Positions 1-64,000 of a DNA stretch of 64,000 nucleotides are shown here, piece by piece; position 1 is the stretch's first letter; the number at the start of each line of letters is the position of its first letter. Below the pieces are notes generated by a model. It saw only the letters and a list, made by a program, of their open reading frames with translations, made no database searches and was not told where the DNA came from. Origin of the DNA: Archangium gephyra (GTDB lineage: Bacteria; Myxococcota; Myxococcia; Myxococcales; Myxococcaceae); the NCBI RefSeq assembly GCF_001027285.1, contig NZ_CP011509.1, positions 12,238,501 through 12,302,500 of the forward strand, in the 5' to 3' direction. Position numbers and translations under genes: made by a program.

Positions 1-621
1 TCCTTCGTGACGAAGCTGAACGCCGCCGGTACCGGTCTGGTCTACTCGACCTACCTGGGCAACCTGGGGAGCAGCAACTTCTTGCGGAACCGTGACATCG
101 CGGTCGATGGGGCGGGCAATGCCTATGTGGCCGTGGAGACGGACTCCGCCCTGTTTCCGAGCACGCCAGGTGCGGCCCAGCCGTTCCTCAAGGGGTATGC
201 GGATGGCTATATCGCGAAGCTGAACACGGCTGGAGGCCTGACCTACGCCACCTATCTGGGTAGCACGGGTATCGATAGACTGACAGGCATCGCGGTGGAT
301 GGCAGCACGGGGACGGTCTACGCGACGGGACAAACCGGTGGGGGCATGCCTGTCACCAGCAATGCCTTTCAACCGGTGTGTTATGGAGCCGATGCCTTCG
401 TCACCCAGGTGAGCCCATCAGGCGGGTCCTTCTCGTACTCAAGCTATCTGGGAGGCTACAGTTACGAGAACGTCGACAATGACATCAGTCACAACATCGC
501 CCTGGACTCCTCGAAGAACGTGTATGTCGTAGGCGATACCCAGTCCACCAACTTCCCGACGACCGTTTATTCCCACGCGGGACTCGTGGATGCGTTCATC
601 ACGAAATTCAATGGACCTTGA
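1..621 (+). CDS. SBBP repeat beta-propeller protein, C-terminal part
   Basis: The frame is open from base 1, so only the C-terminal 206 residues are present. The residues fall into repeats of about 60 with the pattern YSTYLG...IAVDGAGNAYVAVET...F.K.N, which is the SBBP (seven-bladed beta-propeller) repeat seen in secreted bacterial proteins. At least three blades are visible, each ending in a DA(F/Y)(I/V).K(L/F)N-type strand. Myxobacteria carry many large surface proteins with such propellers; the ligand of this one cannot be told. The start, any signal peptide and the remaining blades lie upstream of the window. The stop is followed after 75 bases by the end of the opposite-strand receptor gene. 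Confidence 0.85.
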   Translation, partial: SFVTKLNAAGTGLVYSTYLGNLGSSNFLRNRDIAVDGAGNAYVAVETDSALFPSTPGAAQPFLKGYADGYIAKLNTAGGLTYATYLGSTGIDRLTGIAVDGSTGTVYATGQTGGGMPVTSNAFQPVCYGADAFVTQVSPSGGSFSYSSYLGGYSYENVDNDISHNIALDSSKNVYVVGDTQSTNFPTTVYSHAGLVDAFITKFNGP

Positions 622-695
622 CGGGACGAAGTCCTGTCAGGGGGGCGCCTCCGCGCACCCGGAGCCTCTCCCCTGACAGGACGTACTTCGGCTGC

Positions 696-3086
696 CTAGT
701 AGTCGAGCCCCGCGTACTTGTACGAGAGCTGGAGGTAGCCGGAGCGCCCGCTGGGGGCCGAGCCGAGCACGTCCACGCTCTTGTCATCCAGGAGGTTGAA
801 GACGTTGGCGCTCAGGGCCAGGCCGTTGTCGAAGGTGTAGCCAAGCCCCAGGTCCGCCACGAAGCGCGCCGGGACCTTTCCGTCCTGGAGGAACACGCTG
901 CTGTTCCACCGGCCCGAGTTGAACTCGTAGGCCGACTGGTAGCGGCCGAAGAGCCGCACGAAGGAGTTCTTCACCACCAGGTCCTGCAGGGTGATGGAGG
1001 CCTTGAGCTTCACGTCCGGCACATTCAGCAGGAGCGCCTTCTGGGTGGGATCCGAGTTCCGGAAGCTGAGCAGCCGGATGTACGAGGCGCTGCCGTTGAG
1101 GAGGATGTTCGGGGTGAGCTGGTACTCGGCCCCCACATCGATCCCCGCCACGCGCGAGCGGCCGAAGTTGGAGTAGGTGGAGAGGGTGCCTTGCGCGGGG
1201 GTCCCCTCCGCCACCGGCCGGCCATCCGGGTAGAAGGCAAAGGTGCCCTGCGCGGGGTTGGTCCGCGCCGTCAGCGAGCTGATGAACTCCCGGTACCAGG
1301 AGTGGTAGCCGACGACATCCACCAGGAGCTGGTTGAAGAAGGTCGCCTTGTAACCCAGCTCCACCGAGTCCACCTGCTCCGGCACCAGCGGACGGATCTC
1401 CGACAGCAGGTTCCCCTCCGCATCCTTGATGAGGAAGCCCGTCCGGTTGCCCAGCAGGGTGTTGTTGATGAAGAGGTAGTTCTCGAGGATGGTGGGGCTC
1501 TTGAAGGCGCGGTTGTAGCCCACGCGCAGGTTCTGGTTGCGGGCCAGGCTGTAGACCAGCGCCCCCTTGGGGCTGAACTGCGGCGAGTAGTTGGAGTGGG
1601 TATCGAGCCGCGCGGCCGCCACCAGCCGCAGCTTGTCACGCAGCAGGGAGTAGTCCGCTTGCGCATAGCCACCGAACTCGGTGGCGCTCAGGGTCGTGCC
1701 ATTGATGTCGGCCAGGTACGTCCCCTCGGAGCTCGGGTTGTACAGGCGGAGCTGCACGCCGGTGATGAGGTTCACGCCCCCGAACTTGTTCTGGTACTGC
1801 AACTCCGAGTCGATGAGCTGGCTGTGGTCGATGAACTTGATCTGATCCCTCAGCGCATCCAGCGAGGCGGGGCCATCCGGGATGCCACCCCGGGTCTGCA
1901 CCTCACTGGCCAGCCGATCCAGCTGATACGAGCCGCCCGCGTCGCTCGAGGTGCGGGTCACCTGGGCGAACCAGTTCGGGTGGCTGGCGGACACGGTCTG
2001 GTAATGCACCTGCCAGCCGCGCAGGTGGTTGCGGCCCGCGTTGGTGAGCGTGACCCCGTCGTAGAGCGAGAAGCCATAGCCACCCTTGAAGTTCCAGTCA
2101 CCCGCCCGGTAGTAGAGGAAGCCCTCCGCCTTGGCTGTACGGGTCTCGTAGTCCTTCAGCATGTCCCCCTCGAAGACGAGCGGGAGCCGGGCGCTTCCGT
2201 AGTGATGGGTGGCCGGCTCCCGGCTCGGCGCGAAGTCCATGCCGCGCAGGAGCTGGCCGTTGAACTTGTAGCCGAAGTCCTTGTTGAGGGTGCCCGCCAC
2301 GCGCACGGAGCCGTCCAGCAGCTCCTGGCTGCCGCCGCGCAGCACCACCGAGGCGCCCGGCTCGTCCCACGGGGATTTGGTGAGGACGTTGACGACGCCC
2401 GCGTGGGCATTGGCCCCGTAGAGCGCGGAGGCCGGACCGACCACCACCTCCACCGACTTCACATCGAGGTTGGGCGTGGGTAGCTGGCCTCCCAGCGGCA
2501 GGCCACTGCCAGGCAACTGCGCCAGCCGGCCATCCACCAGGGTGAGCATGCGCGAGTTGAACTGGGTGTTGAAGCCACGCGTGGAGATGCGCTTCTCGTT
2601 GATGCCATTGTCCGTGTAGTCGACGCCTTTCATCACCGACAGCGCCGTCACGTACGAGACGCCTCCGGCCATCTGGATCGTCTTCGCCCCCACCGTCTCC
2701 ACCGTGACCGGGGACTCGAGCCGCTTCTCCCCGAACTTCGAGCCGGTCACCACGATCTCCTCACCAAACTGCTCATCCAGCGCGAGGTCCGCCTCGAGCG
2801 AGACCGTCTGCCCCGCCACCACCGTCACCGAGCGGGTGCTGTCGCGGTAGCCTGGAAAGGAGATCTTCAGCTCCTGCTTCGCGGGGGGGACATCGCGCAG
2901 CTCGAACTGCCCCTCCGCATTGGTGGTGGCCACCAGCGCCGTGCCCACCACCGCCACCTGGGCCTCCGGAAGCGGCTCGTTCCCGTCGACGTACACCGTG
3001 CCCCGGATCGTTCCACCCTCTTCGGCCCTGGCGCCCGCGGACACCAGCAGACAGACGGCCATCGTGCTGCGCATCGCCCACTTCAT
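696..3086 (-). CDS. TonB-dependent outer-membrane receptor
   Basis: A protein of about 796 residues. It has a signal peptide ending near ARA-EE, then a carboxypeptidase-regulatory-like domain (about 25-105, starting GTIRGTVYVDG), a plug domain (about 110-240) that opens with the TonB-box-like EEIVVTG and contains RGFNTQFNSRML and ALYGANAHAGVVNV, and a long barrel ending in the aromatic terminus YKYAGLDY. Such proteins take up siderophores, vitamins, sugars or peptides with TonB/ExbBD energy; the substrate is not evident. I chose ATG at 3086 because GGAGGGG sits at proper spacing; an in-frame GTG lies 6 bases upstream. A perfect 19-nt palindrome just upstream suggests repressor control. No transporter or regulator gene is adjacent. 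Confidence 0.9.
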   Translation of the reverse strand: MKWAMRSTMAVCLLVSAGARAEEGGTIRGTVYVDGNEPLPEAQVAVVGTALVATTNAEGQFELRDVPPAKQELKISFPGYRDSTRSVTVVAGQTVSLEADLALDEQFGEEIVVTGSKFGEKRLESPVTVETVGAKTIQMAGGVSYVTALSVMKGVDYTDNGINEKRISTRGFNTQFNSRMLTLVDGRLAQLPGSGLPLGGQLPTPNLDVKSVEVVVGPASALYGANAHAGVVNVLTKSPWDEPGASVVLRGGSQELLDGSVRVAGTLNKDFGYKFNGQLLRGMDFAPSREPATHHYGSARLPLVFEGDMLKDYETRTAKAEGFLYYRAGDWNFKGGYGFSLYDGVTLTNAGRNHLRGWQVHYQTVSASHPNWFAQVTRTSSDAGGSYQLDRLASEVQTRGGIPDGPASLDALRDQIKFIDHSQLIDSELQYQNKFGGVNLITGVQLRLYNPSSEGTYLADINGTTLSATEFGGYAQADYSLLRDKLRLVAAARLDTHSNYSPQFSPKGALVYSLARNQNLRVGYNRAFKSPTILENYLFINNTLLGNRTGFLIKDAEGNLLSEIRPLVPEQVDSVELGYKATFFNQLLVDVVGYHSWYREFISSLTARTNPAQGTFAFYPDGRPVAEGTPAQGTLSTYSNFGRSRVAGIDVGAEYQLTPNILLNGSASYIRLLSFRNSDPTQKALLLNVPDVKLKASITLQDLVVKNSFVRLFGRYQSAYEFNSGRWNSSVFLQDGKVPARFVADLGLGYTFDNGLALSANVFNLLDDKSVDVLGSAPSGRSGYLQLSYKYAGLDY

Positions 3087-3109
3087 GAACACCCCTCCGC
3101 GTTCAAGTT

Positions 3110-3128
3110 GAAACCTGATTCAGGTTTC
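3110..3128. promoter_or_regulatory. Perfect 19-nt palindrome upstream of TonB receptor
   Basis: GAAACCTGA and TCAGGTTTC flank a single central T, giving 9-bp perfect arms. The site is 24 bases upstream of the chosen start of the receptor gene, inside its leader. Its size and symmetry fit a dimeric repressor of TetR or similar type. The regulator is not next door. Function is inferred from symmetry and position only. Confidence 0.6.
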
Positions 3129-3304
3129 TCATGGCGCTTAGCACACCCGGCTTCGCCGCAATCAAGACGCGGTGCGTCGCTTCCACGTCCCCCAAGCAGG
3201 TGCGGAGAAACGAGCGATGCGCCCCAGGGCAGCGGTCAGCCAGGAGCCGAAGAAGCAGAGGAGGCCGCGAGTGGCTCAGGCGCAGCTGCTGAGGAGGAGG
3301 CGCC

Positions 3305-3763
3305 TCAGTCGAGGCGGAAGCCCGAGGGCGCGCGCGGCTCCTCGCGGCGGTACATGTCGAGGAAGAGTATCACCGGCTTCTCCAGGCCCTCGTACGTCAC
3401 CTCGTACATGTCGAGCATGCCGCCGCCAAAAGGAAGAGAGGGGTCCTTGAAGCCGCAGCAGCTGCCGCGCCGGTTGTAGCGCAGCCGTTGCCCCTCGGGA
3501 CCGCGCAGGTGATGCAGGTATTCGTGCTCGCCATCAGGCCCTCCGCCGACCTTGATGGGGTCCTCCTTCGTGTAGCCGTAGCCCGGCGGCTCGTGCGCCG
3601 GCGTCTCCACCGGAGCGGCAGGCGCCTGGACAGCGGCTTGTGTCGAGGGCTCGCCCGCTTCCGCACCCGGCGCGTCCTCGCGCATCGCGGCGGACGAGCC
3701 AGCACAGCCGGAGGACAGCAACCACAGGACACTGCAGCAGAGCAGGGTGCGGGGTGTGCGCAT
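3305..3763 (-). CDS. Hypothetical lipoprotein
   Basis: A 152-residue protein with a lipoprotein signal peptide ending LLSSGCAG (lipidated Cys20). A linker rich in Ala/Pro/Glu follows (about 21-60), then a small domain with HEYLHHLRGPEGQRLRYNRRGSC and CCGFKDPSLPFGGGMLDMYEVTYEGLEKPVILFLDMYR-type strands, broken here only for description. I do not recognise a family. The domain is probably periplasmic. The ATG is the only start that keeps the signal peptide. It is a single gene; 213 bases separate its stop from the receptor gene start, and that gap holds only the palindrome noted above. Confidence 0.7.
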   Translation of the reverse strand: MRTPRTLLCCSVLWLLSSGCAGSSAAMREDAPGAEAGEPSTQAAVQAPAAPVETPAHEPPGYGYTKEDPIKVGGGPDGEHEYLHHLRGPEGQRLRYNRRGSCCGFKDPSLPFGGGMLDMYEVTYEGLEKPVILFLDMYRREEPRAPSGFRLD

Positions 3764-3912
3764 CCCTGCATTCTAAACACGCGTGCCCCAGCGACGTGTC
3801 CTCACCGATTCGCGCCCATCGACGAAAGGACCGATGATTTCGAGCCGGTCCCGCCGTCTATCGGTCGAGGCTCCCCGGATGGGGAGCCGTTTTCTCAACC
3901 CCTGGAGTCACC

Positions 3913-4335
3913 ATGACGATCAAAGCAGCGACCCCGTACTTCCTCTTCAACGGCAGGGCCGAGCAGGCGATCGCCCTCTATCAGCGTGCCCTGGGCGCGA
4001 AGCTCGAGATGCAGCAACGGTTCGGAGACGTCGATCAGAGCTGTCCCACGGCGATGAAGCACCGCATCATGCACGCGGCCCTGCGTGTGGGTGACGCGCT
4101 CCTGATGATGAGCGACGGCGCCGACGAGGCAACGCCCCTCCAGAGCGGGAACGTGAGCGTCGCCCTCGAGTTCGATGATCCCGGCCAGGCCCGGCACTGC
4201 TTCGACGCGCTGGCGACGAACGGCAAGGTGGTCCAGCCGCTCATCGACGCTCCCTGGGGGGGTCTGTTCGGCGTGGTGGGCGACGAGTTCGGCATCCACT
4301 GGATGTTCAACAGCGCCCGGGTCAAGAAGGCCTGA
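3913..4335 (+). CDS. VOC/glyoxalase-fold protein, PhnB-like
   Basis: A 140-residue single-domain protein of the PhnB-like branch of the vicinal-oxygen-chelate superfamily. It shows the typical start TPYFLFNGRAEQAIALYQRALGA, given here only as the family hallmark, then the MHAALRVGDALLMMSDG strand, a FDDPGQA.HCFDALATNGKV segment and the C-terminal WGGLFGVVGDEFGIHWMFN. Members are metal-dependent or binding proteins of mostly unknown substrate, cytoplasmic. The ATG follows an ordinary leader. Its stop overlaps the stop region of the opposite-strand ureohydrolase by 14 bases, so the two genes are convergent and share 3' sequence. Confidence 0.85.
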   Translation: MTIKAATPYFLFNGRAEQAIALYQRALGAKLEMQQRFGDVDQSCPTAMKHRIMHAALRVGDALLMMSDGADEATPLQSGNVSVALEFDDPGQARHCFDALATNGKVVQPLIDAPWGGLFGVVGDEFGIHWMFNSARVKKA

Positions 4336-5266
4336 CGGAGAGCACCTCCAGCAGCAGCCGCGCGGTCAGCTTCGCGGTGCGGGCATTCTCGTCGTGGGGC
4401 GGAGACAGCTCCATCAGGTCCGCACCGAGCAGCCGCGGCTCGGCCGAGACGGTGCGCACCACGTCGATCATCTCGCGCGAGGAGAGCCCGCCCACGCTCA
4501 CCGCGCTGACGCCCGGAGCCACCGCCGCATCCGCCGCGTCGATGTCCACGCTCAGGTAGAGCGCATCCGCGTCCTTCATGATGCGCGAGAGGGCCTCGCG
4601 GGCGACCGCCACGGCTCCGCGCTCGGCCACGTCGTCCACGGTGTAGAGGTGGACGCCCTGCTCGCGGGCCCACGACAGGTAGTAGCGCGAGTTGGCCAGG
4701 TAGCGGATGCCAATCATCGCGGTGCGCGCGCCGGTGAGGATGGGCGTCTCCAGGGCGCGGCGGAAGGGCGTGCCACTGGAGAGCGTGGCCTCGTTGTCGT
4801 ACTCGCGCACGTCCAGGTGGGCATCGATCGTCACGAGCGCCAGGCGCAGTCCGGGACGCGCGGCGGCGAGCCCGCGAATCAGCGAGCCGGTGAGGCCATG
4901 GTCTCCGCCGATGAAGATGGGGCGCGCCCCCGCGGCGAAGAGGTTGCGCGAGGCCTCCTCGATGCGGGCGTGGGTCACGGCGCCGTTCATGGCGGCGAGC
5001 GTGAGGTCTCCCATGTCCACCACCTCACCGAGCTCGCGCTGGCCGTCGAAGGAGCCATACGAGCCGAGGGCCTCGCGCAGGGCCTTGGGGCCGAAGCGGG
5101 CGCCGGGCCGGGAGGGGATGCCCCCGTCATAGGGCAGGCCGAGCAGGACGGGGCGGTCCTGGAGCGGCGTACCGGGCGAGAAGGGGCGCAGGAGGGCGGA
5201 AGCGCGGGGGTCGCGGTGATCGGCGGCCGGGCGGAGGCCAGCGAGCGGGTCGTGCGGAGTATCCAA
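4322..5266 (-). CDS. Agmatinase/arginase-family ureohydrolase
   Basis: About 314 residues of the ureohydrolase family, which hydrolyses agmatine, arginine or related guanidino compounds to urea plus an amine at a binuclear Mn site. The metal-ligand motifs are all visible: GGDHGLTGSLIRG, VTIDAHLDVREYDNE and LSVDIDAADAAVAPGV. The N-terminal VLLGLPYDGGIPSRPGARFGP is also typical. I chose a TTG start at 5266 because GGAG lies 6 bases upstream and the protein then has normal family length; the frame stays open further upstream but with poor coding character. No polyamine genes are adjacent. Substrate cannot be fixed without a phylogeny; guanidinobutyrase and proclavaminate amidinohydrolase are alternatives. 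Confidence 0.85.
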   Translation of the reverse strand: MDTPHDPLAGLRPAADHRDPRASALLRPFSPGTPLQDRPVLLGLPYDGGIPSRPGARFGPKALREALGSYGSFDGQRELGEVVDMGDLTLAAMNGAVTHARIEEASRNLFAAGARPIFIGGDHGLTGSLIRGLAAARPGLRLALVTIDAHLDVREYDNEATLSSGTPFRRALETPILTGARTAMIGIRYLANSRYYLSWAREQGVHLYTVDDVAERGAVAVAREALSRIMKDADALYLSVDIDAADAAVAPGVSAVSVGGLSSREMIDVVRTVSAEPRLLGADLMELSPPHDENARTAKLTARLLLEVLSVRPS

Positions 5267-5364
5267 GGTCGGCTCCGTGTAGGGTGAGGGTGTCTCGGTC
5301 CTCGGGCCGCATCCTTGCCACGAATCGGGCCCGCGTCGAAGTGTCGCAACGGAAAGGAGCCCCC

Positions 5365-5940
5365 ATGAAGATCCCGAAGTCCCGCCTGCTCGCCCTCTCG
5401 CTCGGCTGCCTGACGGTGGGCGCCGCGTGCGGCACCAGCGAAGCGGCCACGAAACCCACGGCGGCGCCCGGCGCCAGTTCCTCCCTGGCGGCCGAGATGG
5501 TGGCCGCGCACAACCAGGCCCGCGCGAAGGCCAGGCCCACGCCGGCGAAGGCACTGCCCCCGCTCTCCTGGTCCCCCGAGGCGGCGAAGGTGGCGCAGGC
5601 CTATGCCAACAAGTGCGAGTTCGAGCACAACAAGAACCGGGGCAAGCAATTCGGGGAGAACCTCGCCGCCGCGGCGCCCCCGGGCTCGAAGACGAACGCG
5701 CAGGTGGTGGAGGACTGGGTGTCCGAGGTGGCCGACTACTCGTACGCGACGAACAAGTGCGTGCCGGGCAAGGTGTGCGGCCACTACACGCAGGTGGTGT
5801 GGCGCGACACGACGCACGTGGGGTGCGCGACGGCCATCTGCACGAAGAACTCGCCCTTCGGCGCGCAGTTCCCCAAATGGCAGCTCTGGGTGTGCAACTA
5901 CACGCCACCGGGCAACTTCGTGGGCCAGAAGCCGTACTGA
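5365..5940 (+). CDS. CAP/SCP-domain secreted protein (PR-1-like)
   Basis: A 191-residue protein with an export signal and probable lipoprotein cysteine (LTVGAACGT; the lipobox is imperfect because Leu is missing at -3). After an Ala/Pro linker comes a complete CAP domain: MVAAHNQARAKA, LSWSPEAAKVAQAYANKC, FGENLAAA, GHYTQVVWRDTTHVGC and VCNYTPPGNF. These two last motifs are the signature of the animal and plant CRISP/PR-1 families rather than the simpler bacterial CAP proteins, with paired cysteines kept. CAP proteins act outside the cell, often in lipid binding or defence; the role here is unknown. The start has a strong AAAGGAG site. Confidence 0.88.
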   Translation: MKIPKSRLLALSLGCLTVGAACGTSEAATKPTAAPGASSSLAAEMVAAHNQARAKARPTPAKALPPLSWSPEAAKVAQAYANKCEFEHNKNRGKQFGENLAAAAPPGSKTNAQVVEDWVSEVADYSYATNKCVPGKVCGHYTQVVWRDTTHVGCATAICTKNSPFGAQFPKWQLWVCNYTPPGNFVGQKPY

Positions 5941-5943
5941 GCC

Positions 5944-6837
5944 ATGCGGTTCGATGCCTACCTGGTGGTGGACTGGAGCGCCTCCAGTACCCCCAAGCGC
6001 GGCCGGGACAGCATCTGGTGGACGCTGGCGGCGTGGACCCGGCGTGGGCTCCGCCTGGAGCGGACCCTGAATCCCTCCACCCGCGCCGAGGCCCTCGAGG
6101 ACATCGGGAACCGGCTCGCGCGGGCCGTGGCGGACGGAGTGAGTGTCCTGGTGGGCTTCGACTTCGCGCTCGGCTATCCCCGGGGAACGGCGGCGGCGCT
6201 CGGGCTCGGGGGCGAGCCGTGGCGAGCGCTCTGGGACGAGTGGAACCGCGTGGTGCGGGACACGCCGGAGAACGGCAACAACCGCTTCGACGTGGCCTCC
6301 GCCCTGAATGTGCGCATCTCGGGAGGCACCGGGCCCTTCTGGGGTCATCCCCAGGGTCAGGCGTTCCCGTCCCTCACGGCGACCCGAGCGTTCTCGTATC
6401 CGGTGCGCGGGCTCGCGGAGAAGCGCCTCGCCGATGCGCGCCTGCCCCGCGCCCAGCCCGTCTGGAAGCTCTGCGGCATCGGCTCCGTGGGCAGCCAGAC
6501 GCTGCTGGGGATTCCCCGCCTGCGCCAGCTCCTCGTGGATCCCCGGCTCGCCGGACACCTCCACGTCTGGCCCTTCCAGACGGGGCTCACCCTGCCCTCG
6601 CGCACACCGGGGATGGGACAGCTCATCGTCGCGGAGGTCTACCCTTCCCTCCTCACCGTCACGGCCCGCGAGGGGTACGTGAAGGATCAGCTCCAGGTCG
6701 AGGCGCTCGCGCGGCACTTCGCCACACTCGACGCGGAGGGGACGCTGGCTTCGCTGTTCAGCCCCTCGTTGGAGCTGGGCCCAGCGCAGCGGGCCTCCGT
6801 CCTCCACGAGGAAGGATGGATCCTGGGCGTGCGCTGA
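5944..6837 (+). CDS. Uncharacterised protein with VDWSA motif
   Basis: A 297-residue soluble protein starting 3 bases after the CAP gene stop, so the two are probably cotranscribed. It begins FDAYLVVDWSASSTPKRG and later has VLVGFDFALGYPRG, WKLCGIGSVGSQTLLGIPRL and HLHVWPFQTGL. The acidic strand-end residues in VVDWSA and GFDFALG resemble an RNase H-like fold with paired aspartates, as in DUF429-type proteins, but this is only an impression. No transmembrane segment is present. I do not assign a function. Confidence 0.75.
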   Translation: MRFDAYLVVDWSASSTPKRGRDSIWWTLAAWTRRGLRLERTLNPSTRAEALEDIGNRLARAVADGVSVLVGFDFALGYPRGTAAALGLGGEPWRALWDEWNRVVRDTPENGNNRFDVASALNVRISGGTGPFWGHPQGQAFPSLTATRAFSYPVRGLAEKRLADARLPRAQPVWKLCGIGSVGSQTLLGIPRLRQLLVDPRLAGHLHVWPFQTGLTLPSRTPGMGQLIVAEVYPSLLTVTAREGYVKDQLQVEALARHFATLDAEGTLASLFSPSLELGPAQRASVLHEEGWILGVR

Positions 6838-6849
6838 ACCGCCCTCCCC

Positions 6850-7620
6850 TCACCGCCTGGACCGCCATCTCTCCACGGCGGACCGGATGCCACGCGCGAT
6901 GTCCGTGAAGGCCTCGTCACGATCGCCCCAACGGGTCACCGCGGTGTCGTTGCTCGGCAGAGCCTTGAGCTTGCTGAAGGGAGCATCCTTCCAGTCACAG
7001 GGGCGAAGGAGGATGGGAATGACGAGGGCGTTGCCCGCCGACTGGCGCTCCATGGCGCGCTCCATCTGGACGGAGTAGCAGACGTCGGAGGCAATGAAGT
7101 CGGCACTGATGAGCAGGAGGATGACATCCGCGCTCTCCAGCCGGGAGAGGATCTCGGCATTCTCATCCTGACCGGCTTCGACCTTGCCATCGTGCCAGCC
7201 CGTGATGACGCCCTGGCGCTGAAGCAGCTTGAGGTGCGTCTCGAGCTTGTCGCGCAGAGACTTGTCGCTGGGAGCGTAGGAGTAGAAGATCTCGGGGGGC
7301 TTGTCCTTGGACACGGGCGTGGACGTGGGGCCCGGAGTTGGCGCAGTGGCCAAGAGGCCAAGCTGCGCGGCACACGCACGCAGCCCGGGGTTGCCTGGGT
7401 TCGCCTTCAGGGCGCCAGTGACGAGCTCCGCCAGCCGCCCCTGCGACTCGGCCCACTCGATCAGCTTGAACACCGTGTTCGCCAGCCCTCCGCCCTCGGC
7501 GATGGCCGCGAGGTTCTCCCCGAGCTGGAAGCGCACCATCTGGGTCAGCAAAGCACTCGTCGGGAACGCACCGAGGAGCGCCTTCTGAAGCTCCTGAAAC
7601 TGAGGACCCGTCAACTCCAT
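6850..7620 (-). CDS. EAD1-TIR domain protein
   Basis: A 256-residue two-domain protein. Residues 1-85 resemble effector-associated domain 1 (LTGPQFQELQKALLGAF ... LGENLAAIA ... LIEWAESQGRLAELV), a helical adaptor of bacterial conflict systems that pairs sensors with effectors. After a Pro/Thr linker, residues 108-250 form a TIR_2-type domain: EIFYSYAPSDKSLRDKLETH, ADVILLLISADFIASDVCY, VIPILLRPCDW. In related proteins as I remember them, CY.(I/V)E carries the catalytic glutamate four residues after Cys; here the residue is Gln185, with Glu187 nearby, so NADase activity is uncertain. It is a single gene, convergent with the VDWSA gene. A partner with a matching EAD1 should exist elsewhere in the genome. 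Confidence 0.82.
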   Translation of the reverse strand: MELTGPQFQELQKALLGAFPTSALLTQMVRFQLGENLAAIAEGGGLANTVFKLIEWAESQGRLAELVTGALKANPGNPGLRACAAQLGLLATAPTPGPTSTPVSKDKPPEIFYSYAPSDKSLRDKLETHLKLLQRQGVITGWHDGKVEAGQDENAEILSRLESADVILLLISADFIASDVCYSVQMERAMERQSAGNALVIPILLRPCDWKDAPFSKLKALPSNDTAVTRWGDRDEAFTDIARGIRSAVERWRSRR

Positions 7621-7671
7621 GGTTCACCCCTTTTGCCACCAGGCCCTGTCACCTGGGAGCCCCGAACCACC

Positions 7672-8523
7672 TCACTGCTTCAAGTTCTCGTCCAGGAAGC
7701 CCTTCACCTGCTCCCACGCGGCGGCCGCGGCCTCGGCGTTGTAGCGTCCCGGCGCCGATGGGTTCGCGAAGGCGTGCGGCGCGTCGTACTTCAGGATGCG
7801 GTGCGCCACCCCCGCGTCCGCCAGCGCCTCGTCGAACTCCTCCACCACGTCGTTGGGAATCGACTCGTCCTTCGAGCCGAAGATGCCCAGCACCGGCGCC
7901 TTGATCGTCTTCAGCTCGTCCACGTTCAGCACCGGCCGCCCGTAGTACATCACCACCGCGCTCAGCTCCGGAATCGCCATGCCCGCGCGCAGCGACCACG
8001 CCCCACCGAAGCACCACCCCATCACTCCCGTGCGCGTCGACTGCACCCGCGAGGCCGTCATCAGATACTGGTGCGCCGCCTTGAGGATCTCCTGCGAGCG
8101 CTGGGGATCCACCGCCTTCATGGCCGCCATCGCCTCCTCGGGCGTGGCCGCCACCTTGCCGCCGTACAGGTCCACCGCCAGCGCCGCGTAGCCCTGCGCC
8201 GCCAGCCGGTCCGCCCAGTGCATGATGTGCTCGTTGAGCCCCCACCACTCGTGGATGACCAGCACCCCCGGAATGGGCTGCCGCGCGTTCTCCGGCAGGC
8301 TCAGGTAGGCCTTCGCCCCGGCAATCTCCAACAGCTGCCCCTTGCGAGGCGGCGCCGCCTCCGCCTTCAGCTCGTGCAGCGCCTGGAACTCCTTCTCCGT
8401 CAGGCCGCCCAGCTCCTCGCGCCGCTCCCCCGCGTCCCCCTTGCGCGCGCCCTGACTCCCCGCGCAGCCACTCAACGACAGCAACACCAGTACCGCGCAC
8501 CCCAGCATCGTCCGCAGGCTCAT
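7672..8523 (-). CDS. Dienelactone hydrolase-family lipoprotein
   Basis: 283 residues: lipoprotein signal (LVLLSLSGCAG), an Ala/Gly/Glu-rich linker, then an alpha/beta hydrolase of the dienelactone hydrolase family. The triad is visible as the nucleophile in GWCFGG, Asp in IFGSKDESIP and His in DAPHAFANP. The family splits lactones or esters; a cysteine nucleophile is usual. The signal peptide places it in the envelope, which is less common for the family. ATG at 8523 has GAGGA-type upstream sequence and gives the signal peptide directly. It lies 51 bases downstream of the TIR gene start, same strand, but nothing links them functionally. Confidence 0.88.
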   Translation of the reverse strand: MSLRTMLGCAVLVLLSLSGCAGSQGARKGDAGERREELGGLTEKEFQALHELKAEAAPPRKGQLLEIAGAKAYLSLPENARQPIPGVLVIHEWWGLNEHIMHWADRLAAQGYAALAVDLYGGKVAATPEEAMAAMKAVDPQRSQEILKAAHQYLMTASRVQSTRTGVMGWCFGGAWSLRAGMAIPELSAVVMYYGRPVLNVDELKTIKAPVLGIFGSKDESIPNDVVEEFDEALADAGVAHRILKYDAPHAFANPSAPGRYNAEAAAAAWEQVKGFLDENLKQ

Positions 8524-8715
8524 CCGTCTCCTCTTCCTCCGGGCCGCGCTCATCCCCGGGCCCCGGAGCGCGCTCCGGCGTAACGCGCCCCCCACCTCCC
8601 ACGCCAGGACTCCGTGGAGCCCCTCGCGGCCGGGTGCAAGAAAGACGACGGGCCACCGGTGCCCCCGTGAGGGAGGCCACCCGATGGCCCGCGAGCACGA
8701 CTCAGCCCCGAAGGA

Positions 8716-9489
8716 CTACTTCTTGACCGGCTGACCGCCCGGCGCCGCCGGCTGACCCGGAGCCGTGGGCTGGCCCGGCATCGTCGGCATCGGGGGCGGC
8801 TCGTTCTTCTGCACGTCGAGCAGCTCCACCTCGAACACCAGCGCCGAGCCACCGGGGATGCCCGGCGTGCCACGGTCGCCGTAGGCCAGGTCGGACGGGC
8901 ACACCAGCTTCGCCTTGCCGCCCACCTTCATCTTCTGCACACCCTCGGTCCAGCACTTGATGACGCCGTTGAGCGGGAACTGCGCCGGCTCGTTGCGCTT
9001 GTAGGAGCTGTCGAACTCCTTGCCGTCCGGCAGGGTGCCCCGGTAGTTCACCTTCACGATGTCGCTGGCCCCCGGCTGCGCACCGGTGCCCTCCGTCAGC
9101 GACGTGTAGATGAGGCCGGACTCGGTGCGCACCGCGCCCTTCTCCTTGGCCGCCTGCTCCAGGAAGCCCTTGGCCTTCTCCTTCTCCTTCTCCGCGCGGG
9201 CGGTGGAGCGGGTGCGCGCCAGCTCCGGCAGCTTCGGCCCGAAGGCCTGGATGTCCACCGCGGGCTCCTTGCCCGTCACCTGCGCCGTGATGCCCGCCTT
9301 CACGAACTCCAGCTCCTCGGGCGTCATGTCGAAGACCTGGATCTGCCGGCCCAGCGTGAGGCCGAGCGCGTAGAACGTCTTCTGATCATCCGTCTGCGGG
9401 GCCGCCGCGGCACCACCGCCGCCGCCACCACCCTGCTGCTGACAGCCCGCCACGGCGATCATCATCGCCACCACCAGAAACTTCCTCAT
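8716..9489 (-). CDS. FKBP-type peptidyl-prolyl isomerase lipoprotein (FkpA/Mip-like)
   Basis: 257 residues: lipoprotein signal (MIAVAGCQQQ), a glycine/alanine run, an N-terminal dimerisation domain (about 35-130: DDQKTFYALGLTLGRQI, FVKAGITAQVTG, FLEQAAKEKGAVRTESGLIY), a C-terminal FKBP fold (about 140-230: VKVNYRGTLPDGKEFDSSYKR, GVIKCWTEGVQKMKVGGKAK, YGDRGTPGIPGGSALVFEVELLDV, fragments listed separately), and a low-complexity Pro/Gly/Gln tail. The tail pattern PGQPTAPGQPAAPGGQP is odd for the family and may be a surface linker. It should speed proline isomerisation during folding of envelope proteins. ATG follows GGAAAGGAAGG. Confidence 0.92.
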   Translation of the reverse strand: MRKFLVVAMMIAVAGCQQQGGGGGGGAAAAPQTDDQKTFYALGLTLGRQIQVFDMTPEELEFVKAGITAQVTGKEPAVDIQAFGPKLPELARTRSTARAEKEKEKAKGFLEQAAKEKGAVRTESGLIYTSLTEGTGAQPGASDIVKVNYRGTLPDGKEFDSSYKRNEPAQFPLNGVIKCWTEGVQKMKVGGKAKLVCPSDLAYGDRGTPGIPGGSALVFEVELLDVQKNEPPPMPTMPGQPTAPGQPAAPGGQPVKK

Positions 9490-9683
9490 GTGTCCTTCCT
9501 TTCCAACCAGGGCAGCGACCGCCACCCATGCCGGCGCCCTTATACAAGAAGAAAGCGGCCGTCCGGCGGGGGAGCGGAACGTTCTTATCTTTTTCCGGTG
9601 AACCCGGACCCCGGGAGGCGGAATCCCCCGCCTCGCTCCCGAGCGGAGGACCCGGGCCGGCCCACCCCCGGAGGCACCCGGAC

Positions 9684-12080
9684 ATGGACATCGACGTGCG
9701 GCGCGTCCTGGACTCCCTGGGAGACCCCCTGCTCGCCCTGGACCGCTCGGCGCGCATCCTCCATGCCAACGCGGGACTGAAGGAGTTACTGGGCTGGACC
9801 CGGCTGGAGCTGCTGGGCCGGCCCCTCTCCACCGTCCTCCCCGGGGGGCTGCCCGGGTGGCCCTGGGAGGAGGCAGCCCCCCGTCCCATGTCCGCCCAGC
9901 CCCAACGGGTGGGGGCCCTGCGGCGCGATGGCCAGCCCCGCGAGGTGGAGGTGCGGCTGTCACCCTGGCCCGGGGGGGAGGGCGAGGGGCTGCTCATCAT
10001 CTCCCTGCGCTCGCTGGACGCGCAGGTGGAGCTCGAGCGGCAGCTGCGGCTGAGCCAGCGGGTGCAGGTGCTGGACGCGGCACTGACGCAGGTGTTCTCG
10101 TCCGCCTCGGACGAGGAGGAGGCCGCCTACGCCGTCCTGCGCGCCTGCGGGGAGCTGGAGGGGTGGACGCTGGGCACGTACTGGCGGCTGGAGCCAGGCA
10201 ACCGCATGCTGGTGCCCGCCACCCTCTGGACGCCGGAGGACGGCCTGGGAGACTTCGTGCACGTCACCCTGCACCGCGCCTTCGCGCCTCCCGAGGGGCT
10301 GCCGGGCCTGGCCTGGTCGAGCCGGGAGCCCCTCTGGAGCCAGGACGTGACGCGGGATGCGCGCTTCCTGCGCGCGGACGTGGCGGCTCGGCACGGGCTC
10401 CATGGAGGGCTCTTCGTGCCGGTGCCGGGCAGCAACCGGATGCATGGCGTGCTGGAGCTGCTCAGCCGCGCCCCCCGGGAGGACCGCGCGGCGGACGAGA
10501 CCCTGGGCAGCGCGGTGGGCTACCACTTCGGCCGCTTCCTGGACCGGCTGGAGCTGATGGACCTGGAGCACACCCGCGCCCAGGCCCTGCGCTCGCTGTG
10601 GGAGTCGGATCTGCTGGGGCTGTTCACCAGCGACGTCCATGGCCGCGTCCTGGACGCCAACCCCACCCTGCTGCGGATGCTGGGCTACTCGCGGCAGGAC
10701 GTGCGCGAGGAGCGCCTCACCTGGTCCGTGCTGACGCCCCCGCGCGAGCGCGTCGCGACGGAGGACGCCCTGCGGCGGCTGCGCACCGACGGCCTCTTCC
10801 ACTCCCACGAGGGCACGCTGCTGCGCAGGAACGACACCGGCGTGCCGGTGCTGCTGGGCTCCACGGGCCTGGGCGAGGGGCGGGTGATGACGTTCGCGCT
10901 GGACCTGTCGGACTGGAAGCCCCTGGAGCCCCCCATCCCCCAGGAGATGGATGCCCGGCTCCACGCGCTCATCGCCCACGCGCCCGTGGTGCTCTTCTCG
11001 CTGGACCGCGACGGCATCGTCACCCTCTCCGAGGGCCAGGGACTGGAGACGCTGGGCTTCAAGGCCCGCCAGGTGGTGGGCATGTCCGTGTTCGACCTCT
11101 ACCGCGCCGAGCCCGGCGTGCTCACCCAGGTGCGGCGGGCGCTCTCCGGGGAGGAGTTCTTCTCGGTGGAGCCGCTGAGCAACGGGATGCTGTACGAGAC
11201 GCACTGGGTGCCGCTGCGCGACCCCGACGGGCGGCTGGCGGGCACGCTCGGGCTGGCGGTGGACGTCACCCAGCGCGAGCGCGAGGCGCGCTGGCGGGCC
11301 CGGCTCTTCTCCGAGGCGCAGGAGGCCCGGGTGGCGGCGGAGCACATGGTGCGCCTGCGCGACGAGTTCCTCAGCGTCGCCTCGCACGAGCTGAAGACGC
11401 CGCTCACCTCGCTGAGCCTGCAGCTGCACACGCTGATGAAGCGGGCGCGCCAGGGCCCCCGGCCCGAGGACACCGAGATGGCGCAGCGGCTGGAGAAGGC
11501 CCAGCGGCAGCTGCACAAGCTGGCGCGGATGATGGACGAGCTGCTGGACGTGTCCCGCCTGGCGGAGGGACGGCTGCGGCTGGAGCTGAGCGAGGTGGAC
11601 CTGGTGCAGGTGGTGCGCGAGGTGCTGGAGCGCTTGCAGGAGGACGCCCAGCGCCTGGGCTCGCGCCTGGAGCTGCGCGCCGACGGACCGGTGGTGGGCC
11701 GCTGGGACCGCTCGAAGCTGGAGCAGGTGGTGACCAACCTCGTCTCCAACGCGCTCAAATACGGGGCGGGCGCACCGGTGGAGGTGCAGGTGCATTCCAG
11801 CGGGGCCCTGGCGCTGCTGGAGGTGACGGACCACGGCATCGGCATCGCGCCGGACGACCTGGAGCGCATCTTCGGCAAGTTCGAGCGCGCGGTGCCCGTC
11901 CGCCAGTACGGCGGATTTGGATTGGGGCTGTACATCGTCCGGCAACTCGTGGAGGCGCTGGGCGGAGGCGTGGACGCGGAGAGCACTCCGGGGGAAGGCG
12001 CCACCTTCCACCTCGTGCTGCCGCTGGCTGGCCCCGAGAGCCGGCGGGAACCCCCAGCGCCCCCGGTGGAGTTGCATTGA
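9684..12080 (+). CDS. PAS-GAF-PAS-PAS sensor histidine kinase
   Basis: 798 residues with no transmembrane segment, so cytoplasmic. Order: PAS (about 1-110, LDSLGDPLLALDRSARILHANAGL), GAF (about 125-290), PAS (about 305-420), PAS (about 430-545), HisKA with phospho-acceptor His568 in SVASHELKTPLTSL, and HATPase_c with N box LVSNALKYG, G1 DHGIGIAPDD and G2 GGFGLGLYIV (about 743). It should sense a soluble or redox signal and pass phosphate to an unlinked or neighbouring receiver. The ATG gives a clean PAS start; an in-frame extension upstream has poor character. It is followed after 151 bases by a receiver-kinase hybrid. Confidence 0.92.
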   Translation: MDIDVRRVLDSLGDPLLALDRSARILHANAGLKELLGWTRLELLGRPLSTVLPGGLPGWPWEEAAPRPMSAQPQRVGALRRDGQPREVEVRLSPWPGGEGEGLLIISLRSLDAQVELERQLRLSQRVQVLDAALTQVFSSASDEEEAAYAVLRACGELEGWTLGTYWRLEPGNRMLVPATLWTPEDGLGDFVHVTLHRAFAPPEGLPGLAWSSREPLWSQDVTRDARFLRADVAARHGLHGGLFVPVPGSNRMHGVLELLSRAPREDRAADETLGSAVGYHFGRFLDRLELMDLEHTRAQALRSLWESDLLGLFTSDVHGRVLDANPTLLRMLGYSRQDVREERLTWSVLTPPRERVATEDALRRLRTDGLFHSHEGTLLRRNDTGVPVLLGSTGLGEGRVMTFALDLSDWKPLEPPIPQEMDARLHALIAHAPVVLFSLDRDGIVTLSEGQGLETLGFKARQVVGMSVFDLYRAEPGVLTQVRRALSGEEFFSVEPLSNGMLYETHWVPLRDPDGRLAGTLGLAVDVTQREREARWRARLFSEAQEARVAAEHMVRLRDEFLSVASHELKTPLTSLSLQLHTLMKRARQGPRPEDTEMAQRLEKAQRQLHKLARMMDELLDVSRLAEGRLRLELSEVDLVQVVREVLERLQEDAQRLGSRLELRADGPVVGRWDRSKLEQVVTNLVSNALKYGAGAPVEVQVHSSGALALLEVTDHGIGIAPDDLERIFGKFERAVPVRQYGGFGLGLYIVRQLVEALGGGVDAESTPGEGATFHLVLPLAGPESRREPPAPPVELH

Positions 12081-12231
12081 GCGGAGCTCGTCTGCTCGCC
12101 CCCCCAACGGCCAGACGATGGGCCGGTCCACCGGTGGAGGGAAGTACGTATATTGTCCAGCCACGCGTTCACGTGCGGTGCGTTACATGTCTGGATCGCC
12201 CCGTCCGTGATACGGCGGCATACCCGGGTTC

Positions 12232-13476
12232 ATGGGAGGAGCCGTGCAAGCAGGGGACGCGCCGCGCACCAGCGTCTTGCTGGTGGATGACCAACCCGCT
12301 GATCTGGTGGCCCTGGAGCGCCACCTGGCGCCCTTCGCCCTGCACCTGGTGAAGGCCCGCTCGGGAGAGGAGGCCCTGCACCGGCTGGAGGACGAGGAGT
12401 TCGCGCTCGTGCTCATGGACGTGCGGATGCCGGGCCTGGATGGCTTCGAGACGGCGCGGCTGCTGCGCGAGCACGAGGCGCGGGGCCGGGTGCCGCTCAT
12501 CTTCCTCACGGGCGCGCCGCCCGAGGAGCACACCCTGGCGTACGCGAGCGGGGCGGTGGACTGGCTGCGCAAGCCGGTGGAGCCGGAGATTCTGCGGGCC
12601 AAGGTGCGCGTCTTCGTGGAGCTGCACCGGGAGCGCGAGAGCCTGCGGCGCCAGCAGACGGAGCTGCGGGTGCGGGAGCGGGAGGTGCTGGAGGACCGGA
12701 GCCTGCGGGCCGAGGCGGAGCGCGAGCGGCTGGTGGTGGAGCTGCGCGAGGCGGTGCGCCTGCGCGACGAGTTCCTCTCCGTGGCCAGCCATGAGCTGAA
12801 GACGCCGCTGACGCCGCTGGCGCTGCGCCTGCAGTTGATGAAGCACGGGCTGGAGGCGGAGACGCTGGACGTGGAGCGGCTGCGCGGGCACGTGGAGGTG
12901 GCGCGCGGGCAGGTGCGGCGGATGGCCTCGCTGGTGGACAGCCTGCTGGACGCCACGCGCATCACCAGTGGCCGGCTCGCCCTGCGCCGCGAGCGGGACG
13001 TCAACCTGGCGGCCATCGTGCGCGACGTGGCGGCCGGCTTCGAGACGCAGGCGGTGCGCGCGGGCTGCGCCATGGAGGTGGAGACGCCTCCCCACGTGCT
13101 GGGCGAGTGGGACGTGCTGCGGCTGGAGCAGGTGGTGGCCAACCTGCTGTCCAACGCGCTCAAGTTCGGCGCGGGCGGGCCCGTGCAGGTGCGGCTGGAG
13201 GAGGACGCGGGGTGGGCCCGGCTGTCGGTGCGCGACGAGGGCATCGGCATGGACGAGGAGGTGCGCGCGCGCATCTTCGGCCGCTTCGAGCGGGGCGTGT
13301 CGGAGCGGCACTACGGCGGGCTGGGCCTGGGCCTCTTCATCACCCACGAGGTGCTGCGGGCCCTGGGCGGCCGCATCCACGTGGAGAGCGCTCCAGGGTG
13401 GGGGTCCACCTTCACCGTCGAGCTGCCGTGCTCGTGTCCCGAGGAGGCTGGCGGAGGTCCCCGCCATGATGCCTGA
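12232..13476 (+). CDS. Receiver-histidine kinase hybrid
   Basis: 414 residues: N-terminal receiver with acidic pair in LLVDDQPAD, phospho-acceptor Asp63 in LMDVRMPG and Lys114 in LRKPVEP; a charged coiled-coil (about 125-178); HisKA with His187 in SVASHELKTPLTPL; and HATPase_c with LLSNALKFG, DEGIGMDEE and GGLGLGLFIT. It is a soluble relay protein taking phosphate on its receiver and controlling its own kinase core. ATG at 12232 has no clear ribosome-binding site; GTG at 12244 has GGGAGGA closer by, so the start may be four codons shorter. The next gene overlaps its stop. Confidence 0.92.
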   Translation: MGGAVQAGDAPRTSVLLVDDQPADLVALERHLAPFALHLVKARSGEEALHRLEDEEFALVLMDVRMPGLDGFETARLLREHEARGRVPLIFLTGAPPEEHTLAYASGAVDWLRKPVEPEILRAKVRVFVELHRERESLRRQQTELRVREREVLEDRSLRAEAERERLVVELREAVRLRDEFLSVASHELKTPLTPLALRLQLMKHGLEAETLDVERLRGHVEVARGQVRRMASLVDSLLDATRITSGRLALRRERDVNLAAIVRDVAAGFETQAVRAGCAMEVETPPHVLGEWDVLRLEQVVANLLSNALKFGAGGPVQVRLEEDAGWARLSVRDEGIGMDEEVRARIFGRFERGVSERHYGGLGLGLFITHEVLRALGGRIHVESAPGWGSTFTVELPCSCPEEAGGGPRHDA

Positions 13477-14980
13477 GCCACCAGAGGCACGCCGCCTCCA
13501 GCGGGTGCTCGTGGTGGATGACAGCCCGTCCGACCGGCTCATGGCCGTGCGCGCCCTCACGCGGGCCTTCCGCGGGCTCCACGTGGAGCAGGTGGGCGAG
13601 GAGGAGCAGTGGCACCAGGTGCTCGAGCTGCCCCGGTTCGATGCCGTCATCGTCGACTACCAGCTGCACTGGGCCACGGGGCTGGAGCTGCTCCACACCC
13701 TCCAGCAGCGCTGGCCGGGTGTGCCCGTCATCATGCTCACCGGCACGGCCGAGGAGTGGCAGGCGCTGGAGGCCGTGCAGGAGGGGCTGGAGGAGTACCT
13801 GCCCAAGACGCCCGACTCGTACACCCACCTGCCGCGCACGCTGCGCTTCGCCCTGGAGCGGGCCCGCCAGCGCCAGGCGCTGCGTGAGTCGACCGAGATG
13901 CTGCGCCTCGTCATCGAGGGGGTGTACGGACACGCCATCTTCCTGGTGGATCCGCACCGGCGCATCGTCAGCTGGAACACGGGCGCGCAGGCCATCACCG
14001 GCTACAGCGAGGCGGAGGTGATGGGACAGCCCGTCGCCGCCCTGCTGGTGCCCGAGGAGCAGCGCGGCGAGCCGCTCGAGCGGCAGATGGAGGAGTTGCG
14101 GCGGCGGGGCGTCTACACGGGCGAGGGCTGGCGGCTGCGCAAGGACGGGAGCCGCTTCTGGGCGGACATCACCGTGAGCGCGCTGTACGAAGAGGGAGGC
14201 GCGCTGCGCGGCTACGCCGTGGTGCTGCGCGACGCCACGGAGCGCAAGCGGGTGGAGGAGGAGCGCCGGCGGGCCGAGGAGTTCCGCGAGCGGCTGCTGG
14301 GCATCGTCAGCCATGACCTGCGCAGCCCCCTGCAGGCCATCTCGCTGCAATCGCAACTGCTGGCACGGCGGGTGCGCACGGAGGTGGTGGAGACGGCCAC
14401 GGCGCGCATCTTCCAGAGCGCCGAGCGCATGACGCGGATGATCGCCGATCTGCTGGACTTCACCCGGGGGCGGCTGGGCGGAGGCATCCCGGTGGAGCGC
14501 GAGCCGGGGGACCTGTTCGCCTTCACCTACGAGGTGCTGGAGGAGTTGCGGATGACCACGCTGCAGAGCCGCATCTCCACGCAGGCCACGGGGGATGGGC
14601 GGGGCGAGTGGGACCGGGACCGGCTCACGCAGGTGGTGCAGAACCTGGTGTCCAACGCACTGAAGCATGGGGAGAAGGGCACGCCCCTGCGGGTGGTGAT
14701 GGAGGGGGAGGGAGAGACGGTGGTGTTGTGCATCCAGAACCAGGGCACGCCCATTCCACCCGAGCTGGTGCCGCACCTGTTCGATCCCTTCCGGAGGGGC
14801 CGGGGCGAGAGCGCCAACGACGCGCTGACGGGAGGGCTGGGGCTGGGCCTCTACATCGTGCAGGAGATCGTCCACGCGCACGACGGCACCATCACGGTGA
14901 CGTCGGATGAGCGGACGGGGACGATGTTCACGCTGCGACTGCCGCGCCATGCGCTGACGCCGAGAGGCCGTGGCGGGTGA
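13466..14980 (+). CDS. Receiver-PAS-histidine kinase hybrid
   Basis: 504 residues: receiver (about 12-130) with VLVVDDSPSD and phospho-acceptor Asp in VIVDYQLHWATG, PAS/PAC (about 145-275, ending YAVVLRDATERKRVEE), HisKA with GIVSHDLRSPLQAI and HATPase_c (LVSNALKHG, GGLGLGLYIV). The G1 box reads NQGTPIPPEL in place of the usual D.G.GI, so ATP binding may be altered. Its ATG overlaps the upstream stop by 11 bases, with GGAGG at good spacing, a sign of translational coupling with the previous hybrid; the two probably act in one relay. Confidence 0.92.
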   Translation: MMPEPPEARRLQRVLVVDDSPSDRLMAVRALTRAFRGLHVEQVGEEEQWHQVLELPRFDAVIVDYQLHWATGLELLHTLQQRWPGVPVIMLTGTAEEWQALEAVQEGLEEYLPKTPDSYTHLPRTLRFALERARQRQALRESTEMLRLVIEGVYGHAIFLVDPHRRIVSWNTGAQAITGYSEAEVMGQPVAALLVPEEQRGEPLERQMEELRRRGVYTGEGWRLRKDGSRFWADITVSALYEEGGALRGYAVVLRDATERKRVEEERRRAEEFRERLLGIVSHDLRSPLQAISLQSQLLARRVRTEVVETATARIFQSAERMTRMIADLLDFTRGRLGGGIPVEREPGDLFAFTYEVLEELRMTTLQSRISTQATGDGRGEWDRDRLTQVVQNLVSNALKHGEKGTPLRVVMEGEGETVVLCIQNQGTPIPPELVPHLFDPFRRGRGESANDALTGGLGLGLYIVQEIVHAHDGTITVTSDERTGTMFTLRLPRHALTPRGRGG

Positions 14981-15024
14981 GCACCGGCCGCGAGGGGTGG
15001 TAGACCGCGAGCCAAGGAGGAGAC

Positions 15025-15495
15025 ATGACGCAGGCCTCGATTGGAGTGGGAGTGGCGCGGGTGGAGGTGGAGGTGACGATTTCCGCGCCGCGGGAGCGGG
15101 TGTGGAAGGCGCTGGTGGAGGAGACGGGCCAGTGGTGGCCCAAGGACTTCTACGTGGGCCGGGAGCCCAAGGGCTTCATCCTCGAGGCCCGTCCGGGAGG
15201 GCGGGTGTACGAGGACTGGGGCGGGGACGCGGGAGCGCTCTGGTACACGGTGCTGGTGGTGGAGCCGCCGGCGGTGTTGGAGCTGGCGGGGCACCTGACA
15301 CCGGCGTTTGGAGGACCGGCGACGACGACGGCGCGGCTGACGTTGAAGGAGCAGGGAGGAGCGACGGTGGTGCGAGTAGAGGACGCGGTCTTCGGACGGG
15401 TGGACGAGAACACGAGCCCGAGGCTGCGCGAAGGTTGGCGCACACTGATGGGGAGCGGAGGCCTGAAGGCCCACGTGGAGAAGCAGACGCCATAG
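15025..15495 (+). CDS. SRPBCC/AHSA1-domain protein
   Basis: 156 residues forming one START/Bet v1-like (SRPBCC) domain: VEVTISAPRERVWKALVEETGQWWP at the start, a central EARPGGRVYEDWG and the C-terminal long helix EGWRTLMGSGGLKAHVEKQ. AHSA1-type members bind hydrophobic ligands or aid chaperones; ligand unknown. AAGGAGGAG lies just upstream of the ATG. A REP-like element begins 35 bases past the stop. Confidence 0.85.
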   Translation: MTQASIGVGVARVEVEVTISAPRERVWKALVEETGQWWPKDFYVGREPKGFILEARPGGRVYEDWGGDAGALWYTVLVVEPPAVLELAGHLTPAFGGPATTTARLTLKEQGGATVVRVEDAVFGRVDENTSPRLREGWRTLMGSGGLKAHVEKQTP

Positions 15496-15530
15496 CCCCC
15501 CGAAGCCCCTGCCCACTCGAGCCCAAACAC

Positions 15531-15580
15531 CCCTCGCCCTCCGGGAGAGGGACGGGGTGAGGGTGTCCGGGCCCCGGGTT
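15531..15580. repeat. REP-like palindromic element, copy 1
   Basis: A GC-rich stem CCCTCGCCCTCC/GGGAGAGGG followed by ACGGGGTGAGGGTGTCCGGG and GCCCCGGGTT. The same layout recurs at 17628, 21031, 28722, 29581, 48021 and 60307. It lies between the SRPBCC gene and the next gene, 35 bases past the stop; the rest of this 200-base gap shows nothing further. Confidence 0.85.
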
Positions 15581-15697
15581 GAACCCGTGCCCCACCCGTG
15601 AGCCTGCCCGTCCGCTGTGCCACCGGGCCGCCAGCGTGTCCTCTGGTCGCATGGCGAAGCCCGGGCCACATGCCCACCGTGCCCGGCGGGGGGCGCC

Positions 15698-16429
15698 ATG
15701 AAGACACGAAATACAGTCAGCGCACTGCTGCTGCTCGCGGGGCTCGTCACGGGAGCCCAGGCGAGGGCCGAGGACGCGCCAGGGAGACACGGCTGGGACC
15801 TCACGGTGGAGGCGAACACGGACTTCCCGCTGTCGGTGGGCGGGAGGCTGGGAGTGGAGTCCCCGTGGCGGCTGCGGCTGTCGACGTCGCTGGGCTACCT
15901 GCCGGCGGCGTACGTGGGGCTGGTGAACGACGTGGCGGTGGGGCTGGACGCGTACGGCCGTAACGAAGCGGACCTCATCGAGAACGCGCTGAGGAACTCG
16001 CTGGTGTGGAGGACGCACGTGGGCTGGAGGCCCTTCGCGGGAGCGGGCCTGTACGTGGAGGGCGGCTACGGACTGGTGGCGCTCGGCGGCGAGGTGAGTG
16101 CCGAGGACGTGCTGGCGTCGCTCATCGGCATCGAGCCGCCCGAGGGCGAGGAGGCGCTGAATCGCGAGTACCGGGTGCGCTCGGTGTTGCACATGCTGGA
16201 CGTGGAGGTGGGCTGGCGCTGGGGACTGGGCGCGGGGTGGACGGCGCGCACGGCGCTGGGAGCGGCCTTCACGCTGGACTCCAACACCCGGGTGGAGCCT
16301 CGGTTCCAGCCGAGCCAACCGCTGCTGGTCAACATCTTCTCGCGCCTGGCGGAGGGCGAGCTCGACAGGACCTTCGAGCGGTACGTGCACCTGCCGGTGC
16401 TCTCCTTCTCCATCGGCTACGCCTTCTGA
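15698..16429 (+). CDS. Outer-membrane beta-barrel-like protein
   Basis: 243 residues with a signal peptide (ALLLLAGLVTGAQARA-ED) and then alternating amphipathic strands rich in Trp, Tyr and Gly (LTVEANTDFPLSVGGRLGVE, WRLRLSTSLGYLP, LVWRTHVGWRPFAGAGLYVE, LDVEVGWRWGLGAGWTARTA) ending in HLPVLSFSIGYAF, with the terminal Phe typical of barrels inserted by BamA. An 8-10 strand barrel is likely. No family is recognised. The ATG was chosen for the signal peptide; its ribosome-binding site (GGCGGGGGGC) is weak. Confidence 0.78.
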   Translation: MKTRNTVSALLLLAGLVTGAQARAEDAPGRHGWDLTVEANTDFPLSVGGRLGVESPWRLRLSTSLGYLPAAYVGLVNDVAVGLDAYGRNEADLIENALRNSLVWRTHVGWRPFAGAGLYVEGGYGLVALGGEVSAEDVLASLIGIEPPEGEEALNREYRVRSVLHMLDVEVGWRWGLGAGWTARTALGAAFTLDSNTRVEPRFQPSQPLLVNIFSRLAEGELDRTFERYVHLPVLSFSIGYAF

Positions 16430-16480
16430 GGTGACGGCGGAGGGCGGGTGCCGTTGAATCACCCGTGACGTCAGCCAACG

Positions 16481-16524
16481 TGTCGGGTTACAACTTGACA
16501 CCCGACATCCACCCGTGGCTAAAT
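16481..16524 (+). promoter_or_regulatory. Candidate promoter with inverted repeat over -35
   Basis: TTGACA (16495-16500) and CTAAAT (16519-16524) are 18 bases apart, about 40 bases upstream of the small lipoprotein gene. An inverted repeat TGTCGGGT ... ACCCGACA (16481-16507, 11-base spacer) covers the -35 box, a common place for a repressor site. The surrounding 133-base gap is clearly AT-richer than the genes. Inferred from consensus only. Confidence 0.5.
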
Positions 16525-16561
16525 CCGGAATAACCGTATTTTGCTCCAATCGGGGTGGACT

Positions 16562-17074
16562 GTGAGTACCTGGAAGGCCCTGCTCGCCATCGGGGCGCTG
16601 CTGAGTGCCGCCGGGTGCGGGCATGGGGAGGCCGCGCGGAAGGAGGAGCCCCACGTGGGGCTGCGGGTGGAGTGTGCCCGGGGCGACGAGGGAGCGTGCG
16701 GGGCGGAGGAGTCCAGGGAGGAGACGCGGAGCAAGGGGGGGACGGTCTCGGCACGCATCTGGGCGCTCATCGCGCAGGGGCAGTTCGCGGAGGCGCAGGC
16801 GCTGATCGCCGAGTCGGCGGCGGCGGGCCTCATCACCCAGCAGACGGCGACGCGGATGGCGGAGCGCATCACGCTGCTCACCACGCGGCTGGGGCAGGTG
16901 CCCGCGACGCTGCAGCGGGTGAAGGACTTCCCCTCGCAGCTGCGCGACCACTCCCTCTTCCAGATCAAACAGATGCTGGAGCAGAAGGACTTCACCCTGG
17001 CAACGCAGGCGCAGCTGAAGCTGGCCGAGAAGCTCATCGAGCAGCAGGAACGGTTGATGGAGAAGGTGCAATGA
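16562..17074 (+). CDS. Small helical lipoprotein
   Basis: 170 residues: GTG start giving a lipoprotein signal (LLAIGALLSAAGCGHG), a charged linker, then an all-helical region (ARIWALIAQGQFAEAQALIAE ... AERITLLTTRLGQVPATLQRVKDFP ... QLKLAEKLIEQQERLMEKVQ) with the look of a short TPR-like or coiled-coil domain. No family recognised. An in-frame TTG 21 bases upstream is possible but GTG sits well behind GGGGTGGA. The stop overlaps the next ATG by 4 bases (ATGA), so the two genes are coupled. Confidence 0.72.
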   Translation: MSTWKALLAIGALLSAAGCGHGEAARKEEPHVGLRVECARGDEGACGAEESREETRSKGGTVSARIWALIAQGQFAEAQALIAESAAAGLITQQTATRMAERITLLTTRLGQVPATLQRVKDFPSQLRDHSLFQIKQMLEQKDFTLATQAQLKLAEKLIEQQERLMEKVQ

Positions 17075-17625
17075 CGAAGACGCCCTTGCATCCCACGGTC
17101 GAGGAGCTGCTCGAGAAGCTTCGCCGGGCCCGGGAGGGCCGGGGGACGGAGCCGCTCCGGCTGGAGCAGGTGAAGCGTTATCGCGAGCTCGTGGCGGAGC
17201 ACCCCACGTTCACTCCGGCGCTGCTGGAGCTGGGCCGGCTCCTGCAGCTGACGGACGAGCCCGGAGTGGAGACCGAGGAAGCGTTCGTGGAGATCCAGCG
17301 GCTGCTGGAGCAGGCCGTGGAGGTGTCGGGGCGGGAAGCCGCCACCGTGGTGGAGCTGGGCTACTTCCTGGACACCATCCGAAACTCTTCCGAGAGGGCC
17401 ACGCCGCTGTACGAGGAAGGCGCGGCGAAGGCGTTGGGGACGCTGGAGGACGCATGGGCGGGGCTGCTGCGTGCCTGGCTCCACGAGCGGACGAAGGAAT
17501 CGCTGACGAAGGCACTGGAGTTGAGCGAGCTGGCGGAGAAACTCTTCCCGGACTCGGGCCGAATCCAGGGAGACGTGTTCCGGGCGCGCCAGATGGCCAC
17601 GGAAGACGGCCTGCTGAAGCCCTGA
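17071..17625 (+). CDS. Soluble helical partner protein
   Basis: 184 residues, no signal peptide, strongly helical and acidic: TVEELLEKLRRAREGRG, RYRELVAEHPTFTPALLELGRLLQL, FVEIQRLLEQAVEVSGREAA, ALELSELAEKLFPDSGR. The spacing of aromatic and small residues suggests TPR-type helix pairs. It starts inside the stop of the upstream lipoprotein gene, so they likely work together, one in the envelope and one in the cytoplasm. I do not recognise a family. A REP-like element starts 2 bases after its stop. Confidence 0.72.
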   Translation: MTKTPLHPTVEELLEKLRRAREGRGTEPLRLEQVKRYRELVAEHPTFTPALLELGRLLQLTDEPGVETEEAFVEIQRLLEQAVEVSGREAATVVELGYFLDTIRNSSERATPLYEEGAAKALGTLEDAWAGLLRAWLHERTKESLTKALELSELAEKLFPDSGRIQGDVFRARQMATEDGLLKP

Positions 17626-17627
17626 CT

Positions 17628-17676
17628 CCCTCTCCCCTCGGGAGAGGGCGGGGGTGAGGGTATCCGGGCCTCGGAT
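17628..17676. repeat. REP-like palindromic element, copy 2
   Basis: Shortened stem CCCTCTCCCCTCGGGAGAGG followed by GCGGGGGTGAGGGTATCCGG and GCCTCGGATT. It begins 2 bases after a stop codon, where it could act as a transcript end or 3' stabiliser. The remaining 115 bases to the next gene show no other structure. Confidence 0.85.
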
Positions 17677-17792
17677 TGCTCCGGTGAGGCGCCCCTGGCC
17701 GCTCCCCAGACAACCGAGGCCCACGGAGCCCCCGTGCCCGGTGCCCCCATGTCCCCACCGTGCGCCCGGCTCGCATAGGCTCCACAGCGTCC

Positions 17793-18899
17793 ATGAGCCT
17801 CCTGCGCCGAGCGAAGCGAGAAGACAATCCGCAGCTGTTGGAGCTGTTCGGCGCGGTGCCGATGCAGGGTGAGCTGGTGCTGGCCACGCAGCGCGCGCCG
17901 GACTTCTTCCGTCTCTACGAGATGCAGCGGGGAGACACGGAGCTGTGGGTGAACGAAGTCGAGGATGGCCTGGACGGAATGGGAGCCATCCTCGTGAGGG
18001 ACGGTTGGCTGGAGGGCCGGCCGTGCCGGGTGGGGTACCTGGGAGACCTGCGCACGCGCTTCTCGGCGAGGCGGAACCGGGGCCTGGCGCGCTTCTACGG
18101 CCCGGTCCTGGAGGAGACGGCGCAGCGGCTGGGCGTGGAGGCATTCCTCACGGCGGTGATGGCGAGCAACGCGGCGGCGCTCCAGGCGCTGGTGAAGCGC
18201 AAGAAGCGCCGCGAGGCCCAGCCGCACTACGCGCTCCTGCGCCGCTTCTCGGCGGTGTCGGTGCACTTCACCCGGCGCCGGCAGCCCACCCCGGGCCGCT
18301 ACCAGGTGCGGCGCGCCACGCCCGAGGACGTACCGGCGATGGAGGCGCTGCTGGACGCGGACCACCGCACGCGGCCGTTCGGCTACCGGTACGACCTGGG
18401 GGAGCTGCGGCACCGGCTGGAGCGCTGGCCGGGGATGAGCGTGGAGGGCAGCTACGTGGCCTTCGACGGGAGCGGGAAGCTGGTGGGGTGCACGTCGGCG
18501 TGGGACCCCGAGGCGGTGAAGCGCTACCGCGTCATGGCGTACCGGGGCTCGATGCGGTGGGTGAAGTGGGGCTACGACGCGATGGCCACGGTGCTGCGCG
18601 CGCCGAGGCTGCCCGCGCCCGGCAACGACTTCCGCTACTTCTACCTGTGCAACACGAGCGTGGTGGGAGAGGACCCGGCCATCCTGCGCGCGCTGGTGGA
18701 GCGGGTGTACGCGGACCACCACGGCCGGGGCTACCACTTCTTCTCCCTCTACCTGGGCGAGGACGATCCCCTCTCTCCGGCGCTGGCGGGCTTCTTCCAG
18801 CGCAAGCTGGACTTCCACCTGTACGCGGTGACGCCGGCCAGCGTGGCGCGCGAGCACTTCCCCGCGGGGCGCACCGGCTTCGAGATGGCGCTGGCCTGA
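17793..18899 (+). CDS. Tandem GNAT acetyltransferase-like protein
   Basis: 368 residues in two GNAT-like halves. The first (about 1-150) has VGYLGDLRTRFSARRNRGLARF and EAFLTAVMASNAAALQAL; the second (about 170-365) starts YQVRRATPEDVPAMEALLDAD and ends YHFFSLYLGEDDPLSPALAGF. The acetyl-CoA loop R/Q.xxG.G/A is present only in degenerate form, so it may bind acyl-CoA without fast catalysis. Substrate unknown. ATG chosen as the start nearest the first GNAT strand. Convergent with the next gene, 12 bases apart. Confidence 0.72.
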   Translation: MSLLRRAKREDNPQLLELFGAVPMQGELVLATQRAPDFFRLYEMQRGDTELWVNEVEDGLDGMGAILVRDGWLEGRPCRVGYLGDLRTRFSARRNRGLARFYGPVLEETAQRLGVEAFLTAVMASNAAALQALVKRKKRREAQPHYALLRRFSAVSVHFTRRRQPTPGRYQVRRATPEDVPAMEALLDADHRTRPFGYRYDLGELRHRLERWPGMSVEGSYVAFDGSGKLVGCTSAWDPEAVKRYRVMAYRGSMRWVKWGYDAMATVLRAPRLPAPGNDFRYFYLCNTSVVGEDPAILRALVERVYADHHGRGYHFFSLYLGEDDPLSPALAGFFQRKLDFHLYAVTPASVAREHFPAGRTGFEMALA

Positions 18900-18911
18900 A
18901 GCCCCGCGCGC

Positions 18912-19721
18912 TCAGTACGACGAGAAGGGCGGGCGCACCATGACGAGCTTGGGATACGCACAGCGGAAGCCCGCCTTCTCATAGCTGCGCTGCGAGGCGG
19001 TGGCCGGCTCGGTGGAGGCGGTCACCACATCGGCGCCGTGCTCGGCGGCCCAGGCCATGCGCGCGTGGATGAGCGCGAGCTGCAACCCCTTCCCCCGGTA
19101 CAGCGGCACCACGCCATCCGCGGACAGCAGCGCCACGCCGTCCGTCACGGACACCACGCCCACGCCGCGGGGCTCGCCATTCTGGAGCGCCAGGAAGCAG
19201 GTGTTGCCCTGCGTGCGGACGATGCCCAACCCACCGGACAGTTCCAGCTCGGACGAGGCGGGCCGCCCCAGGTAGGCGAGGAAGAAGAGCTCGGCCCAGC
19301 GCCGCTCCTCGCCCGGACGCACGGGCCGCACCTCGACCCCCGGGACGGGCGGCGGCACGGGCGTGGGCGGCCGGTACCAGACCTGGAGGAAGCGCTCCAC
19401 GCGGTAGCCGCGCGCCCCCAGCTTCCCGGAGAGCGAGGGCTCGCAGAAGGGATTCAGCTCGATGCGGACGGCGCCCCCACCCTGCCCCAATAAATCCTCG
19501 ATACGGTCCAGGTCCGCCAGACTCACCATCCCATCGAGCCCCACGCCGATGGCGGCGGAGAAGGACGAGCGCGGCCCGAGGAACAAGGCGCGCCCACCGG
19601 CGATGCGCAGCGCGGGGACTCCCTGCCGCGAGGTGATGGGCGTCCGGTCGATCTGCTCCGCCTGGGCGTTCTCGATGCGCCGCGCGAGCATGCGCGGGTC
19701 TTGCACTGGATGAGCTGGCAT
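18912..19721 (-). CDS. GNAT N-acetyltransferase family protein
   Basis: 269 residues with a recognisable C-terminal GNAT domain (about 130-265): VEVRPVRPGEERRWAELFF, the CFLALQNGEPRGVGVVSVTDG strand, the acyl-CoA loop VVPLYRGKGLQLALI and the final TEPATASQRSYEKAGFRCAYP, where the tyrosine next to AGF is the usual general acid. The N-terminal half is a second, diverged GNAT-like unit. Substrate unknown. ATG at 19721 chosen over an upstream extension lacking coding character. Confidence 0.8.
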   Translation of the reverse strand: MPAHPVQDPRMLARRIENAQAEQIDRTPITSRQGVPALRIAGGRALFLGPRSSFSAAIGVGLDGMVSLADLDRIEDLLGQGGGAVRIELNPFCEPSLSGKLGARGYRVERFLQVWYRPPTPVPPPVPGVEVRPVRPGEERRWAELFFLAYLGRPASSELELSGGLGIVRTQGNTCFLALQNGEPRGVGVVSVTDGVALLSADGVVPLYRGKGLQLALIHARMAWAAEHGADVVTASTEPATASQRSYEKAGFRCAYPKLVMVRPPFSSY

Positions 19722-19809
19722 GGAGTCTCCGGCCGCGAGTCTGCTCGCAAGCCCCCGGGAGGGTCGAGCACGCTTGCGACACATGCGTCCGGCATCTCAT
19801 GCTTGAGGG

Positions 19810-21018
19810 ATGCCAAGACTTCAACTCCTGGGGTGCGTGCTCGCCCTGCTCCTCGTGGGTGCTGGATGTACGGCGGGCCGGGTCCATTCCACACCCTCCG
19901 GAAGCGACGGCACCGAGGCGCGCCTGGATCGGGCCCAGGCCGGCCTGCGGGGGCCGGATCGCGAAGCGCTGCTCACGGACCTGGAGGAGCTCTCGCGCGA
20001 GCTGGAGGCGCGGTTGAAGGAGCACCCCGAGGATGCGCGGCTCCACGGACTGCTGGCGCGTACGGCCTTCTACCTCCAGCGAGAGGAGAAGGCCTTCGCC
20101 GAGTCCGAGCGGGCGCTCGCGCTCGCGCCGGATCAGGCCGAGTCCCACTACATCCAGGCCTTCCTGCTCGGTGGCCAGGACAAGGCGGGGGCGGCGCTCG
20201 CCCACGCCACGCGGGCCACGGAGCTGGAGCCCCAGCAGGGCCGCTACTGGCAGTTGTTGGGCACGCTCTACCTCCAGCTCGACAAGCCGGTGGAGGCGCG
20301 CGGGGCACTGGAGAAGACGCTCTCGCTGGAGCCGAGGAACGCGCAGGCGCTCTTCGTCCTGGGGCTGCTGGCCATGGACGAGGGCAAGGCGGACGAGGCG
20401 CTGGAGGCGTACGAGAAGGCGCGCGAGTACGAGCCTGGGTTCGCCATGGCGCACTACAACGCCGGGCAACTGCTGCAGCTGCGGGGCGAGCCGGCGGCGG
20501 CGCTGGAGCGCTTCCAGAAGGCGGCGGACCTGGAGCCGGGGGACTGGAGGACGCGGGCCAAGCTGGTGCAGCTGCACCAGGCGCTGGGCAACAAGGAGAA
20601 GCGCGAGGCGGAGCGCGAGGAGCTGCTGCTGCTGCGGCAGGCGGGCAAGGTGGACAAGGAGTACTTCATCCGCGAGCAGTTCCAGGAAGCGGGCCACACG
20701 GTCATGGCGGTGGAGAACTTCGAGCTGGAGGGCGACTGGGCCAAGCGCTACGAGTTCCAGGTGTTCGCACCGGACCAGGAGCGGCCCACGGTCGTCCTCT
20801 CGCTGGGCTCGTACTCCTACACCAACGTGTTCGCGCGCGAGAAGGACCCGACGGGCCCGCGCCTGTTCCACCTGGACGGCTACACCCCGGACGGCGCGCA
20901 TGACACCTACGGCTTCTTCCATGGCGAGCCGTCCTACGACGACACGCGGAAGATGGTCGTCTCCATCCTGAAGGGCGAGCTGAAACCCATGTCCTCGACG
21001 AAGCCCGGAGGAAACTGA
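19810..21018 (+). CDS. TPR-repeat lipoprotein
   Basis: 402 residues: lipoprotein signal (LALLLVGAGCTAG), then about six tetratricopeptide repeats (about 40-270), for example ARLHGLLARTAFYLQREEKA, AESHYIQAFLLGGQDKAG, RYWQLLGTLYLQLDKPVE, AQALFVLGLLAMDEGKADEA and AMAHYNAGQLLQLRGEPAAA. The C-terminal 110 residues form a separate domain (FELEGDWAKRYEFQVFAPDQ, VVLSLGSYSYTNVFA, GYTPDGAHDTYGFFHGEPSY) that I do not recognise. Likely a periplasmic or outer-membrane scaffold. Ends 12 bases before a compound REP element. Confidence 0.85.
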   Translation: MPRLQLLGCVLALLLVGAGCTAGRVHSTPSGSDGTEARLDRAQAGLRGPDREALLTDLEELSRELEARLKEHPEDARLHGLLARTAFYLQREEKAFAESERALALAPDQAESHYIQAFLLGGQDKAGAALAHATRATELEPQQGRYWQLLGTLYLQLDKPVEARGALEKTLSLEPRNAQALFVLGLLAMDEGKADEALEAYEKAREYEPGFAMAHYNAGQLLQLRGEPAAALERFQKAADLEPGDWRTRAKLVQLHQALGNKEKREAEREELLLLRQAGKVDKEYFIREQFQEAGHTVMAVENFELEGDWAKRYEFQVFAPDQERPTVVLSLGSYSYTNVFAREKDPTGPRLFHLDGYTPDGAHDTYGFFHGEPSYDDTRKMVVSILKGELKPMSSTKPGGN

Positions 21019-21030
21019 ACCGGACCCGTG

Positions 21031-21123
21031 CCCCTCTCCCCTCGCCCTCCGGGAGAGGAGCCCCCCCGTCGTTCAAAGGGGGGGCAAGCCCCCCGGGGTG
21101 AGGGTATCGAGGGCCCCGGGTTG
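21031..21123. repeat. Compound REP-like element, copy 3
   Basis: The normal 5' half (CCTCGCCCTCCGGGAGAGG) and 3' half (GGGGTGAGGGTATCGAGGG then CCCCGGGTTG) are separated by about 36 extra bases that form their own hairpin, CCCCCCC-GTCGTTCAAA-GGGGGGG. In the other copies the two halves are directly joined, so a second element seems to sit inside the first. It lies between convergent genes. Confidence 0.8.
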
Positions 21124-21138
21124 CCCCCCGAGCGGACC

Positions 21139-23073
21139 TCACCGTGCGGCCGTGCCCTCCTCGCGGGCCTCTTCCTTGCGAATGGGCAGCTCGAGGGTGA
21201 ACGTGGCGCCCTGGCCGCGGCCGACACTCGCACAGGAGAGCGAGCCGCCCAGCTCCTCGGCGGCCAGCGCGCTGGTGTGCAGGCCGAACCCGTGCCCGTC
21301 CTTCTTCGTGGTGAAACCATGGGTGAAGAGGAGCGGGATGTGCTCCGGGGCAATGCCCACGCCGTTGTCGGAGACGATGATGCACAGCCGCCCGGCCTCG
21401 GCCGGCACCACGCGGATGGTGAGACAGCCATCCGTGCGGCCACTCTCCTTCACCGCGTGGCGCGCGTTGCTCAGCAGGTTGAGCAGGATTTGCAGCAGCT
21501 TGTGCCGATCCACCCAGACGGGCGGCACGGGGGCGTACTCGCGTCGCAGCTCGATCCCCGCCTTCCCGAAGGAGGCCGCCTGCAGGCGCACCGCGCCGTC
21601 GATGAGCTCGGGCAGGGACACCTCCTCCACCACGCCGGAGAAGCGCGCGTACTGCTGCTGCATGCCCACCACGACCCGGATGTGCTCCACCCCATCGCAC
21701 AGCGCCTGCAGCTCCGCGAGCACGGCCTCCTTGTCCTGGGTGAGCTGGGTGGTGAGCGCCTCGAGGTAGACCGGCAACTGCTTGCCCCGCGGATCCTCGG
21801 TGAGGAACGTATTCAGCCGCGCCTCGTTCTCGCGCAGCAGCTGCACGGCCTTCTCCAGGCTGGACACGCGCAGGCCTCGAATCCGCTCGGACACGATGCC
21901 GGCCGAGACATTCACGCTGTTGAGCGTGTTGCCCACGTTGTGCAGCACGCCCGTGGCCACCTCGGCCATGCCCGCCTGGCGCGAGGCATCCACCAGGCCC
22001 CGGTGCAGCTCGCTCAGCCGCGCCTCGGCCGCCTTGCGCTCCGTCACGTCCCGCCCGAAGACGGTGAGCTTCAGCACCTCGCCGTGCTCGCCCCACACCG
22101 GGCTGACGGTCAGCTCCAGGTCGATCATCTGACCTTTGTCTCCCAGCGCCGGCAGGCTCACGTCCTCCTTCAGCCGATGGCCTTCCCGGGCGCGCTCCAG
22201 CCGCTCCATCCAGCGCACCTGCCGCTCGGGGGGCAGGTCGCGGAAGATGAACGTGCCGGGGGGAATGTCTCCGCCGAAGATGCGCTGGAAGTACTGCTTC
22301 GCGGAGTGGTTGGCGGTGAGCAGGCGCCCCTCCACGTCCAGGGAGCACACGACGTCATCCGTGCTCTCGATGAGGCTGGACAGCTCGCCCTCGTTCTCGT
22401 GCAGCGTCCTGCGGGCCTGCTCGAGCGTGGCGTGTGCCTCCGTCCGGAAGGTGAGGAACAGGGACGTCACCGCCCAGCCGAACGTGATGAAGATGGCCGT
22501 GAAGATGCCCATGGACCACTCCATGGCACTCAGGCCCGGCTGCGACGTGGCCAGCGGGAAGAAGACGAGCGGCGTCAGGGCGCAGAGCACGGACAGGACC
22601 AGCCCGAGCCGCCATCCCAGCAGGTAGACCGCCATGACCGGCACCAGCACGCTCGCGGCGTGCGTGGACATGGCCAGCATGTCCAGGGACAGGGCGGTGA
22701 AGAGGATGGACGCCCACAGGAAGACGCACACCACCAGCCCCGGGAGCCGGGGCGAGGCGCGCCACCGCAGCAGCCCCAGCACCCCCAGGAACAACGCACC
22801 GGACAGCGCGCTCGGCACCCCCATGCTCCACGCATACGGGGTGAGTTGCAGCAGCCCGGTGAACACCAGGGAGCCGCCGAGACTGCTCAGGCTCAGCGCG
22901 ACCACCATCCGGGCGCGGCTCAGCTCCAGGGGAGGGCCGTAGCGCAGGGGCGCCGGGATGAACACATCCAGCCGCTTCACCAGCCGCGTCCAGAGCGCGC
23001 CCAGCCGAGCCGCCCACCCGCGCCGCGCCAGACCCACGCTGTCTCCATCCCCCCCGGTGCCCACGCTCGACAT
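21139..23073 (-). CDS. Membrane PAS histidine kinase with LHNVGN H-box
   Basis: 644 residues: six or so transmembrane segments (about 55-210, e.g. MVVALSLSSLGGSLVFTGLL, LPGLVVCVFLWASILFTALS), a coiled linker, one PAS domain (about 225-350, ending LTVFGRDVTERKAAEARL), a histidine region with EVATGVLHNVGNTLNSVNVS in place of the usual HE.(K/R)(T/N)P, and HATPase_c (LLSNARHAVK, DNGVGIAPEH, GHGFGLHTSA). The LHN.GN.LN box marks a separate HisKA-like class. No receiver is fused. The kinase gene downstream of 24777 lies head-on upstream on the same strand, 69 bases away. Confidence 0.9.
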   Translation of the reverse strand: MSSVGTGGDGDSVGLARRGWAARLGALWTRLVKRLDVFIPAPLRYGPPLELSRARMVVALSLSSLGGSLVFTGLLQLTPYAWSMGVPSALSGALFLGVLGLLRWRASPRLPGLVVCVFLWASILFTALSLDMLAMSTHAASVLVPVMAVYLLGWRLGLVLSVLCALTPLVFFPLATSQPGLSAMEWSMGIFTAIFITFGWAVTSLFLTFRTEAHATLEQARRTLHENEGELSSLIESTDDVVCSLDVEGRLLTANHSAKQYFQRIFGGDIPPGTFIFRDLPPERQVRWMERLERAREGHRLKEDVSLPALGDKGQMIDLELTVSPVWGEHGEVLKLTVFGRDVTERKAAEARLSELHRGLVDASRQAGMAEVATGVLHNVGNTLNSVNVSAGIVSERIRGLRVSSLEKAVQLLRENEARLNTFLTEDPRGKQLPVYLEALTTQLTQDKEAVLAELQALCDGVEHIRVVVGMQQQYARFSGVVEEVSLPELIDGAVRLQAASFGKAGIELRREYAPVPPVWVDRHKLLQILLNLLSNARHAVKESGRTDGCLTIRVVPAEAGRLCIIVSDNGVGIAPEHIPLLFTHGFTTKKDGHGFGLHTSALAAEELGGSLSCASVGRGQGATFTLELPIRKEEAREEGTAAR

Positions 23074-23142
23074 CGTCCTCTCCGGGTAGATGGTCGCGAC
23101 TATGCCGCAACCCGCGCCGGAAGAAGAGACCTCCCCCCCTGC

Positions 23143-24777
<1,635 letters not shown>

Positions 24778-24912
24778 GCCGTCTTGATCTGCATCACCTC
24801 CCGGAATGCGGCAGTGGTCCGGGCCAGCACTGTGAAGAAGAGGACACCTGGCAAGTGTGTCCTTCAACACAGACAAAGTAGCCGGACTGAAGTCCCTCTA
24901 CGCCACTGTGTT

Positions 24913-24947
24913 CCTCCCATCCTCCAAGAAAACTGAGGAGGGGGAGG
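24913..24947 (-). terminator. Stem-loop after MFS gene
   Basis: On the minus strand CCTCCCCCTCCTC pairs with GAGGATGGGAGG across a loop AGTTTTCTTG, with one bulge, 3 bases past the MFS stop. There is no U-tract, so it may end transcription with Rho or protect the 3' end. The 170-base gap to the kinase start holds nothing else clear. Confidence 0.45.
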
Positions 24948-24949
24948 CG

Positions 24950-26233
24950 TCAGTCGAAGCGGTGGTGTTGCCGCGTGTCGCGCATGAAGGCGTACACGAG
25001 CAGCGAGCAGAGGATGCAGCCGGTCACGTACCAGAAGAACCACGTCTCGTGGCCGGCCAGCTTGAGCCAGGTGCCCACGTACTCGGCGGTGCCGCCGAAG
25101 ATGGAGACGGTGAGCGCGTAGGGCAGCCCCACGCCCAGGGCGCGGACACGGGCCGGGAAGAGCTCGGCCTTCACCACGGCGTTGATGGAGGTGTAGCCGG
25201 AGATGATGACGAGCGCCGCCAGCACCAGCAGGAAGGCGGTGAAGGCATCCCGCGTGCGCGTGAGCGCCGTCAGCAGGGGCACGGTGCACAACGTCCCCAT
25301 CACGCCGAACCACATGAGCACGGGCCTGCGGCCGATCTTGTCCGAGAGCAGCCCGAACACCGGCTGCACCAGCATGTAGAGGAACAGGGAGGAGACGGAG
25401 ATGAGCGTGGCCTGGTCCCGGGTGAGGCCCACCGAGTTGACCAGGAACTTCTGCATGTAGACGGTGTACGTGTAGAAGGCGAGCGTGCCGCCCATGGTGA
25501 GCCCGACGACGAGGGCGAGCTCCCGGGGGTGGCGCAGCAGCTCGCGCATGGGGTGGAGCTCCGTCTTCCTGGCGGCCTCGGCCTGGAAGGCCTCGGTCTC
25601 CACCATGTTGCGACGCATGTAGAAGCCGAAGATGGCGAGCGCGGCGCCACACAGGAACGGGATGCGCCAGCCCCAGGACTCCAGTTGAGGACCGGTGAGC
25701 ACCAGCCGCTGCAACACCAGCAACGTCAGCGTGGCGAGCAGCTGGCCCATGATGAGGGTGACGTACTGGAAGGAGCTGTAGAAACCGCGGTGGCGGGAGG
25801 TGGCCACCTCACTGAGGTAGGTGGCGCTGGTGCCGTACTCGCCGCCGAGCGAGAGCCCCTGGAGCAGGCGGGCGAGGATCAGGATGATGGGGGCCAGGAT
25901 GCCGATCTGCGCGTACGTGGGGCACAGGGCGATGATGAACGAGCCCAGGCACATGAGCGTGACGGACAGGGACAGGGCGGCGCGGCGCCCGCGCAGGTCC
26001 GCGTAGAGGCCCATGAGCCAGCCGCCCACCGGACGGATGAGGAAGCCGAGCGCGAAGACTCCGGCGGTGTTGAGCTGCTCCACCACAGGGTTGTCGTGGG
26101 GGAAGAACGACCGGGCGAAATACAGCGAGAACGCCGAGTAGATGTAGAAGTCGTACCACTCGATGAGGTTGCCCACCGAGCCGCCGAAGATGGAGAGCAG
26201 GCGCTGGCGCACGCTGGACGAAGTCTCGGACAC
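24950..26233 (-). CDS. MFS transporter, metabolite:H+ symporter type
   Basis: 427 residues, 12 transmembrane segments, of the MHS branch (KgtP/ProP/shikimate-like): SVGNLIEWYDFYIYSAFSLY at the start, the GFLIRPVGGWLMGLYADLRG loop and QGLSLGGEYGTSATYLSEVA, then LLSDKIGRRPVLMW in the second half. Relatives import dicarboxylates, betaines or aromatic acids with protons. GTG at 26233 is 8 bases after the zinc-ribbon stop. As the last gene of the run with GH3, GNAT and a Rieske oxygenase, it may move the substrate or product of that pathway; this is inference. Confidence 0.88.
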   Translation of the reverse strand: MSETSSSVRQRLLSIFGGSVGNLIEWYDFYIYSAFSLYFARSFFPHDNPVVEQLNTAGVFALGFLIRPVGGWLMGLYADLRGRRAALSLSVTLMCLGSFIIALCPTYAQIGILAPIILILARLLQGLSLGGEYGTSATYLSEVATSRHRGFYSSFQYVTLIMGQLLATLTLLVLQRLVLTGPQLESWGWRIPFLCGAALAIFGFYMRRNMVETEAFQAEAARKTELHPMRELLRHPRELALVVGLTMGGTLAFYTYTVYMQKFLVNSVGLTRDQATLISVSSLFLYMLVQPVFGLLSDKIGRRPVLMWFGVMGTLCTVPLLTALTRTRDAFTAFLLVLAALVIISGYTSINAVVKAELFPARVRALGVGLPYALTVSIFGGTAEYVGTWLKLAGHETWFFWYVTGCILCSLLVYAFMRDTRQHHRFD

Positions 26234-26241
26234 CGCGGCCC

Positions 26242-26619
26242 TCAGTCCTTCGTGACGAAACGGAACACGTCGGCGAGGGCGGTCACGAAGCCCATCTCCT
26301 GGATGGCTCGCAGCTCTCCACCATCGAGCCACACGCCGTGGCACCGCTCGCACACGTCGAGCAGCACGTGACGGTCACGCTCGCTGCGCACCTTCTTCAT
26401 GGCCGCACGGGGACGGCACCGGGGACAGGCCACCTCGCGTGTCTGGACCTCCTCGGCCGGCAGCTTGCGCCACTCGAGGAACCTCACGTTCACGGTGGAC
26501 TCCAACCGCCGCAGGTCCTCGCCCTCGAGCCAGTGCCCTTCGCACTGGGGGCACTGCTGCGCCTCGACCCCCTCGGGGTGCACCGGCGTCATCACCTTGT
26601 CGCAACGTGGGCAGTTCAT
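26242..26619 (-). CDS. Zinc-ribbon (zf-TFIIB-like) protein
   Basis: 125 residues with two zinc ribbons: CPRCDKVM...CPQCEGHWLEGEDLRRLE (about 3-40) and CPRCRPRAAMKK...CERCHGVWLDGGELRAI (about 65-105). Both second halves carry the C..C.G.WL..GEL pattern of the zf-TFIIB family. Function of this family is not known; metal binding is certain enough from eight cysteines. It is packed between the Rieske gene (23 bases) and the MFS gene (8 bases), on one transcript. Confidence 0.85.
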   Translation of the reverse strand: MNCPRCDKVMTPVHPEGVEAQQCPQCEGHWLEGEDLRRLESTVNVRFLEWRKLPAEEVQTREVACPRCRPRAAMKKVRSERDRHVLLDVCERCHGVWLDGGELRAIQEMGFVTALADVFRFVTKD

Positions 26620-26642
26620 GGTCGCTCCTACGGTATCAAGGC

Positions 26643-27830
26643 TCAGATCCAGAAGACGATGCCGCGCTCCTCGTCCGCGGGGCCCTCGCCGTGTCCACCC
26701 TCGAGCAGCCAGCGGCGGTAGGCCTCGATGTCCGCGTGGAGCAGGTCCGCCTCGGTGCCGGCGAAGACGCCGCCTCCGGGACCGTTGGTCAGTCCCTCGC
26801 GCTGCACCTTCATGATGTCCACGTCCTGGCGGATGACCTGCGTGGTGTACCAGCGCACCAGCGGCATGAGGGCCCGCGCCACCAGCGAGCGCGGCAGGTC
26901 ATACGGCAGCCGGTAGCTGATGGCCGTGTAGACGAGGCTGTCCGTGGGACCGATGGGCGTCACCTGCGAGTTGATGGCGAAACCGCTGCGCTCGCCCCAC
27001 ATGTAGTCCACGCGGGTGATGTTGGGGATGAAGTAATGGTCCGTGTGGACCATGGGCAGGCCACTCGGGTTGAAGATGCGGCCCAGCCCCGTCACCGTGT
27101 CCTGCTCCTGCTGGTACGTGACGAGCACACTGCCCTCCGAGCGCTTCACCCGGGCCGGCACCCGCTTGCGCGCCGGGTCGCGGAACCACCCCCGGTGCAC
27201 GAAGACGGTGTGCGGCACGTCCATGAAGTTCTCCACGAGATTCGTCACCCCGTTGGGGAAGCGCGTGACCATGAAGTACACGGTCCACTCGGGCTGGCCC
27301 CAGTACGGCACACGGAAGGCCGGACGGCGGGCGCGCTTGGAATCTCCTCCCATGAAGACGTAGACGAGCCCGTCCTGCTCCAGCGTGTCGAAGCGTTGCA
27401 GCTTGCCGAGATCGCACGGGCGCACCTGGAGGCCCGCGCGCGCGTGGCCCTGCGCATCGAGCGCCTCGCCACACTGGCTGGGCCCGAGCGAGGGCACCTC
27501 CACCACCGCGCCCGAGGCGTCATACGTCCAGCCGTGGTACGGGCAGCCGATGCGGCCGTGGAAGACGTCTCCCGCGGACAGGCGCGCGTTGCGGTGCAGG
27601 CAGCGGTCGCGCAGGGCCGCGGGCCGGCCATGCTCGTCGCGGAAGAGCACGAGGTTCGTCCCGAGGACGGTGCGTGCCAGCGGCTTGCCCTTGGGCAGCT
27701 CGGTGGCGAGGCAGGCGACGTACCAGAAGTCCTTGAGGGCGCCGCAGCGGGTGAGGTCGGCCTCGGCCTCGAGGTCCACGGCGGGCGTGGTGACGAGCGC
27801 GAGGCTCTGGGCGTCGAGTGGGTTCCTCAT
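26643..27830 (-). CDS. Rieske non-heme iron oxygenase, alpha subunit type
   Basis: 395 residues. The Rieske [2Fe-2S] ligands are C77-x-H79 (DRCLHRNA) and C96-x2-H99 (GCPYHGW). The mononuclear iron site lies in NLVENFMDVPHTVFVHRGWF, with two histidines; a later Asp completes the facial triad. Such enzymes hydroxylate or demethylate aromatic, sterol or alkyl substrates using O2 and electrons from a reductase; no reductase gene is near. Its ATG overlaps the GH3 stop by four bases (ATGA), so the two are translationally coupled and likely act on the same molecule. Substrate unknown. Confidence 0.9.
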   Translation of the reverse strand: MRNPLDAQSLALVTTPAVDLEAEADLTRCGALKDFWYVACLATELPKGKPLARTVLGTNLVLFRDEHGRPAALRDRCLHRNARLSAGDVFHGRIGCPYHGWTYDASGAVVEVPSLGPSQCGEALDAQGHARAGLQVRPCDLGKLQRFDTLEQDGLVYVFMGGDSKRARRPAFRVPYWGQPEWTVYFMVTRFPNGVTNLVENFMDVPHTVFVHRGWFRDPARKRVPARVKRSEGSVLVTYQQEQDTVTGLGRIFNPSGLPMVHTDHYFIPNITRVDYMWGERSGFAINSQVTPIGPTDSLVYTAISYRLPYDLPRSLVARALMPLVRWYTTQVIRQDVDIMKVQREGLTNGPGGGVFAGTEADLLHADIEAYRRWLLEGGHGEGPADEERGIVFWI

Positions 27831-29557
27831 GACTGCTTTCCTTGCTGGGAGAACCAGGCGGTCCAGCCAGCCTGGCGATGGAGCTCCGTGGGTTTGATGT
27901 CGCCGGCGCGCTGGCCGAGCGCGATGCAGCGGGCCTCGTAGCGGCGGGTGCCCTCGGTGACGCGGAGGGCACTCACGGGGCCGAGCTGGCCGAGCTCGCG
28001 GGCATAACGGTAGTGGTAGCCCTCGCACAGGGCACGCTCGAGCGCCTGGGCGGCCTCGTGCAGACGCGTGTCGGGCACGTCGGTCTCGAGGAAGAGCCGG
28101 TAGGCCGGTGGCGCGTGGGGCTCCCACTCGGGGGCCACCATGGCGAACGGAGGACGCGGGCCGCCGAGCACCGCGGGCAGCAGGGCTTCGAGCACGGTGG
28201 AGACGCGGGTGGCCGCGAGCTTCTCTCCGACGAGGTCGCTCACGGCATCGGCCCGGCCCAGGAAGCGCAGACAGGGCGTGGCGTGGTGGAAGCCCTCGAC
28301 GCGGACGAGGTCTCCGATGCGGTAGCGCAGCAGGCCGCCCGAGGTGGACAGGAGGACGGAGTAGGTGCGGCCGGCTTCGAGCTCATGGGCGAGCCGTGGG
28401 CGGGCCTCGGGGTGCTCGGGCTCGAGGAACTCGAAGAAGTGGCTGCGGACGGCGAGCACGGGGGCGGGGGCATCGAAGAGGGGCAGCGTGACGACGCCCT
28501 CGGTGGCGAGCAGACCCTTGCCCTGGATTTCGACGCCCTGGAAGCGGCGGCGGGCGGGAGCGACGGAGTGCGCGGCCTGGGCATCGGTCCACATGCTGAG
28601 CAACGCGAGCCGGGGCCAGAGCATGCGTCCCTGGAGTCCGGAGCGGAGGGCCTCGCGAAGCACGCGGGCACGCTCGGGCCGGGGAGAAAACCGCATCCCA
28701 GACAGCACAGTGCCCACTCCTCCCTCGCCCCCCGGGAGAGGGTCGGGGTGAGGGTGCCCGTCCCCGTCCTCCCCACCGTGCTCCCCACCGAGTCCCCGAG
28801 GCGGCCTGCACACCCCACGCTCCAGATCATCCGCCAGCCGCTCCCCATGCCGCTCCAGTGCATCCATGAGCAACGTGAGGAAGCTCGGATTCCACACGCT
28901 CAGGAGCGCCAGCTCCTCACAGGCCACGAGGAACCACAGCGTCACATACCTGCACGACTCGACATCGGGCAGCCGGGCCACCGCACCGGGCACGGCGAAC
29001 ACGCGCGAGAGCACCGGCTGCAAGAAGCGCGGGAAGTACGCCGAGTCCTCCACGCTCCCCACCGGAATCCCTCCGGCGGTCCTCCCCTGCTTGCGCCCGA
29101 TGGGCGAGATGGACCAGTAGCTCGGGCCCTCGCGGACGGCGGGGCGCGAGTGCAACAGGTCGAACAGCATGGGCGCGAGCGCGCGTTGGAACTCGTCGAG
29201 CAGCCCCCGCGTCATGGGCACGTACTTGGACGCCCCCGAGGAGCCACCGGAGGGCTCGAAGCGGCTCACCGGTTCAAGGGTGAGGACGCGCGGTGTCCCC
29301 GCCTTGAGCGCCTCGATGTCCGGAAGCACCGAGTCCGGCGTGGAGATGGGGACCGCGTCCTGGAACTCGCGCGCGGTGCGGAGGCGGGAGAAGCCGGGGA
29401 CCCTCTCGGACTGAACGGTGTCCCGCGTCGCCCGGAGGATCCGGGTGAGGTTCTCGGACTGGGCTTCCTCGGGACGCGCGAGTGCCCGGTGGAACAGGAA
29501 CGCGGCTGGCGCCTGGGCCGCCATGAGCCCCGAGAGTAGACGGCGTGATGTCAGCAT
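27827..29557 (-). CDS. GH3-family acyl-acid amido synthetase-like protein
   Basis: 576 residues of the GH3 fold, known from plants where it adenylates an acyl acid (auxin, jasmonate, benzoates) and joins it to an amino acid. The phosphate loop SGGSSGASKYVP (103-114) and the GLLRYRIGDLVRVEGF motif (408-423) are clear, as is FLGRADAVSDLVGEKL. Residues 268-280 (HPHPDPLPGGEGG) are encoded by a REP-like element inserted in frame, in a loop between the two lobes. ATG at 29557 chosen; little ribosome-binding sequence is left because another REP copy lies 24 bases upstream. Coupled to the Rieske gene. The acid and amine substrates are unknown. Confidence 0.85.
   Translation of the reverse strand: MLTSRRLLSGLMAAQAPAAFLFHRALARPEEAQSENLTRILRATRDTVQSERVPGFSRLRTAREFQDAVPISTPDSVLPDIEALKAGTPRVLTLEPVSRFEPSGGSSGASKYVPMTRGLLDEFQRALAPMLFDLLHSRPAVREGPSYWSISPIGRKQGRTAGGIPVGSVEDSAYFPRFLQPVLSRVFAVPGAVARLPDVESCRYVTLWFLVACEELALLSVWNPSFLTLLMDALERHGERLADDLERGVCRPPRGLGGEHGGEDGDGHPHPDPLPGGEGGVGTVLSGMRFSPRPERARVLREALRSGLQGRMLWPRLALLSMWTDAQAAHSVAPARRRFQGVEIQGKGLLATEGVVTLPLFDAPAPVLAVRSHFFEFLEPEHPEARPRLAHELEAGRTYSVLLSTSGGLLRYRIGDLVRVEGFHHATPCLRFLGRADAVSDLVGEKLAATRVSTVLEALLPAVLGGPRPPFAMVAPEWEPHAPPAYRLFLETDVPDTRLHEAAQALERALCEGYHYRYARELGQLGPVSALRVTEGTRRYEARCIALGQRAGDIKPTELHRQAGWTAWFSQQGKQS
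28722..28760. repeat. REP-like element inside GH3 coding sequence, copy 4
   Basis: CCCTCGCCCCCCGGGAGAGG, then GTCGGGGTGAGGGTGCCCG. Same layout as the intergenic copies. Its length keeps the GH3 frame open and it is translated as HPHPDPLPGGEGG, a peptide seen only as an artefact frame at the other copies. Confidence 0.85.
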
Positions 29558-29580
29558 GGGTTCAACCTGAGACCCTCGCA

Positions 29581-29615
29581 ACCCTCACCCCGTCCCTCTC
29601 CCGGAGGGCGAGGGG
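29581..29615. repeat. REP-like palindromic element, copy 5
   Basis: Reverse orientation: ACCCTCACCCCGTCCCTCTC then CCGGAGGGCGAGGGG. It fills most of the 77-base gap between the GNAT stop and the GH3 start, the only loose joint in this minus-strand gene run. Confidence 0.85.
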
Positions 29616-29634
29616 AGATTGCTCGCGGTGGACA

Positions 29635-30402
29635 TCATGCCCTCACTCCGATCAGCTTCAGGCCCCGGCGCGTCCACAGCCGCACCTGCTTCATCGTCAG
29701 CTCCGTCAGCGCCCACAGCAGATCCCTCGCTCGGATCTCCGCCAGGCACACCAGTTCTTCCCCCTCCACGTGCGCCGGGTTGCTCCTCGCGAAGAAGGCG
29801 ATGTGTGGGTGCGCCGCGGCCTCCCTGTCGATCGGCGACACCCCGTCCCGCACCCGGTAGTGCGTGCCCGTGAAGCGCACCGTTCCCTTCGTCCCGTCGT
29901 ACTGCTCTCCGAACCAGCGCCCGGCCAGTACGCGCAGGAAGGACACCCGCTCCGGCGGTGCCTCCCAGTCGTGACGCGGCACCGTGCGCGGGAAGTGGTT
30001 CACCGCCAGCAGGTACGTCTTGTACCCCGCGCTCAACAGCAGCCACAGCAACGGCCGCAGCGGGCGGCGCAGCTTGCGCGCGAGCATGAAACGCCCGAAG
30101 CGCACCTGCAGCTCCTTCTGTCCCCAGTAGTCCGGGTGGATGACGGTGTCGCCCGAGAAGACGACCTCCACCGCCCGTCCCGCCACCTGCTCCTCCGAGA
30201 CGCGCAGCGTGCTGAAGCCCACCAGCTCGCCCGAGCGCCTCGCGGACAGGAGAATCACATACTGTTTGTCGGCTAGGTCCCGCGTGAAACGCTCGGCGCT
30301 CACGCCCGCGTAGCACACCTGCATCAGCGCGAGCATCTGCGCGCGCTGGTGCTCCGTGAGCGACTCGCGCGAAACCGTGGCTCCCTTCAAGGCGGAGAAC
30401 AT
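29635..30402 (-). CDS. GNAT-superfamily acyltransferase-like protein
   Basis: 255 residues. The first half has a GNAT-like layout: HQRAQMLALMQVCYAGVSAERFTRDLADKQYVILL (fragmented for description), ELVGFSTLRVSE, and a strand pair VEVVFSGDTVIHPDYWGQKELQ where the acyl-CoA loop would lie. It resembles N-acyl-amino-acid synthase/autoinducer-synthase-like proteins more than ribosomal acetyltransferases, but I am not certain. The C-terminal half (about 165-255) is unfamiliar. It begins 8 bases after the RnfD/FG-GAP gene and precedes GH3 on the same strand, which suggests an acyl-transfer role in the same pathway. Confidence 0.7.
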   Translation of the reverse strand: MFSALKGATVSRESLTEHQRAQMLALMQVCYAGVSAERFTRDLADKQYVILLSARRSGELVGFSTLRVSEEQVAGRAVEVVFSGDTVIHPDYWGQKELQVRFGRFMLARKLRRPLRPLLWLLLSAGYKTYLLAVNHFPRTVPRHDWEAPPERVSFLRVLAGRWFGEQYDGTKGTVRFTGTHYRVRDGVSPIDREAAAHPHIAFFARSNPAHVEGEELVCLAEIRARDLLWALTELTMKQVRLWTRRGLKLIGVRA

Positions 30403-30410
30403 CGGACTCC

Positions 30411-33263
<2,853 letters not shown>

Positions 33264-33376
33264 GGGACGCGCCTCCGAGCGCGCACCGAGAGTGCACCGC
33301 CCCCGCCCCTCTGTCCAGGACGGGCGGGGGGCTTGCATGTCCCCCCTGGAGCCTGCCCACCATCACGTCGATTCCC

Positions 33377-34327
33377 ATGCTTCCCTCCTCGTGCGCGCCC
33401 CTTCCTGCAAACTCCGGGCACCTCCCGCTTCGCGCTCCCGTTCCTCCCGAGCTGCTCGGCCGCGCCACCGTGCCGGCCCTGCTGCGGCTCGCCGCCACCC
33501 AGTGGGCGTGGATCTCCCTGTGCTGGCTGGGAATGGACCGGGTGCCCACCCTGGCTCCGCTGCTCGCGCTGCTCGTCGCCGGCCGGCTGCATGCGCTCGG
33601 CGTCGTCCTGCATGACGCCATCCACCTGCCCTGGCGTCACAAGGGCCCCGCGCTCCGGCTGTTGGAGCTGCTCGCCGGCCTCCCCGTCGCCACCACGCTG
33701 GAGGCCATGCGCTACCACCACCTGCGCCACCACCGCGACGCGGGCCTGCCCTCGGACCCGTACCGGCGGCCTCCCGCGAGCCCCTGGCGCCAGTTCGCCG
33801 TGTGGCTGCGCGTCTGTCCCATCCTCCCCTTCTGGGTGCTGCGCGGTCCCGTTGGCCTGCTCGCCTGGCTCCTCCCCGTCCTGCGCACCCCGTACGCGCG
33901 GCTCTTCCTCCAGGACCGCTCCGGCAACGCACTCACCCACGACGCCGAAGTGCTCGGCTGCGCCCGCGCCGAGTCCGCCCAGGTCCTCTTCCACCTCGTG
34001 GTGCTCGCCGCCGCCCTGCGCTGGCCCTCGGCGGTGGGCCTCGGCTACGGCCTGCCCTTCCTGCTGACCTCGGCGCTGTGCGCGTGGCGCCTGCTCGCCG
34101 AACACACTCCCAGCACGGTGAATGGACGCACCCTGCGTGACGTGCTCGCCTGCACCTCGGATCATGGGCTCGGCTGGCTGGGCCGGCTGCTCACCGCGCC
34201 GCTCCACGTGGGCTGCCACGTGGTGCACCACCTGCATCCCCAGGTGTCCCTGCACCACCTGCCCCGGCTTCGCGACTGGTACCTCCTGCGCTACCCTGAC
34301 CTCTACCCCCGCCCGCGTCGGCCCTGA
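33377..34327 (+). CDS. Fatty acid desaturase-family protein
   Basis: 316 residues with hydrophobic segments and the three histidine boxes of membrane di-iron desaturases/hydroxylases: LHDAIHLPWRH, RYHHLRHHRDA and HVVHHLHPQVSLHH. These enzymes use O2 to desaturate or hydroxylate acyl chains or other lipids. The gene is divergent from the RnfD/FG-GAP gene across a 113-base gap with no clear promoter boxes. Its stop overlaps the start of the next gene (TGATG), so the two are coupled. Exact substrate unknown. Confidence 0.85.
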   Translation: MLPSSCAPLPANSGHLPLRAPVPPELLGRATVPALLRLAATQWAWISLCWLGMDRVPTLAPLLALLVAGRLHALGVVLHDAIHLPWRHKGPALRLLELLAGLPVATTLEAMRYHHLRHHRDAGLPSDPYRRPPASPWRQFAVWLRVCPILPFWVLRGPVGLLAWLLPVLRTPYARLFLQDRSGNALTHDAEVLGCARAESAQVLFHLVVLAAALRWPSAVGLGYGLPFLLTSALCAWRLLAEHTPSTVNGRTLRDVLACTSDHGLGWLGRLLTAPLHVGCHVVHHLHPQVSLHHLPRLRDWYLLRYPDLYPRPRRP

Positions 34328-34962
34328 TGCTCGCCCCTCTCACCCGCGTCCTCATCCTCGCCCTGCTGGGCCTGTCCGCGCTGCTCGGCTTCTTCTTCTG
34401 GCGCAGGCAGAACGTCCAGGCGGCTCGCGGCGGCCGCATCTCCCCGCCCAAGCTCGCCTGGCTCTTCTACGCCATCTTCCTCTGGTTCCTTCTCTGCCCC
34501 CTCGTGGCGCTCGACTCCGCCGTGCACCCGGATCTGCGGCTCGTGCTCGGAAGCTTCGGCGCCTTCATGTGGCTGCGCGGCATGGCCGAGCTCTACATGC
34601 TCTACGTCTCCTACAACTGGAAGCCTCCGTACGGCATCGGCCATGACGTGCTGTGCATCGTCCTCGTGCTCGGCGGTCTCTCCTGGTACCAGCTCCACCG
34701 CGACGGCCCGCCCTCGCCGCTGGACGTGTGGGCCCTGTCGCTGATCGCCCTCGTGCTGGTGAGCCTCATCGTCGAGGTGATGTACGCCACGCTCTTCTTC
34801 CAGGCCGTGGAGGGACACACCACCGGGGACGACGGCATCTGGTTCGCCGACGAGGAGCAGGCCCGCTTCCGCCGCATCAACCGCATCACCCTGGCCTGCA
34901 ACATTCCGCTGTACGCGGGACTCGGCGGCCTGCTCGCCGTGGCCCTCGGATTCGCGGTATAG
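34327..34962 (+). CDS. Uncharacterised multi-pass membrane protein
   Basis: 211 residues with five likely transmembrane helices (VLILALLGLSALLGFFFW, LAWLFYAIFLWFLLCPLVAL, VLCIVLVLGGLSWYQL, ALSLIALVLVSLIVEVMYAT, NIPLYAGLGGLLAVALGFAV). No catalytic motif is seen. ATG overlaps the desaturase stop, so it probably assists that enzyme in the membrane. Family not recognised. Confidence 0.75.
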   Translation: MLAPLTRVLILALLGLSALLGFFFWRRQNVQAARGGRISPPKLAWLFYAIFLWFLLCPLVALDSAVHPDLRLVLGSFGAFMWLRGMAELYMLYVSYNWKPPYGIGHDVLCIVLVLGGLSWYQLHRDGPPSPLDVWALSLIALVLVSLIVEVMYATLFFQAVEGHTTGDDGIWFADEEQARFRRINRITLACNIPLYAGLGGLLAVALGFAV

Positions 34963-35029
34963 GCAGCGCCCCGCTTCCTCCCAGGCCGGTGCGAGGAAGC
35001 GCGGACGAACCCCTGGGGGAACTCTTCAC

Positions 35030-35380
35030 ATGACGCTCAAGACACTCGCTTCCGCCGCCACCCTTCTGCTCACGCTCTCGCCGCTCTCCATCGCCTCGGC
35101 GCAGTCCACCACCGAGAACGTCTTCCTCTTCGAGACGGTGGACAGCTACGAGCTGAAGAACGCGTACTGGCTCAAGCTCACCGGCATCGTGCGCGGCGAG
35201 GCGACGCCCCGCATCGTCGAAGTCCGGGCCAGCGTCTCCGACACCTACAACCAGTACCTGCGCGCGTGCGAGCGCATGATGCTCATGGCCATGAGCAAGC
35301 CGGGCCAGTACTACTTCGAGCTGCAGCTCGCCAACTACACGAATCCCCCCGTCACCGGCTGCAAGCTCGTGCGCCGCTAG
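35030..35380 (+). CDS. Small exported protein
   Basis: 116 residues: signal peptide cleaved near IASA-QS, then an 92-residue domain with SYELKNAYWLKLTGIVRGEA, VEVRASVSDTYNQYLRACER and FELQLANYTNPPVTGCKLVR, including two cysteines that may pair. Family not recognised. It precedes the repeat lipoprotein gene by 38 bases and may share its transcript. Confidence 0.7.
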   Translation: MTLKTLASAATLLLTLSPLSIASAQSTTENVFLFETVDSYELKNAYWLKLTGIVRGEATPRIVEVRASVSDTYNQYLRACERMMLMAMSKPGQYYFELQLANYTNPPVTGCKLVRR

Positions 35381-35418
35381 TGCGCCTCCCACGGAACACG
35401 GACACGCGGAGGCGGACC

Positions 35419-37203
35419 ATGACGCGATGGATAGGGCTGGCGCTCGCGCTGGCGATTGGGAGTGTGCAGCTCGGCTGTGACGAGCCGCGCCCCGTGACTT
35501 CGACACCGGACGGGGACGGCGACGGGGCCCTGGACACCGTGGATTGTGCCCCCACCTCGCCCCAGGCCTGGCGGCGGGTGAGGGCCTACCCCGACGATGA
35601 CGGGGACGGACACGGCAGCGGCGGCCTGATGTGGTTCTGCACCGGGAACGACACCCCCGAGGGCTCCGCCACCACGGCGGATGACTGCGCGCCCCTGGAC
35701 GCCACGCGCTGGCGCCTGGTGGAAGACGGCACCTACTACACCGATGGAGACAAGGACGGGCGCGTCTCCGCCACTCCGGCCGGCACCTGCCACGGCCCGG
35801 ACCCGGCGGCCTACACGCGCACGCCCGGCACGGACTGCGATGACGCGAACCCGAGCCTCTGGCAGCTGCGCGACCTGTACCCGGACAAGGACTGGGACGG
35901 CTACCCGGGTGGGACGGCCGAGCAGCGCTGCATGGGCAACGCGCCGCCCGCGGGCTACTCCGAGACCGCCCAGGACTGCGCGCCCACGGACCCCTCGCGC
36001 AACCGGCTGATGACCTACACCTACCGGGACGCGGACGGGGATGGCGCCACCGTCGCCGAGTCGGGTCAGGTGTGCACCGGCTCGCTGCTCCCCACGGGCT
36101 ACGCCACCAGCGCCGGCCCCCGCCTGGACTGTGACGACACCCGCGCGGACCGGTGGCAGACGACCGGCCTGTACCGGGACGTGGACGGAGACGGCGTGGG
36201 CAGCGGCACACAGGAGCAGCGCTGCCTCAGTGGCACCACCGAGCCCGGCTACGTCTCGAGCACGGGTGACTGCGCTCCCGAGGACAAGACGCGCTGGACG
36301 CGGGTGACCTACTCCTGGCGCGACGCGGACGGGGACGACGCCTGGGTGTCCGAGTGGGGCGAGCTGTGCATCGCCGCCTACAGCGTGCCGCCCGGCTACT
36401 CCAGCTCGTGGCCGTCCTCCATCGACTGCGATGACACCCGGGCCTCGGTGCGCTTCTGGGGGACCTTCTACCCGGACACGGACGGCGACGGGTTCGGCTC
36501 CGGCGCCAGCGAAACGCTGTGCGCGGGCAGCACCCGGCCCGCCGGCTACTCGACCTCGGGCACCGACTGCGCTCCCGACGACACCTTGCGTTGGCAGAAC
36601 TTCACCTACGCGTACCGCGATGCCGACGGCGACACCTTCACCGTGGCCTCCAGTGGCGCCCTCTGCATCGGCACCAGCTTCCCCGCGGGCTACACGAACA
36701 CGGCCCACGGCAACGACTGCGACGACTCGAGCGCGGACGTGTACCAGAGCCTCCAGGGCTACCTGGACGAGGACGCGGATGGCGTGGGCGCCGGCACTGC
36801 CTCCACCTTCTGCACGAGCGGCTCCCTGCCCACGGGCCATGCCTCCAAGGGCACCGACTGCGCCCCCACCGACGCGAGCCGCTGGCAGAGCCTCTCCTTC
36901 CAGTACGTGGACGCCGACGGCGATGGCCGCACCGTCCCCGCCTCCGGGGCCCTGTGCACGGGCAGCACCCTCCCCGCGCCCTACGCCACCAAGGCCACCG
37001 GCAACGATTGCGATGACGCCAACCCCGCCCTCTTCCTCTGGCGCGTCCTCTACCCGGACAAGGATGGGGACGGGGTGGGTGTCCCTCCTCGCGTCGTCCT
37101 GTGTCTCGACGACGGGCCCGTTCCCCCCGGCTACTCCATCTACGGGTTTGATCCGGACGACTCCACGCCCGGCGTGAAGGACCCCCCGAGGAGCCCGAGC
37201 TAG
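35419..37203 (+). CDS. Lipoprotein of alternating Asp/Cys calcium-loop repeats
   Basis: 594 residues: lipoprotein signal (AIGSVQLGCDEP), then eleven units of 46-52 residues. Two unit types alternate. Type A begins DCAP and carries (Y/W)RDADGD..TV..SG.LC.G...P.GY; type B begins DCDD and carries YPD.DGDG.G.G..E..C.G...P.GY. The order is B-like, then A-B five times. Each has a DxDGDG loop able to bind calcium and a regular cysteine pair. This resembles the MopE-type and thrombospondin-3-like Ca2+ repeats of surface proteins. The C terminus is a short Pro/Ser tail. Probably a rigid surface rod. Confidence 0.88.
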   Translation: MTRWIGLALALAIGSVQLGCDEPRPVTSTPDGDGDGALDTVDCAPTSPQAWRRVRAYPDDDGDGHGSGGLMWFCTGNDTPEGSATTADDCAPLDATRWRLVEDGTYYTDGDKDGRVSATPAGTCHGPDPAAYTRTPGTDCDDANPSLWQLRDLYPDKDWDGYPGGTAEQRCMGNAPPAGYSETAQDCAPTDPSRNRLMTYTYRDADGDGATVAESGQVCTGSLLPTGYATSAGPRLDCDDTRADRWQTTGLYRDVDGDGVGSGTQEQRCLSGTTEPGYVSSTGDCAPEDKTRWTRVTYSWRDADGDDAWVSEWGELCIAAYSVPPGYSSSWPSSIDCDDTRASVRFWGTFYPDTDGDGFGSGASETLCAGSTRPAGYSTSGTDCAPDDTLRWQNFTYAYRDADGDTFTVASSGALCIGTSFPAGYTNTAHGNDCDDSSADVYQSLQGYLDEDADGVGAGTASTFCTSGSLPTGHASKGTDCAPTDASRWQSLSFQYVDADGDGRTVPASGALCTGSTLPAPYATKATGNDCDDANPALFLWRVLYPDKDGDGVGVPPRVVLCLDDGPVPPGYSIYGFDPDDSTPGVKDPPRSPS

Positions 37204-37466
37204 AAGCCCTGCTACTGGGCGAATGAGGAGCGGCTTTTCTCACCAAAAAAGAAAACCGCGACTACACCGTCCTGTTCCCGTTCCAGAGAATATCTGCTAA
37301 TACTGCATTCAACGCAAAATTCTAGGAACCCGGTAGCCCGCCGATGTGCGCTGGATGGGCATGGCAGGCTACCTACATGACGGTGATGGGGAGGCTACGG
37401 GCACCCCCACCCGTGGTGCACCGTCATGGCCGTGACTCCCCTTTCACCCCCCTGGAAGGACGGAAG
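37204..37466. other. AT-rich intergenic leader with stem-loop
   Basis: This 263-base gap is far richer in A/T than its surroundings, mainly at 37230-37330. A stem-loop GCGG(c)TTTTCT/AGAAAACCGC spans 37230-37259, just after the repeat-lipoprotein stop, and TAATAC-like -10 sequences follow near 37290. It probably holds the end of one transcript and the promoter of the subtilase gene. No gene fits in it. Confidence 0.45.
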
Positions 37467-39035
37467 ATGAAGGCCTCGTTTCTCAAGAATCGCGTGACCC
37501 GCACGTGGATGATGGGCTTGTGCTTGATGGCGGCACCCGCCGCGCAGGCCACCAGCGTCAGTGTGTTGGATCCGCGGTTGCCCACCGTGAAGCCCACCAG
37601 TCCCGAGTTGGATCCGGAGACGCCGGTGCAGCGGCTGGTGGTGAAGTTCCACGAGGGCACCCGGGTGCGCGTGCGTGGCGGAGGGCTGCAGGTGGTGTCC
37701 ACCGAGCGCAACCCGGCCGAGCGCGGGCGCATGGCGCGCCGCGGCCTGTCCGAGCAGAAGCTGCGCCAGGATTTGATGGCCGCGCTGAGGGTGCTGGCGG
37801 ACGTGCCGCGCATGGGCCCGCCCGGACGGCTCTTCCGCCAGGACGAGCTCACGCTGGCCGAGCGCAAGCGCCTGGCCGAGGAGCGCAGCGGCAAGGAGCA
37901 GGCGGACCTGGACCTGTACTTCGAGGTGCCGCTCAAGCCGGGTACGCTCGCCGCGGACGTGAACGAGCTGGTGATGCGGCTCAACGCGCTCGACAGCGTG
38001 GAGATCGCCTACGCCGAGGCGGCGACGGAGCCGGCGTGGTTCGGCCTCGAGGTCTCCGGACAGGCCACAAACACCAGCCCGGGCTACGAGGGACTCCAGG
38101 GCTACCTGGACGCGGCCCCGGGTGGCATCGACGCGCGCTACGCCTGGACGATGCCGGGGGGCACGGGCACGGGCGTGAGGATCGTCGACGTGGAGGGAGC
38201 GTGGAACGGGACGCACGAGGATCTCCCGCGCTTCTTCTACACGGGCGGCGTGCAGTTCAATGACCTGGGCTGGCGCAACCACGGCACCGCGGTGATGGGG
38301 GTGCTGGCGGGCCAGGCCAACGGCTACGGCGTCACGGGCGTCTCGTACGGGGCGCAGGTGGGCCACGAGGGCGTCGCCGGCCAGAGCATCGCGAGTGCCA
38401 TCACCCGCGCGGCGCTGGTGGCGGGCAAGGGCGGCGTGGTGCTGCTGCAGTTGCAGGCGCGGGGCCCGCGCGGCACGCGGGACTGCACGTGCAACACGAG
38501 CCAGTGCGACGAGGTGCCGCTGGAGTACTGGCGGGCCAACTTCGACGCCATCGCCCAGGCCACCGCCGCCGGTGTGCACGTGGTGGAGGCGGCCGGCAAC
38601 GGCAGCGTGGACCTGGACTCGCCGGTGTACCGCGGCGCGTTCGATCGCTCGGTGCGGGACTCCGGCGCCATCCTCGTGGCGGCGGGTACGGCGGGCACGC
38701 ACGCGCCCATGTGCTGGACCAACCACGGCAGCCGCGTGGACCTGCACGCCTGGGGCGAGAAGGTCGTGACGCTGGGTTACGGGGACCTGTCCAGCGCGGG
38801 CGAGGACCGGTGGTACACGGGCACCTTCAGCGGGACGTCCAGCGCGGCGCCGATCGTGGTGGGCGCGGTGGCCAACCTGCAGGGCATCGCCCACGCCACT
38901 GGCAAGGGGCCGCTGGAGCCGCGCGCCCTGCGCGAGCTGCTGCGCGCCACCGGCACGCCGCAGGCCTCGGATGCGAAGCAGATTGGCTCCATGCCCAACC
39001 TGCGCGAGGCCATCCCCGAGCTGCTCGCCAAGTAG
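37467..39035 (+). CDS. Subtilisin-like serine protease (S8), secreted
   Basis: 522 residues: signal peptide ending APAAQA-TS, a long propeptide (about 30-200), and an S8 catalytic domain. Triad: Asp in GVRIVDVEGAW, His in WRNHGTAVMGVLAG and Ser in FSGTSSAAPIVVGA; the oxyanion Asn is in VVEAAGNGS. A short Cys cluster (CTCNTSQC) sits between the His and Asn motifs where most relatives have none, and may bind a metal or form a disulphide. Secreted proteases fit predatory feeding. ATG has GGAAGGA upstream. Confidence 0.9.
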   Translation: MKASFLKNRVTRTWMMGLCLMAAPAAQATSVSVLDPRLPTVKPTSPELDPETPVQRLVVKFHEGTRVRVRGGGLQVVSTERNPAERGRMARRGLSEQKLRQDLMAALRVLADVPRMGPPGRLFRQDELTLAERKRLAEERSGKEQADLDLYFEVPLKPGTLAADVNELVMRLNALDSVEIAYAEAATEPAWFGLEVSGQATNTSPGYEGLQGYLDAAPGGIDARYAWTMPGGTGTGVRIVDVEGAWNGTHEDLPRFFYTGGVQFNDLGWRNHGTAVMGVLAGQANGYGVTGVSYGAQVGHEGVAGQSIASAITRAALVAGKGGVVLLQLQARGPRGTRDCTCNTSQCDEVPLEYWRANFDAIAQATAAGVHVVEAAGNGSVDLDSPVYRGAFDRSVRDSGAILVAAGTAGTHAPMCWTNHGSRVDLHAWGEKVVTLGYGDLSSAGEDRWYTGTFSGTSSAAPIVVGAVANLQGIAHATGKGPLEPRALRELLRATGTPQASDAKQIGSMPNLREAIPELLAK

Positions 39036-39232
39036 GCGCTCCGGGCAAGGCGTGAGGTGGGAACGGAGTCCCGGAGCACCGGGGCTCCGTTGCCGTTTCC
39101 GGGGTGGAACGCGCGGGCGGCGGGCGAGCGGCCTTATGACGTGCTCTCCCGCAGTGAGTGTGAAATCTGGGCCTGAACCACACGAAGTGCGGGAGCGCTA
39201 CGAAACGGGGGCAGGGGCAAGCCCAGTGAAGC

Positions 39233-39703
39233 TCAGGCCTCTTCGTCGGGCAGGAGCGTGAGCAGCAGCGCGTCGTCGGGCCCGTGCGGGCGCCAGCCGA
39301 CTGGCGGCGGCGAAGCGCGAAGCGCTGCCCTGGCTTGCTTGACACGCTCCTTATGCGTTTCTGGCGTGTAGGTCGTCCAACGGGCAAGTGCGTGGGCGAC
39401 ATCGAAGCGAGTCTTGTCGTCGAGCACGGCCGGCCAGCCATTCGGGAGGTGCTGAGACAGCTCTCGCACGAATTGCCCGCGCACCAACCGTGTGACGCGA
39501 CGGCTACGCTCCGCCTCGGCCACCAACCCGCTGAACACCTGCACTGCCGCGACGTCATCAGGACCCAGCTCATCCGCCAGTGCCAAGAGTGAGGCGGTGG
39601 GGCGCGCCTCGGCGAAGGCAGTGAGCGAATCGTAGCCACGCTCGCGGACCCGCTCATACAGGCGCGCCTTCACGTTGCCCTGCCAGGCACGTCCGTCGCT
39701 CAT
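39233..39703 (-). CDS. Candidate immunity protein paired with DUF2380 lipoprotein
   Basis: 156 residues, soluble, mostly helical: GNVKARLYERVRERGYDSLTAF, ALADELGPDDVAAVQVFSGL, FVRELSQHLPNGWPAVL, RWTTYTPETHKERVKQARAAL. No catalytic motif seen. Its ATG overlaps the stop of the upstream lipoprotein gene (ATGA) with GGAGAGG before it, so it is made with that protein. Such small genes next to this lipoprotein family recur in myxobacteria as I recall, and cognate immunity is the simplest reading; a direct test is lacking. Confidence 0.72.
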   Translation of the reverse strand: MSDGRAWQGNVKARLYERVRERGYDSLTAFAEARPTASLLALADELGPDDVAAVQVFSGLVAEAERSRRVTRLVRGQFVRELSQHLPNGWPAVLDDKTRFDVAHALARWTTYTPETHKERVKQARAALRASPPPVGWRPHGPDDALLLTLLPDEEA

Positions 39704-41217
39704 CGGCCTCTCCACGGGATGAACTTCATCGGGATGCTGTACTCCTTCATATACCCCGCGACGACGTTCAGGACCTCATTCCGTGTCAACATCTGGCCAG
39801 CTTCGGCCTCCGCCTCGTACAGCGCCTCCATGATCATCCGGTTCCATTCACCCGGCCATGTGCGACCGAGCTTCCAGTTTCCTCCGCCGTGAATGGCCTG
39901 GTGGTGTGCCTGCTCCAGCTTGACGCAGAACTTGTTGATATCCATCTCGCCGGTGAAGCCGCGTTTCTCGAACCACTCGCGGAACTCCTTGGGCATGACG
40001 TGGTGACGCGGGGGCTCGGCCATACCGGCGCCTGTCTTGCCCGTCACGCGCATGCCCCGCACCTCGGGGCTGTCGCCCAGCGCCTCGCGCACGCCACTCG
40101 GGAGCTCGCCGTGCCCCTGCGCCATCAGCACGTGGCCGGCCTGGAGCCGCACGGCCGCGCTGACGGCGGGCAGGGAGAGGACGCCCGCGCGCACCAACTG
40201 GCGCATCATCTCCACCCACTCGGCGGACACCACCATGCGCGTGCCCATCATCACGCCGTTGGGGCCCACCATGAGGCCCACGCCGAGCGTGACGGGCGCC
40301 GCCGCGCGCAGCGCGGGCAGGGTGAACTTCAGCACCGACAGGAGGGTGAGCGCCTCCATGGACTCCTTCAATACCAGTGCCGCCTCGAGGACTTTCGCCC
40401 CCTTGTTCATGGTCTCGAGGAGCGCGGCGAGCTCGCGCGTGAGGTGGCCCACCAGGGCAGGCATGTCCCGCGCCGCTGCCTCCACCTGCTCCGGCTCCAA
40501 CGAGGAGAGCGCCGTCATGGCGGGCTCCAGCATCTTCTGCCAGCCGTCCATCCTCATGAAGAGCACCTCCACGCTATTGAGGCGCCGGGAGAGTGCCGCG
40601 TCGGTGAGGGTGAGGAAGTCAACCCATACGGCCAGCAGCATGGAGCCCATCATCGCGGCTTCCAGCCGTGGGCCCGCCAGGCGCAGCAGGGCGAGCTGCA
40701 TCTGCGGCTCCTCCACCTGCGAAGCCTTGGCGGCGAACTCCGTGGCGGCGGCAAGCTCGGCGTCAATCCACCGCAGCCGAGCTTCGCCATATTCGACGTA
40801 GCGGGCGAAGATGCCGTTGCCCACGCGGGCAATGCCCGAGTCGCTGGCCTCGAGTCTGGAGAGCTCGCCGGAGAGGCGGCGGGTGGAGCCGGATACCTCG
40901 CCCACGCCCTTGCGAAAGGCCAGGTGGGCAGCGAGGGCGCTCTGCCACGCAGTCGCGTCGGAGTTGCCAGGGCCCACCGCCGTCACGGCGTCCCGGGAGC
41001 TGCGGCGACGGTGCAGCCGCTCCGGCGCCTCGGGCTCAGGAGGAGAGGGTGGCTGGGCGTCGAGGATGAGCGGCGACTCGTTGCCCATCGCTCCGGCCCC
41101 CGCGGGCCCCGTGGCGCCGTGCAGGCCGTAACGCAGGCTCCGCCCCGGGCCGGGCGGTGGCGTCAGCGACACACAGGCGTTGGACAGCAGCGCCAGGACG
41201 AGCAGCAGTCCGCGCAT
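39700..41217 (-). CDS. DUF2380/TIGR02269-like lipoprotein with HNH-type C-terminal domain
   Basis: 505 residues: lipoprotein signal (LLLVLALLSNAC, Cys15), a long variable helical middle (about 60-390) and a conserved C-terminal domain from about 400: PPRHHVMPKEFREWFEKRG, INKFCVKLEQAHHQAIHGGG and WPGEWN. The H405-H406 pair, H438/H439, H443 and N447 match the layout of HNH/AHH-type nuclease toxins. I recognise the family as myxobacterial TIGR02269/DUF2380 lipoproteins. SitA toxins, lipoproteins passed between cells by outer-membrane exchange, are the closest precedent. The gene is coupled to a small downstream gene. The toxin role is inference. Confidence 0.82.
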   Translation of the reverse strand: MRGLLLVLALLSNACVSLTPPPGPGRSLRYGLHGATGPAGAGAMGNESPLILDAQPPSPPEPEAPERLHRRRSSRDAVTAVGPGNSDATAWQSALAAHLAFRKGVGEVSGSTRRLSGELSRLEASDSGIARVGNGIFARYVEYGEARLRWIDAELAAATEFAAKASQVEEPQMQLALLRLAGPRLEAAMMGSMLLAVWVDFLTLTDAALSRRLNSVEVLFMRMDGWQKMLEPAMTALSSLEPEQVEAAARDMPALVGHLTRELAALLETMNKGAKVLEAALVLKESMEALTLLSVLKFTLPALRAAAPVTLGVGLMVGPNGVMMGTRMVVSAEWVEMMRQLVRAGVLSLPAVSAAVRLQAGHVLMAQGHGELPSGVREALGDSPEVRGMRVTGKTGAGMAEPPRHHVMPKEFREWFEKRGFTGEMDINKFCVKLEQAHHQAIHGGGNWKLGRTWPGEWNRMIMEALYEAEAEAGQMLTRNEVLNVVAGYMKEYSIPMKFIPWRGR

Positions 41218-41245
41218 GAAGTTCGACACGGTCTGAGCGGCGGAC

Positions 41246-41635
41246 CTACGCGGAGAGTGCTTCCTCTTCCCCGTGGAGGAGCCAGCGCCGCGCCGCCTGG
41301 TCATCCGTGAAGCGGCGGAGGATCTTGTCCGTCCCGCTCTCACGCGCCACCCGGTTGAGCTGCAGCGCGGACAGCTGGCTCTCCACCATCTCCGCCACGC
41401 GCTTCACGCCATTCTGGATGCCGAACTGCTGCACATCCCGCAGCATCTCCGCCACCGGCGGCGCCGAGGGACGGAAGGTCCGCATGTCCGCCTTGATGCG
41501 GATGTCCCGCCCGGCCAACGACAGCGTGGCGGCTCTCAGCTCCTCGACGAACCTCGTCATCTCGTCCGGGCGGATGAGCCCATCCAGGACGAGCTCGATG
41601 AGGGCGTTCTGTTTGTCGACGTCGATCCTGTACAC
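41246..41635 (-). CDS. STAS/SpoIIAA-like domain protein
   Basis: 129 residues forming one STAS-like domain: NALIELVLDGLIRPDEMTRFVEEL, RDIRIKADMRTFRPSAPPVAEML, KRVAEMVESQLSALQLNRVARES, and DDQAARRWLLHGE. Such domains bind nucleotides, lipids or partner kinases; many myxobacterial copies are free-standing. No phosphorylatable Ser/Thr can be named with confidence. GTG at 41635 chosen because GGAG is 6 bases upstream; GTG at 41641 is too close to it. Confidence 0.75.
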   Translation of the reverse strand: MYRIDVDKQNALIELVLDGLIRPDEMTRFVEELRAATLSLAGRDIRIKADMRTFRPSAPPVAEMLRDVQQFGIQNGVKRVAEMVESQLSALQLNRVARESGTDKILRRFTDDQAARRWLLHGEEEALSA

Positions 41636-41750
41636 AGCCACTCTCCTTCGTGAGAGGGGACACGGGGCCAAGTGGGGAAGGATGAAGAGGCGTCGAGCCT
41701 AACATTCCTCCCCTGCCAGGAGAGATCCCCCCTCCCGCCATGTCGGGTAG

Positions 41751-42245
41751 TCAGCGTCGCTCCAGGACGGTGAGCACCAGCTCCAACCCTCGCGCCGCCG
41801 CCGCCCGGCGGATCGCCTTCCGGTCTCCCGTGAAGACGTGGCGCTCTGTCACGTGCGTCCCATCCCGCCGCGTCACCGCGAGGTAGACGAGCCCCACGGG
41901 CTTGGCCTCCGAGCCTCCCGAGGGGCCCGCGATGCCCGTCTCCGCGAGCGCCAGGGTGGCCTGGGAGCGGGCCAGCGCCCCTAGTGCCAGCGCCAGGGCC
42001 ACCTGCTCGCTGACCGCCCCGTGCGCCACCATCAGTTCCACCGGCACACCGAGTTGCTCCGTCTTCGCCTCGTTCGAGTAGGGGACGAAGCCGCGCTCCA
42101 CCACGGCCGACGCCCCGGCGAGGTCCGTGAGGCTCGCGCACACGAGTCCTCCCGTACTGGCCTCCACCAGCGCCAGCCGCTCGCCCGAGCGCCGGCAGGC
42201 CTCCAGCACCCGCCGGGCCCGCTCCTCCAACAAGGACGCCTCCAT
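41751..42245 (-). CDS. CinA C-terminal / nicotinamide-nucleotide amidase-like protein
   Basis: 164 residues matching the PncC amidase domain of CinA, which deamidates NMN to nicotinate mononucleotide. Hallmarks: ALVEASTGGLVCASLTDLAG, ERGFVPYSNEAKTEQLGVP and ETGIAGPSGGSEAKPVGLVY. The usual ESCTGG reads EASTGG here, changing two residues of the active-site loop. It is 3 bases after the GRAS gene stop, so they form one transcript. No N-terminal CinA domain is present; single-domain PncC is normal. Confidence 0.88.
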   Translation of the reverse strand: MEASLLEERARRVLEACRRSGERLALVEASTGGLVCASLTDLAGASAVVERGFVPYSNEAKTEQLGVPVELMVAHGAVSEQVALALALGALARSQATLALAETGIAGPSGGSEAKPVGLVYLAVTRRDGTHVTERHVFTGDRKAIRRAAAARGLELVLTVLERR

Positions 42246-42248
42246 GGC

Positions 42249-43340
42249 TCAGCAGCTCGCTTCCGTCGTGGCGCACAGGACCGTCACCAGCGTCTCCTCC
42301 TTGTAGCCCACGCCCACATAACCGGGCCCCGGGCGGATGTGCACCGCCGGGTGCGGGAAGGACCAGTTCCCCGCGAGCCGATGGGCCGGTGCTGGACAGA
42401 AGCCCGCGTTGCGCAGCCGGTTGCCCCACGTCTCCACCCGCTCGTGCCGCTCATAGCGCTGCGAGTCGTCCACCGCGCCGAGGATGTCCTCGAACTCGCG
42501 GCCGAAGAAGAGCTTGATGCCGTTGCGCTCGCGCTCGGGCAGGCCCAGCTCGTCCACCAGCTCGAAGTTGTGCGAGAAGTGGTGCCACGCGTTGTGGAAG
42601 CGCTGGGACAGCGAGTCGGTGGCGTGGTCCGAGTTCGGCTCCACCAGCACCACGGCGGTGGGCTCCATGGTGCGCATCCGGTGGAAGACCTCCTGCCGGT
42701 CCACGCCCGCGGCGATGTGGTGCATGGCGAAGGCCGAGTGCACCAGCCGCGGCCCCGGGGTGTCCCGCAGCAGGGCCCAGTCCTCCTCGTCGAGCGCCTC
42801 GACGACCTTGGGGACACTCACGAAACGCAGGGTGATGCCCATCTCCCCCGCGAGGGCCGTGAGGGACGTCTCCGCCTGACGCAGGCTGTGCGGGTCGGGC
42901 TCCACTCCCACCACGGTGAGCCGCCGCAGCGTGGTGCCGCGCTCCGCCAGCTGCCGCAGCAGCGCCGCCTCCTGCCGCCCCGTGCCCAGGCCCACGTCGA
43001 TGAGCGTGGCGTCCTCGTGGCCCTCGAGCAGCCCACACAACAGATCGTTGGCGATCCGTCCCGCCATCCCCACCATGGGAAGCCGCTCGGCCACCAGGTT
43101 GAAGAGGGAGATTTGAGGCAACTCGAAGCGCCGCAGGTAGAGGTTCATCTGCTGCGCCTCTCCCACGCCCACCCGCCGGGCGAGCGCCGTGGCGAAGAGG
43201 AAGTACTTCATGTCCTCGGCCACCGCATCCACGTCCAGCAGCCGGGTAAGCGCCGCCAGTGAGCGCCGGGCCGCGGCCGACTGGCCCGTCTGCAGCTCCT
43301 CCAGGGCACGCGTGAGCAACGAGTATTTCTCCGATCGCAC
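42249..43340 (-). CDS. Bacterial GRAS-domain (Rossmann methyltransferase-like) protein
   Basis: 363 residues. It follows the layout of GRAS proteins: a helical cap (about 1-105, ARRSLAALTRLLDVDAVAED, MKYFLFATALARR), a VHIID-equivalent SAM-type loop IDVGLGTGRQ (114-123), HSAFAMHHIA (201-210), RFHNAWHHFSHNFELVDEL (247-265), and the SAW-like ERHERVETWGNRLRNAGF (297-314), close to the plant ERVERHE..AQWR.R...AGF. Plant GRAS proteins are transcription regulators; bacterial ones are thought to be methyltransferases on small molecules. The glycine loop here is intact. Cotranscribed with the PncC-like gene. Substrate unknown. Confidence 0.82.
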   Translation of the reverse strand: MRSEKYSLLTRALEELQTGQSAAARRSLAALTRLLDVDAVAEDMKYFLFATALARRVGVGEAQQMNLYLRRFELPQISLFNLVAERLPMVGMAGRIANDLLCGLLEGHEDATLIDVGLGTGRQEAALLRQLAERGTTLRRLTVVGVEPDPHSLRQAETSLTALAGEMGITLRFVSVPKVVEALDEEDWALLRDTPGPRLVHSAFAMHHIAAGVDRQEVFHRMRTMEPTAVVLVEPNSDHATDSLSQRFHNAWHHFSHNFELVDELGLPERERNGIKLFFGREFEDILGAVDDSQRYERHERVETWGNRLRNAGFCPAPAHRLAGNWSFPHPAVHIRPGPGYVGVGYKEETLVTVLCATTEASC

Positions 43341-43375
43341 GTCTTCTCCCTCCAGCCCCCCTCAGGATGGGTGTA

Positions 43376-43405
43376 CAGGAACTTCCTGACATCAGGCGAT
43401 TCCTG
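43376..43405. promoter_or_regulatory. Tandem CAGG-N5-CCTG sites upstream of GRAS gene
   Basis: CAGGAACTTCCTG (43376-43388) and CAGGCGATTCCTG (43393-43405) share the same half-sites and lie 17 bp apart start to start, 36-65 bases upstream of the GRAS start. They could be paired operators. A GC hairpin (43407-43435, CCTCCCGGGTC/GACCCCCGGAGG) follows and may end the DUF3185 transcript. Symmetry is the only evidence. Confidence 0.4.
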
Positions 43406-43527
43406 TCCTCCCGGGTCTTTACGGACCCCCGGAGGTTCCCGCTTCTTGAAAGGGAATTGAATTCAAGGGGACCGATTGGATCCCGGCGGGTTGGAAGGGC
43501 GTGGCGGGAGATGTGACGCCAGGCGCG

Positions 43528-43752
43528 CTAGCGGCGGCGGCGGCCCCCCCCACCCCCAAAGGCGATGAGCAGCACGCCGCCCACCACCCCCGCGGCGCCC
43601 AGGACCAGGTCACGCTGGGTGCGCTCGCTGTAGCGGCCAGTGAACGTCTCCACGGCGCGCTCCGACAGCGAGCCGGTGGCACGGTAGGCGGTCACCAGGA
43701 AGACGGTACCGGCGACGACGAGCATGAATCCCACGATTCGGGCGATCCCCAC
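43528..43752 (-). CDS. DUF3185-like small membrane protein
   Basis: 74 residues with two helices: ARIVGFMLVVAGTVFLVTAY and LVLGAAGVVGGVLLIAFGGG, a loop (SLSERAVETFTGRYSERTQRD) between them and an Arg-rich end. This matches DUF3185, a small inner-membrane family of unknown role. GTG start with GAGGGG eight bases upstream. Divergent from the acyl-CoA synthetase gene. Confidence 0.8.
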   Translation of the reverse strand: MGIARIVGFMLVVAGTVFLVTAYRATGSLSERAVETFTGRYSERTQRDLVLGAAGVVGGVLLIAFGGGGGRRRR

Positions 43753-43849
43753 GGCGTTTCCCCTCGATGGTGTTGGGTGGGCCGGGGACTGCCCGGCGCC
43801 GCGCGCAGGTTAGTGCGGAACAGGCCCCTCGGGGGTAGCTTCCGCGCCC

Positions 43850-45433
43850 ATGGCGACCTCCCTCCTCGAGCTCTTCCTCACCCGCGCCCGTCAGGCTCCC
43901 GGGCGGCCCGTCCTGGACTTCGAGCGGCAACGCTTCAGCGCCGGACAGCTCGCCGGCCAGGTCACCGCCTTCGCCAGCGCCCTCCAGCGCCGGGGGCTGA
44001 CGTCTGGCGAGCGCGTGGCCCTCTTCCTGGAGAACAGCCCCGCCTTCGTCATCGCCTACCTGGGCACGCAGTACGCCGGAGGCGTCGTCGTCCTCGTCAA
44101 CACGCAGTACCGGCAGGTGGAGCTCGGCCACATCCTCTCCGATGCCGGCGCGCGCGTCTGTGTCACCGGCGCCGCCGGGGCCGCCGAGCTCGCCCCGCTG
44201 AAGGCGCAGCTGCCCGCGCTGGAGTGGCTCGTCACCGAGACGCCACCGGACGGGCCGCCGGACGCGCCCCTGCCATGGCCCGCCGTGGACTTCGACGCGC
44301 TCCTCGCCGAGGGCGACGCCCACGCCTCGCTGCCCCTGCCCCGGGGCGAGCAGCTCGCCGTGCTCGGCTACACCTCCGGCACCACCGGCCGCTCCAAGGG
44401 CGCCATGCTGCTGCACCGCAACCTGCTCGCCAACGTGCGCGCCGTCACCGAGGCCTGGCGCTGGACGGAGAACGACAGGCTCCTGCTCACCCTCCCGCTC
44501 TTCCACACCCACGGCCTCATGGTGGGCCTGCACGGCACGCTCTACTCCGGGGGCAGCGTGGACCTGCGCCGCCGCTTCGCCGCCCCCGAGGTCCTCTCCG
44601 CCCTCCAGGAAGACGCCTCGCTCACCCTGTTCTTCGGCGTGCCCACCATGTACGGCCGGCTCGTCGAGGAGGCCCGCCGCACCGGGCTGCGTCCGCGTCC
44701 CCTCCGGCTGCTCGTCTCCGGCTCGGCCCCGCTCAGCCCCCAGCTCTTCCGCGACGTGGAGGAGACGTTCGGCCAGCGCATCCTCGAGCGCTACGGCATG
44801 ACGGAAACCCTCATGAACACCACCAACCCCTACGAGGGCGAGCGGCGGCCCGGCACCGTGGGCATGCCCTACCCCGGCCAGGAGGCGCGCGTGGTGGACG
44901 TGCGCACCCGCCAGCCGCTCCCGGACGGCGAGACGGGGGAAATCGAGGTGCGCGGCCCCCACGTCTTCGCCGGCTACTGGCAGCGCCCGGACGCCACCGC
45001 CGAGTCCTTCGACGCCGAGGGCTGGTTCCGCACCGGGGACCTGGGCCTGCGGGACGGGGACGGCTACTTCCACATCACCGGCCGCGCGCGCGAGCTCATC
45101 ATCAGCGGCGGCTTCAACGTGTACCCGCGCGAGGTGGAGGAGGTGCTCGCCACGCACCCGGGCGTCGCCGAGGTGGCGGTGCTCGGCCTGCCGGACCCCG
45201 ACTTCGGCGAGCAGGTGGTGGCCGTCATCGTCCCCCGCGCGCCCGCCCCCGCGGCCCAGGCGCTGGCCGACTTCTGCAAGGACCGGCTCGCCAGCTTCAA
45301 GAAGCCCCGCCGCGTCGAGTTCGTGGATGCCCTGCCCCGCAACGCGCTCGGCAAGGTGCAGAAGCACCTGCTGCGCGAGCGCCTCCAGACAAATGTCGCA
45401 CCCGTGAGCGTTCAGAAGCCAACAGAGCCGTGA
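43850..45433 (+). CDS. Acyl-CoA synthetase (malonyl-CoA synthetase/FadD-like)
   Basis: 527 residues of the ANL adenylating family. P-loop-like YTSGTTGRSKGAMLLHRN, ERYGMTETLMNTTNPYEG, WFRTGDLGLRDGDGYFHITG and the C-terminal RNALGKVQKHLLR with the catalytic Lys are all intact. The LPLFHTHGLMVGLHGTL and VPTMYGRLVEEAR segments resemble malonyl-CoA synthetase (MatB) more than long-chain FadD, but substrate needs testing. It makes acyl-CoA from acid, ATP and CoA in the cytoplasm. Single gene; the next starts 62 bases on. Confidence 0.9.
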   Translation: MATSLLELFLTRARQAPGRPVLDFERQRFSAGQLAGQVTAFASALQRRGLTSGERVALFLENSPAFVIAYLGTQYAGGVVVLVNTQYRQVELGHILSDAGARVCVTGAAGAAELAPLKAQLPALEWLVTETPPDGPPDAPLPWPAVDFDALLAEGDAHASLPLPRGEQLAVLGYTSGTTGRSKGAMLLHRNLLANVRAVTEAWRWTENDRLLLTLPLFHTHGLMVGLHGTLYSGGSVDLRRRFAAPEVLSALQEDASLTLFFGVPTMYGRLVEEARRTGLRPRPLRLLVSGSAPLSPQLFRDVEETFGQRILERYGMTETLMNTTNPYEGERRPGTVGMPYPGQEARVVDVRTRQPLPDGETGEIEVRGPHVFAGYWQRPDATAESFDAEGWFRTGDLGLRDGDGYFHITGRARELIISGGFNVYPREVEEVLATHPGVAEVAVLGLPDPDFGEQVVAVIVPRAPAPAAQALADFCKDRLASFKKPRRVEFVDALPRNALGKVQKHLLRERLQTNVAPVSVQKPTEP

Positions 45434-45495
45434 GGGTTCGGACACAGGCGGACACTCGCAGCGGAATTCTCCTCGGGACGTAGGGGGGGCCAGTA

Positions 45496-47055
45496 GTGTC
45501 CACTGGGCGAGAGGAGAAGGGGCGCGTGAGCGAAGCCGAGCAGTCCGAGGAGTCCACGCGGCGGGTGCCGACCGGGTCCACCGGCCTGGATGCCTTGCTC
45601 AAGGGTGGGTGGCTCCACGGTGGCACCTATATGGTCACCGGCGCGCCCGGGACGGGGAAGACCATCCTGGGCAACCAGCTCTGCTTCTCGCACGTGGCCA
45701 ACGGCGGGCGGGCCGTGTTCGTCACCATGCTGTCCGAGTCCCACGGCCGCATGACGACGCACCTGCGCCGCATGCGCTTCTTCCAGCGAGACGTCATCGG
45801 CCAGTCGCTGCACTACGTGAGCGGCTACGCCACGCTCAAGGCCGAGGGGCTCGAGGGACTGGCGAAGCTGCTCTACCGCGCGGTGCGCGAGCACGAGGCC
45901 ACGGTGCTGGTGGTGGACGGGCTGCTGGCGGCGCAGGAGAGCGCCGGCTCGGTGCTGGCCTTCCGCGAGTTCCTCCACGGCCTCGGGGTGCACAACGCGC
46001 TGGCCGGCTGCACCACGCTGGTGCTCACCAACCGGCAGGAGAACGCGGCGGATCCGCAGTTCGCCATGGTGGATGGGGTGCTGGTGCTCGAGCTGCAACA
46101 GCGGGGACTCCGGGCGGTGCGCACCGTGGAGGTGACGAAGCTGCGGGGCGAGGCCCAGCTGCTCGGCCGGCACACCTTCGAGATCAACGAGCAGGGGCTG
46201 AACGTCTACCCGCGCCTGGAGAGCCTGTACCGCCAACCGCCCCAGGAGGAGCTGGAGCTGGAGCGGCGGCAGGGCTTCGGCCTGGAGCGGCTGGACGAGA
46301 TGATGACGGGCGGGGTGCGGCCCCACTCGTCCACGCTGCTGCTCGGCTCGCCGGGCAGTGGCAAGACGCTGCTGGGGCTGCACTTCCTGGAGAGCGGCGC
46401 GCGCCAGGGCGAGCCCGGCCTCTACTTCGGCTTCATGGAGACGACGCCCCGGCTGCTGGCGAAGGCCGACGGCGTGGGCCTGCAGCTGCGGCCGTGGGTG
46501 GACACGGGCCGGCTGGTGCTGGAGACGCGGGCGGCGGTGGAGTCGCTGCCGGACGCGCTGGTGCACGAGCTGCTGGGCCTGGTGGAGCGCCATCGGATAC
46601 GGCGGCTCGTGCTCGACGGCCTGGAGCCGCTGCTGCAGGAGCCGCTGGAGCCCCGGCGGGCCCCGGACTTCCTCACCGCGCTCCTCAACGTGCTGCGCTC
46701 CCGGGGAGTCACCGCGCTGATGACCCAGCAGACCCAGGTGCTCTTCGGTCCCCGGCTGGAGGCGAAGCTGGAGGGCGTGGAAGGCATCGTCGACAACATC
46801 GTGTTCCTCCGGTATGTGGAGTTCCGCTCCCAGCTGTACCGGATGCTGTCCATCCTCAAGATGCGCGAGAGCGACTACCAACCCTCTCTGCGCGAGTTCT
46901 CCATCTCGACTCGGGGCATCGACGTGGCCGAGACCTTCGAGAGCGCCGAGGCCATCCTCACCGGACTGGCCCGGCCGCTGGCTGTGAAATCCAAGCGCTC
47001 CCGTCTCAAGAAGGCGGTCCGGCGCCTGCCCTCCCGGAAGCGGAGCCGCGCATGA
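45496..47055 (+). CDS. KaiC-like double RecA-fold ATPase
   Basis: 519 residues in two KaiC domains: CI with Walker A GAPGTGKT (49-56) and VLVVDG, CII with GSPGSGKT (284-291) and LVLDGLEPLL. Each paired catalytic Glu of KaiC seems reduced to one (MLSESHG, GFMETTP). The position of the KaiC phosphosites Ser431/Thr432 reads Glu429-Gly430 (VEGIVDNIVFLRYVE). No kaiA or kaiB is near. A one-domain receiver gene overlaps its stop, which suggests the ATPase passes a signal to it. GTG at 45496 taken; GTG at 45526 has a better AGGAGAAGG site. Confidence 0.9.
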   Translation: MSTGREEKGRVSEAEQSEESTRRVPTGSTGLDALLKGGWLHGGTYMVTGAPGTGKTILGNQLCFSHVANGGRAVFVTMLSESHGRMTTHLRRMRFFQRDVIGQSLHYVSGYATLKAEGLEGLAKLLYRAVREHEATVLVVDGLLAAQESAGSVLAFREFLHGLGVHNALAGCTTLVLTNRQENAADPQFAMVDGVLVLELQQRGLRAVRTVEVTKLRGEAQLLGRHTFEINEQGLNVYPRLESLYRQPPQEELELERRQGFGLERLDEMMTGGVRPHSSTLLLGSPGSGKTLLGLHFLESGARQGEPGLYFGFMETTPRLLAKADGVGLQLRPWVDTGRLVLETRAAVESLPDALVHELLGLVERHRIRRLVLDGLEPLLQEPLEPRRAPDFLTALLNVLRSRGVTALMTQQTQVLFGPRLEAKLEGVEGIVDNIVFLRYVEFRSQLYRMLSILKMRESDYQPSLREFSISTRGIDVAETFESAEAILTGLARPLAVKSKRSRLKKAVRRLPSRKRSRA

Positions 47056-47408
47056 GCAAGCTCCTCATCGTGGACGACGAGGTGGCCATCCTGGAGGCCC
47101 TCACGGACATCCTCTCCGTGGAGGGGTACGAGGTGTCCACCGCCGCCAACGGGGCCGAGGGACTCGACCACGTGCGCAAGGACCGCCCGGACCTCATCCT
47201 GCTGGACTTGATGATGCCGGTGATGGACGGGCAGGAGATGCTGCGCCGGCTCAAGGAGGACCCGGAGCTGCGCACCACCCCCGTGGTGGTGATGAGCGCC
47301 GGGCGTGTCACCAAGGCGGAGCTGCAGGGCAGCCGCTTCCTCGCCAAGCCCTTCGAGCTCGATGACCTGCTGGACACCGTGGCCGCCGAGCTGAACAAGG
47401 GCCACTGA
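47052..47408 (+). CDS. Single-domain response regulator
   Basis: 118 residues, a complete CheY-like receiver: LLIVDDEVAI acidic pair, phospho-acceptor Asp in LILLDLMMPVMDG (about 52), VVMSAGR Ser and Lys in FLAKPFEL. No output domain. Its ATG overlaps the KaiC-like stop by four bases, so production is coupled and it is the likely partner. Its stop is one base from the end of the opposite-strand oligoribonuclease gene. Confidence 0.92.
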   Translation: MSKLLIVDDEVAILEALTDILSVEGYEVSTAANGAEGLDHVRKDRPDLILLDLMMPVMDGQEMLRRLKEDPELRTTPVVVMSAGRVTKAELQGSRFLAKPFELDDLLDTVAAELNKGH

Positions 47409-47409
47409 C

Positions 47410-47979
47410 TCAGCTGCCGCCGCCTCCCGTGGCGGCGCGGAACAGGTGCGCGCGGTAGTGCGTCAGCTCGGCGATGCTCGCGCGCAGGTCCGCCAGCGCC
47501 GTGTGCCCCGAGGCCGTCTTCTTCAGCGGCACCATGTCCGGGAACCACGCGTTGCCCAGCACCTTGATGCTCGTCACGTCCACCTGCCGGTAGTGCAGGT
47601 AGCGGTCCAGCATCGGCATGTACTTCACCAGGAAGCGCCGGTCCGTGTGGATGGAGTTGCCACAGAGGATGCCCTCGTTCATCCCACAGTGCTTCATCAC
47701 CAGCTCGGTGATCTCCCGCTCGGCCACCCGCAGCGACGTCGACGACTCGCGCACCTTCTTGAGCAGCCCGTTGCGCGTGTGCATCTCCCGCACCACCGGC
47801 TCCATCCGCCCCAGCACCTCGTCCGGCTGCCAGATGACCCGCTCCATCTCCGCCTTGGGCACCAGGTCCGGCCCCGTGATGATCACGCCAATCTCGATGA
47901 TGGCCGATTCGTCGGGGTCCAGTCCGGTCATCTCCAGATCGAGCCAGACGAGGCACAGGGGCGGGGTCGGTGCGGGCAT
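47410..47979 (-). CDS. orn: Oligoribonuclease
   Basis: 189 residues, DEDDh 3'-5' exonuclease that degrades 2-5 nt RNAs to mononucleotides and clears pGpG from c-di-GMP turnover. Acidic motifs: LVWLDLEMTGLD, ILCGNSIHTDRRFL and the C-terminal HTALADLRASIAEL with the catalytic His and Asp. Length is normal for Orn. Convergent with the receiver gene, one base apart. ATG is the only start giving the family N terminus. Confidence 0.95.
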   Translation of the reverse strand: MPAPTPPLCLVWLDLEMTGLDPDESAIIEIGVIITGPDLVPKAEMERVIWQPDEVLGRMEPVVREMHTRNGLLKKVRESSTSLRVAEREITELVMKHCGMNEGILCGNSIHTDRRFLVKYMPMLDRYLHYRQVDVTSIKVLGNAWFPDMVPLKKTASGHTALADLRASIAELTHYRAHLFRAATGGGGS

Positions 47980-48020
47980 GGGACGCTCAGTCTAACCCGG
48001 GTTTGGAGAACGGGGACGGA

Positions 48021-48057
48021 TACCCTCACCCCGTCCCTCTCCCGGAGGGCGAGGGGA
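48021..48057. repeat. REP-like palindromic element, copy 6
   Basis: Reverse orientation: TACCCTCACCCCGTCCCTCT then CCCGGAGGGCGAGGGG. It lies in the 87-base gap between the orn start and the hydrolase stop, 9 bases beyond that stop when read on the minus strand. Confidence 0.85.
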
Positions 48058-48066
48058 GGTTGCGCG

Positions 48067-48741
48067 TCAGGGTCTCGTCTCGGCCTCCAGCGTCGCGCCG
48101 AGGAAGCGCGCGAACCAGCCCGCCGCCAGCTCCGCCACCCGCTCCAGCGCCCCCCGCTCCTCGAACAGGTGCGTCGCTCCCGGAATCACCTCCAGCGCCT
48201 TGGGTGAACCCAGCCGCTCCAGCGCCCGCTGGTTCAGCTCCAGGACGAGGTCATCCGCCCCGCCCACGAGGAGCAGCGTCGGCGCCAGCACCCGCGCCAA
48301 GGCGCCCCCCGCCAGGTCCGCCCGCCCACCCCTCGACACCACCGCGCCGATCAGCTCCGGCTTCTCCGCCGCCGCCACCAGCGCCGCCGCCGCCCCCGTG
48401 CTCGAACCGAAGTAGCCCACCCGCAGCCGGCTCAACTCCGGATGCGCGAACACCCAGTCCGTCACCTGCCCCAACCGCCCCGCCAGGAAGCCGATGTCGA
48501 AGCGCAGCGCCGCCGTCTCGTCGTCCTCCGCCTCCTCGTCCTCCGTCAGCAGGTCGAACAGCAGCGTCCCCAGCCCCGCCGTCCTCAACGTGTACGCCAC
48601 GTACCGGTTGCGCGGGCTGTGCCGGCTGCTCCCACTGCCGTGCGCGAAGATGACCAGCCCCCGCGCTCCCTCCGGCACCGCGAGCGTCCCCCCGAGCCGC
48701 ACCCCTCCCGCCACCACCTCGACTTCCCGTTCCACCGCCAT
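48067..48741 (-). CDS. Alpha/beta hydrolase, dienelactone hydrolase-like
   Basis: 224 residues of alpha/beta hydrolase fold: GLVIFAHGSGSSRHSPRNRYVA (oxyanion region), nucleophile Ser in VGYFGSSTGAAAAL, Asp in LLVGGADDLV and His in IPGATHLFEERG. ATG at 48741 has GGAGGAG. It is 22 bases downstream of the phosphoribosyltransferase gene on the same strand. The same two domains occur fused in some bacteria, as I recall, so they probably act together. Substrate unknown. Confidence 0.88.
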   Translation of the reverse strand: MAVEREVEVVAGGVRLGGTLAVPEGARGLVIFAHGSGSSRHSPRNRYVAYTLRTAGLGTLLFDLLTEDEEAEDDETAALRFDIGFLAGRLGQVTDWVFAHPELSRLRVGYFGSSTGAAAALVAAAEKPELIGAVVSRGGRADLAGGALARVLAPTLLLVGGADDLVLELNQRALERLGSPKALEVIPGATHLFEERGALERVAELAAGWFARFLGATLEAETRP

Positions 48742-48763
48742 GTCGCTCCTCCTGCTCTGATGC

Positions 48764-49447
48764 TCAGACCCACCACGCATCCCCGGCGTTCATCGCCGAC
48801 TCGGGCCCCTGCTCCCTCCGCATCCGCGCCAGCACCGCCTGCACCTCCTCGTCCGAGGTCTGCCGGAAGTCGTCGTAGAACTCGCCCACCGAGCTCATGA
48901 ACTCGGCCGGGTGGGCGCACACCACGTCGTCCACCTCCGCGCTCAGCGAGTCCAACGACTCCACCGCCCCCACCGGCACCGCGAGGACGATCTTGCGCGG
49001 CCATCGCGTCCTCAGCGCCCGGATGGCCGCTCGCACCGTGCCGCCCGTGGCCACGCCGTCGTCCACGAGGATGACCGTGCGGCCCTCGAGCGCCGGTGCC
49101 GGATGCACCCCGCGGAACCGGGAGATGCGGGCCGCCACCTCGCGCGCCTCCCGCTCGGCCGTCTGCATCACCTCCGTCTCGGAGAAGCCCAGCGAGTGCA
49201 TCATCTCCCGGTCCAGGAAGAGCGCCCCGCCCTCGGCCACCGCCCCCAGTCCCAGCTCCGCATGCCCCGGCGCCCCCACCTTGCGCACCACCCACACGTC
49301 CAGCGGCGCCCCGAGCTTCCGGGCCACCTGGTCCGCCACCGGAATCCCACCTCGCGGCAGGCCGAGCACCAGGGGCGACTCGGCCGCGTATCCCGTCAGC
49401 AGGTCCGCCAACTGCCGGCCCGCGTCCGTCCTGTCTCGAAAACGCAT
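48764..49447 (-). CDS. Phosphoribosyltransferase-family protein
   Basis: 227 residues. The PRPP-binding loop is VILVDDGVATGGTVRAAI; earlier PLVLGLPRGGIPVADQVARKLGAPLD and DVWVVRKVGAPGHAELGLGAVAEGG are typical of the stand-alone type I PRTase group. A base substrate is not evident, and many such proteins are of unknown role. The start ATG at 49447 gives FRDRTDAGRQLADLL as in relatives. It shares an operon with the hydrolase and is divergent from a PRPP synthetase gene, 193 bases away; that gap shows no clear site. Confidence 0.88.
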   Translation of the reverse strand: MRFRDRTDAGRQLADLLTGYAAESPLVLGLPRGGIPVADQVARKLGAPLDVWVVRKVGAPGHAELGLGAVAEGGALFLDREMMHSLGFSETEVMQTAEREAREVAARISRFRGVHPAPALEGRTVILVDDGVATGGTVRAAIRALRTRWPRKIVLAVPVGAVESLDSLSAEVDDVVCAHPAEFMSSVGEFYDDFRQTSDEEVQAVLARMRREQGPESAMNAGDAWWV

Positions 49448-49640
49448 CGGTCCTCCCGGGGCGAAGGTCTCCCCTCTAGGAGAAGCACGGTGTGCGCCAT
49501 TGGCTCCCGACACGCCACCGAGGGCCGGGACGCCCTCTCGGCACGGGTGCGCGAATCCCGCGACCCGGGAGCCCCGGAATGAGAGATGATGCCTCCCACC
49601 CGCCCTGGCCAGTCCGGCCCCGCGGGATGCGGAGGGGACC

Positions 49641-50561
49641 ATGGACCTGACCGTCTTCAGCGGCACCGCGAACCGCCCCCTGGGCGAGGCACTCGCCTGG
49701 GCGCTTGGAAGCCCCCTCGGCGACTGCAAGCTCGAGCGCTTCCCGGATGGTGAGCTGCACGTGGAGCTCGGCGAGGACGTGCGCGGGCGCAACGTGTGCA
49801 TCATCCAGCCCACCGCGCCACCCGTGGGCGAGAACCTGCTGGAGCTGCTGCTGATGGCGGACGCGTGCTGGCGCGCGGGCGCGGCGCGGCTCATGGCGGT
49901 GCTGCCCTACTTCGGCTACGCGCGGCAGGACCGGCGCTCGAGCCCCAGCGAGGCGCTCGGCGGCAAGCTGGTGGCGGACCTCCTGGTGCGCGGGCACTTC
50001 GACCGGCTCATGGCGGTGAACCTGCACACGGCCTCGCTGGAGGGGTGCTTCACGGTGCCGCTGGAGCACCTCAACGCGGGCACGCTGCTGGCCGAGGCCG
50101 TGCGTCCCTACGCGGGCCCGGGCGCGGTGGTGGTGTCGCCGGACCTGGGCGCGGTGAAGCTGGCGGAGCGGTATGCGCGGCAGCTCGAGTTGCCGCTGGC
50201 CATCGTGCACAAGAGCCGGACGAGTGGCTCCGAGGTGAACGTCCGGGGGCTGGTGGGCGAGGTGCGCGGACTGCGGCCCATCATCGTGGATGACCTCATC
50301 TCCACGGCGGGCACCATCGCGGCGACGGCGGAAGCGGTGCTCGAGGCGGGCAGCGCCGACGACATCACCGTGGTGGCCACGCACGCGCTGCTGGTGGGCC
50401 CCGCGGTGGAGCGGCTGAGCAAGGTGCCCATCCGCCGCCTCATCTCCACCGACAGCGTGGTGCCGCCCAAGGGACTGCCCTTCCAGCACGAGGTGGTGAG
50501 CCTCGCCCCGCTGCTCGCCGACGCCATCTGCCGCGTCACGGCCCACGTGCGCCCGCGCTGA
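49641..50561 (+). CDS. Ribose-phosphate pyrophosphokinase (PRPP synthetase)
   Basis: 306 residues making PRPP from ribose-5-phosphate and ATP. Motifs: LERFPDGELHVEL, VLPYFGYARQDRRSSPSE, NLHTASLEGCF, VSPDLGAVKLAERYA and the PRPP loop PIIVDDLISTAGTI. The flexible loop reads HKSRTSGSEV in place of the K.R......EV of classical enzymes, and the protein is slightly short, so this is probably a divergent paralogue and not the housekeeping copy. GGAGGGG precedes the ATG. Divergent from a PRTase gene, a plausible user of its product. Confidence 0.9.
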   Translation: MDLTVFSGTANRPLGEALAWALGSPLGDCKLERFPDGELHVELGEDVRGRNVCIIQPTAPPVGENLLELLLMADACWRAGAARLMAVLPYFGYARQDRRSSPSEALGGKLVADLLVRGHFDRLMAVNLHTASLEGCFTVPLEHLNAGTLLAEAVRPYAGPGAVVVSPDLGAVKLAERYARQLELPLAIVHKSRTSGSEVNVRGLVGEVRGLRPIIVDDLISTAGTIAATAEAVLEAGSADDITVVATHALLVGPAVERLSKVPIRRLISTDSVVPPKGLPFQHEVVSLAPLLADAICRVTAHVRPR

Positions 50562-50592
50562 CGGCGGGAGAGCTCCCGGGCGCGAGAGTCAG

Positions 50593-50619
50593 CAACTGGT
50601 CCGATTGTTGGACCAGTTG
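50593..50619. repeat. 27-bp palindrome, copy A
   Basis: CAACTGGTCCGA ... TTGGACCAGTTG around TTG; the arms pair over 12 bp with one T:G mismatch. It lies between the convergent ends of the PRPP synthetase and GNAT toxin genes and is nearly identical to 58244-58270. It could be a bidirectional terminator or a protein site. Confidence 0.75.
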
Positions 50620-50626
50620 GTGCCGC

Positions 50627-51175
50627 TCATTCGCCGACGGCCTCCTCGTTCGCCTTCCGGATGTCGGCCAGGGCCAGGAACATCCTCCTTGGCCAGCGCC
50701 CTTCCGCGACGGTCTCGAGTTCCTGGTACCCGAACCGCGCGTAGAACGCCGCCGCTGCCTCGTCCTTGGCATCCACGACGACAGCCACGCCACCCGCGTG
50801 CTCGCTGATCTCCAAGGCACGGTCGTGCGCATCGAGCAGGAGACGCTCTCCATAGCCCTGGCCGCGCACCCGCACATGCCGGGCCAGGCGCCCGAGGATG
50901 ATGACCGGGACGGGGTATCTCGGCGGGAGTCCTTTGGAGAGCGTCCCGGGGAGAGATGCCCTTTCGAGACTCCCCAGCGTCAGCGTGTAGAAGCCGAGGA
51001 CACGTGGCAGTTCCGGCCCGTCATCAGGACGCCGCAAGACCCACGTGCGGCTGGAGCCCCGGCGCTGGTTCTGCCCCGCCTGGGTCCGGAAGAAGAGGTC
51101 CAGCTCAGTCGAACCGGATTCGAAACCGCTGGCACCGTCCTCACGCGTGAACGCCTGGGTCTCGAATTCAGCGAT
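50627..51175 (-). CDS. GNAT toxin of TacAT-like module, unusual start
   Basis: About 182 residues if read from ATC at 51175. The frame is open from the antitoxin stop and reads like TacT toxins from the first residues: FESGSTELDLFFRTQAGQNQ, RTWV, GFYTLTLGSLE, LPPRYPVPVIILGRLA, the acetyl-CoA loop RVRGQGYGERLL and AAAFYARFGYQ with the catalytic Tyr. Such toxins acetylate aminoacyl-tRNA. No ATG, GTG or TTG exists in this frame before TTG at 51037, which would delete the first 46 conserved residues. GAGGAG lies 7 bases before the ATC. Either a rare ATC start or a start-codon loss. Confidence 0.75.
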   Translation of the reverse strand: MAEFETQAFTREDGASGFESGSTELDLFFRTQAGQNQRRGSSRTWVLRRPDDGPELPRVLGFYTLTLGSLERASLPGTLSKGLPPRYPVPVIILGRLARHVRVRGQGYGERLLLDAHDRALEISEHAGGVAVVVDAKDEAAAAFYARFGYQELETVAEGRWPRRMFLALADIRKANEEAVGE

Positions 51176-51179
51176 GGCC

Positions 51180-51545
51180 TTACTCCTCTTTCCTGCGCTT
51201 CCGCTTGTTTCGTCTCGCGACGGCCTCCTTCAATGCAGGAGTCGGTCCAGGCGGGTTCTCCAGCAGCTTCCGCGCGCGGTCGAAGTCCGCATCCGGCAGC
51301 ACGATGCGCTCACGGCGGGTGGCCCACTCCACCTGCGTCAACGCGGGGCTGGTGAACTCGCGCACACGCTGGGAGCTGGCGTCGAGGAACGCGATCCGCC
51401 ACCCCTGCTTCAACTCCATCACCGTCTTGAAGAACAGGCTCAGGGCCTCATCGATGATCTGGCTCTTGCTCATCCCGAGCTCTTCCTCCAGGTGATTCAC
51501 CTGCTCCAGACGTGCTTCCGGGACGGTCGCTTCCAGTCGGCTCAT
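51180..51545 (-). CDS. Antitoxin with ribbon-helix-helix head and DUF1778-like tail
   Basis: 121 residues. The N terminus (about 1-55: LEATVPEARLEQVNHLEEEL, GMSKSQIIDEALSLFFKTV) is a ribbon-helix-helix DNA-binding unit. The end (RRERIVLPDADFDRARKLLENPPGPTPALKEAV, described in pieces) matches the toxin-neutralising tail of DUF1778/TacA antitoxins. Between them lie about 25 residues not found in standard TacA, so it looks like a head swap. Stop is followed after 4 bases by the toxin's ATC. It should bind the toxin and repress its own promoter. Confidence 0.82.
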   Translation of the reverse strand: MSRLEATVPEARLEQVNHLEEELGMSKSQIIDEALSLFFKTVMELKQGWRIAFLDASSQRVREFTSPALTQVEWATRRERIVLPDADFDRARKLLENPPGPTPALKEAVARRNKRKRRKEE

Positions 51546-51628
51546 GGATCATCTACCCCGGTGAGGCGGATGCGCTCCCGGAATTCTCCCTCGAAAATGA
51601 GGGTAATCTCCGGAAGTCCTCGATTCAA
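51542..51628 (-). CDS. Possible short ORF coupled to antitoxin
   Basis: A 28-codon frame from TTG: NRGLPEITLIFEGEFRERIR and then LTGVDDP, whose stop overlaps the antitoxin ATG (ATGA). Codon use is reasonable and the overlap is typical of coupling, but the start codon and ribosome-binding site are weak. It may be a leader peptide, or the remnant of a longer gene cut by the DUF1361 gene end 30 bases away. Confidence 0.3.
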   Translation of the reverse strand: MNRGLPEITLIFEGEFRERIRLTGVDDP

Positions 51629-51657
51629 TCCAGCCTGGACGCTCTGTCGCCTGCCCC

Positions 51658-52353
51658 TCACGCCCCGGCCCGCTCCGTCCGGCGCCGCTGCACCAGCGTC
51701 TCGAAGACGAGATACGAGAGCAGCACCAGCCCCGCGAACACCGCCGTCGTCCCCACCAGCCACCGGTACTCCAGCGGCTCGCTCATGTGCCCCAGCACCG
51801 CCTCCAGCAGCGACCCCGGCCGGTTCAGCACGTTCCAGCTGTTCCACCGCTCGAAGCGCCCCAGGTAGATGCCGTAGCCGCACAGCACCGACGCCGCCAG
51901 CACCCCGCCCCACGCCGCCACCCGCCCCCACCGCTCCTCCAACAGCCGCTTCCACACCTCCAGCGACAACAACCCCAGCAGCCACCCCGTCGCCGCGAAG
52001 CTCGCCAACATCGCCGCGTCGAACCACAGCGGCACCCCCGGCCTCGGCTTCAGGTGGATGAAGTCCGTCAGCAGGTACGGCGCGTTCGGAAACGCCAGCA
52101 GCCACGCCCCTCCCAACGGCAGCAGGTTCCACGCCCTCGCCGCCCCGCGCGCCTGCAGCAGCCTCGCCAGCAGCGCAATCCCGTACGGCACCCACGCCAG
52201 GAACAGGTTCCACACCAGGAAGATGAAGCTCTTCCTCCCGCTCCACTCCAGCCGGAAGTGGAGCATCACCACCGCCACCGTGCTGCTGAGCAGCACCGGC
52301 AGCAGCCCGTGGTGGCGCAGGAGGGACAGCACTCGGGAGCGTGAGGTCTTCAT
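51658..52353 (-). CDS. DUF1361 membrane protein
   Basis: 231 residues with about six transmembrane helices. The hallmark FLVWNLFLAWVPYGIALL and LAFPNAPYLLTDFIHLKPRP of DUF1361 are present, followed by DAAMLASFAATGWLLGLLSL and GIYLGRFERWNSWNVL. Function of the family is unknown. ATG at 52353. Upstream 190 bases to the divergent hydratase start show no clear promoter. Confidence 0.85.
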   Translation of the reverse strand: MKTSRSRVLSLLRHHGLLPVLLSSTVAVVMLHFRLEWSGRKSFIFLVWNLFLAWVPYGIALLARLLQARGAARAWNLLPLGGAWLLAFPNAPYLLTDFIHLKPRPGVPLWFDAAMLASFAATGWLLGLLSLEVWKRLLEERWGRVAAWGGVLAASVLCGYGIYLGRFERWNSWNVLNRPGSLLEAVLGHMSEPLEYRWLVGTTAVFAGLVLLSYLVFETLVQRRRTERAGA

Positions 52354-52542
52354 GGGAGTCACCGGGGTGTGGCCCCGAGGCCACGGTCAGTTCCACCCCT
52401 CCACGTCCCCCGCTGACACGAAGGCACGGCAACCGTGGCCACTCGGAGACAGCGCGACACGTTGGCGGGGCTGGAAGGCATCCACCCGGGAGACAGAGCA
52501 AGCCCCGGGCCATTCCCCCGTCCTCCGGTTAATCTCCCCGCC

Positions 52543-53292
52543 ATGTCCGACACGCTGCTCACCCACCTCGACGCCGGAATCCTCTCCCTCACCTTCAACC
52601 GGCCCCAGAAGAAGAACGCCTTCACCGGCGAGATGTACGAGGCCGCCGCCCGCGCCCTCACCGAGGCCGATTCCAATGACGCCGTGCGCGTGGTGGTGCT
52701 CACCGGCTCGGGGGGCGCCTTCACCGCGGGCAATGACTTGAAGGACTTCCTCGAGCACCCCCCCGCCGGCGAGGACAGCCCCGTCTTCCGCTTCCTGCGC
52801 GCGCTCGCCCACCACTCGCGGCCCGTGGTGGCCGGCGTGGACGGCGTGGCCGTGGGCATCGGCACCACCCTGCTGCTGCACTGTGACTACGTCGCCGCCT
52901 CCGAGCGCGCCGTCTTCAGCATGCCCTTCGTCAACCTCGGCCTCAGCCCCGAGGGCGCCTCCAGCGTGCTGCTGCCCCGCGTGGCCGGCCTGGCGCTCGC
53001 CTCCGAGCTGCTCATGTTCGGCGAGCCCTTCGACGCGCCCACCGCCCTGCGCGCCGGCATCATCAACCAGGTGGTGCCCGAGGCCAGCCTCGCCGAGGTG
53101 GTGCGGAAGCGCGCCGCCGCGCTCGCCGCCAGGCCCGTCGAGTCCCTGCGCCTCACCAAACGCCTGCTGCGCGAGCCCCTGCGCGCCGCCGTGGACGACG
53201 CCCTCGCGCGCGAGGGCGCACTCTTCGTCCAGCGGCTCGGCTCCGCCGAGGCCCGCGAGGCCTTCAACGCCTTCCTGTCCAAGAAGAAGTAA
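52543..53292 (+). CDS. Enoyl-CoA hydratase/isomerase-family protein
   Basis: 249 residues of crotonase fold: SLTFNRPQKKNAFTGEMY, the oxyanion hole GAFTAGNDLKDFLE, GVDGVAVGIGTTLLLHCDYV and the catalytic region FVNLGLSPEGASSVLLPR. The usual Glu of hydratases near LGLSPEGASS is present once, which fits an isomerase or hydratase; it cannot be told. Cytoplasmic, in fatty-acid or amino-acid breakdown. ATG gives a normal family start. Confidence 0.9.
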   Translation: MSDTLLTHLDAGILSLTFNRPQKKNAFTGEMYEAAARALTEADSNDAVRVVVLTGSGGAFTAGNDLKDFLEHPPAGEDSPVFRFLRALAHHSRPVVAGVDGVAVGIGTTLLLHCDYVAASERAVFSMPFVNLGLSPEGASSVLLPRVAGLALASELLMFGEPFDAPTALRAGIINQVVPEASLAEVVRKRAAALAARPVESLRLTKRLLREPLRAAVDDALAREGALFVQRLGSAEAREAFNAFLSKKK

Positions 53293-53313
53293 CGGAAGCC
53301 GCGCCCGGGGGGC

Positions 53314-53541
53314 CTACGCCGCCCCCTCCAGCAGCGGCGCCCCGTCCCGCAGGCGCTCGGCCGTCAGCTTCAGCCGCCGCACCACCCGCCCCATGTCCGC
53401 CGGCGAGACCGGCGGCCATACCCGCGGTGGAGTCCTCGGCAGGCTGGGTCGCTGCGGACCCTCCCCCGAGCCCGTCTCCTCCGAGGGCGACGACTGGGGA
53501 ACCACCAGGGGAGACAGGCCATCGTCCGTCGCGCGTGCCAT
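53314..53541 (-). CDS. Small hypothetical protein
   Basis: 75 residues: ARATDDGLSPLVVPQSSPSE, a Pro/Ser/Gly-rich middle and a helical end, SPADMGRVVRRLKLTAERLR. GGAGG lies 6 bases before the ATG, the main support. No family recognised; the disordered N terminus and charged helix suggest a small regulatory or binding protein. Confidence 0.5.
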   Translation of the reverse strand: MARATDDGLSPLVVPQSSPSEETGSGEGPQRPSLPRTPPRVWPPVSPADMGRVVRRLKLTAERLRDGAPLLEGAA

Positions 53542-53704
53542 CGTCGCCTCCAAGGGGGGGAGACCTCCACTCCGGGGAACCGTCACTCCGGGTGAAGAGG
53601 CTAGGCACCCCCTGTTGGAGCGTCAAGGCAGCCGGGCTCTGGCTGGAGAATCTGTTTTCCAGCCAAAGCCCGGAAAGCCCTGAGTGTCCTGGGGAGGACA
53701 GGGC

Positions 53705-56449
<2,745 letters not shown>

Positions 56450-56544
56450 GGCGCACGGTCTAGCCCAGGACGGGCAGGCGGGGTAGCGACGGGCAGTGGG
56501 AGCCCCCTTGCCTGCCACCCCACTTCCAGGTGGAGTGCGCCGCC

Positions 56545-57534
56545 GTGTCCGTCCCCGCTCCGTCCCCCCAGTCCCCCCGCCTTCCCCTCCCGCTCCCGCC
56601 CGCACGGCTCGTCCAGGTGCTCGGAGAGCGCCCGTCTCCCGTGGTGGGGTGGCTCGCCAACCGGGTGATGGACGCGGTGTGCGCGCTGCCCGCCTCCTGG
56701 AAGGATGGGCTCGCCCGCTTCGTGGGCTGGCTGGCGTTCACCCTCGGCATCCGCCTCCGCGTGGCCCTGGAGAACCTCACGCACGCCTACCCGGACATGA
56801 GTGACGCCGAGCGGCGCCGCATCGCCCTCGGGGCCTACATCACCATGGCGCGCGTGGTGCTCGAGTCCATCGACGAGAAGGACCACGTGGACACCCACTG
56901 GGAAGTCCCCGAGGTGAAGGGCGAGGCGTGGGAGGCCCTCCAGGCCAACATCGCCAAGGGCCAGGGCGCGCTGCTGGTGACGGCGCACTTCGGCAACTGG
57001 GAGCGCGCGGGGAAGATGTTGCTGCGGCGCGGCATTCCGCTCAACGCCCTGGTGCGGCCACTGAAGGGCGCGCTCAACATGCGCATCGTGGACAACCGCA
57101 TCGCCGCGGGCGCGGGGCTCATCTACCCCAAGGGCGCCATCGCCGAGGCGTCCGAGGCGGTGAAGCTGGGCGAGACGGTGCTGATGCTGCTCGACCAGTC
57201 GCTGCCCGCGAAGGCGGCGGTGTTCGTGCCCTTCTTCGGCCGGCCCGCGTCCACCACGCCGGCCATGGCGGTGGTGGCCCGGCGCACGGGCGCGCCCGTG
57301 TTCGTGGTGATGGGGATTCGCGACGAGAGCGGGAAGAAGCTGCGGCTGGAGGTGGAGGGGCCCATCCTCCCGCCCGAGGGCCAGGGCGAGCAGGACGTCA
57401 CCACGGCGCACACGGCGGCGGTGACGGCGGTGCTGGAGAAGTACGTGCGGCGCTACCCGGACCAGTGGCTGTGGCTGCACCGGCGCTGGAAGGTGCAGCC
57501 GCCGCCGGAAGCCCCCGCCCTGCCCCAGGGTTGA
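56545..57534 (+). CDS. LpxL/HtrB-type lauroyl acyltransferase-family protein
   Basis: 329 residues. Catalytic H(x)4E is VTAHFGNWERAGKM; the block LVRPLKGALNMRIVDNRIA and MLLDQSLPAKAAVFVPFFGRPAS follow as in LpxL/LpxM. An N-terminal hydrophobic helix (LARFVGWLAFTLGI) anchors it in the inner membrane. It should add a secondary acyl chain to lipid A or a related glycolipid. GTG at 56545 chosen: AGGTGGAG lies 9 bases upstream; GTG at 56530 is the alternative. The phosphoesterase gene follows 13 bases later. Confidence 0.88.
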   Translation: MSVPAPSPQSPRLPLPLPPARLVQVLGERPSPVVGWLANRVMDAVCALPASWKDGLARFVGWLAFTLGIRLRVALENLTHAYPDMSDAERRRIALGAYITMARVVLESIDEKDHVDTHWEVPEVKGEAWEALQANIAKGQGALLVTAHFGNWERAGKMLLRRGIPLNALVRPLKGALNMRIVDNRIAAGAGLIYPKGAIAEASEAVKLGETVLMLLDQSLPAKAAVFVPFFGRPASTTPAMAVVARRTGAPVFVVMGIRDESGKKLRLEVEGPILPPEGQGEQDVTTAHTAAVTAVLEKYVRRYPDQWLWLHRRWKVQPPPEAPALPQG

Positions 57535-57547
57535 ACCCCCGAGGACG

Positions 57548-58219
57548 ATGACGCGGACCCTCTTCATCGGAGACGTGCACGGTTGCGCGGAGGAGCTCGA
57601 CGCGCTGCTGCACACGTGCGGCCACCGGCGGGGAGACCGCGTGGTGCTGGTGGGGGACCTGGTGGCGAAGGGCCCGGACTCGGCGGGCGTGGTGCGCCGG
57701 GCGAGGGAGCGCGGGTTTCTCGCGGTGCGGGGCAACCACGACGAGCACGTGCTGCGCTGGCGCGCGGGGAAGATGCCCGAGGGCAAGAAGCTCAAACGCG
57801 AGCACAAGCAGGTGCTGGACACGCTGGAGGACGAGGACTGGGCCTACCTCGAGTCGCTGCCCGTGCACCGCCACCTCCCCGAGCTGAACGTGCGCGTGGT
57901 GCACGGCGGCCTGGTGCCCGGCGTGCCGCTGGAGGAGCAGAAGCCGGAGCTGATGCTCAACCTGCGCAGCATCACGCCGGAGGGAGAGCCCTCGAAGAAG
58001 ATGGACGCGGGCGTCCCCTGGGCGAGCCTGTGGAAGGGGCCCGAGCTCGTCATCTTCGGCCACGACGCGCTGCGCGGCGTGCAGCGCCACCCGTATGCCG
58101 TCGGCCTGGACTCGGGCTGCGTGTACGGCAGGGAACTCACCGCCTACGTGCTGCCCGAGGCCCGCTTCTACTCGGTGAAGGCGAAGCGGGCGTACATGGA
58201 CCTCGACGGACCTCCGTGA
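57548..58219 (+). CDS. PPP-family metallophosphoesterase (ApaH-like)
   Basis: 223 residues with all motifs of the PPP phosphatases: GDVHGCAEEL, GDLVAKGPDS, GNHDEH, VVHGGLVPG and FGHDALRG. ApaH cleaves Ap4A to ADP; the short bacterial PrpA/PrpB-like enzymes dephosphorylate proteins, and this length fits either. Cytoplasmic. Cotranscribed with the acyltransferase gene, 13 bases upstream. Confidence 0.88.
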   Translation: MTRTLFIGDVHGCAEELDALLHTCGHRRGDRVVLVGDLVAKGPDSAGVVRRARERGFLAVRGNHDEHVLRWRAGKMPEGKKLKREHKQVLDTLEDEDWAYLESLPVHRHLPELNVRVVHGGLVPGVPLEEQKPELMLNLRSITPEGEPSKKMDAGVPWASLWKGPELVIFGHDALRGVQRHPYAVGLDSGCVYGRELTAYVLPEARFYSVKAKRAYMDLDGPP

Positions 58220-58243
58220 GCGGCCTCCGGGCGCGCGGCCGAG

Positions 58244-58270
58244 CAACTGGTCCGACTGTCGGACCAGTTG
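58244..58270. repeat. 27-bp palindrome, copy B
   Basis: Perfect 12-bp arms CAACTGGTCCGA/TCGGACCAGTTG around CTG, between the convergent ends of the phosphoesterase and Usp genes. It differs from copy A at two positions, one of which restores full pairing, and both are followed by G(A/T)GCCGCTC. A degenerate copy lies at 63531. Confidence 0.8.
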
Positions 58271-58303
58271 GAGCCGCTCGCCTCCGGATGGCGCGGCCCG
58301 CCG

Positions 58304-59605
58304 TCACCCCTCGGGCGGGCGGACCACCAGCACGGGCCGGTCGGCGCGCGCCATGACCTCCTTGGCCACCGAGCCCATCAGCGTCTTCTTCAGCCCTCCG
58401 CGCCCGTGGGTGCCCACGCAGATGACATCCGCGGACAGACGCTCGGCGGCCTTGAGCAGCGCCGTCGCCACGTCCTGGCCCGACAGCACCTCCACCTGCA
58501 CCTTGCGGCCCTGGGAATCCGCGTCCCGGGGCAGCAGCTGATGCAGCCGCTGCCGCAAGTCCCGCTCCTGCTCAATCGCCTGCCGCGGGTTGTCCGCCAC
58601 CGTCACCACGTACACCGTGCCCCCGTTGGGCAGCAGCGAGAAGGCATACGGAATGGCCCGGTTCGCCGCGTCCGAGAAGTCCGTGGCCACCAGCACCGAG
58701 CCCAACGCCGGAATGGGCGCCGCCGAGCCCCGCGCCGACACCTCCACCGGCACGCTCGCCACCGACATCTTCGCCAGCCGCAGCGCGTGGTGCGACACGC
58801 TCCACAGCTTGCCCAGCGCCCGCCGCTGGTGCGTTCCCACCACCAACAGGTCCACCTGCTCGTCCGCCGCCAGCGCCACCAGGTGGTCCGCGATGCGCCC
58901 CACCCCCGGCTCCAGCCTCAACCGCGCCGGCGCCTGCCCCATCGCCTCCAGCGGCGACACCAGCGAGCGCACCTCCTGCTCCAGCGCACGCTTCAACTCG
59001 GGCGTCACGTCCTGGAAGGACGGCGGCTGCGCCAGCCCCATCCGCTGGTACTCCTCGTGCGGCCAGTAGATGCGCCCGGCCACCACCTCCACCGGGCCAT
59101 AGCGCCGCAGCCCCTGCAGCCAGTCCCGCGCCGCCTCGAAGGGCAGCGAGCGGTCCACCCCCAGCATCACCTTCAGCGGGCGCGTCCCCTTCACCCACGC
59201 CTCGAAGGGCTCCGCCTCGCGCACCACCAGCAGCGGCACCGGCAACGCCGTGGCCAGCCGGTCCACCGTGCCGCCCACCCCCAGGAAGGGCGAGGCGCTC
59301 GTCGGCCCCGCCGTCACCACCAGCCCCGCCCCCTTCTCCTGCCCGAAGCGCGCCAGCTCCTCGGCCGGCTCCCCCGTCAGCAACTGGTGGCTCACCCGCG
59401 CCCCCAGCTTCTCCAGCCGCTTCACCTCGTCCATCAGCGCCGACGTCGCCGTGTCCCGCAGCGACTGCCCGAAGGCCCTCGCCAGGTCGCCCGGCAGCAC
59501 GTGCACCAGGAAGAGGGGCTCGTCCATCTTCCGCGCGAGCTCCGCCGCGGCCGTGGCCGCTCGCTGCGCGGCGTCCGAGAAGTGGGTGGCACAAAGGATG
59601 GTCAT
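58304..59605 (-). CDS. Triple universal stress protein (UspA-type)
   Basis: 433 residues made of three Usp domains. The third (about 295-432, starting SVLVATDFSDAANRAIPYAF) keeps the ATP loop GTHGRGGLKKTLMGSVAKEV. The second (about 140-290) reads VVGTHQRRALGKLWSVSHHA, partly degenerate. The first (1-130, ILCATHFSDAAQRAATAAAE) has lost the loop (TAGPTSASPFLGVGG). Usp proteins bind ATP and change under stress. Most have one or two domains. Cytoplasmic. The 250-base gap upstream to the thioredoxin gene shows nothing clear. Confidence 0.9.
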   Translation of the reverse strand: MTILCATHFSDAAQRAATAAAELARKMDEPLFLVHVLPGDLARAFGQSLRDTATSALMDEVKRLEKLGARVSHQLLTGEPAEELARFGQEKGAGLVVTAGPTSASPFLGVGGTVDRLATALPVPLLVVREAEPFEAWVKGTRPLKVMLGVDRSLPFEAARDWLQGLRRYGPVEVVAGRIYWPHEEYQRMGLAQPPSFQDVTPELKRALEQEVRSLVSPLEAMGQAPARLRLEPGVGRIADHLVALAADEQVDLLVVGTHQRRALGKLWSVSHHALRLAKMSVASVPVEVSARGSAAPIPALGSVLVATDFSDAANRAIPYAFSLLPNGGTVYVVTVADNPRQAIEQERDLRQRLHQLLPRDADSQGRKVQVEVLSGQDVATALLKAAERLSADVICVGTHGRGGLKKTLMGSVAKEVMARADRPVLVVRPPEG

Positions 59606-59854
59606 GGCAGCTCCCGCGCAGGCCCAGGGGCCCGGGCCTCAATGAATCAATTCACGTCCCGTGCCGGACTCTAGCCACCCGCGCCGCCTGGGAGCGGGAC
59701 AATTCGCGCCTCGGGCTCTGTAAATGCTGCGCACCCCGTGGAATCCACCGCAAAGCCTGCGTGCCCACCCTCGGAGCACACGGGCGAAGCGCGTTGGCCC
59801 CCGGCTCGCACTCCCCGCATCGCTACCTTCACCGGAGAGGCAAGGGAGGTCCCC

Positions 59855-60304
59855 ATGTTCCGCTGCGCGTCCTGTGGTGCCTTCAACCGTGTCCGGGAGC
59901 CCCGCCCCCCGGGCGAGCCCACGTGCGGCCGGTGTCAGCGTCCGCTCGACCTGTCGGGCAGGCCCCAGGAGGTGGATGGGGACGCGCTGTGGCGCGCCGT
60001 GCAGGCCTCGCCCGTGCCCGTGCTGCTCGACTTGTGGGCCCCCTGGTGTGGGCCCTGCCGCACCGCCGCGCCCATCCTCGACGCCGTGGGCCGCGCCCAG
60101 GCCGGCCGCCTGCTCGTCCTCAAATTGAACACCGAGGAGCAGCCCCAGGCCGCTGGACAGCTCGGCGTGCGCGGCATTCCCACGTTCGTCGTCTTCTCGG
60201 GCGGCCGCGAGGTGGCTCGCCGCAGTGGCCTCATGCCGCGGCCCGAGTTGGAACGGTGGGCGCTCGCCTCGGCCCAGGGTGGAGGACCCTGGGCCTCCGC
60301 GTGA
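59855..60304 (+). CDS. trxC: Thioredoxin 2-like protein with zinc-finger head
   Basis: 149 residues: an N-terminal zinc finger FRCASCGAFNRV ... CGRCQRPLDL (two CxxC pairs), then a thioredoxin domain with active site DLWAPWCGPCRTAAP and the cis-Pro GVRGIPTFVVF. This matches TrxC (thioredoxin 2), the oxidative-stress-linked cytoplasmic disulphide reductase. ATG at 59855 has GGGAGG upstream. A REP-like element begins 2 bases after the stop. Confidence 0.92.
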   Translation: MFRCASCGAFNRVREPRPPGEPTCGRCQRPLDLSGRPQEVDGDALWRAVQASPVPVLLDLWAPWCGPCRTAAPILDAVGRAQAGRLLVLKLNTEEQPQAAGQLGVRGIPTFVVFSGGREVARRSGLMPRPELERWALASAQGGGPWASA

Positions 60305-60306
60305 GC

Positions 60307-60358
60307 AACCCGGGGTCCGGACACCCTCACCCTGTCCCTCTCCCGGAGGGCGAGGGGC
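60307..60358. repeat. REP-like palindromic element, copy 7
   Basis: The long form in reverse: AACCCGGGGTCCGGACACCC, TCACCCTGTCCCTCTCCCGG and AGGGCGAGGGG. It starts 2 bases after the trxC stop and lies in the convergent gap with the SDR gene. Confidence 0.85.
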
Positions 60359-60385
60359 AAGTGTCTCAGTGTCCCTTAGAGTCCC

Positions 60386-61150
60386 TCAGCGTCCGGCGAA
60401 GGTGCCGCCGTCGACGTTGAGCGCGTGGCCCGTGACGAAGGAGGCCGCGTCGGAGCACAGCCACACCACCGCCTCGGCGACTTCATGCGGCTGGCCCACC
60501 CGTCCAATGGGGTGCGTGGCCGCGAGCCGCTCGCCCAGCTCGGGATGGTCCCGGAAGATGTTCTCCACCAGCACGGTGCCGCGGATGACGGCCGGGCACA
60601 CGGCGTTCACGCGGATGTTCTGCTGCGCGTACTCGAGCGCCGCCGTCTTCGTGAGGCCGAGCACCCCGTGCTTGCTCGCGGTGTACGAGCCGAGTCCCTT
60701 GGTTCCAATCAGCCCGGCCATGGAGGACATGTTGACGATGGAGCCACCGCCCTGCGCGAGCATCTGCCGCACCTGGTACTTCATGCACAGCCAGACGGCC
60801 CGGAGGTTGGTGTCCATGACGGAGTCCCACTCCTCCTCGTCATACTCGTGGATGGCCTTGGGCGCGGTGGTGGTGCCCGCGTTGTTGAAGGCCACATCCA
60901 GCCGGCCGTAGTGCTCGACGGTGCCGCGCACGAGCGACTCGACCTCCGAGGCCTTCGTCACGTCCGTGCGGAGGGCGACGGCCTCGCCTCCCTGCTCGCG
61001 GATGAGCGCCACCGTCTCCGCGTTGCCCTCCTGGCCACGGCTGGCGATGACGAGCTTCGCGCCGGCCCGGGCCATGGCGATGGCCGTGGCACGGCCGATC
61101 CCCGAGCTCGCGCCCGTCACCAGCGCGACCTTTCCTTCCAGCTGCCTCAT
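60386..61150 (-). CDS. Short-chain dehydrogenase/reductase
   Basis: 254 residues, classical SDR: TGASSGIGRA cofactor loop (12-21), NNAGTTTAPK, catalytic Ser in VNMSSMAGL and YTASKHG. Arg after the second strand (VIASRGQEG) suggests NADP(H). The C-terminal DGGTFAGR end is usual. Substrate unknown. It starts 3 bases after the peptidase gene stop on the same strand. Confidence 0.92.
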   Translation of the reverse strand: MRQLEGKVALVTGASSGIGRATAIAMARAGAKLVIASRGQEGNAETVALIREQGGEAVALRTDVTKASEVESLVRGTVEHYGRLDVAFNNAGTTTAPKAIHEYDEEEWDSVMDTNLRAVWLCMKYQVRQMLAQGGGSIVNMSSMAGLIGTKGLGSYTASKHGVLGLTKTAALEYAQQNIRVNAVCPAVIRGTVLVENIFRDHPELGERLAATHPIGRVGQPHEVAEAVVWLCSDAASFVTGHALNVDGGTFAGR

Positions 61151-61153
61151 CTG

Positions 61154-62269
61154 TCACTCCTTGAAGATGGCGACCGCGGCGACACCGTCCGGCCCCATGT
61201 AGCCGCGGTACATGCCCGACGAATTGAAGGGCATGGCTACGTTACCCTGCGCATCCATGGCGATCACCCCGCCCTCCCCCCCGGCCTTCACCAGCACATC
61301 CAGCACCACCTGGTTGGCGGACTCGAGCAGCGGTAGGTCCAGGTACTCCATGCGCGAGCAGATGTCGCGAGCGACGGTGTAGCGGATGAAGTACTCGCCA
61401 TGGCCGGTGGCCGAGACGGCGCAGCGCTCGTTGGCGTAGGTGCCAGCGCCGATGACGGGCACATCTCCCACACGCCCGAAGCGCTTGTTGGTCATACCGC
61501 CCGTGGAAGTCCCCGCGGCGAGGTTGCCCGCCTGGTCCAGCGCCACCGCCCCCACCGTGCCGAACTTGTGCTCGCGGCCAGCGGGGTGCTCCCAGAAGGT
61601 CCGCGGGTTCTGGGGCTGGCCCTGCTCGGGCGGCGTCTGCTGCTGCTGCTTCTCGGCCTCCAGCGCGCGCTGCAGGGACTGCCAGCGCTCCTCCGTGTAG
61701 AAGTAGCTCTCCGGGACGAGCTCCACGCCCTGCTGCTTCGCGAACTCCTCGGCGCCCGCGCCAATCATCATCACGTGCGGGGACTGCTCCATCACCGCCC
61801 GCGCCAGCGAGATGGGGTTCTTCACGTGGTGCAGGCCCGCCACGGAGCCGGCCTCGCGGGTGCGCCCGTTCATGATGGCGGCGTCGAGCTCGTTCTTGCC
61901 GTCATGGGTGAAGACGGCGCCCTTGCCCGCGTTGAAGAGGGGCGAGTCCTCCAGGACGCGCACGGCGGCAGTGACGGCATCCAGGCTGGTGCCGCCCTTG
62001 GCGAGGATGGCGTGGCCGGCCTGGAGCGACTCGGCGAGCACGGCGCGCACGGCGGCCTCGCGCTCGGGGGTGAGGGACTCGCGCTTGATGACGCCCGCGC
62101 CGCCGTGGATGACGATGCCCCAGCGCGGGGCGGGTTTGGAGACGTCGTCGGAGGAGTTCATGCGCTTCTCATCTTCTCGTCGAGTGGTCAGGGCGGTGGA
62201 GCAGCCGAGGGGCAGCAGCAGGGCCGCCAGCGTGGCGGCGGAGAGGACACGGCGGAGCGGAGCGGGCAT
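61154..62269 (-). CDS. Isoaspartyl peptidase/L-asparaginase type 2, exported
   Basis: 371 residues. Signal with lipobox-like LAALLLPLGCST, then a Ntn-hydrolase that cuts itself before the Thr of HKFGTVGAVALDQAGNLA. Conserved blocks: IVIHGGAGVI, RVLEDSPLFNAGKGAVFT, MNGRTREAGSVAG and GTSTGGMTNKRFGRVGDVPV. A Gln/Pro-rich stretch (about 205-235) lies just before the cleavage site. It hydrolyses isoaspartyl dipeptides or asparagine; an envelope location suggests peptide salvage. In one operon with the SDR. Confidence 0.92.
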   Translation of the reverse strand: MPAPLRRVLSAATLAALLLPLGCSTALTTRREDEKRMNSSDDVSKPAPRWGIVIHGGAGVIKRESLTPEREAAVRAVLAESLQAGHAILAKGGTSLDAVTAAVRVLEDSPLFNAGKGAVFTHDGKNELDAAIMNGRTREAGSVAGLHHVKNPISLARAVMEQSPHVMMIGAGAEEFAKQQGVELVPESYFYTEERWQSLQRALEAEKQQQQTPPEQGQPQNPRTFWEHPAGREHKFGTVGAVALDQAGNLAAGTSTGGMTNKRFGRVGDVPVIGAGTYANERCAVSATGHGEYFIRYTVARDICSRMEYLDLPLLESANQVVLDVLVKAGGEGGVIAMDAQGNVAMPFNSSGMYRGYMGPDGVAAVAIFKE

Positions 62270-62383
62270 GAGGGGAAGTCCCTGGGGGGTGACGTTCCGC
62301 CCCATCATAAAAGAAACGCCTGGAGGCCCCGGGAAATCTCCCCGTCAGGGCGCGGCGAAGACGACCAGTGCACCGATGCTGAC

Positions 62384-62977
62384 TCACGGGAGCAGGGCCG
62401 GCTCCAGCGTGAACAACGCCCTGAACAGCGTGGCCTCGGCGGGCTCGAAGTGGTCGAGGCACACGCCGGCAACGGGCACCGAGGCCCACTGCACGGGAAG
62501 CGGCTGATAACCGAACACCGACTCGATGGCCCGGGCGACCTTCGATGCGGAGGAAGTGAGCGTCTCGGGCAGCGCTTCGAGGAAGAAGGCGGCAGCCGGG
62601 TTCTCTCGCCTACCTCCGCGGTACCGGTGCTGGGTGCCATAGACGAAATACAGAGGCGCGAGCAGGCTGACGCAGCCCACCACCTCCAGCGAGACCCCAT
62701 CCGCTTTGTCCCCGGGCTCGATGGCCTGGACAGAGCACCGATAGCCACCATCGTGGGTGTAGGCCGTGGCATCTCCCACAACATTTCCTGGGAAGGCGTC
62801 CTCGAGTGCGCCGCGCAGGGTGAGCCATCGGCTCCGGTCCGCCATGGCTTCGTGCCACCTCGAATGAAACCGGTGCCACTCGGGGCTGGCCCCGTGCTCG
62901 TGGTCGTCGAGGGTCCGGCCCGCCGGGTAGTACTGGCGGCAGACCTCCATCAGCTCGGACACCGTGAAGGGCTTCAT
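62384..62977 (-). CDS. Hypothetical protein coupled to exported gene
   Basis: 197 residues, soluble: FTVSELMEVCRQYYPAGRTL, WHRFHSRWHEAMADRSRWLT, DATAYTHDGGYRCSVQAI, LYFVYGTQHRYRGGRREN, and SVPVAGVCLDHFEPAEATLF. No catalytic motif or family recognised. Its ATG overlaps the stop of the upstream exported gene (ATGA). The arrangement looks like effector/immunity pairs in myxobacteria, but the sequence itself does not prove it. Confidence 0.65.
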   Translation of the reverse strand: MKPFTVSELMEVCRQYYPAGRTLDDHEHGASPEWHRFHSRWHEAMADRSRWLTLRGALEDAFPGNVVGDATAYTHDGGYRCSVQAIEPGDKADGVSLEVVGCVSLLAPLYFVYGTQHRYRGGRRENPAAAFFLEALPETLTSSASKVARAIESVFGYQPLPVQWASVPVAGVCLDHFEPAEATLFRALFTLEPALLP

Positions 62978-63456
62978 GGTGTCACCATCGTCAGGACCTC
63001 GACCGGCACCAGTGCCGGATCACAGTCCGCTTTGACTCGCGCACCCACGATGGCCTTCGGCATGCTTCCCTTGAGGATGGCCTTGAACCGTTCACATGCC
63101 ATTCCCGGCAACAGCGCCTTGGACAACGCCGCGTAGGCGGCCAGGTTGGCCTGCTCGGCCGAAACGCGCTGGGCCAATGCGGTCGAGATCTCCATCTCGT
63201 GGCTTCGTAACAGCATCCCGATCTCGAACTGGCACACCACATTCAAACCCGTATTGTCGTTGGTGAGCCTTACGCGGACACAGGCGGCCTGCCAGCCATC
63301 CGGCCCGGAGGGCGCCGTCAGTGGCACGAGCACCTTGAACTGAAAGTGCTCGGGCACCAGCCCTCCCTCCACACGGTTGGAACCACACGTCCCAGGAACC
63401 TGGGCCGCGCCCATCAGCAGGAGCGCCATCACGCAACTGCCCAGGACTCTTCCCAT
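62974..63456 (-). CDS. Small exported protein
   Basis: 160 residues: signal peptide (VMALLLMGAAQVPG) with Cys shortly after, possibly a lipoprotein though the box is imperfect. The mature part has QFKVLVPLTAPSGPDGWQAA, NDNTGLNVVCQFEIGM, NLAAYAALSKALLPGMACER and CDPALVPVEVLTM, with paired cysteines. Family not recognised. Coupled to the downstream soluble gene by ATGA overlap. Its upstream region carries the twin palindromes. Confidence 0.65.
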   Translation of the reverse strand: MGRVLGSCVMALLLMGAAQVPGTCGSNRVEGGLVPEHFQFKVLVPLTAPSGPDGWQAACVRVRLTNDNTGLNVVCQFEIGMLLRSHEMEISTALAQRVSAEQANLAAYAALSKALLPGMACERFKAILKGSMPKAIVGARVKADCDPALVPVEVLTMVTP

Positions 63457-63766
63457 CACGGCCCTCCACACGGTGCCGGAGGCTACGGTGCCGGTAAGGC
63501 CACGCTCAACGCTCCGGGCCCGGTCTTCAACAACTTGTCCTACTGTTGGACACCTTCGCGGTTGACGCGTCAATGCCCGTGCCGGACCGGTCTTTGACGC
63601 GTCAAAACCCCTCGGAACCGGCTCCTCCTGACACGGTTTCCCCCTCGTTCTCCTCTGGAACGCGCCTCGAGCGGCCTCCCGGCACGGTTGCTGCTCTGGG
63701 CCCTCCGCGCACCCCACGTCGGGTGCTGGCTTCCCACGCTCGTCAGGGGAAGCCCCAGGAGCCACC
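63457..63766. other. Divergent regulatory gap, 310 bases
   Basis: It separates the minus-strand exported gene (start 63456) from the plus-strand lipoprotein gene (start 63767). It contains a degenerate copy of the 27-bp palindrome (63531-63557, CAACTTGTCC-TACTGTT-GGAC) and the two TTGACGCGTCAA sites. No gene fits in it. I see no classical -10/-35 pair. Confidence 0.5.
63562..63605. promoter_or_regulatory. Twin perfect palindromes TTGACGCGTCAA
   Basis: Two identical 12-bp palindromes at 63562-63573 and 63594-63605, 32 bp start to start, about three helical turns, so both face the same side of the DNA. Classic layout for cooperative binding of two dimers of a repressor or activator. They lie 106-149 bases upstream of the exported gene and 162-205 bases upstream of the lipoprotein gene. 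Confidence 0.65.
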
Positions 63767-64000
63767 ATGAATCCATCGTCCACACCCCTTCGCACGGCGC
63801 TCGCACTGCTCATCGCCGTCACCTCGGGCTGCACCCGCAGCGACTCCTCCGTGGAGTCCGCTCGGCCCGAGACCGCCGTGAGCGCCCAGCCCCTCTTCAC
63901 CAACGGCAACTTCGAGGAAGGCACGCTCAATGGCTGGAGCGTCAGCACCTACCTCAATCGCGGCATCACCCTGCCGCCCACCAGCACCTCGGATCTCAAA
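63767..64000 (+). CDS. Lipoprotein, N-terminal part
   Basis: First 78 residues of a gene cut by the window end. Signal with lipobox VTSGCTRS, a Ser/Glu-rich linker, then LFTNGNFEEGTLNGWSVSTY, which resembles the start of carbohydrate-binding or jelly-roll domains (NG.FE.G...GW) found in secreted myxobacterial proteins. GCCCCAGGAG gives a good ribosome-binding site. Confidence 0.8.
   Translation, partial: MNPSSTPLRTALALLIAVTSGCTRSDSSVESARPETAVSAQPLFTNGNFEEGTLNGWSVSTYLNRGITLPPTSTSDLK

What the first reader, a model, noticed from the sequence alone, without database searches (positions are those of the whole stretch)
24950..34962. Undescribed pathway candidate: GH3 + GNAT + Rieske + desaturase + RnfD/FG-GAP fusion
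Six minus-strand genes (RnfD/FG-GAP, GNAT, GH3, Rieske, zinc ribbon, MFS) are joined by gaps of 8, 77, -4, 23 and 8 bases; a coupled desaturase and membrane protein are divergent 113 bases away. GH3 joins acyl acids to amino acids in plants, Rieske and di-iron desaturases oxidise substrates, GNAT can transfer acyl groups and MFS can move products. Together they could make, oxidise and export an acyl- or aryl-amino-acid signal or lipid. The RnfD-like domain might feed electrons to the oxygenases, since no reductase is near. The pathway itself is inference.
Basis: partly seen in the sequence, partly recalled or inferred. Interest (0 to 1): 0.8.

Follow-up and report, generated by a model that had tools for sequence, protein, structure and literature searches.

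The report
Candidate amide-making myxobacterial gene cluster
A block of genes that many predatory soil bacteria inherit together looks set to join a fatty or aromatic acid to an amine and then oxidise it, and it includes a fused relative of two helper proteins that also sit in the gene clusters of enediyne antitumour drugs.

Summary
In detail: all eight genes and all stated gaps are there. The GNAT gene has no Pfam match but folds as a GNAT.

The core is not chance. Membrane protein, fusion, GNAT, GH3 and Rieske keep order and strand in 27 of 28 loci read from genomes with a strong GH3 match; the 28th lacks the GNAT. MFS and zinc ribbon are not conserved; the desaturase is optional (16 of 27).

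Best reading: an amide-forming natural-product or lipid pathway without PKS or NRPS. Chemistry and product are inferred.

The parts
34327..34962 (+). small multi-pass membrane protein ('mem', 211 aa), family unknown; present in all 28 cluster loci read from strong-GH3 genomes
   Evidence: no family above cut-off; 27 of 27, divergent from the operon; L055, same strand; also in L098, L099, L105, L110, L164; not found in L095
33377..34327 (+). membrane fatty-acid-desaturase-like di-iron enzyme with three histidine boxes; optional part
   Evidence: PF00487, 86.5 bits; His boxes; 16 of 27 loci; homologue beside Rieske in Burkholderia arboris L004
30411..33263 (-). fusion: UnbU/RnfD-like membrane domain (about 32232-33251) followed by FG-GAP repeats with DxDxDG-like loops and a UnbV/ASPIC domain
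29635..30402 (-). GNAT-fold acyltransferase, neighbour of GH3 across many phyla
27827..29557 (-). GH3-family acid-amido synthetase (acyl-adenylating by family), motifs kept
26643..27830 (-). Rieske mononuclear non-heme iron oxygenase, alpha-subunit type (Rieske + VanA_C)
   Evidence: 43% identical to a homologue in Burkholderia arboris
   Evidence: (388 bits to the family profile); no Pfam match
26242..26619 (-). zinc-ribbon protein; present in the window but not a conserved member
   Evidence: (3 of 26 other loci)
24950..26233 (-). MFS metabolite:H+ symporter; present in the window but not a conserved member
   Evidence: (7 of 26 other loci)
28694..28780 (-). dispersed repeat in frame inside the GH3 gene (among the 34 aligned GH3s only in the window and, in part, L036)

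Best explanation
The locus is one conserved biosynthetic unit that makes an amide-linked, oxidised small molecule or lipid without a PKS or NRPS. Proposed order: (1) GH3 adenylates a fatty or aryl acid and joins it to an amine (amino acid or polyamine). (2) The GNAT partner, and probably the tandem GNAT nearby, adds a second acyl group or hands over the acyl chain. (3) The Rieske oxygenase, and where present the membrane desaturase, oxidise the product. (4) The fused UnbU-UnbV protein, with the small membrane protein, acts at or across the inner membrane on the hydrophobic product, probably as a scaffold, conduit or maturation factor rather than an electron donor. Shown: gene families, folds of GNAT and UnbU domain, conserved synteny and co-inheritance, kept catalytic motifs, homology of the fusion to UnbU and UnbV, lack of a flavin-attachment motif. 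Inferred: each reaction, their order, the substrates, the membrane role and the product.
For: Same order and strand of fusion, GNAT, GH3 and Rieske with a divergent membrane protein in 27 loci, out of 28 read from strong-GH3 genomes. GH3, fusion and tandem GNAT: all three in 52, none in 40, partial in 4 of 96 family genomes (pairwise Fisher p 2.8e-22, 2e-23 and 1.4e-26, not corrected for relatedness). GH3 and fusion agree genome by genome inside mixed genera (g7 2 of 7, g19 15 of 27), and the genes are co-inherited even in two genera where the fusion lies away from GH3-GNAT (four such fusion loci read). GH3 within 6 kb of GNAT in 59 of 66 distant loci, 4 of the 7 misses being close to a contig end; tandem GNAT within 8 kb in 49 of 66. 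Burkholderia arboris carries GNAT, tandem GNAT, GH3, Rieske and desaturases together. GH3 amide chemistry has a tested bacterial precedent, OlsH (PMC12493201, abstract and passages). UnbU/UnbV homology.
Against: No substrate, product, expression or mutant data. No electron donor for the Rieske enzyme among the window ORFs scanned. I saw no carrier protein or exporter conserved with the core, but very small ORFs were not looked for. The GNAT lacks the usual pyrophosphate-binding loop as judged by eye, so its acyl donor is uncertain. The desaturase is missing or a remnant in 11 of 27 loci. 13 further GH3 loci read in the same family (L056-L066, L074, L075) lack the fusion at that place. The fusion also occurs at loci without GH3, GNAT or Rieske (L158-L163), so its task may be wider. 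The 28 loci were picked through GH3 and are related genomes.
Confidence: 0.62

Rival explanations
1. The cluster makes a structural membrane amino-lipid (ornithine-lipid-like): GH3 makes the N-acyl amino acid, the GNATs or another enzyme add a second acyl chain, and Rieske and desaturase hydroxylate or desaturate the chains. (Overlaps with the best explanation; the odds are not exclusive.)
For: OlsH, a bacterial GH3, makes lyso-ornithine lipid (PMC12493201); 32 of 34 GH3s here match the OlsH model at E 0.001; membrane desaturase and membrane proteins in the locus.
Against: Window GH3 scores 42.9 bits against the OlsH cut-off of 620. No OlsI-like alpha/beta hydrolase among the genes scanned near the locus. 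Patchy presence within genera is unlike a structural lipid. Two distant cassettes, Acinetobacter and Halomonas, carry MFS and (Acinetobacter) outer-membrane efflux genes.
Confidence: 0.3
2. One reading: the RnfD-like domain passes electrons to the Rieske oxygenase and desaturase.
For: RnfD/NqrB fold; no reductase among the window ORFs scanned.
Against: No flavin-attachment motif in 24 of 24 UnbU-type domains, present in the single control, E. coli RsxD. No other Rnf/Nqr subunit among the ORFs scanned. The fused part is an FG-GAP/ASPIC domain, not a redox domain. UnbU homologues sit in enediyne clusters, and the fusion also stands away from Rieske (L158-L163).
Confidence: 0.08
3. It is a degraded or diverged enediyne pathway.
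For: UnbU and UnbV homology at 25-28% identity in the listed Streptomyces rows.
Against: No DUF1702 (UnbL) in the genome, while the Streptomyces control record scores 460 bits. No PKS or enediyne-type thioesterase among the 28 window ORFs scanned. The gene order is conserved.
Confidence: 0.03
4. Neighbouring genes with separate jobs, kept together by chance.
For: MFS and zinc ribbon are variable.
Against: Synteny and co-inheritance; the same GH3, GNAT, Rieske and desaturase families together in Burkholderia.
Confidence: 0.02

Closest known systems
OlsH/OlsI ornithine-lipid pathway of Singulisphaera acidiphila (PMC12493201, abstract and passages)
   Same: bacterial GH3 enzyme in a small operon, predicted ATP-dependent amide formation, no PKS or NRPS
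   Different: window GH3 far below the OlsH model cut-off (42.9 vs 620 bits); no OlsI-like gene among those scanned; GNATs, Rieske, desaturase and UnbU-UnbV instead
Enediyne PKS cassette (DUF1702 / UnbV-like / UnbU-like / PKS / thioesterase; cassette named E3/E4/E5/E/E10 in PMC5181780, passages; matching the names by gene order is my inference)
   Same: homologous UnbU and UnbV proteins: tblastn 25-28% in listed Streptomyces rows, UnbU domains 25-26% in alignment A3
   Different: here UnbU and UnbV are one protein in the order U-V; no UnbL; no PKS or thioesterase of that kind among the ORFs scanned; GH3, GNAT and Rieske instead
RnfD / NqrB membrane subunits of Rnf and Na+-NQR
   Same: same fold (Z 17.1-19.6)
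   Different: no flavin-attachment motif, no partner subunits seen, fused to an FG-GAP/ASPIC domain
Plant GH3 acyl-acid amido synthetases (JAR1, GH3.12)
   Same: GH3 domains and adenylation motifs
   Different: weak sequence similarity (best 60 bits); bacterial operon context
Rieske mono-oxygenases such as dicamba demethylase DdmC, methylxanthine demethylase NdmA and SxtT
   Same: Rieske centre and Fe-ligand motifs, VanA-like C-terminal part
   Different: 73 bits at best to any solved one; nearest curated model, 4beta-methylsterol monooxygenase, 65 bits against a cut-off of 600; no reductase seen nearby

Membership tests
GH3 acid-amido synthetases | three GH3 domains above Pfam cut-offs and the adenylation motifs | tested here: met
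   (109.9, 66.5, 33.7 bits against cut-offs of 23.6); motifs SGGSSGASKYVP and RYRIGD in the window protein. Over all 151 GH3 fragments the two regexes matched 112 and 109
OlsH lyso-ornithine lipid synthetase | NCBIfam NF052613 score of at least 620 bits | tested here: not met
   42.9 bits
OlsH lyso-ornithine lipid synthetase | OlsI-type alpha/beta hydrolase in the same operon | tested here: not met
   none among the 18 ORFs scanned between 14.0 and 39.0 kb (two small ORFs there, 15025-15495 and 35030-35380, not scanned); the nearest alpha/beta hydrolase found is a dienelactone hydrolase at 7.7-8.6 kb
OlsH lyso-ornithine lipid synthetase | joins ornithine to a fatty acid | not testable with these tools
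   needs an enzyme assay
Enediyne PKS cassette | UnbU and UnbV homologues | tested here: met
   met as homology, but in fused form
Enediyne PKS cassette | DUF1702 (UnbL) | tested here: not met
   none in the 12.49 Mb genome; Streptomyces control record 460 bits
Enediyne PKS cassette | adjacent iterative PKS and thioesterase | tested here: not met
   none among the 28 window ORFs scanned, which include all genes of the cluster
RnfD/NqrB | fold | tested here: met
   Z 19.6 to 8rbq_D, NqrB 17.1-17.4, next folds 8.9-11.3
RnfD/NqrB | covalent flavin site (ApbE-type motif, recalled) | tested here: not met
   0 of 24 UnbU-type domains; E. coli RsxD has DGISQAT
RnfD/NqrB | other Rnf/Nqr subunits in the same operon | tested here: not met
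   none among the ORFs scanned
GNAT acyltransferases | GNAT fold | tested here: met
GNAT acyltransferases | CoA pyrophosphate loop [QR]xxGx[GA] (recalled) | tested here: inconclusive
   the expected place reads WGQKELQ-like, judged by eye on alignment A1 and the A2 consensus only
Rieske non-heme iron oxygenase | CxH..CxxH cluster ligands and [ND]xxDxxHxxxxH iron-ligand motif | tested here: met
   100 of 100 and 99 of 100 matched fragments; both visible in the window protein printed there
Membrane fatty-acid desaturase | three histidine boxes | tested here: met
   window HDAIH, HHLRHH, HVVHH; the three regexes matched 35, 31 and 35 of 35 fragments

The most novel reading that the evidence does not exclude
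GNAT, GH3 and tandem GNAT form the core of an undescribed, PKS- and NRPS-free class of amide natural products spread over many bacterial phyla, with exchangeable oxidation modules (Rieske/desaturase here; B12-radical-SAM, multi-Rieske or efflux sets elsewhere). UnbU-UnbV is a general membrane/periplasmic maturation module for long unsaturated products that enediyne clusters and this class both use, so its function (unknown as far as I recall) could be worked out in tractable myxobacteria.
Probability: 0.4. Interest if true: 0.82.

Novelty: new variant of a known kind. Interest (0 to 1): 0.6.

Why it matters
If true, a biosynthetic class that PKS/NRPS-centred mining would be expected to miss is present in Archangium, Myxococcus (including M. 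xanthus AM003), Corallococcus, Pyxidicoccus and Hyalangium, and its GNAT-GH3 core occurs in loci whose titles, mostly of metagenome bins, fall in 14 phyla. It also gives a non-enediyne setting for UnbU and UnbV, so the question of what these proteins do could be put to gene deletion in a laboratory myxobacterium instead of in producers of cytotoxic enediynes.

Tried and rejected
Burkholderia afc cluster (AFC-BC11): suspected after seeing the Burkholderia arboris locus. Term searches in PMC12186527 and PMC6301696 found no 'GH3' and no 'Rieske' in the main texts (passages only), so it was dropped.

GNAT = UnbL: rejected. UnbL is annotated DUF1702 in the Streptomyces clusters, and the GNAT here has no such Pfam match.

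Sphingolipid link: one fusion locus (L158) has an alpha-oxoamine-synthase-like gene nearby (PF00155), but no like ORF was found in the other loci searched. Nine of the ten ORFs picked around L158 and L162 had no Pfam match and may be wrong-strand picks, so nothing is built on them.

Second GNAT-like match in the own genome: part of the fetched stretch is masked, so the long open frame is an artefact of masked letters; not pursued.

Literature: the listings of searches showed no paper that by title or abstract treats this cluster, GH3 as a ligase in Myxococcus, or UnbU outside enediynes; one search lists papers that mention UnbV/ASPIC domains in other bacteria and in human CRTAC1, which I did not open. 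The library holds open-licence PMC papers only, so this is not proof of absence. One search was useless because word-start matching caught unrelated words. No supplementary files could be opened.

Selection: 43 family genomes have a strong GH3 match (over 400 bits). I read 28 of these loci (own, 26 others with the full core, and G083, which lacks the GNAT), chosen for spread of genera; 15 were not read in this way. 13 further, weaker GH3 loci were read (L056-L066, L074, L075). The 66 distant loci are 61 of the 80 kept scan hits (the other 19 are close Myxococcaceae-type clusters, and 16 of the 96 confirmed hits were not kept) plus L004, L005, L064, L076 and L077; some of the 66 are Myxococcaceae-titled bins with the distant type of locus. 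Misses in the GH3 count: L005, L097, L113, L118, L130, L132, L156. Fisher values ignore relatedness. Presence sets for searches were read by hand off with cut-offs of 150 bits (GH3), 400 bits (fusion) and E 1e-30 (tandem GNAT). Of 56 ORFs in a rough gene prediction of the window, 27 plus the zinc ribbon were scanned with Pfam.


Full report
1. What is there. Pfam supports GH3, Rieske, zinc ribbon, MFS, desaturase and the FG-GAP/UnbV part; the RnfD part lies just under its cut-off. The 'GNAT' has no Pfam match, but a confident model is a GNAT fold. The RnfD part, modelled alone, matches RnfD at Z 19.6 and NqrB at 17.1-17.4, well above the next folds at 8.9-11.3. The window lies in a 12.49 Mb single-contig genome. 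The best named matches in the genome scan are Archangium lansinium and A. violaceum, 94% identical in the GNAT.

2. It is one unit. GH3 was sought in all 96 family genomes held. Of the 43 with a strong match I read 28 neighbourhoods. In 27 of the 28 the fusion, GNAT, GH3 and Rieske genes follow each other on one strand and the membrane protein diverges. The 28th (G083, L055) has Rieske, GH3, membrane protein and fusion on one strand and the tandem GNAT, but no GNAT. The desaturase is full-length in 16 of the 27 and absent or a remnant in 11, so it is optional. The MFS was found in 7 of 26 other loci and the zinc ribbon in 3 of 26; these two are not part of the conserved unit. Thirteen weaker GH3 loci of the family (L056-L066, L074, L075) lack the fusion at that place.

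3. A further gene. Clustering the neighbours of 66 distant GNAT loci showed a third family of about 400 aa, tandem-GNAT-like, within 8 kb of GNAT in 49 of 66 (profile relation to the GNAT 77% probability, E 2e-5). In 41 of 43 genomes compared it is on the GH3 contig, 1.2 to 24 kb away.

4. Co-inheritance. Over 96 genomes GH3, fusion and tandem GNAT are all present in 52, all absent in 40 and partial in 4. The four are G007 (1260 contigs; GH3 only); G020, where the contig (L090) starts inside the fusion; G080 (1050 contigs; no strong GH3); and G049, which has other kinds of GH3 locus (L064, L074, L176). In genera with mixed presence, GH3 and fusion go together. In genera g3 and g26 the fusion lies away from GH3-GNAT (four of these loci read) yet is still co-inherited, which adjacency alone would not explain. 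Relatedness was not corrected for.

5. Wider spread. A scan of the species-genome collection with the GNAT profile kept 80 of 96 confirmed loci. GH3 lies within 6 kb of GNAT in 59 of 66 distant loci; 4 of the 7 misses are close to a contig end. Accompanying genes differ: a sequence cluster found in 35 of 66 loci, of which five members checked are radical-SAM proteins, four with a B12-binding domain; MFS and outer-membrane efflux in Acinetobacter; two or three Rieske genes with, in L103, a fatty-acid hydroxylase and a weakly AurF-like gene. In Burkholderia arboris, GNAT, tandem GNAT, GH3, Rieske (43% identical) and desaturases lie together. The fusion plus GH3 and Rieske also occurs in loci titled Eisenbacteria (L095), Myxococcota (L098, L099), an unnamed bacterium (L105) and Bdellovibrionaceae (L110), and in L164. 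In a tree of 34 GH3s, ten of the fusion-linked ones form a supported clade (99/100); L110 falls elsewhere on a long branch, and L098, L099 and L105 were left out as fragments.

6. The fusion is UnbU-UnbV. tblastn against 72,556 plasmid records gave 68 with a match, 46 of them Streptomyces, none covering 80% of the query in one place; 20 rows are listed. In the listed Streptomyces rows the two halves match genes annotated UnbU, 'enediyne biosynthesis protein' or RnfD-like and CRTAC1 or VCBS, at 25-28% identity. Two loci read out as DUF1702, UnbV-like, UnbU-like, PKS, thioesterase; a third has the same order with a 5.8 kb gene annotated SDR in the PKS place. PMC5181780 names the enediyne cassette E3/E4/E5/E/E10 (passages); matching these names by order is my inference. 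Aligned UnbU domains share nearly invariant RH..NPS, AP.YQ and TDP.T.P motifs. The genome has no DUF1702, while the control record scores 460 bits. In some other Myxococcota genomes UnbU-like and UnbV-like stretches lie in separate frames (L165-L167), and UnbV/ASPIC domains occur widely in other proteins (listing), so the pair is not enediyne-specific.

7. Not an electron donor, most likely. RnfD and NqrB carry a covalently bound flavin at a short motif (recalled). The motif occurs in E. coli RsxD (DGISQAT), the one control, but in 0 of 24 UnbU-type domains. No other Rnf/Nqr subunit was seen among the 28 window ORFs scanned. The FG-GAP part has seven DxDxDG-like loops, a calcium-binding pattern by common knowledge. 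This favours a scaffold, conduit or maturation role, which is inference; flavin bound in another way is not excluded.

8. Chemistry. The window's GH3, Rieske and desaturase keep their motifs. Bacterial GH3 amide synthesis is established for OlsH (PMC12493201; abstract and passages), but this GH3 is not OlsH by the curated cut-off (42.9 vs 620 bits). The Rieske enzyme is far from every curated model (best 65 bits against a cut-off of 600). Which acid, which amine, what the GNATs transfer and what is oxidised cannot be read from the sequence.

9. Verdict. A conserved, PKS- and NRPS-free amide-type pathway is the best reading; the electron-feeding idea is disfavoured. The link to UnbU-UnbV and the multi-phylum GNAT-GH3 pair raise the interest; the lack of any chemistry keeps it from going higher.

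Noticed in passing
window 28694-28780; further copies 48005-48055, 15531-15565, 29581-29614, 60322-60356, 17626-17661: A dispersed repeat sits in frame inside the GH3 gene, between conserved parts; another copy lies in the GNAT-GH3 gap. Among 34 aligned GH3s only the window and, in part, A. lansinium (L036) carry it, and translated copies recur across genomes of the genus.
   Followed up: partly
window 42252-43340 (-): A GRAS-domain protein (PF03514, 123 bits), a family best known from plants (recalled), lies in the same window.
   Followed up: no
window 6853-7620 (-): EAD1-TIR protein, domains known from bacterial conflict systems (recalled).
   Followed up: no
L145: A record titled Comamonas sp. 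KCTC 72670 (contig of 615,913 bases, the length of the contig that holds the cluster in G066) carries the Myxococcus-type cluster; G066 is a 9.0 Mb genome grouped in the window's family, so the title looks wrong.
   Followed up: no
L100, L103, L104, L107, L176: Another GNAT + GH3 cassette type with up to three Rieske genes; L103 also has SDR, fatty-acid-hydroxylase and weakly AurF-like genes, L100 a hexapeptide-transferase gene.
   Followed up: partly
L077 9965-19274: Citrobacter plasmid with GNAT-like, GH3, four radical-SAM genes on the same strand around an N-acetyltransferase (tandem-GNAT family), and PAP2, so the GNAT-GH3 module can be plasmid-borne.
   Followed up: partly
L065, L066: Some family genomes hold a second, distant GH3 locus (28-30% identical to the window's) without GNAT; in G033 (L065) two GH3 copies lie in tandem.
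   Followed up: no
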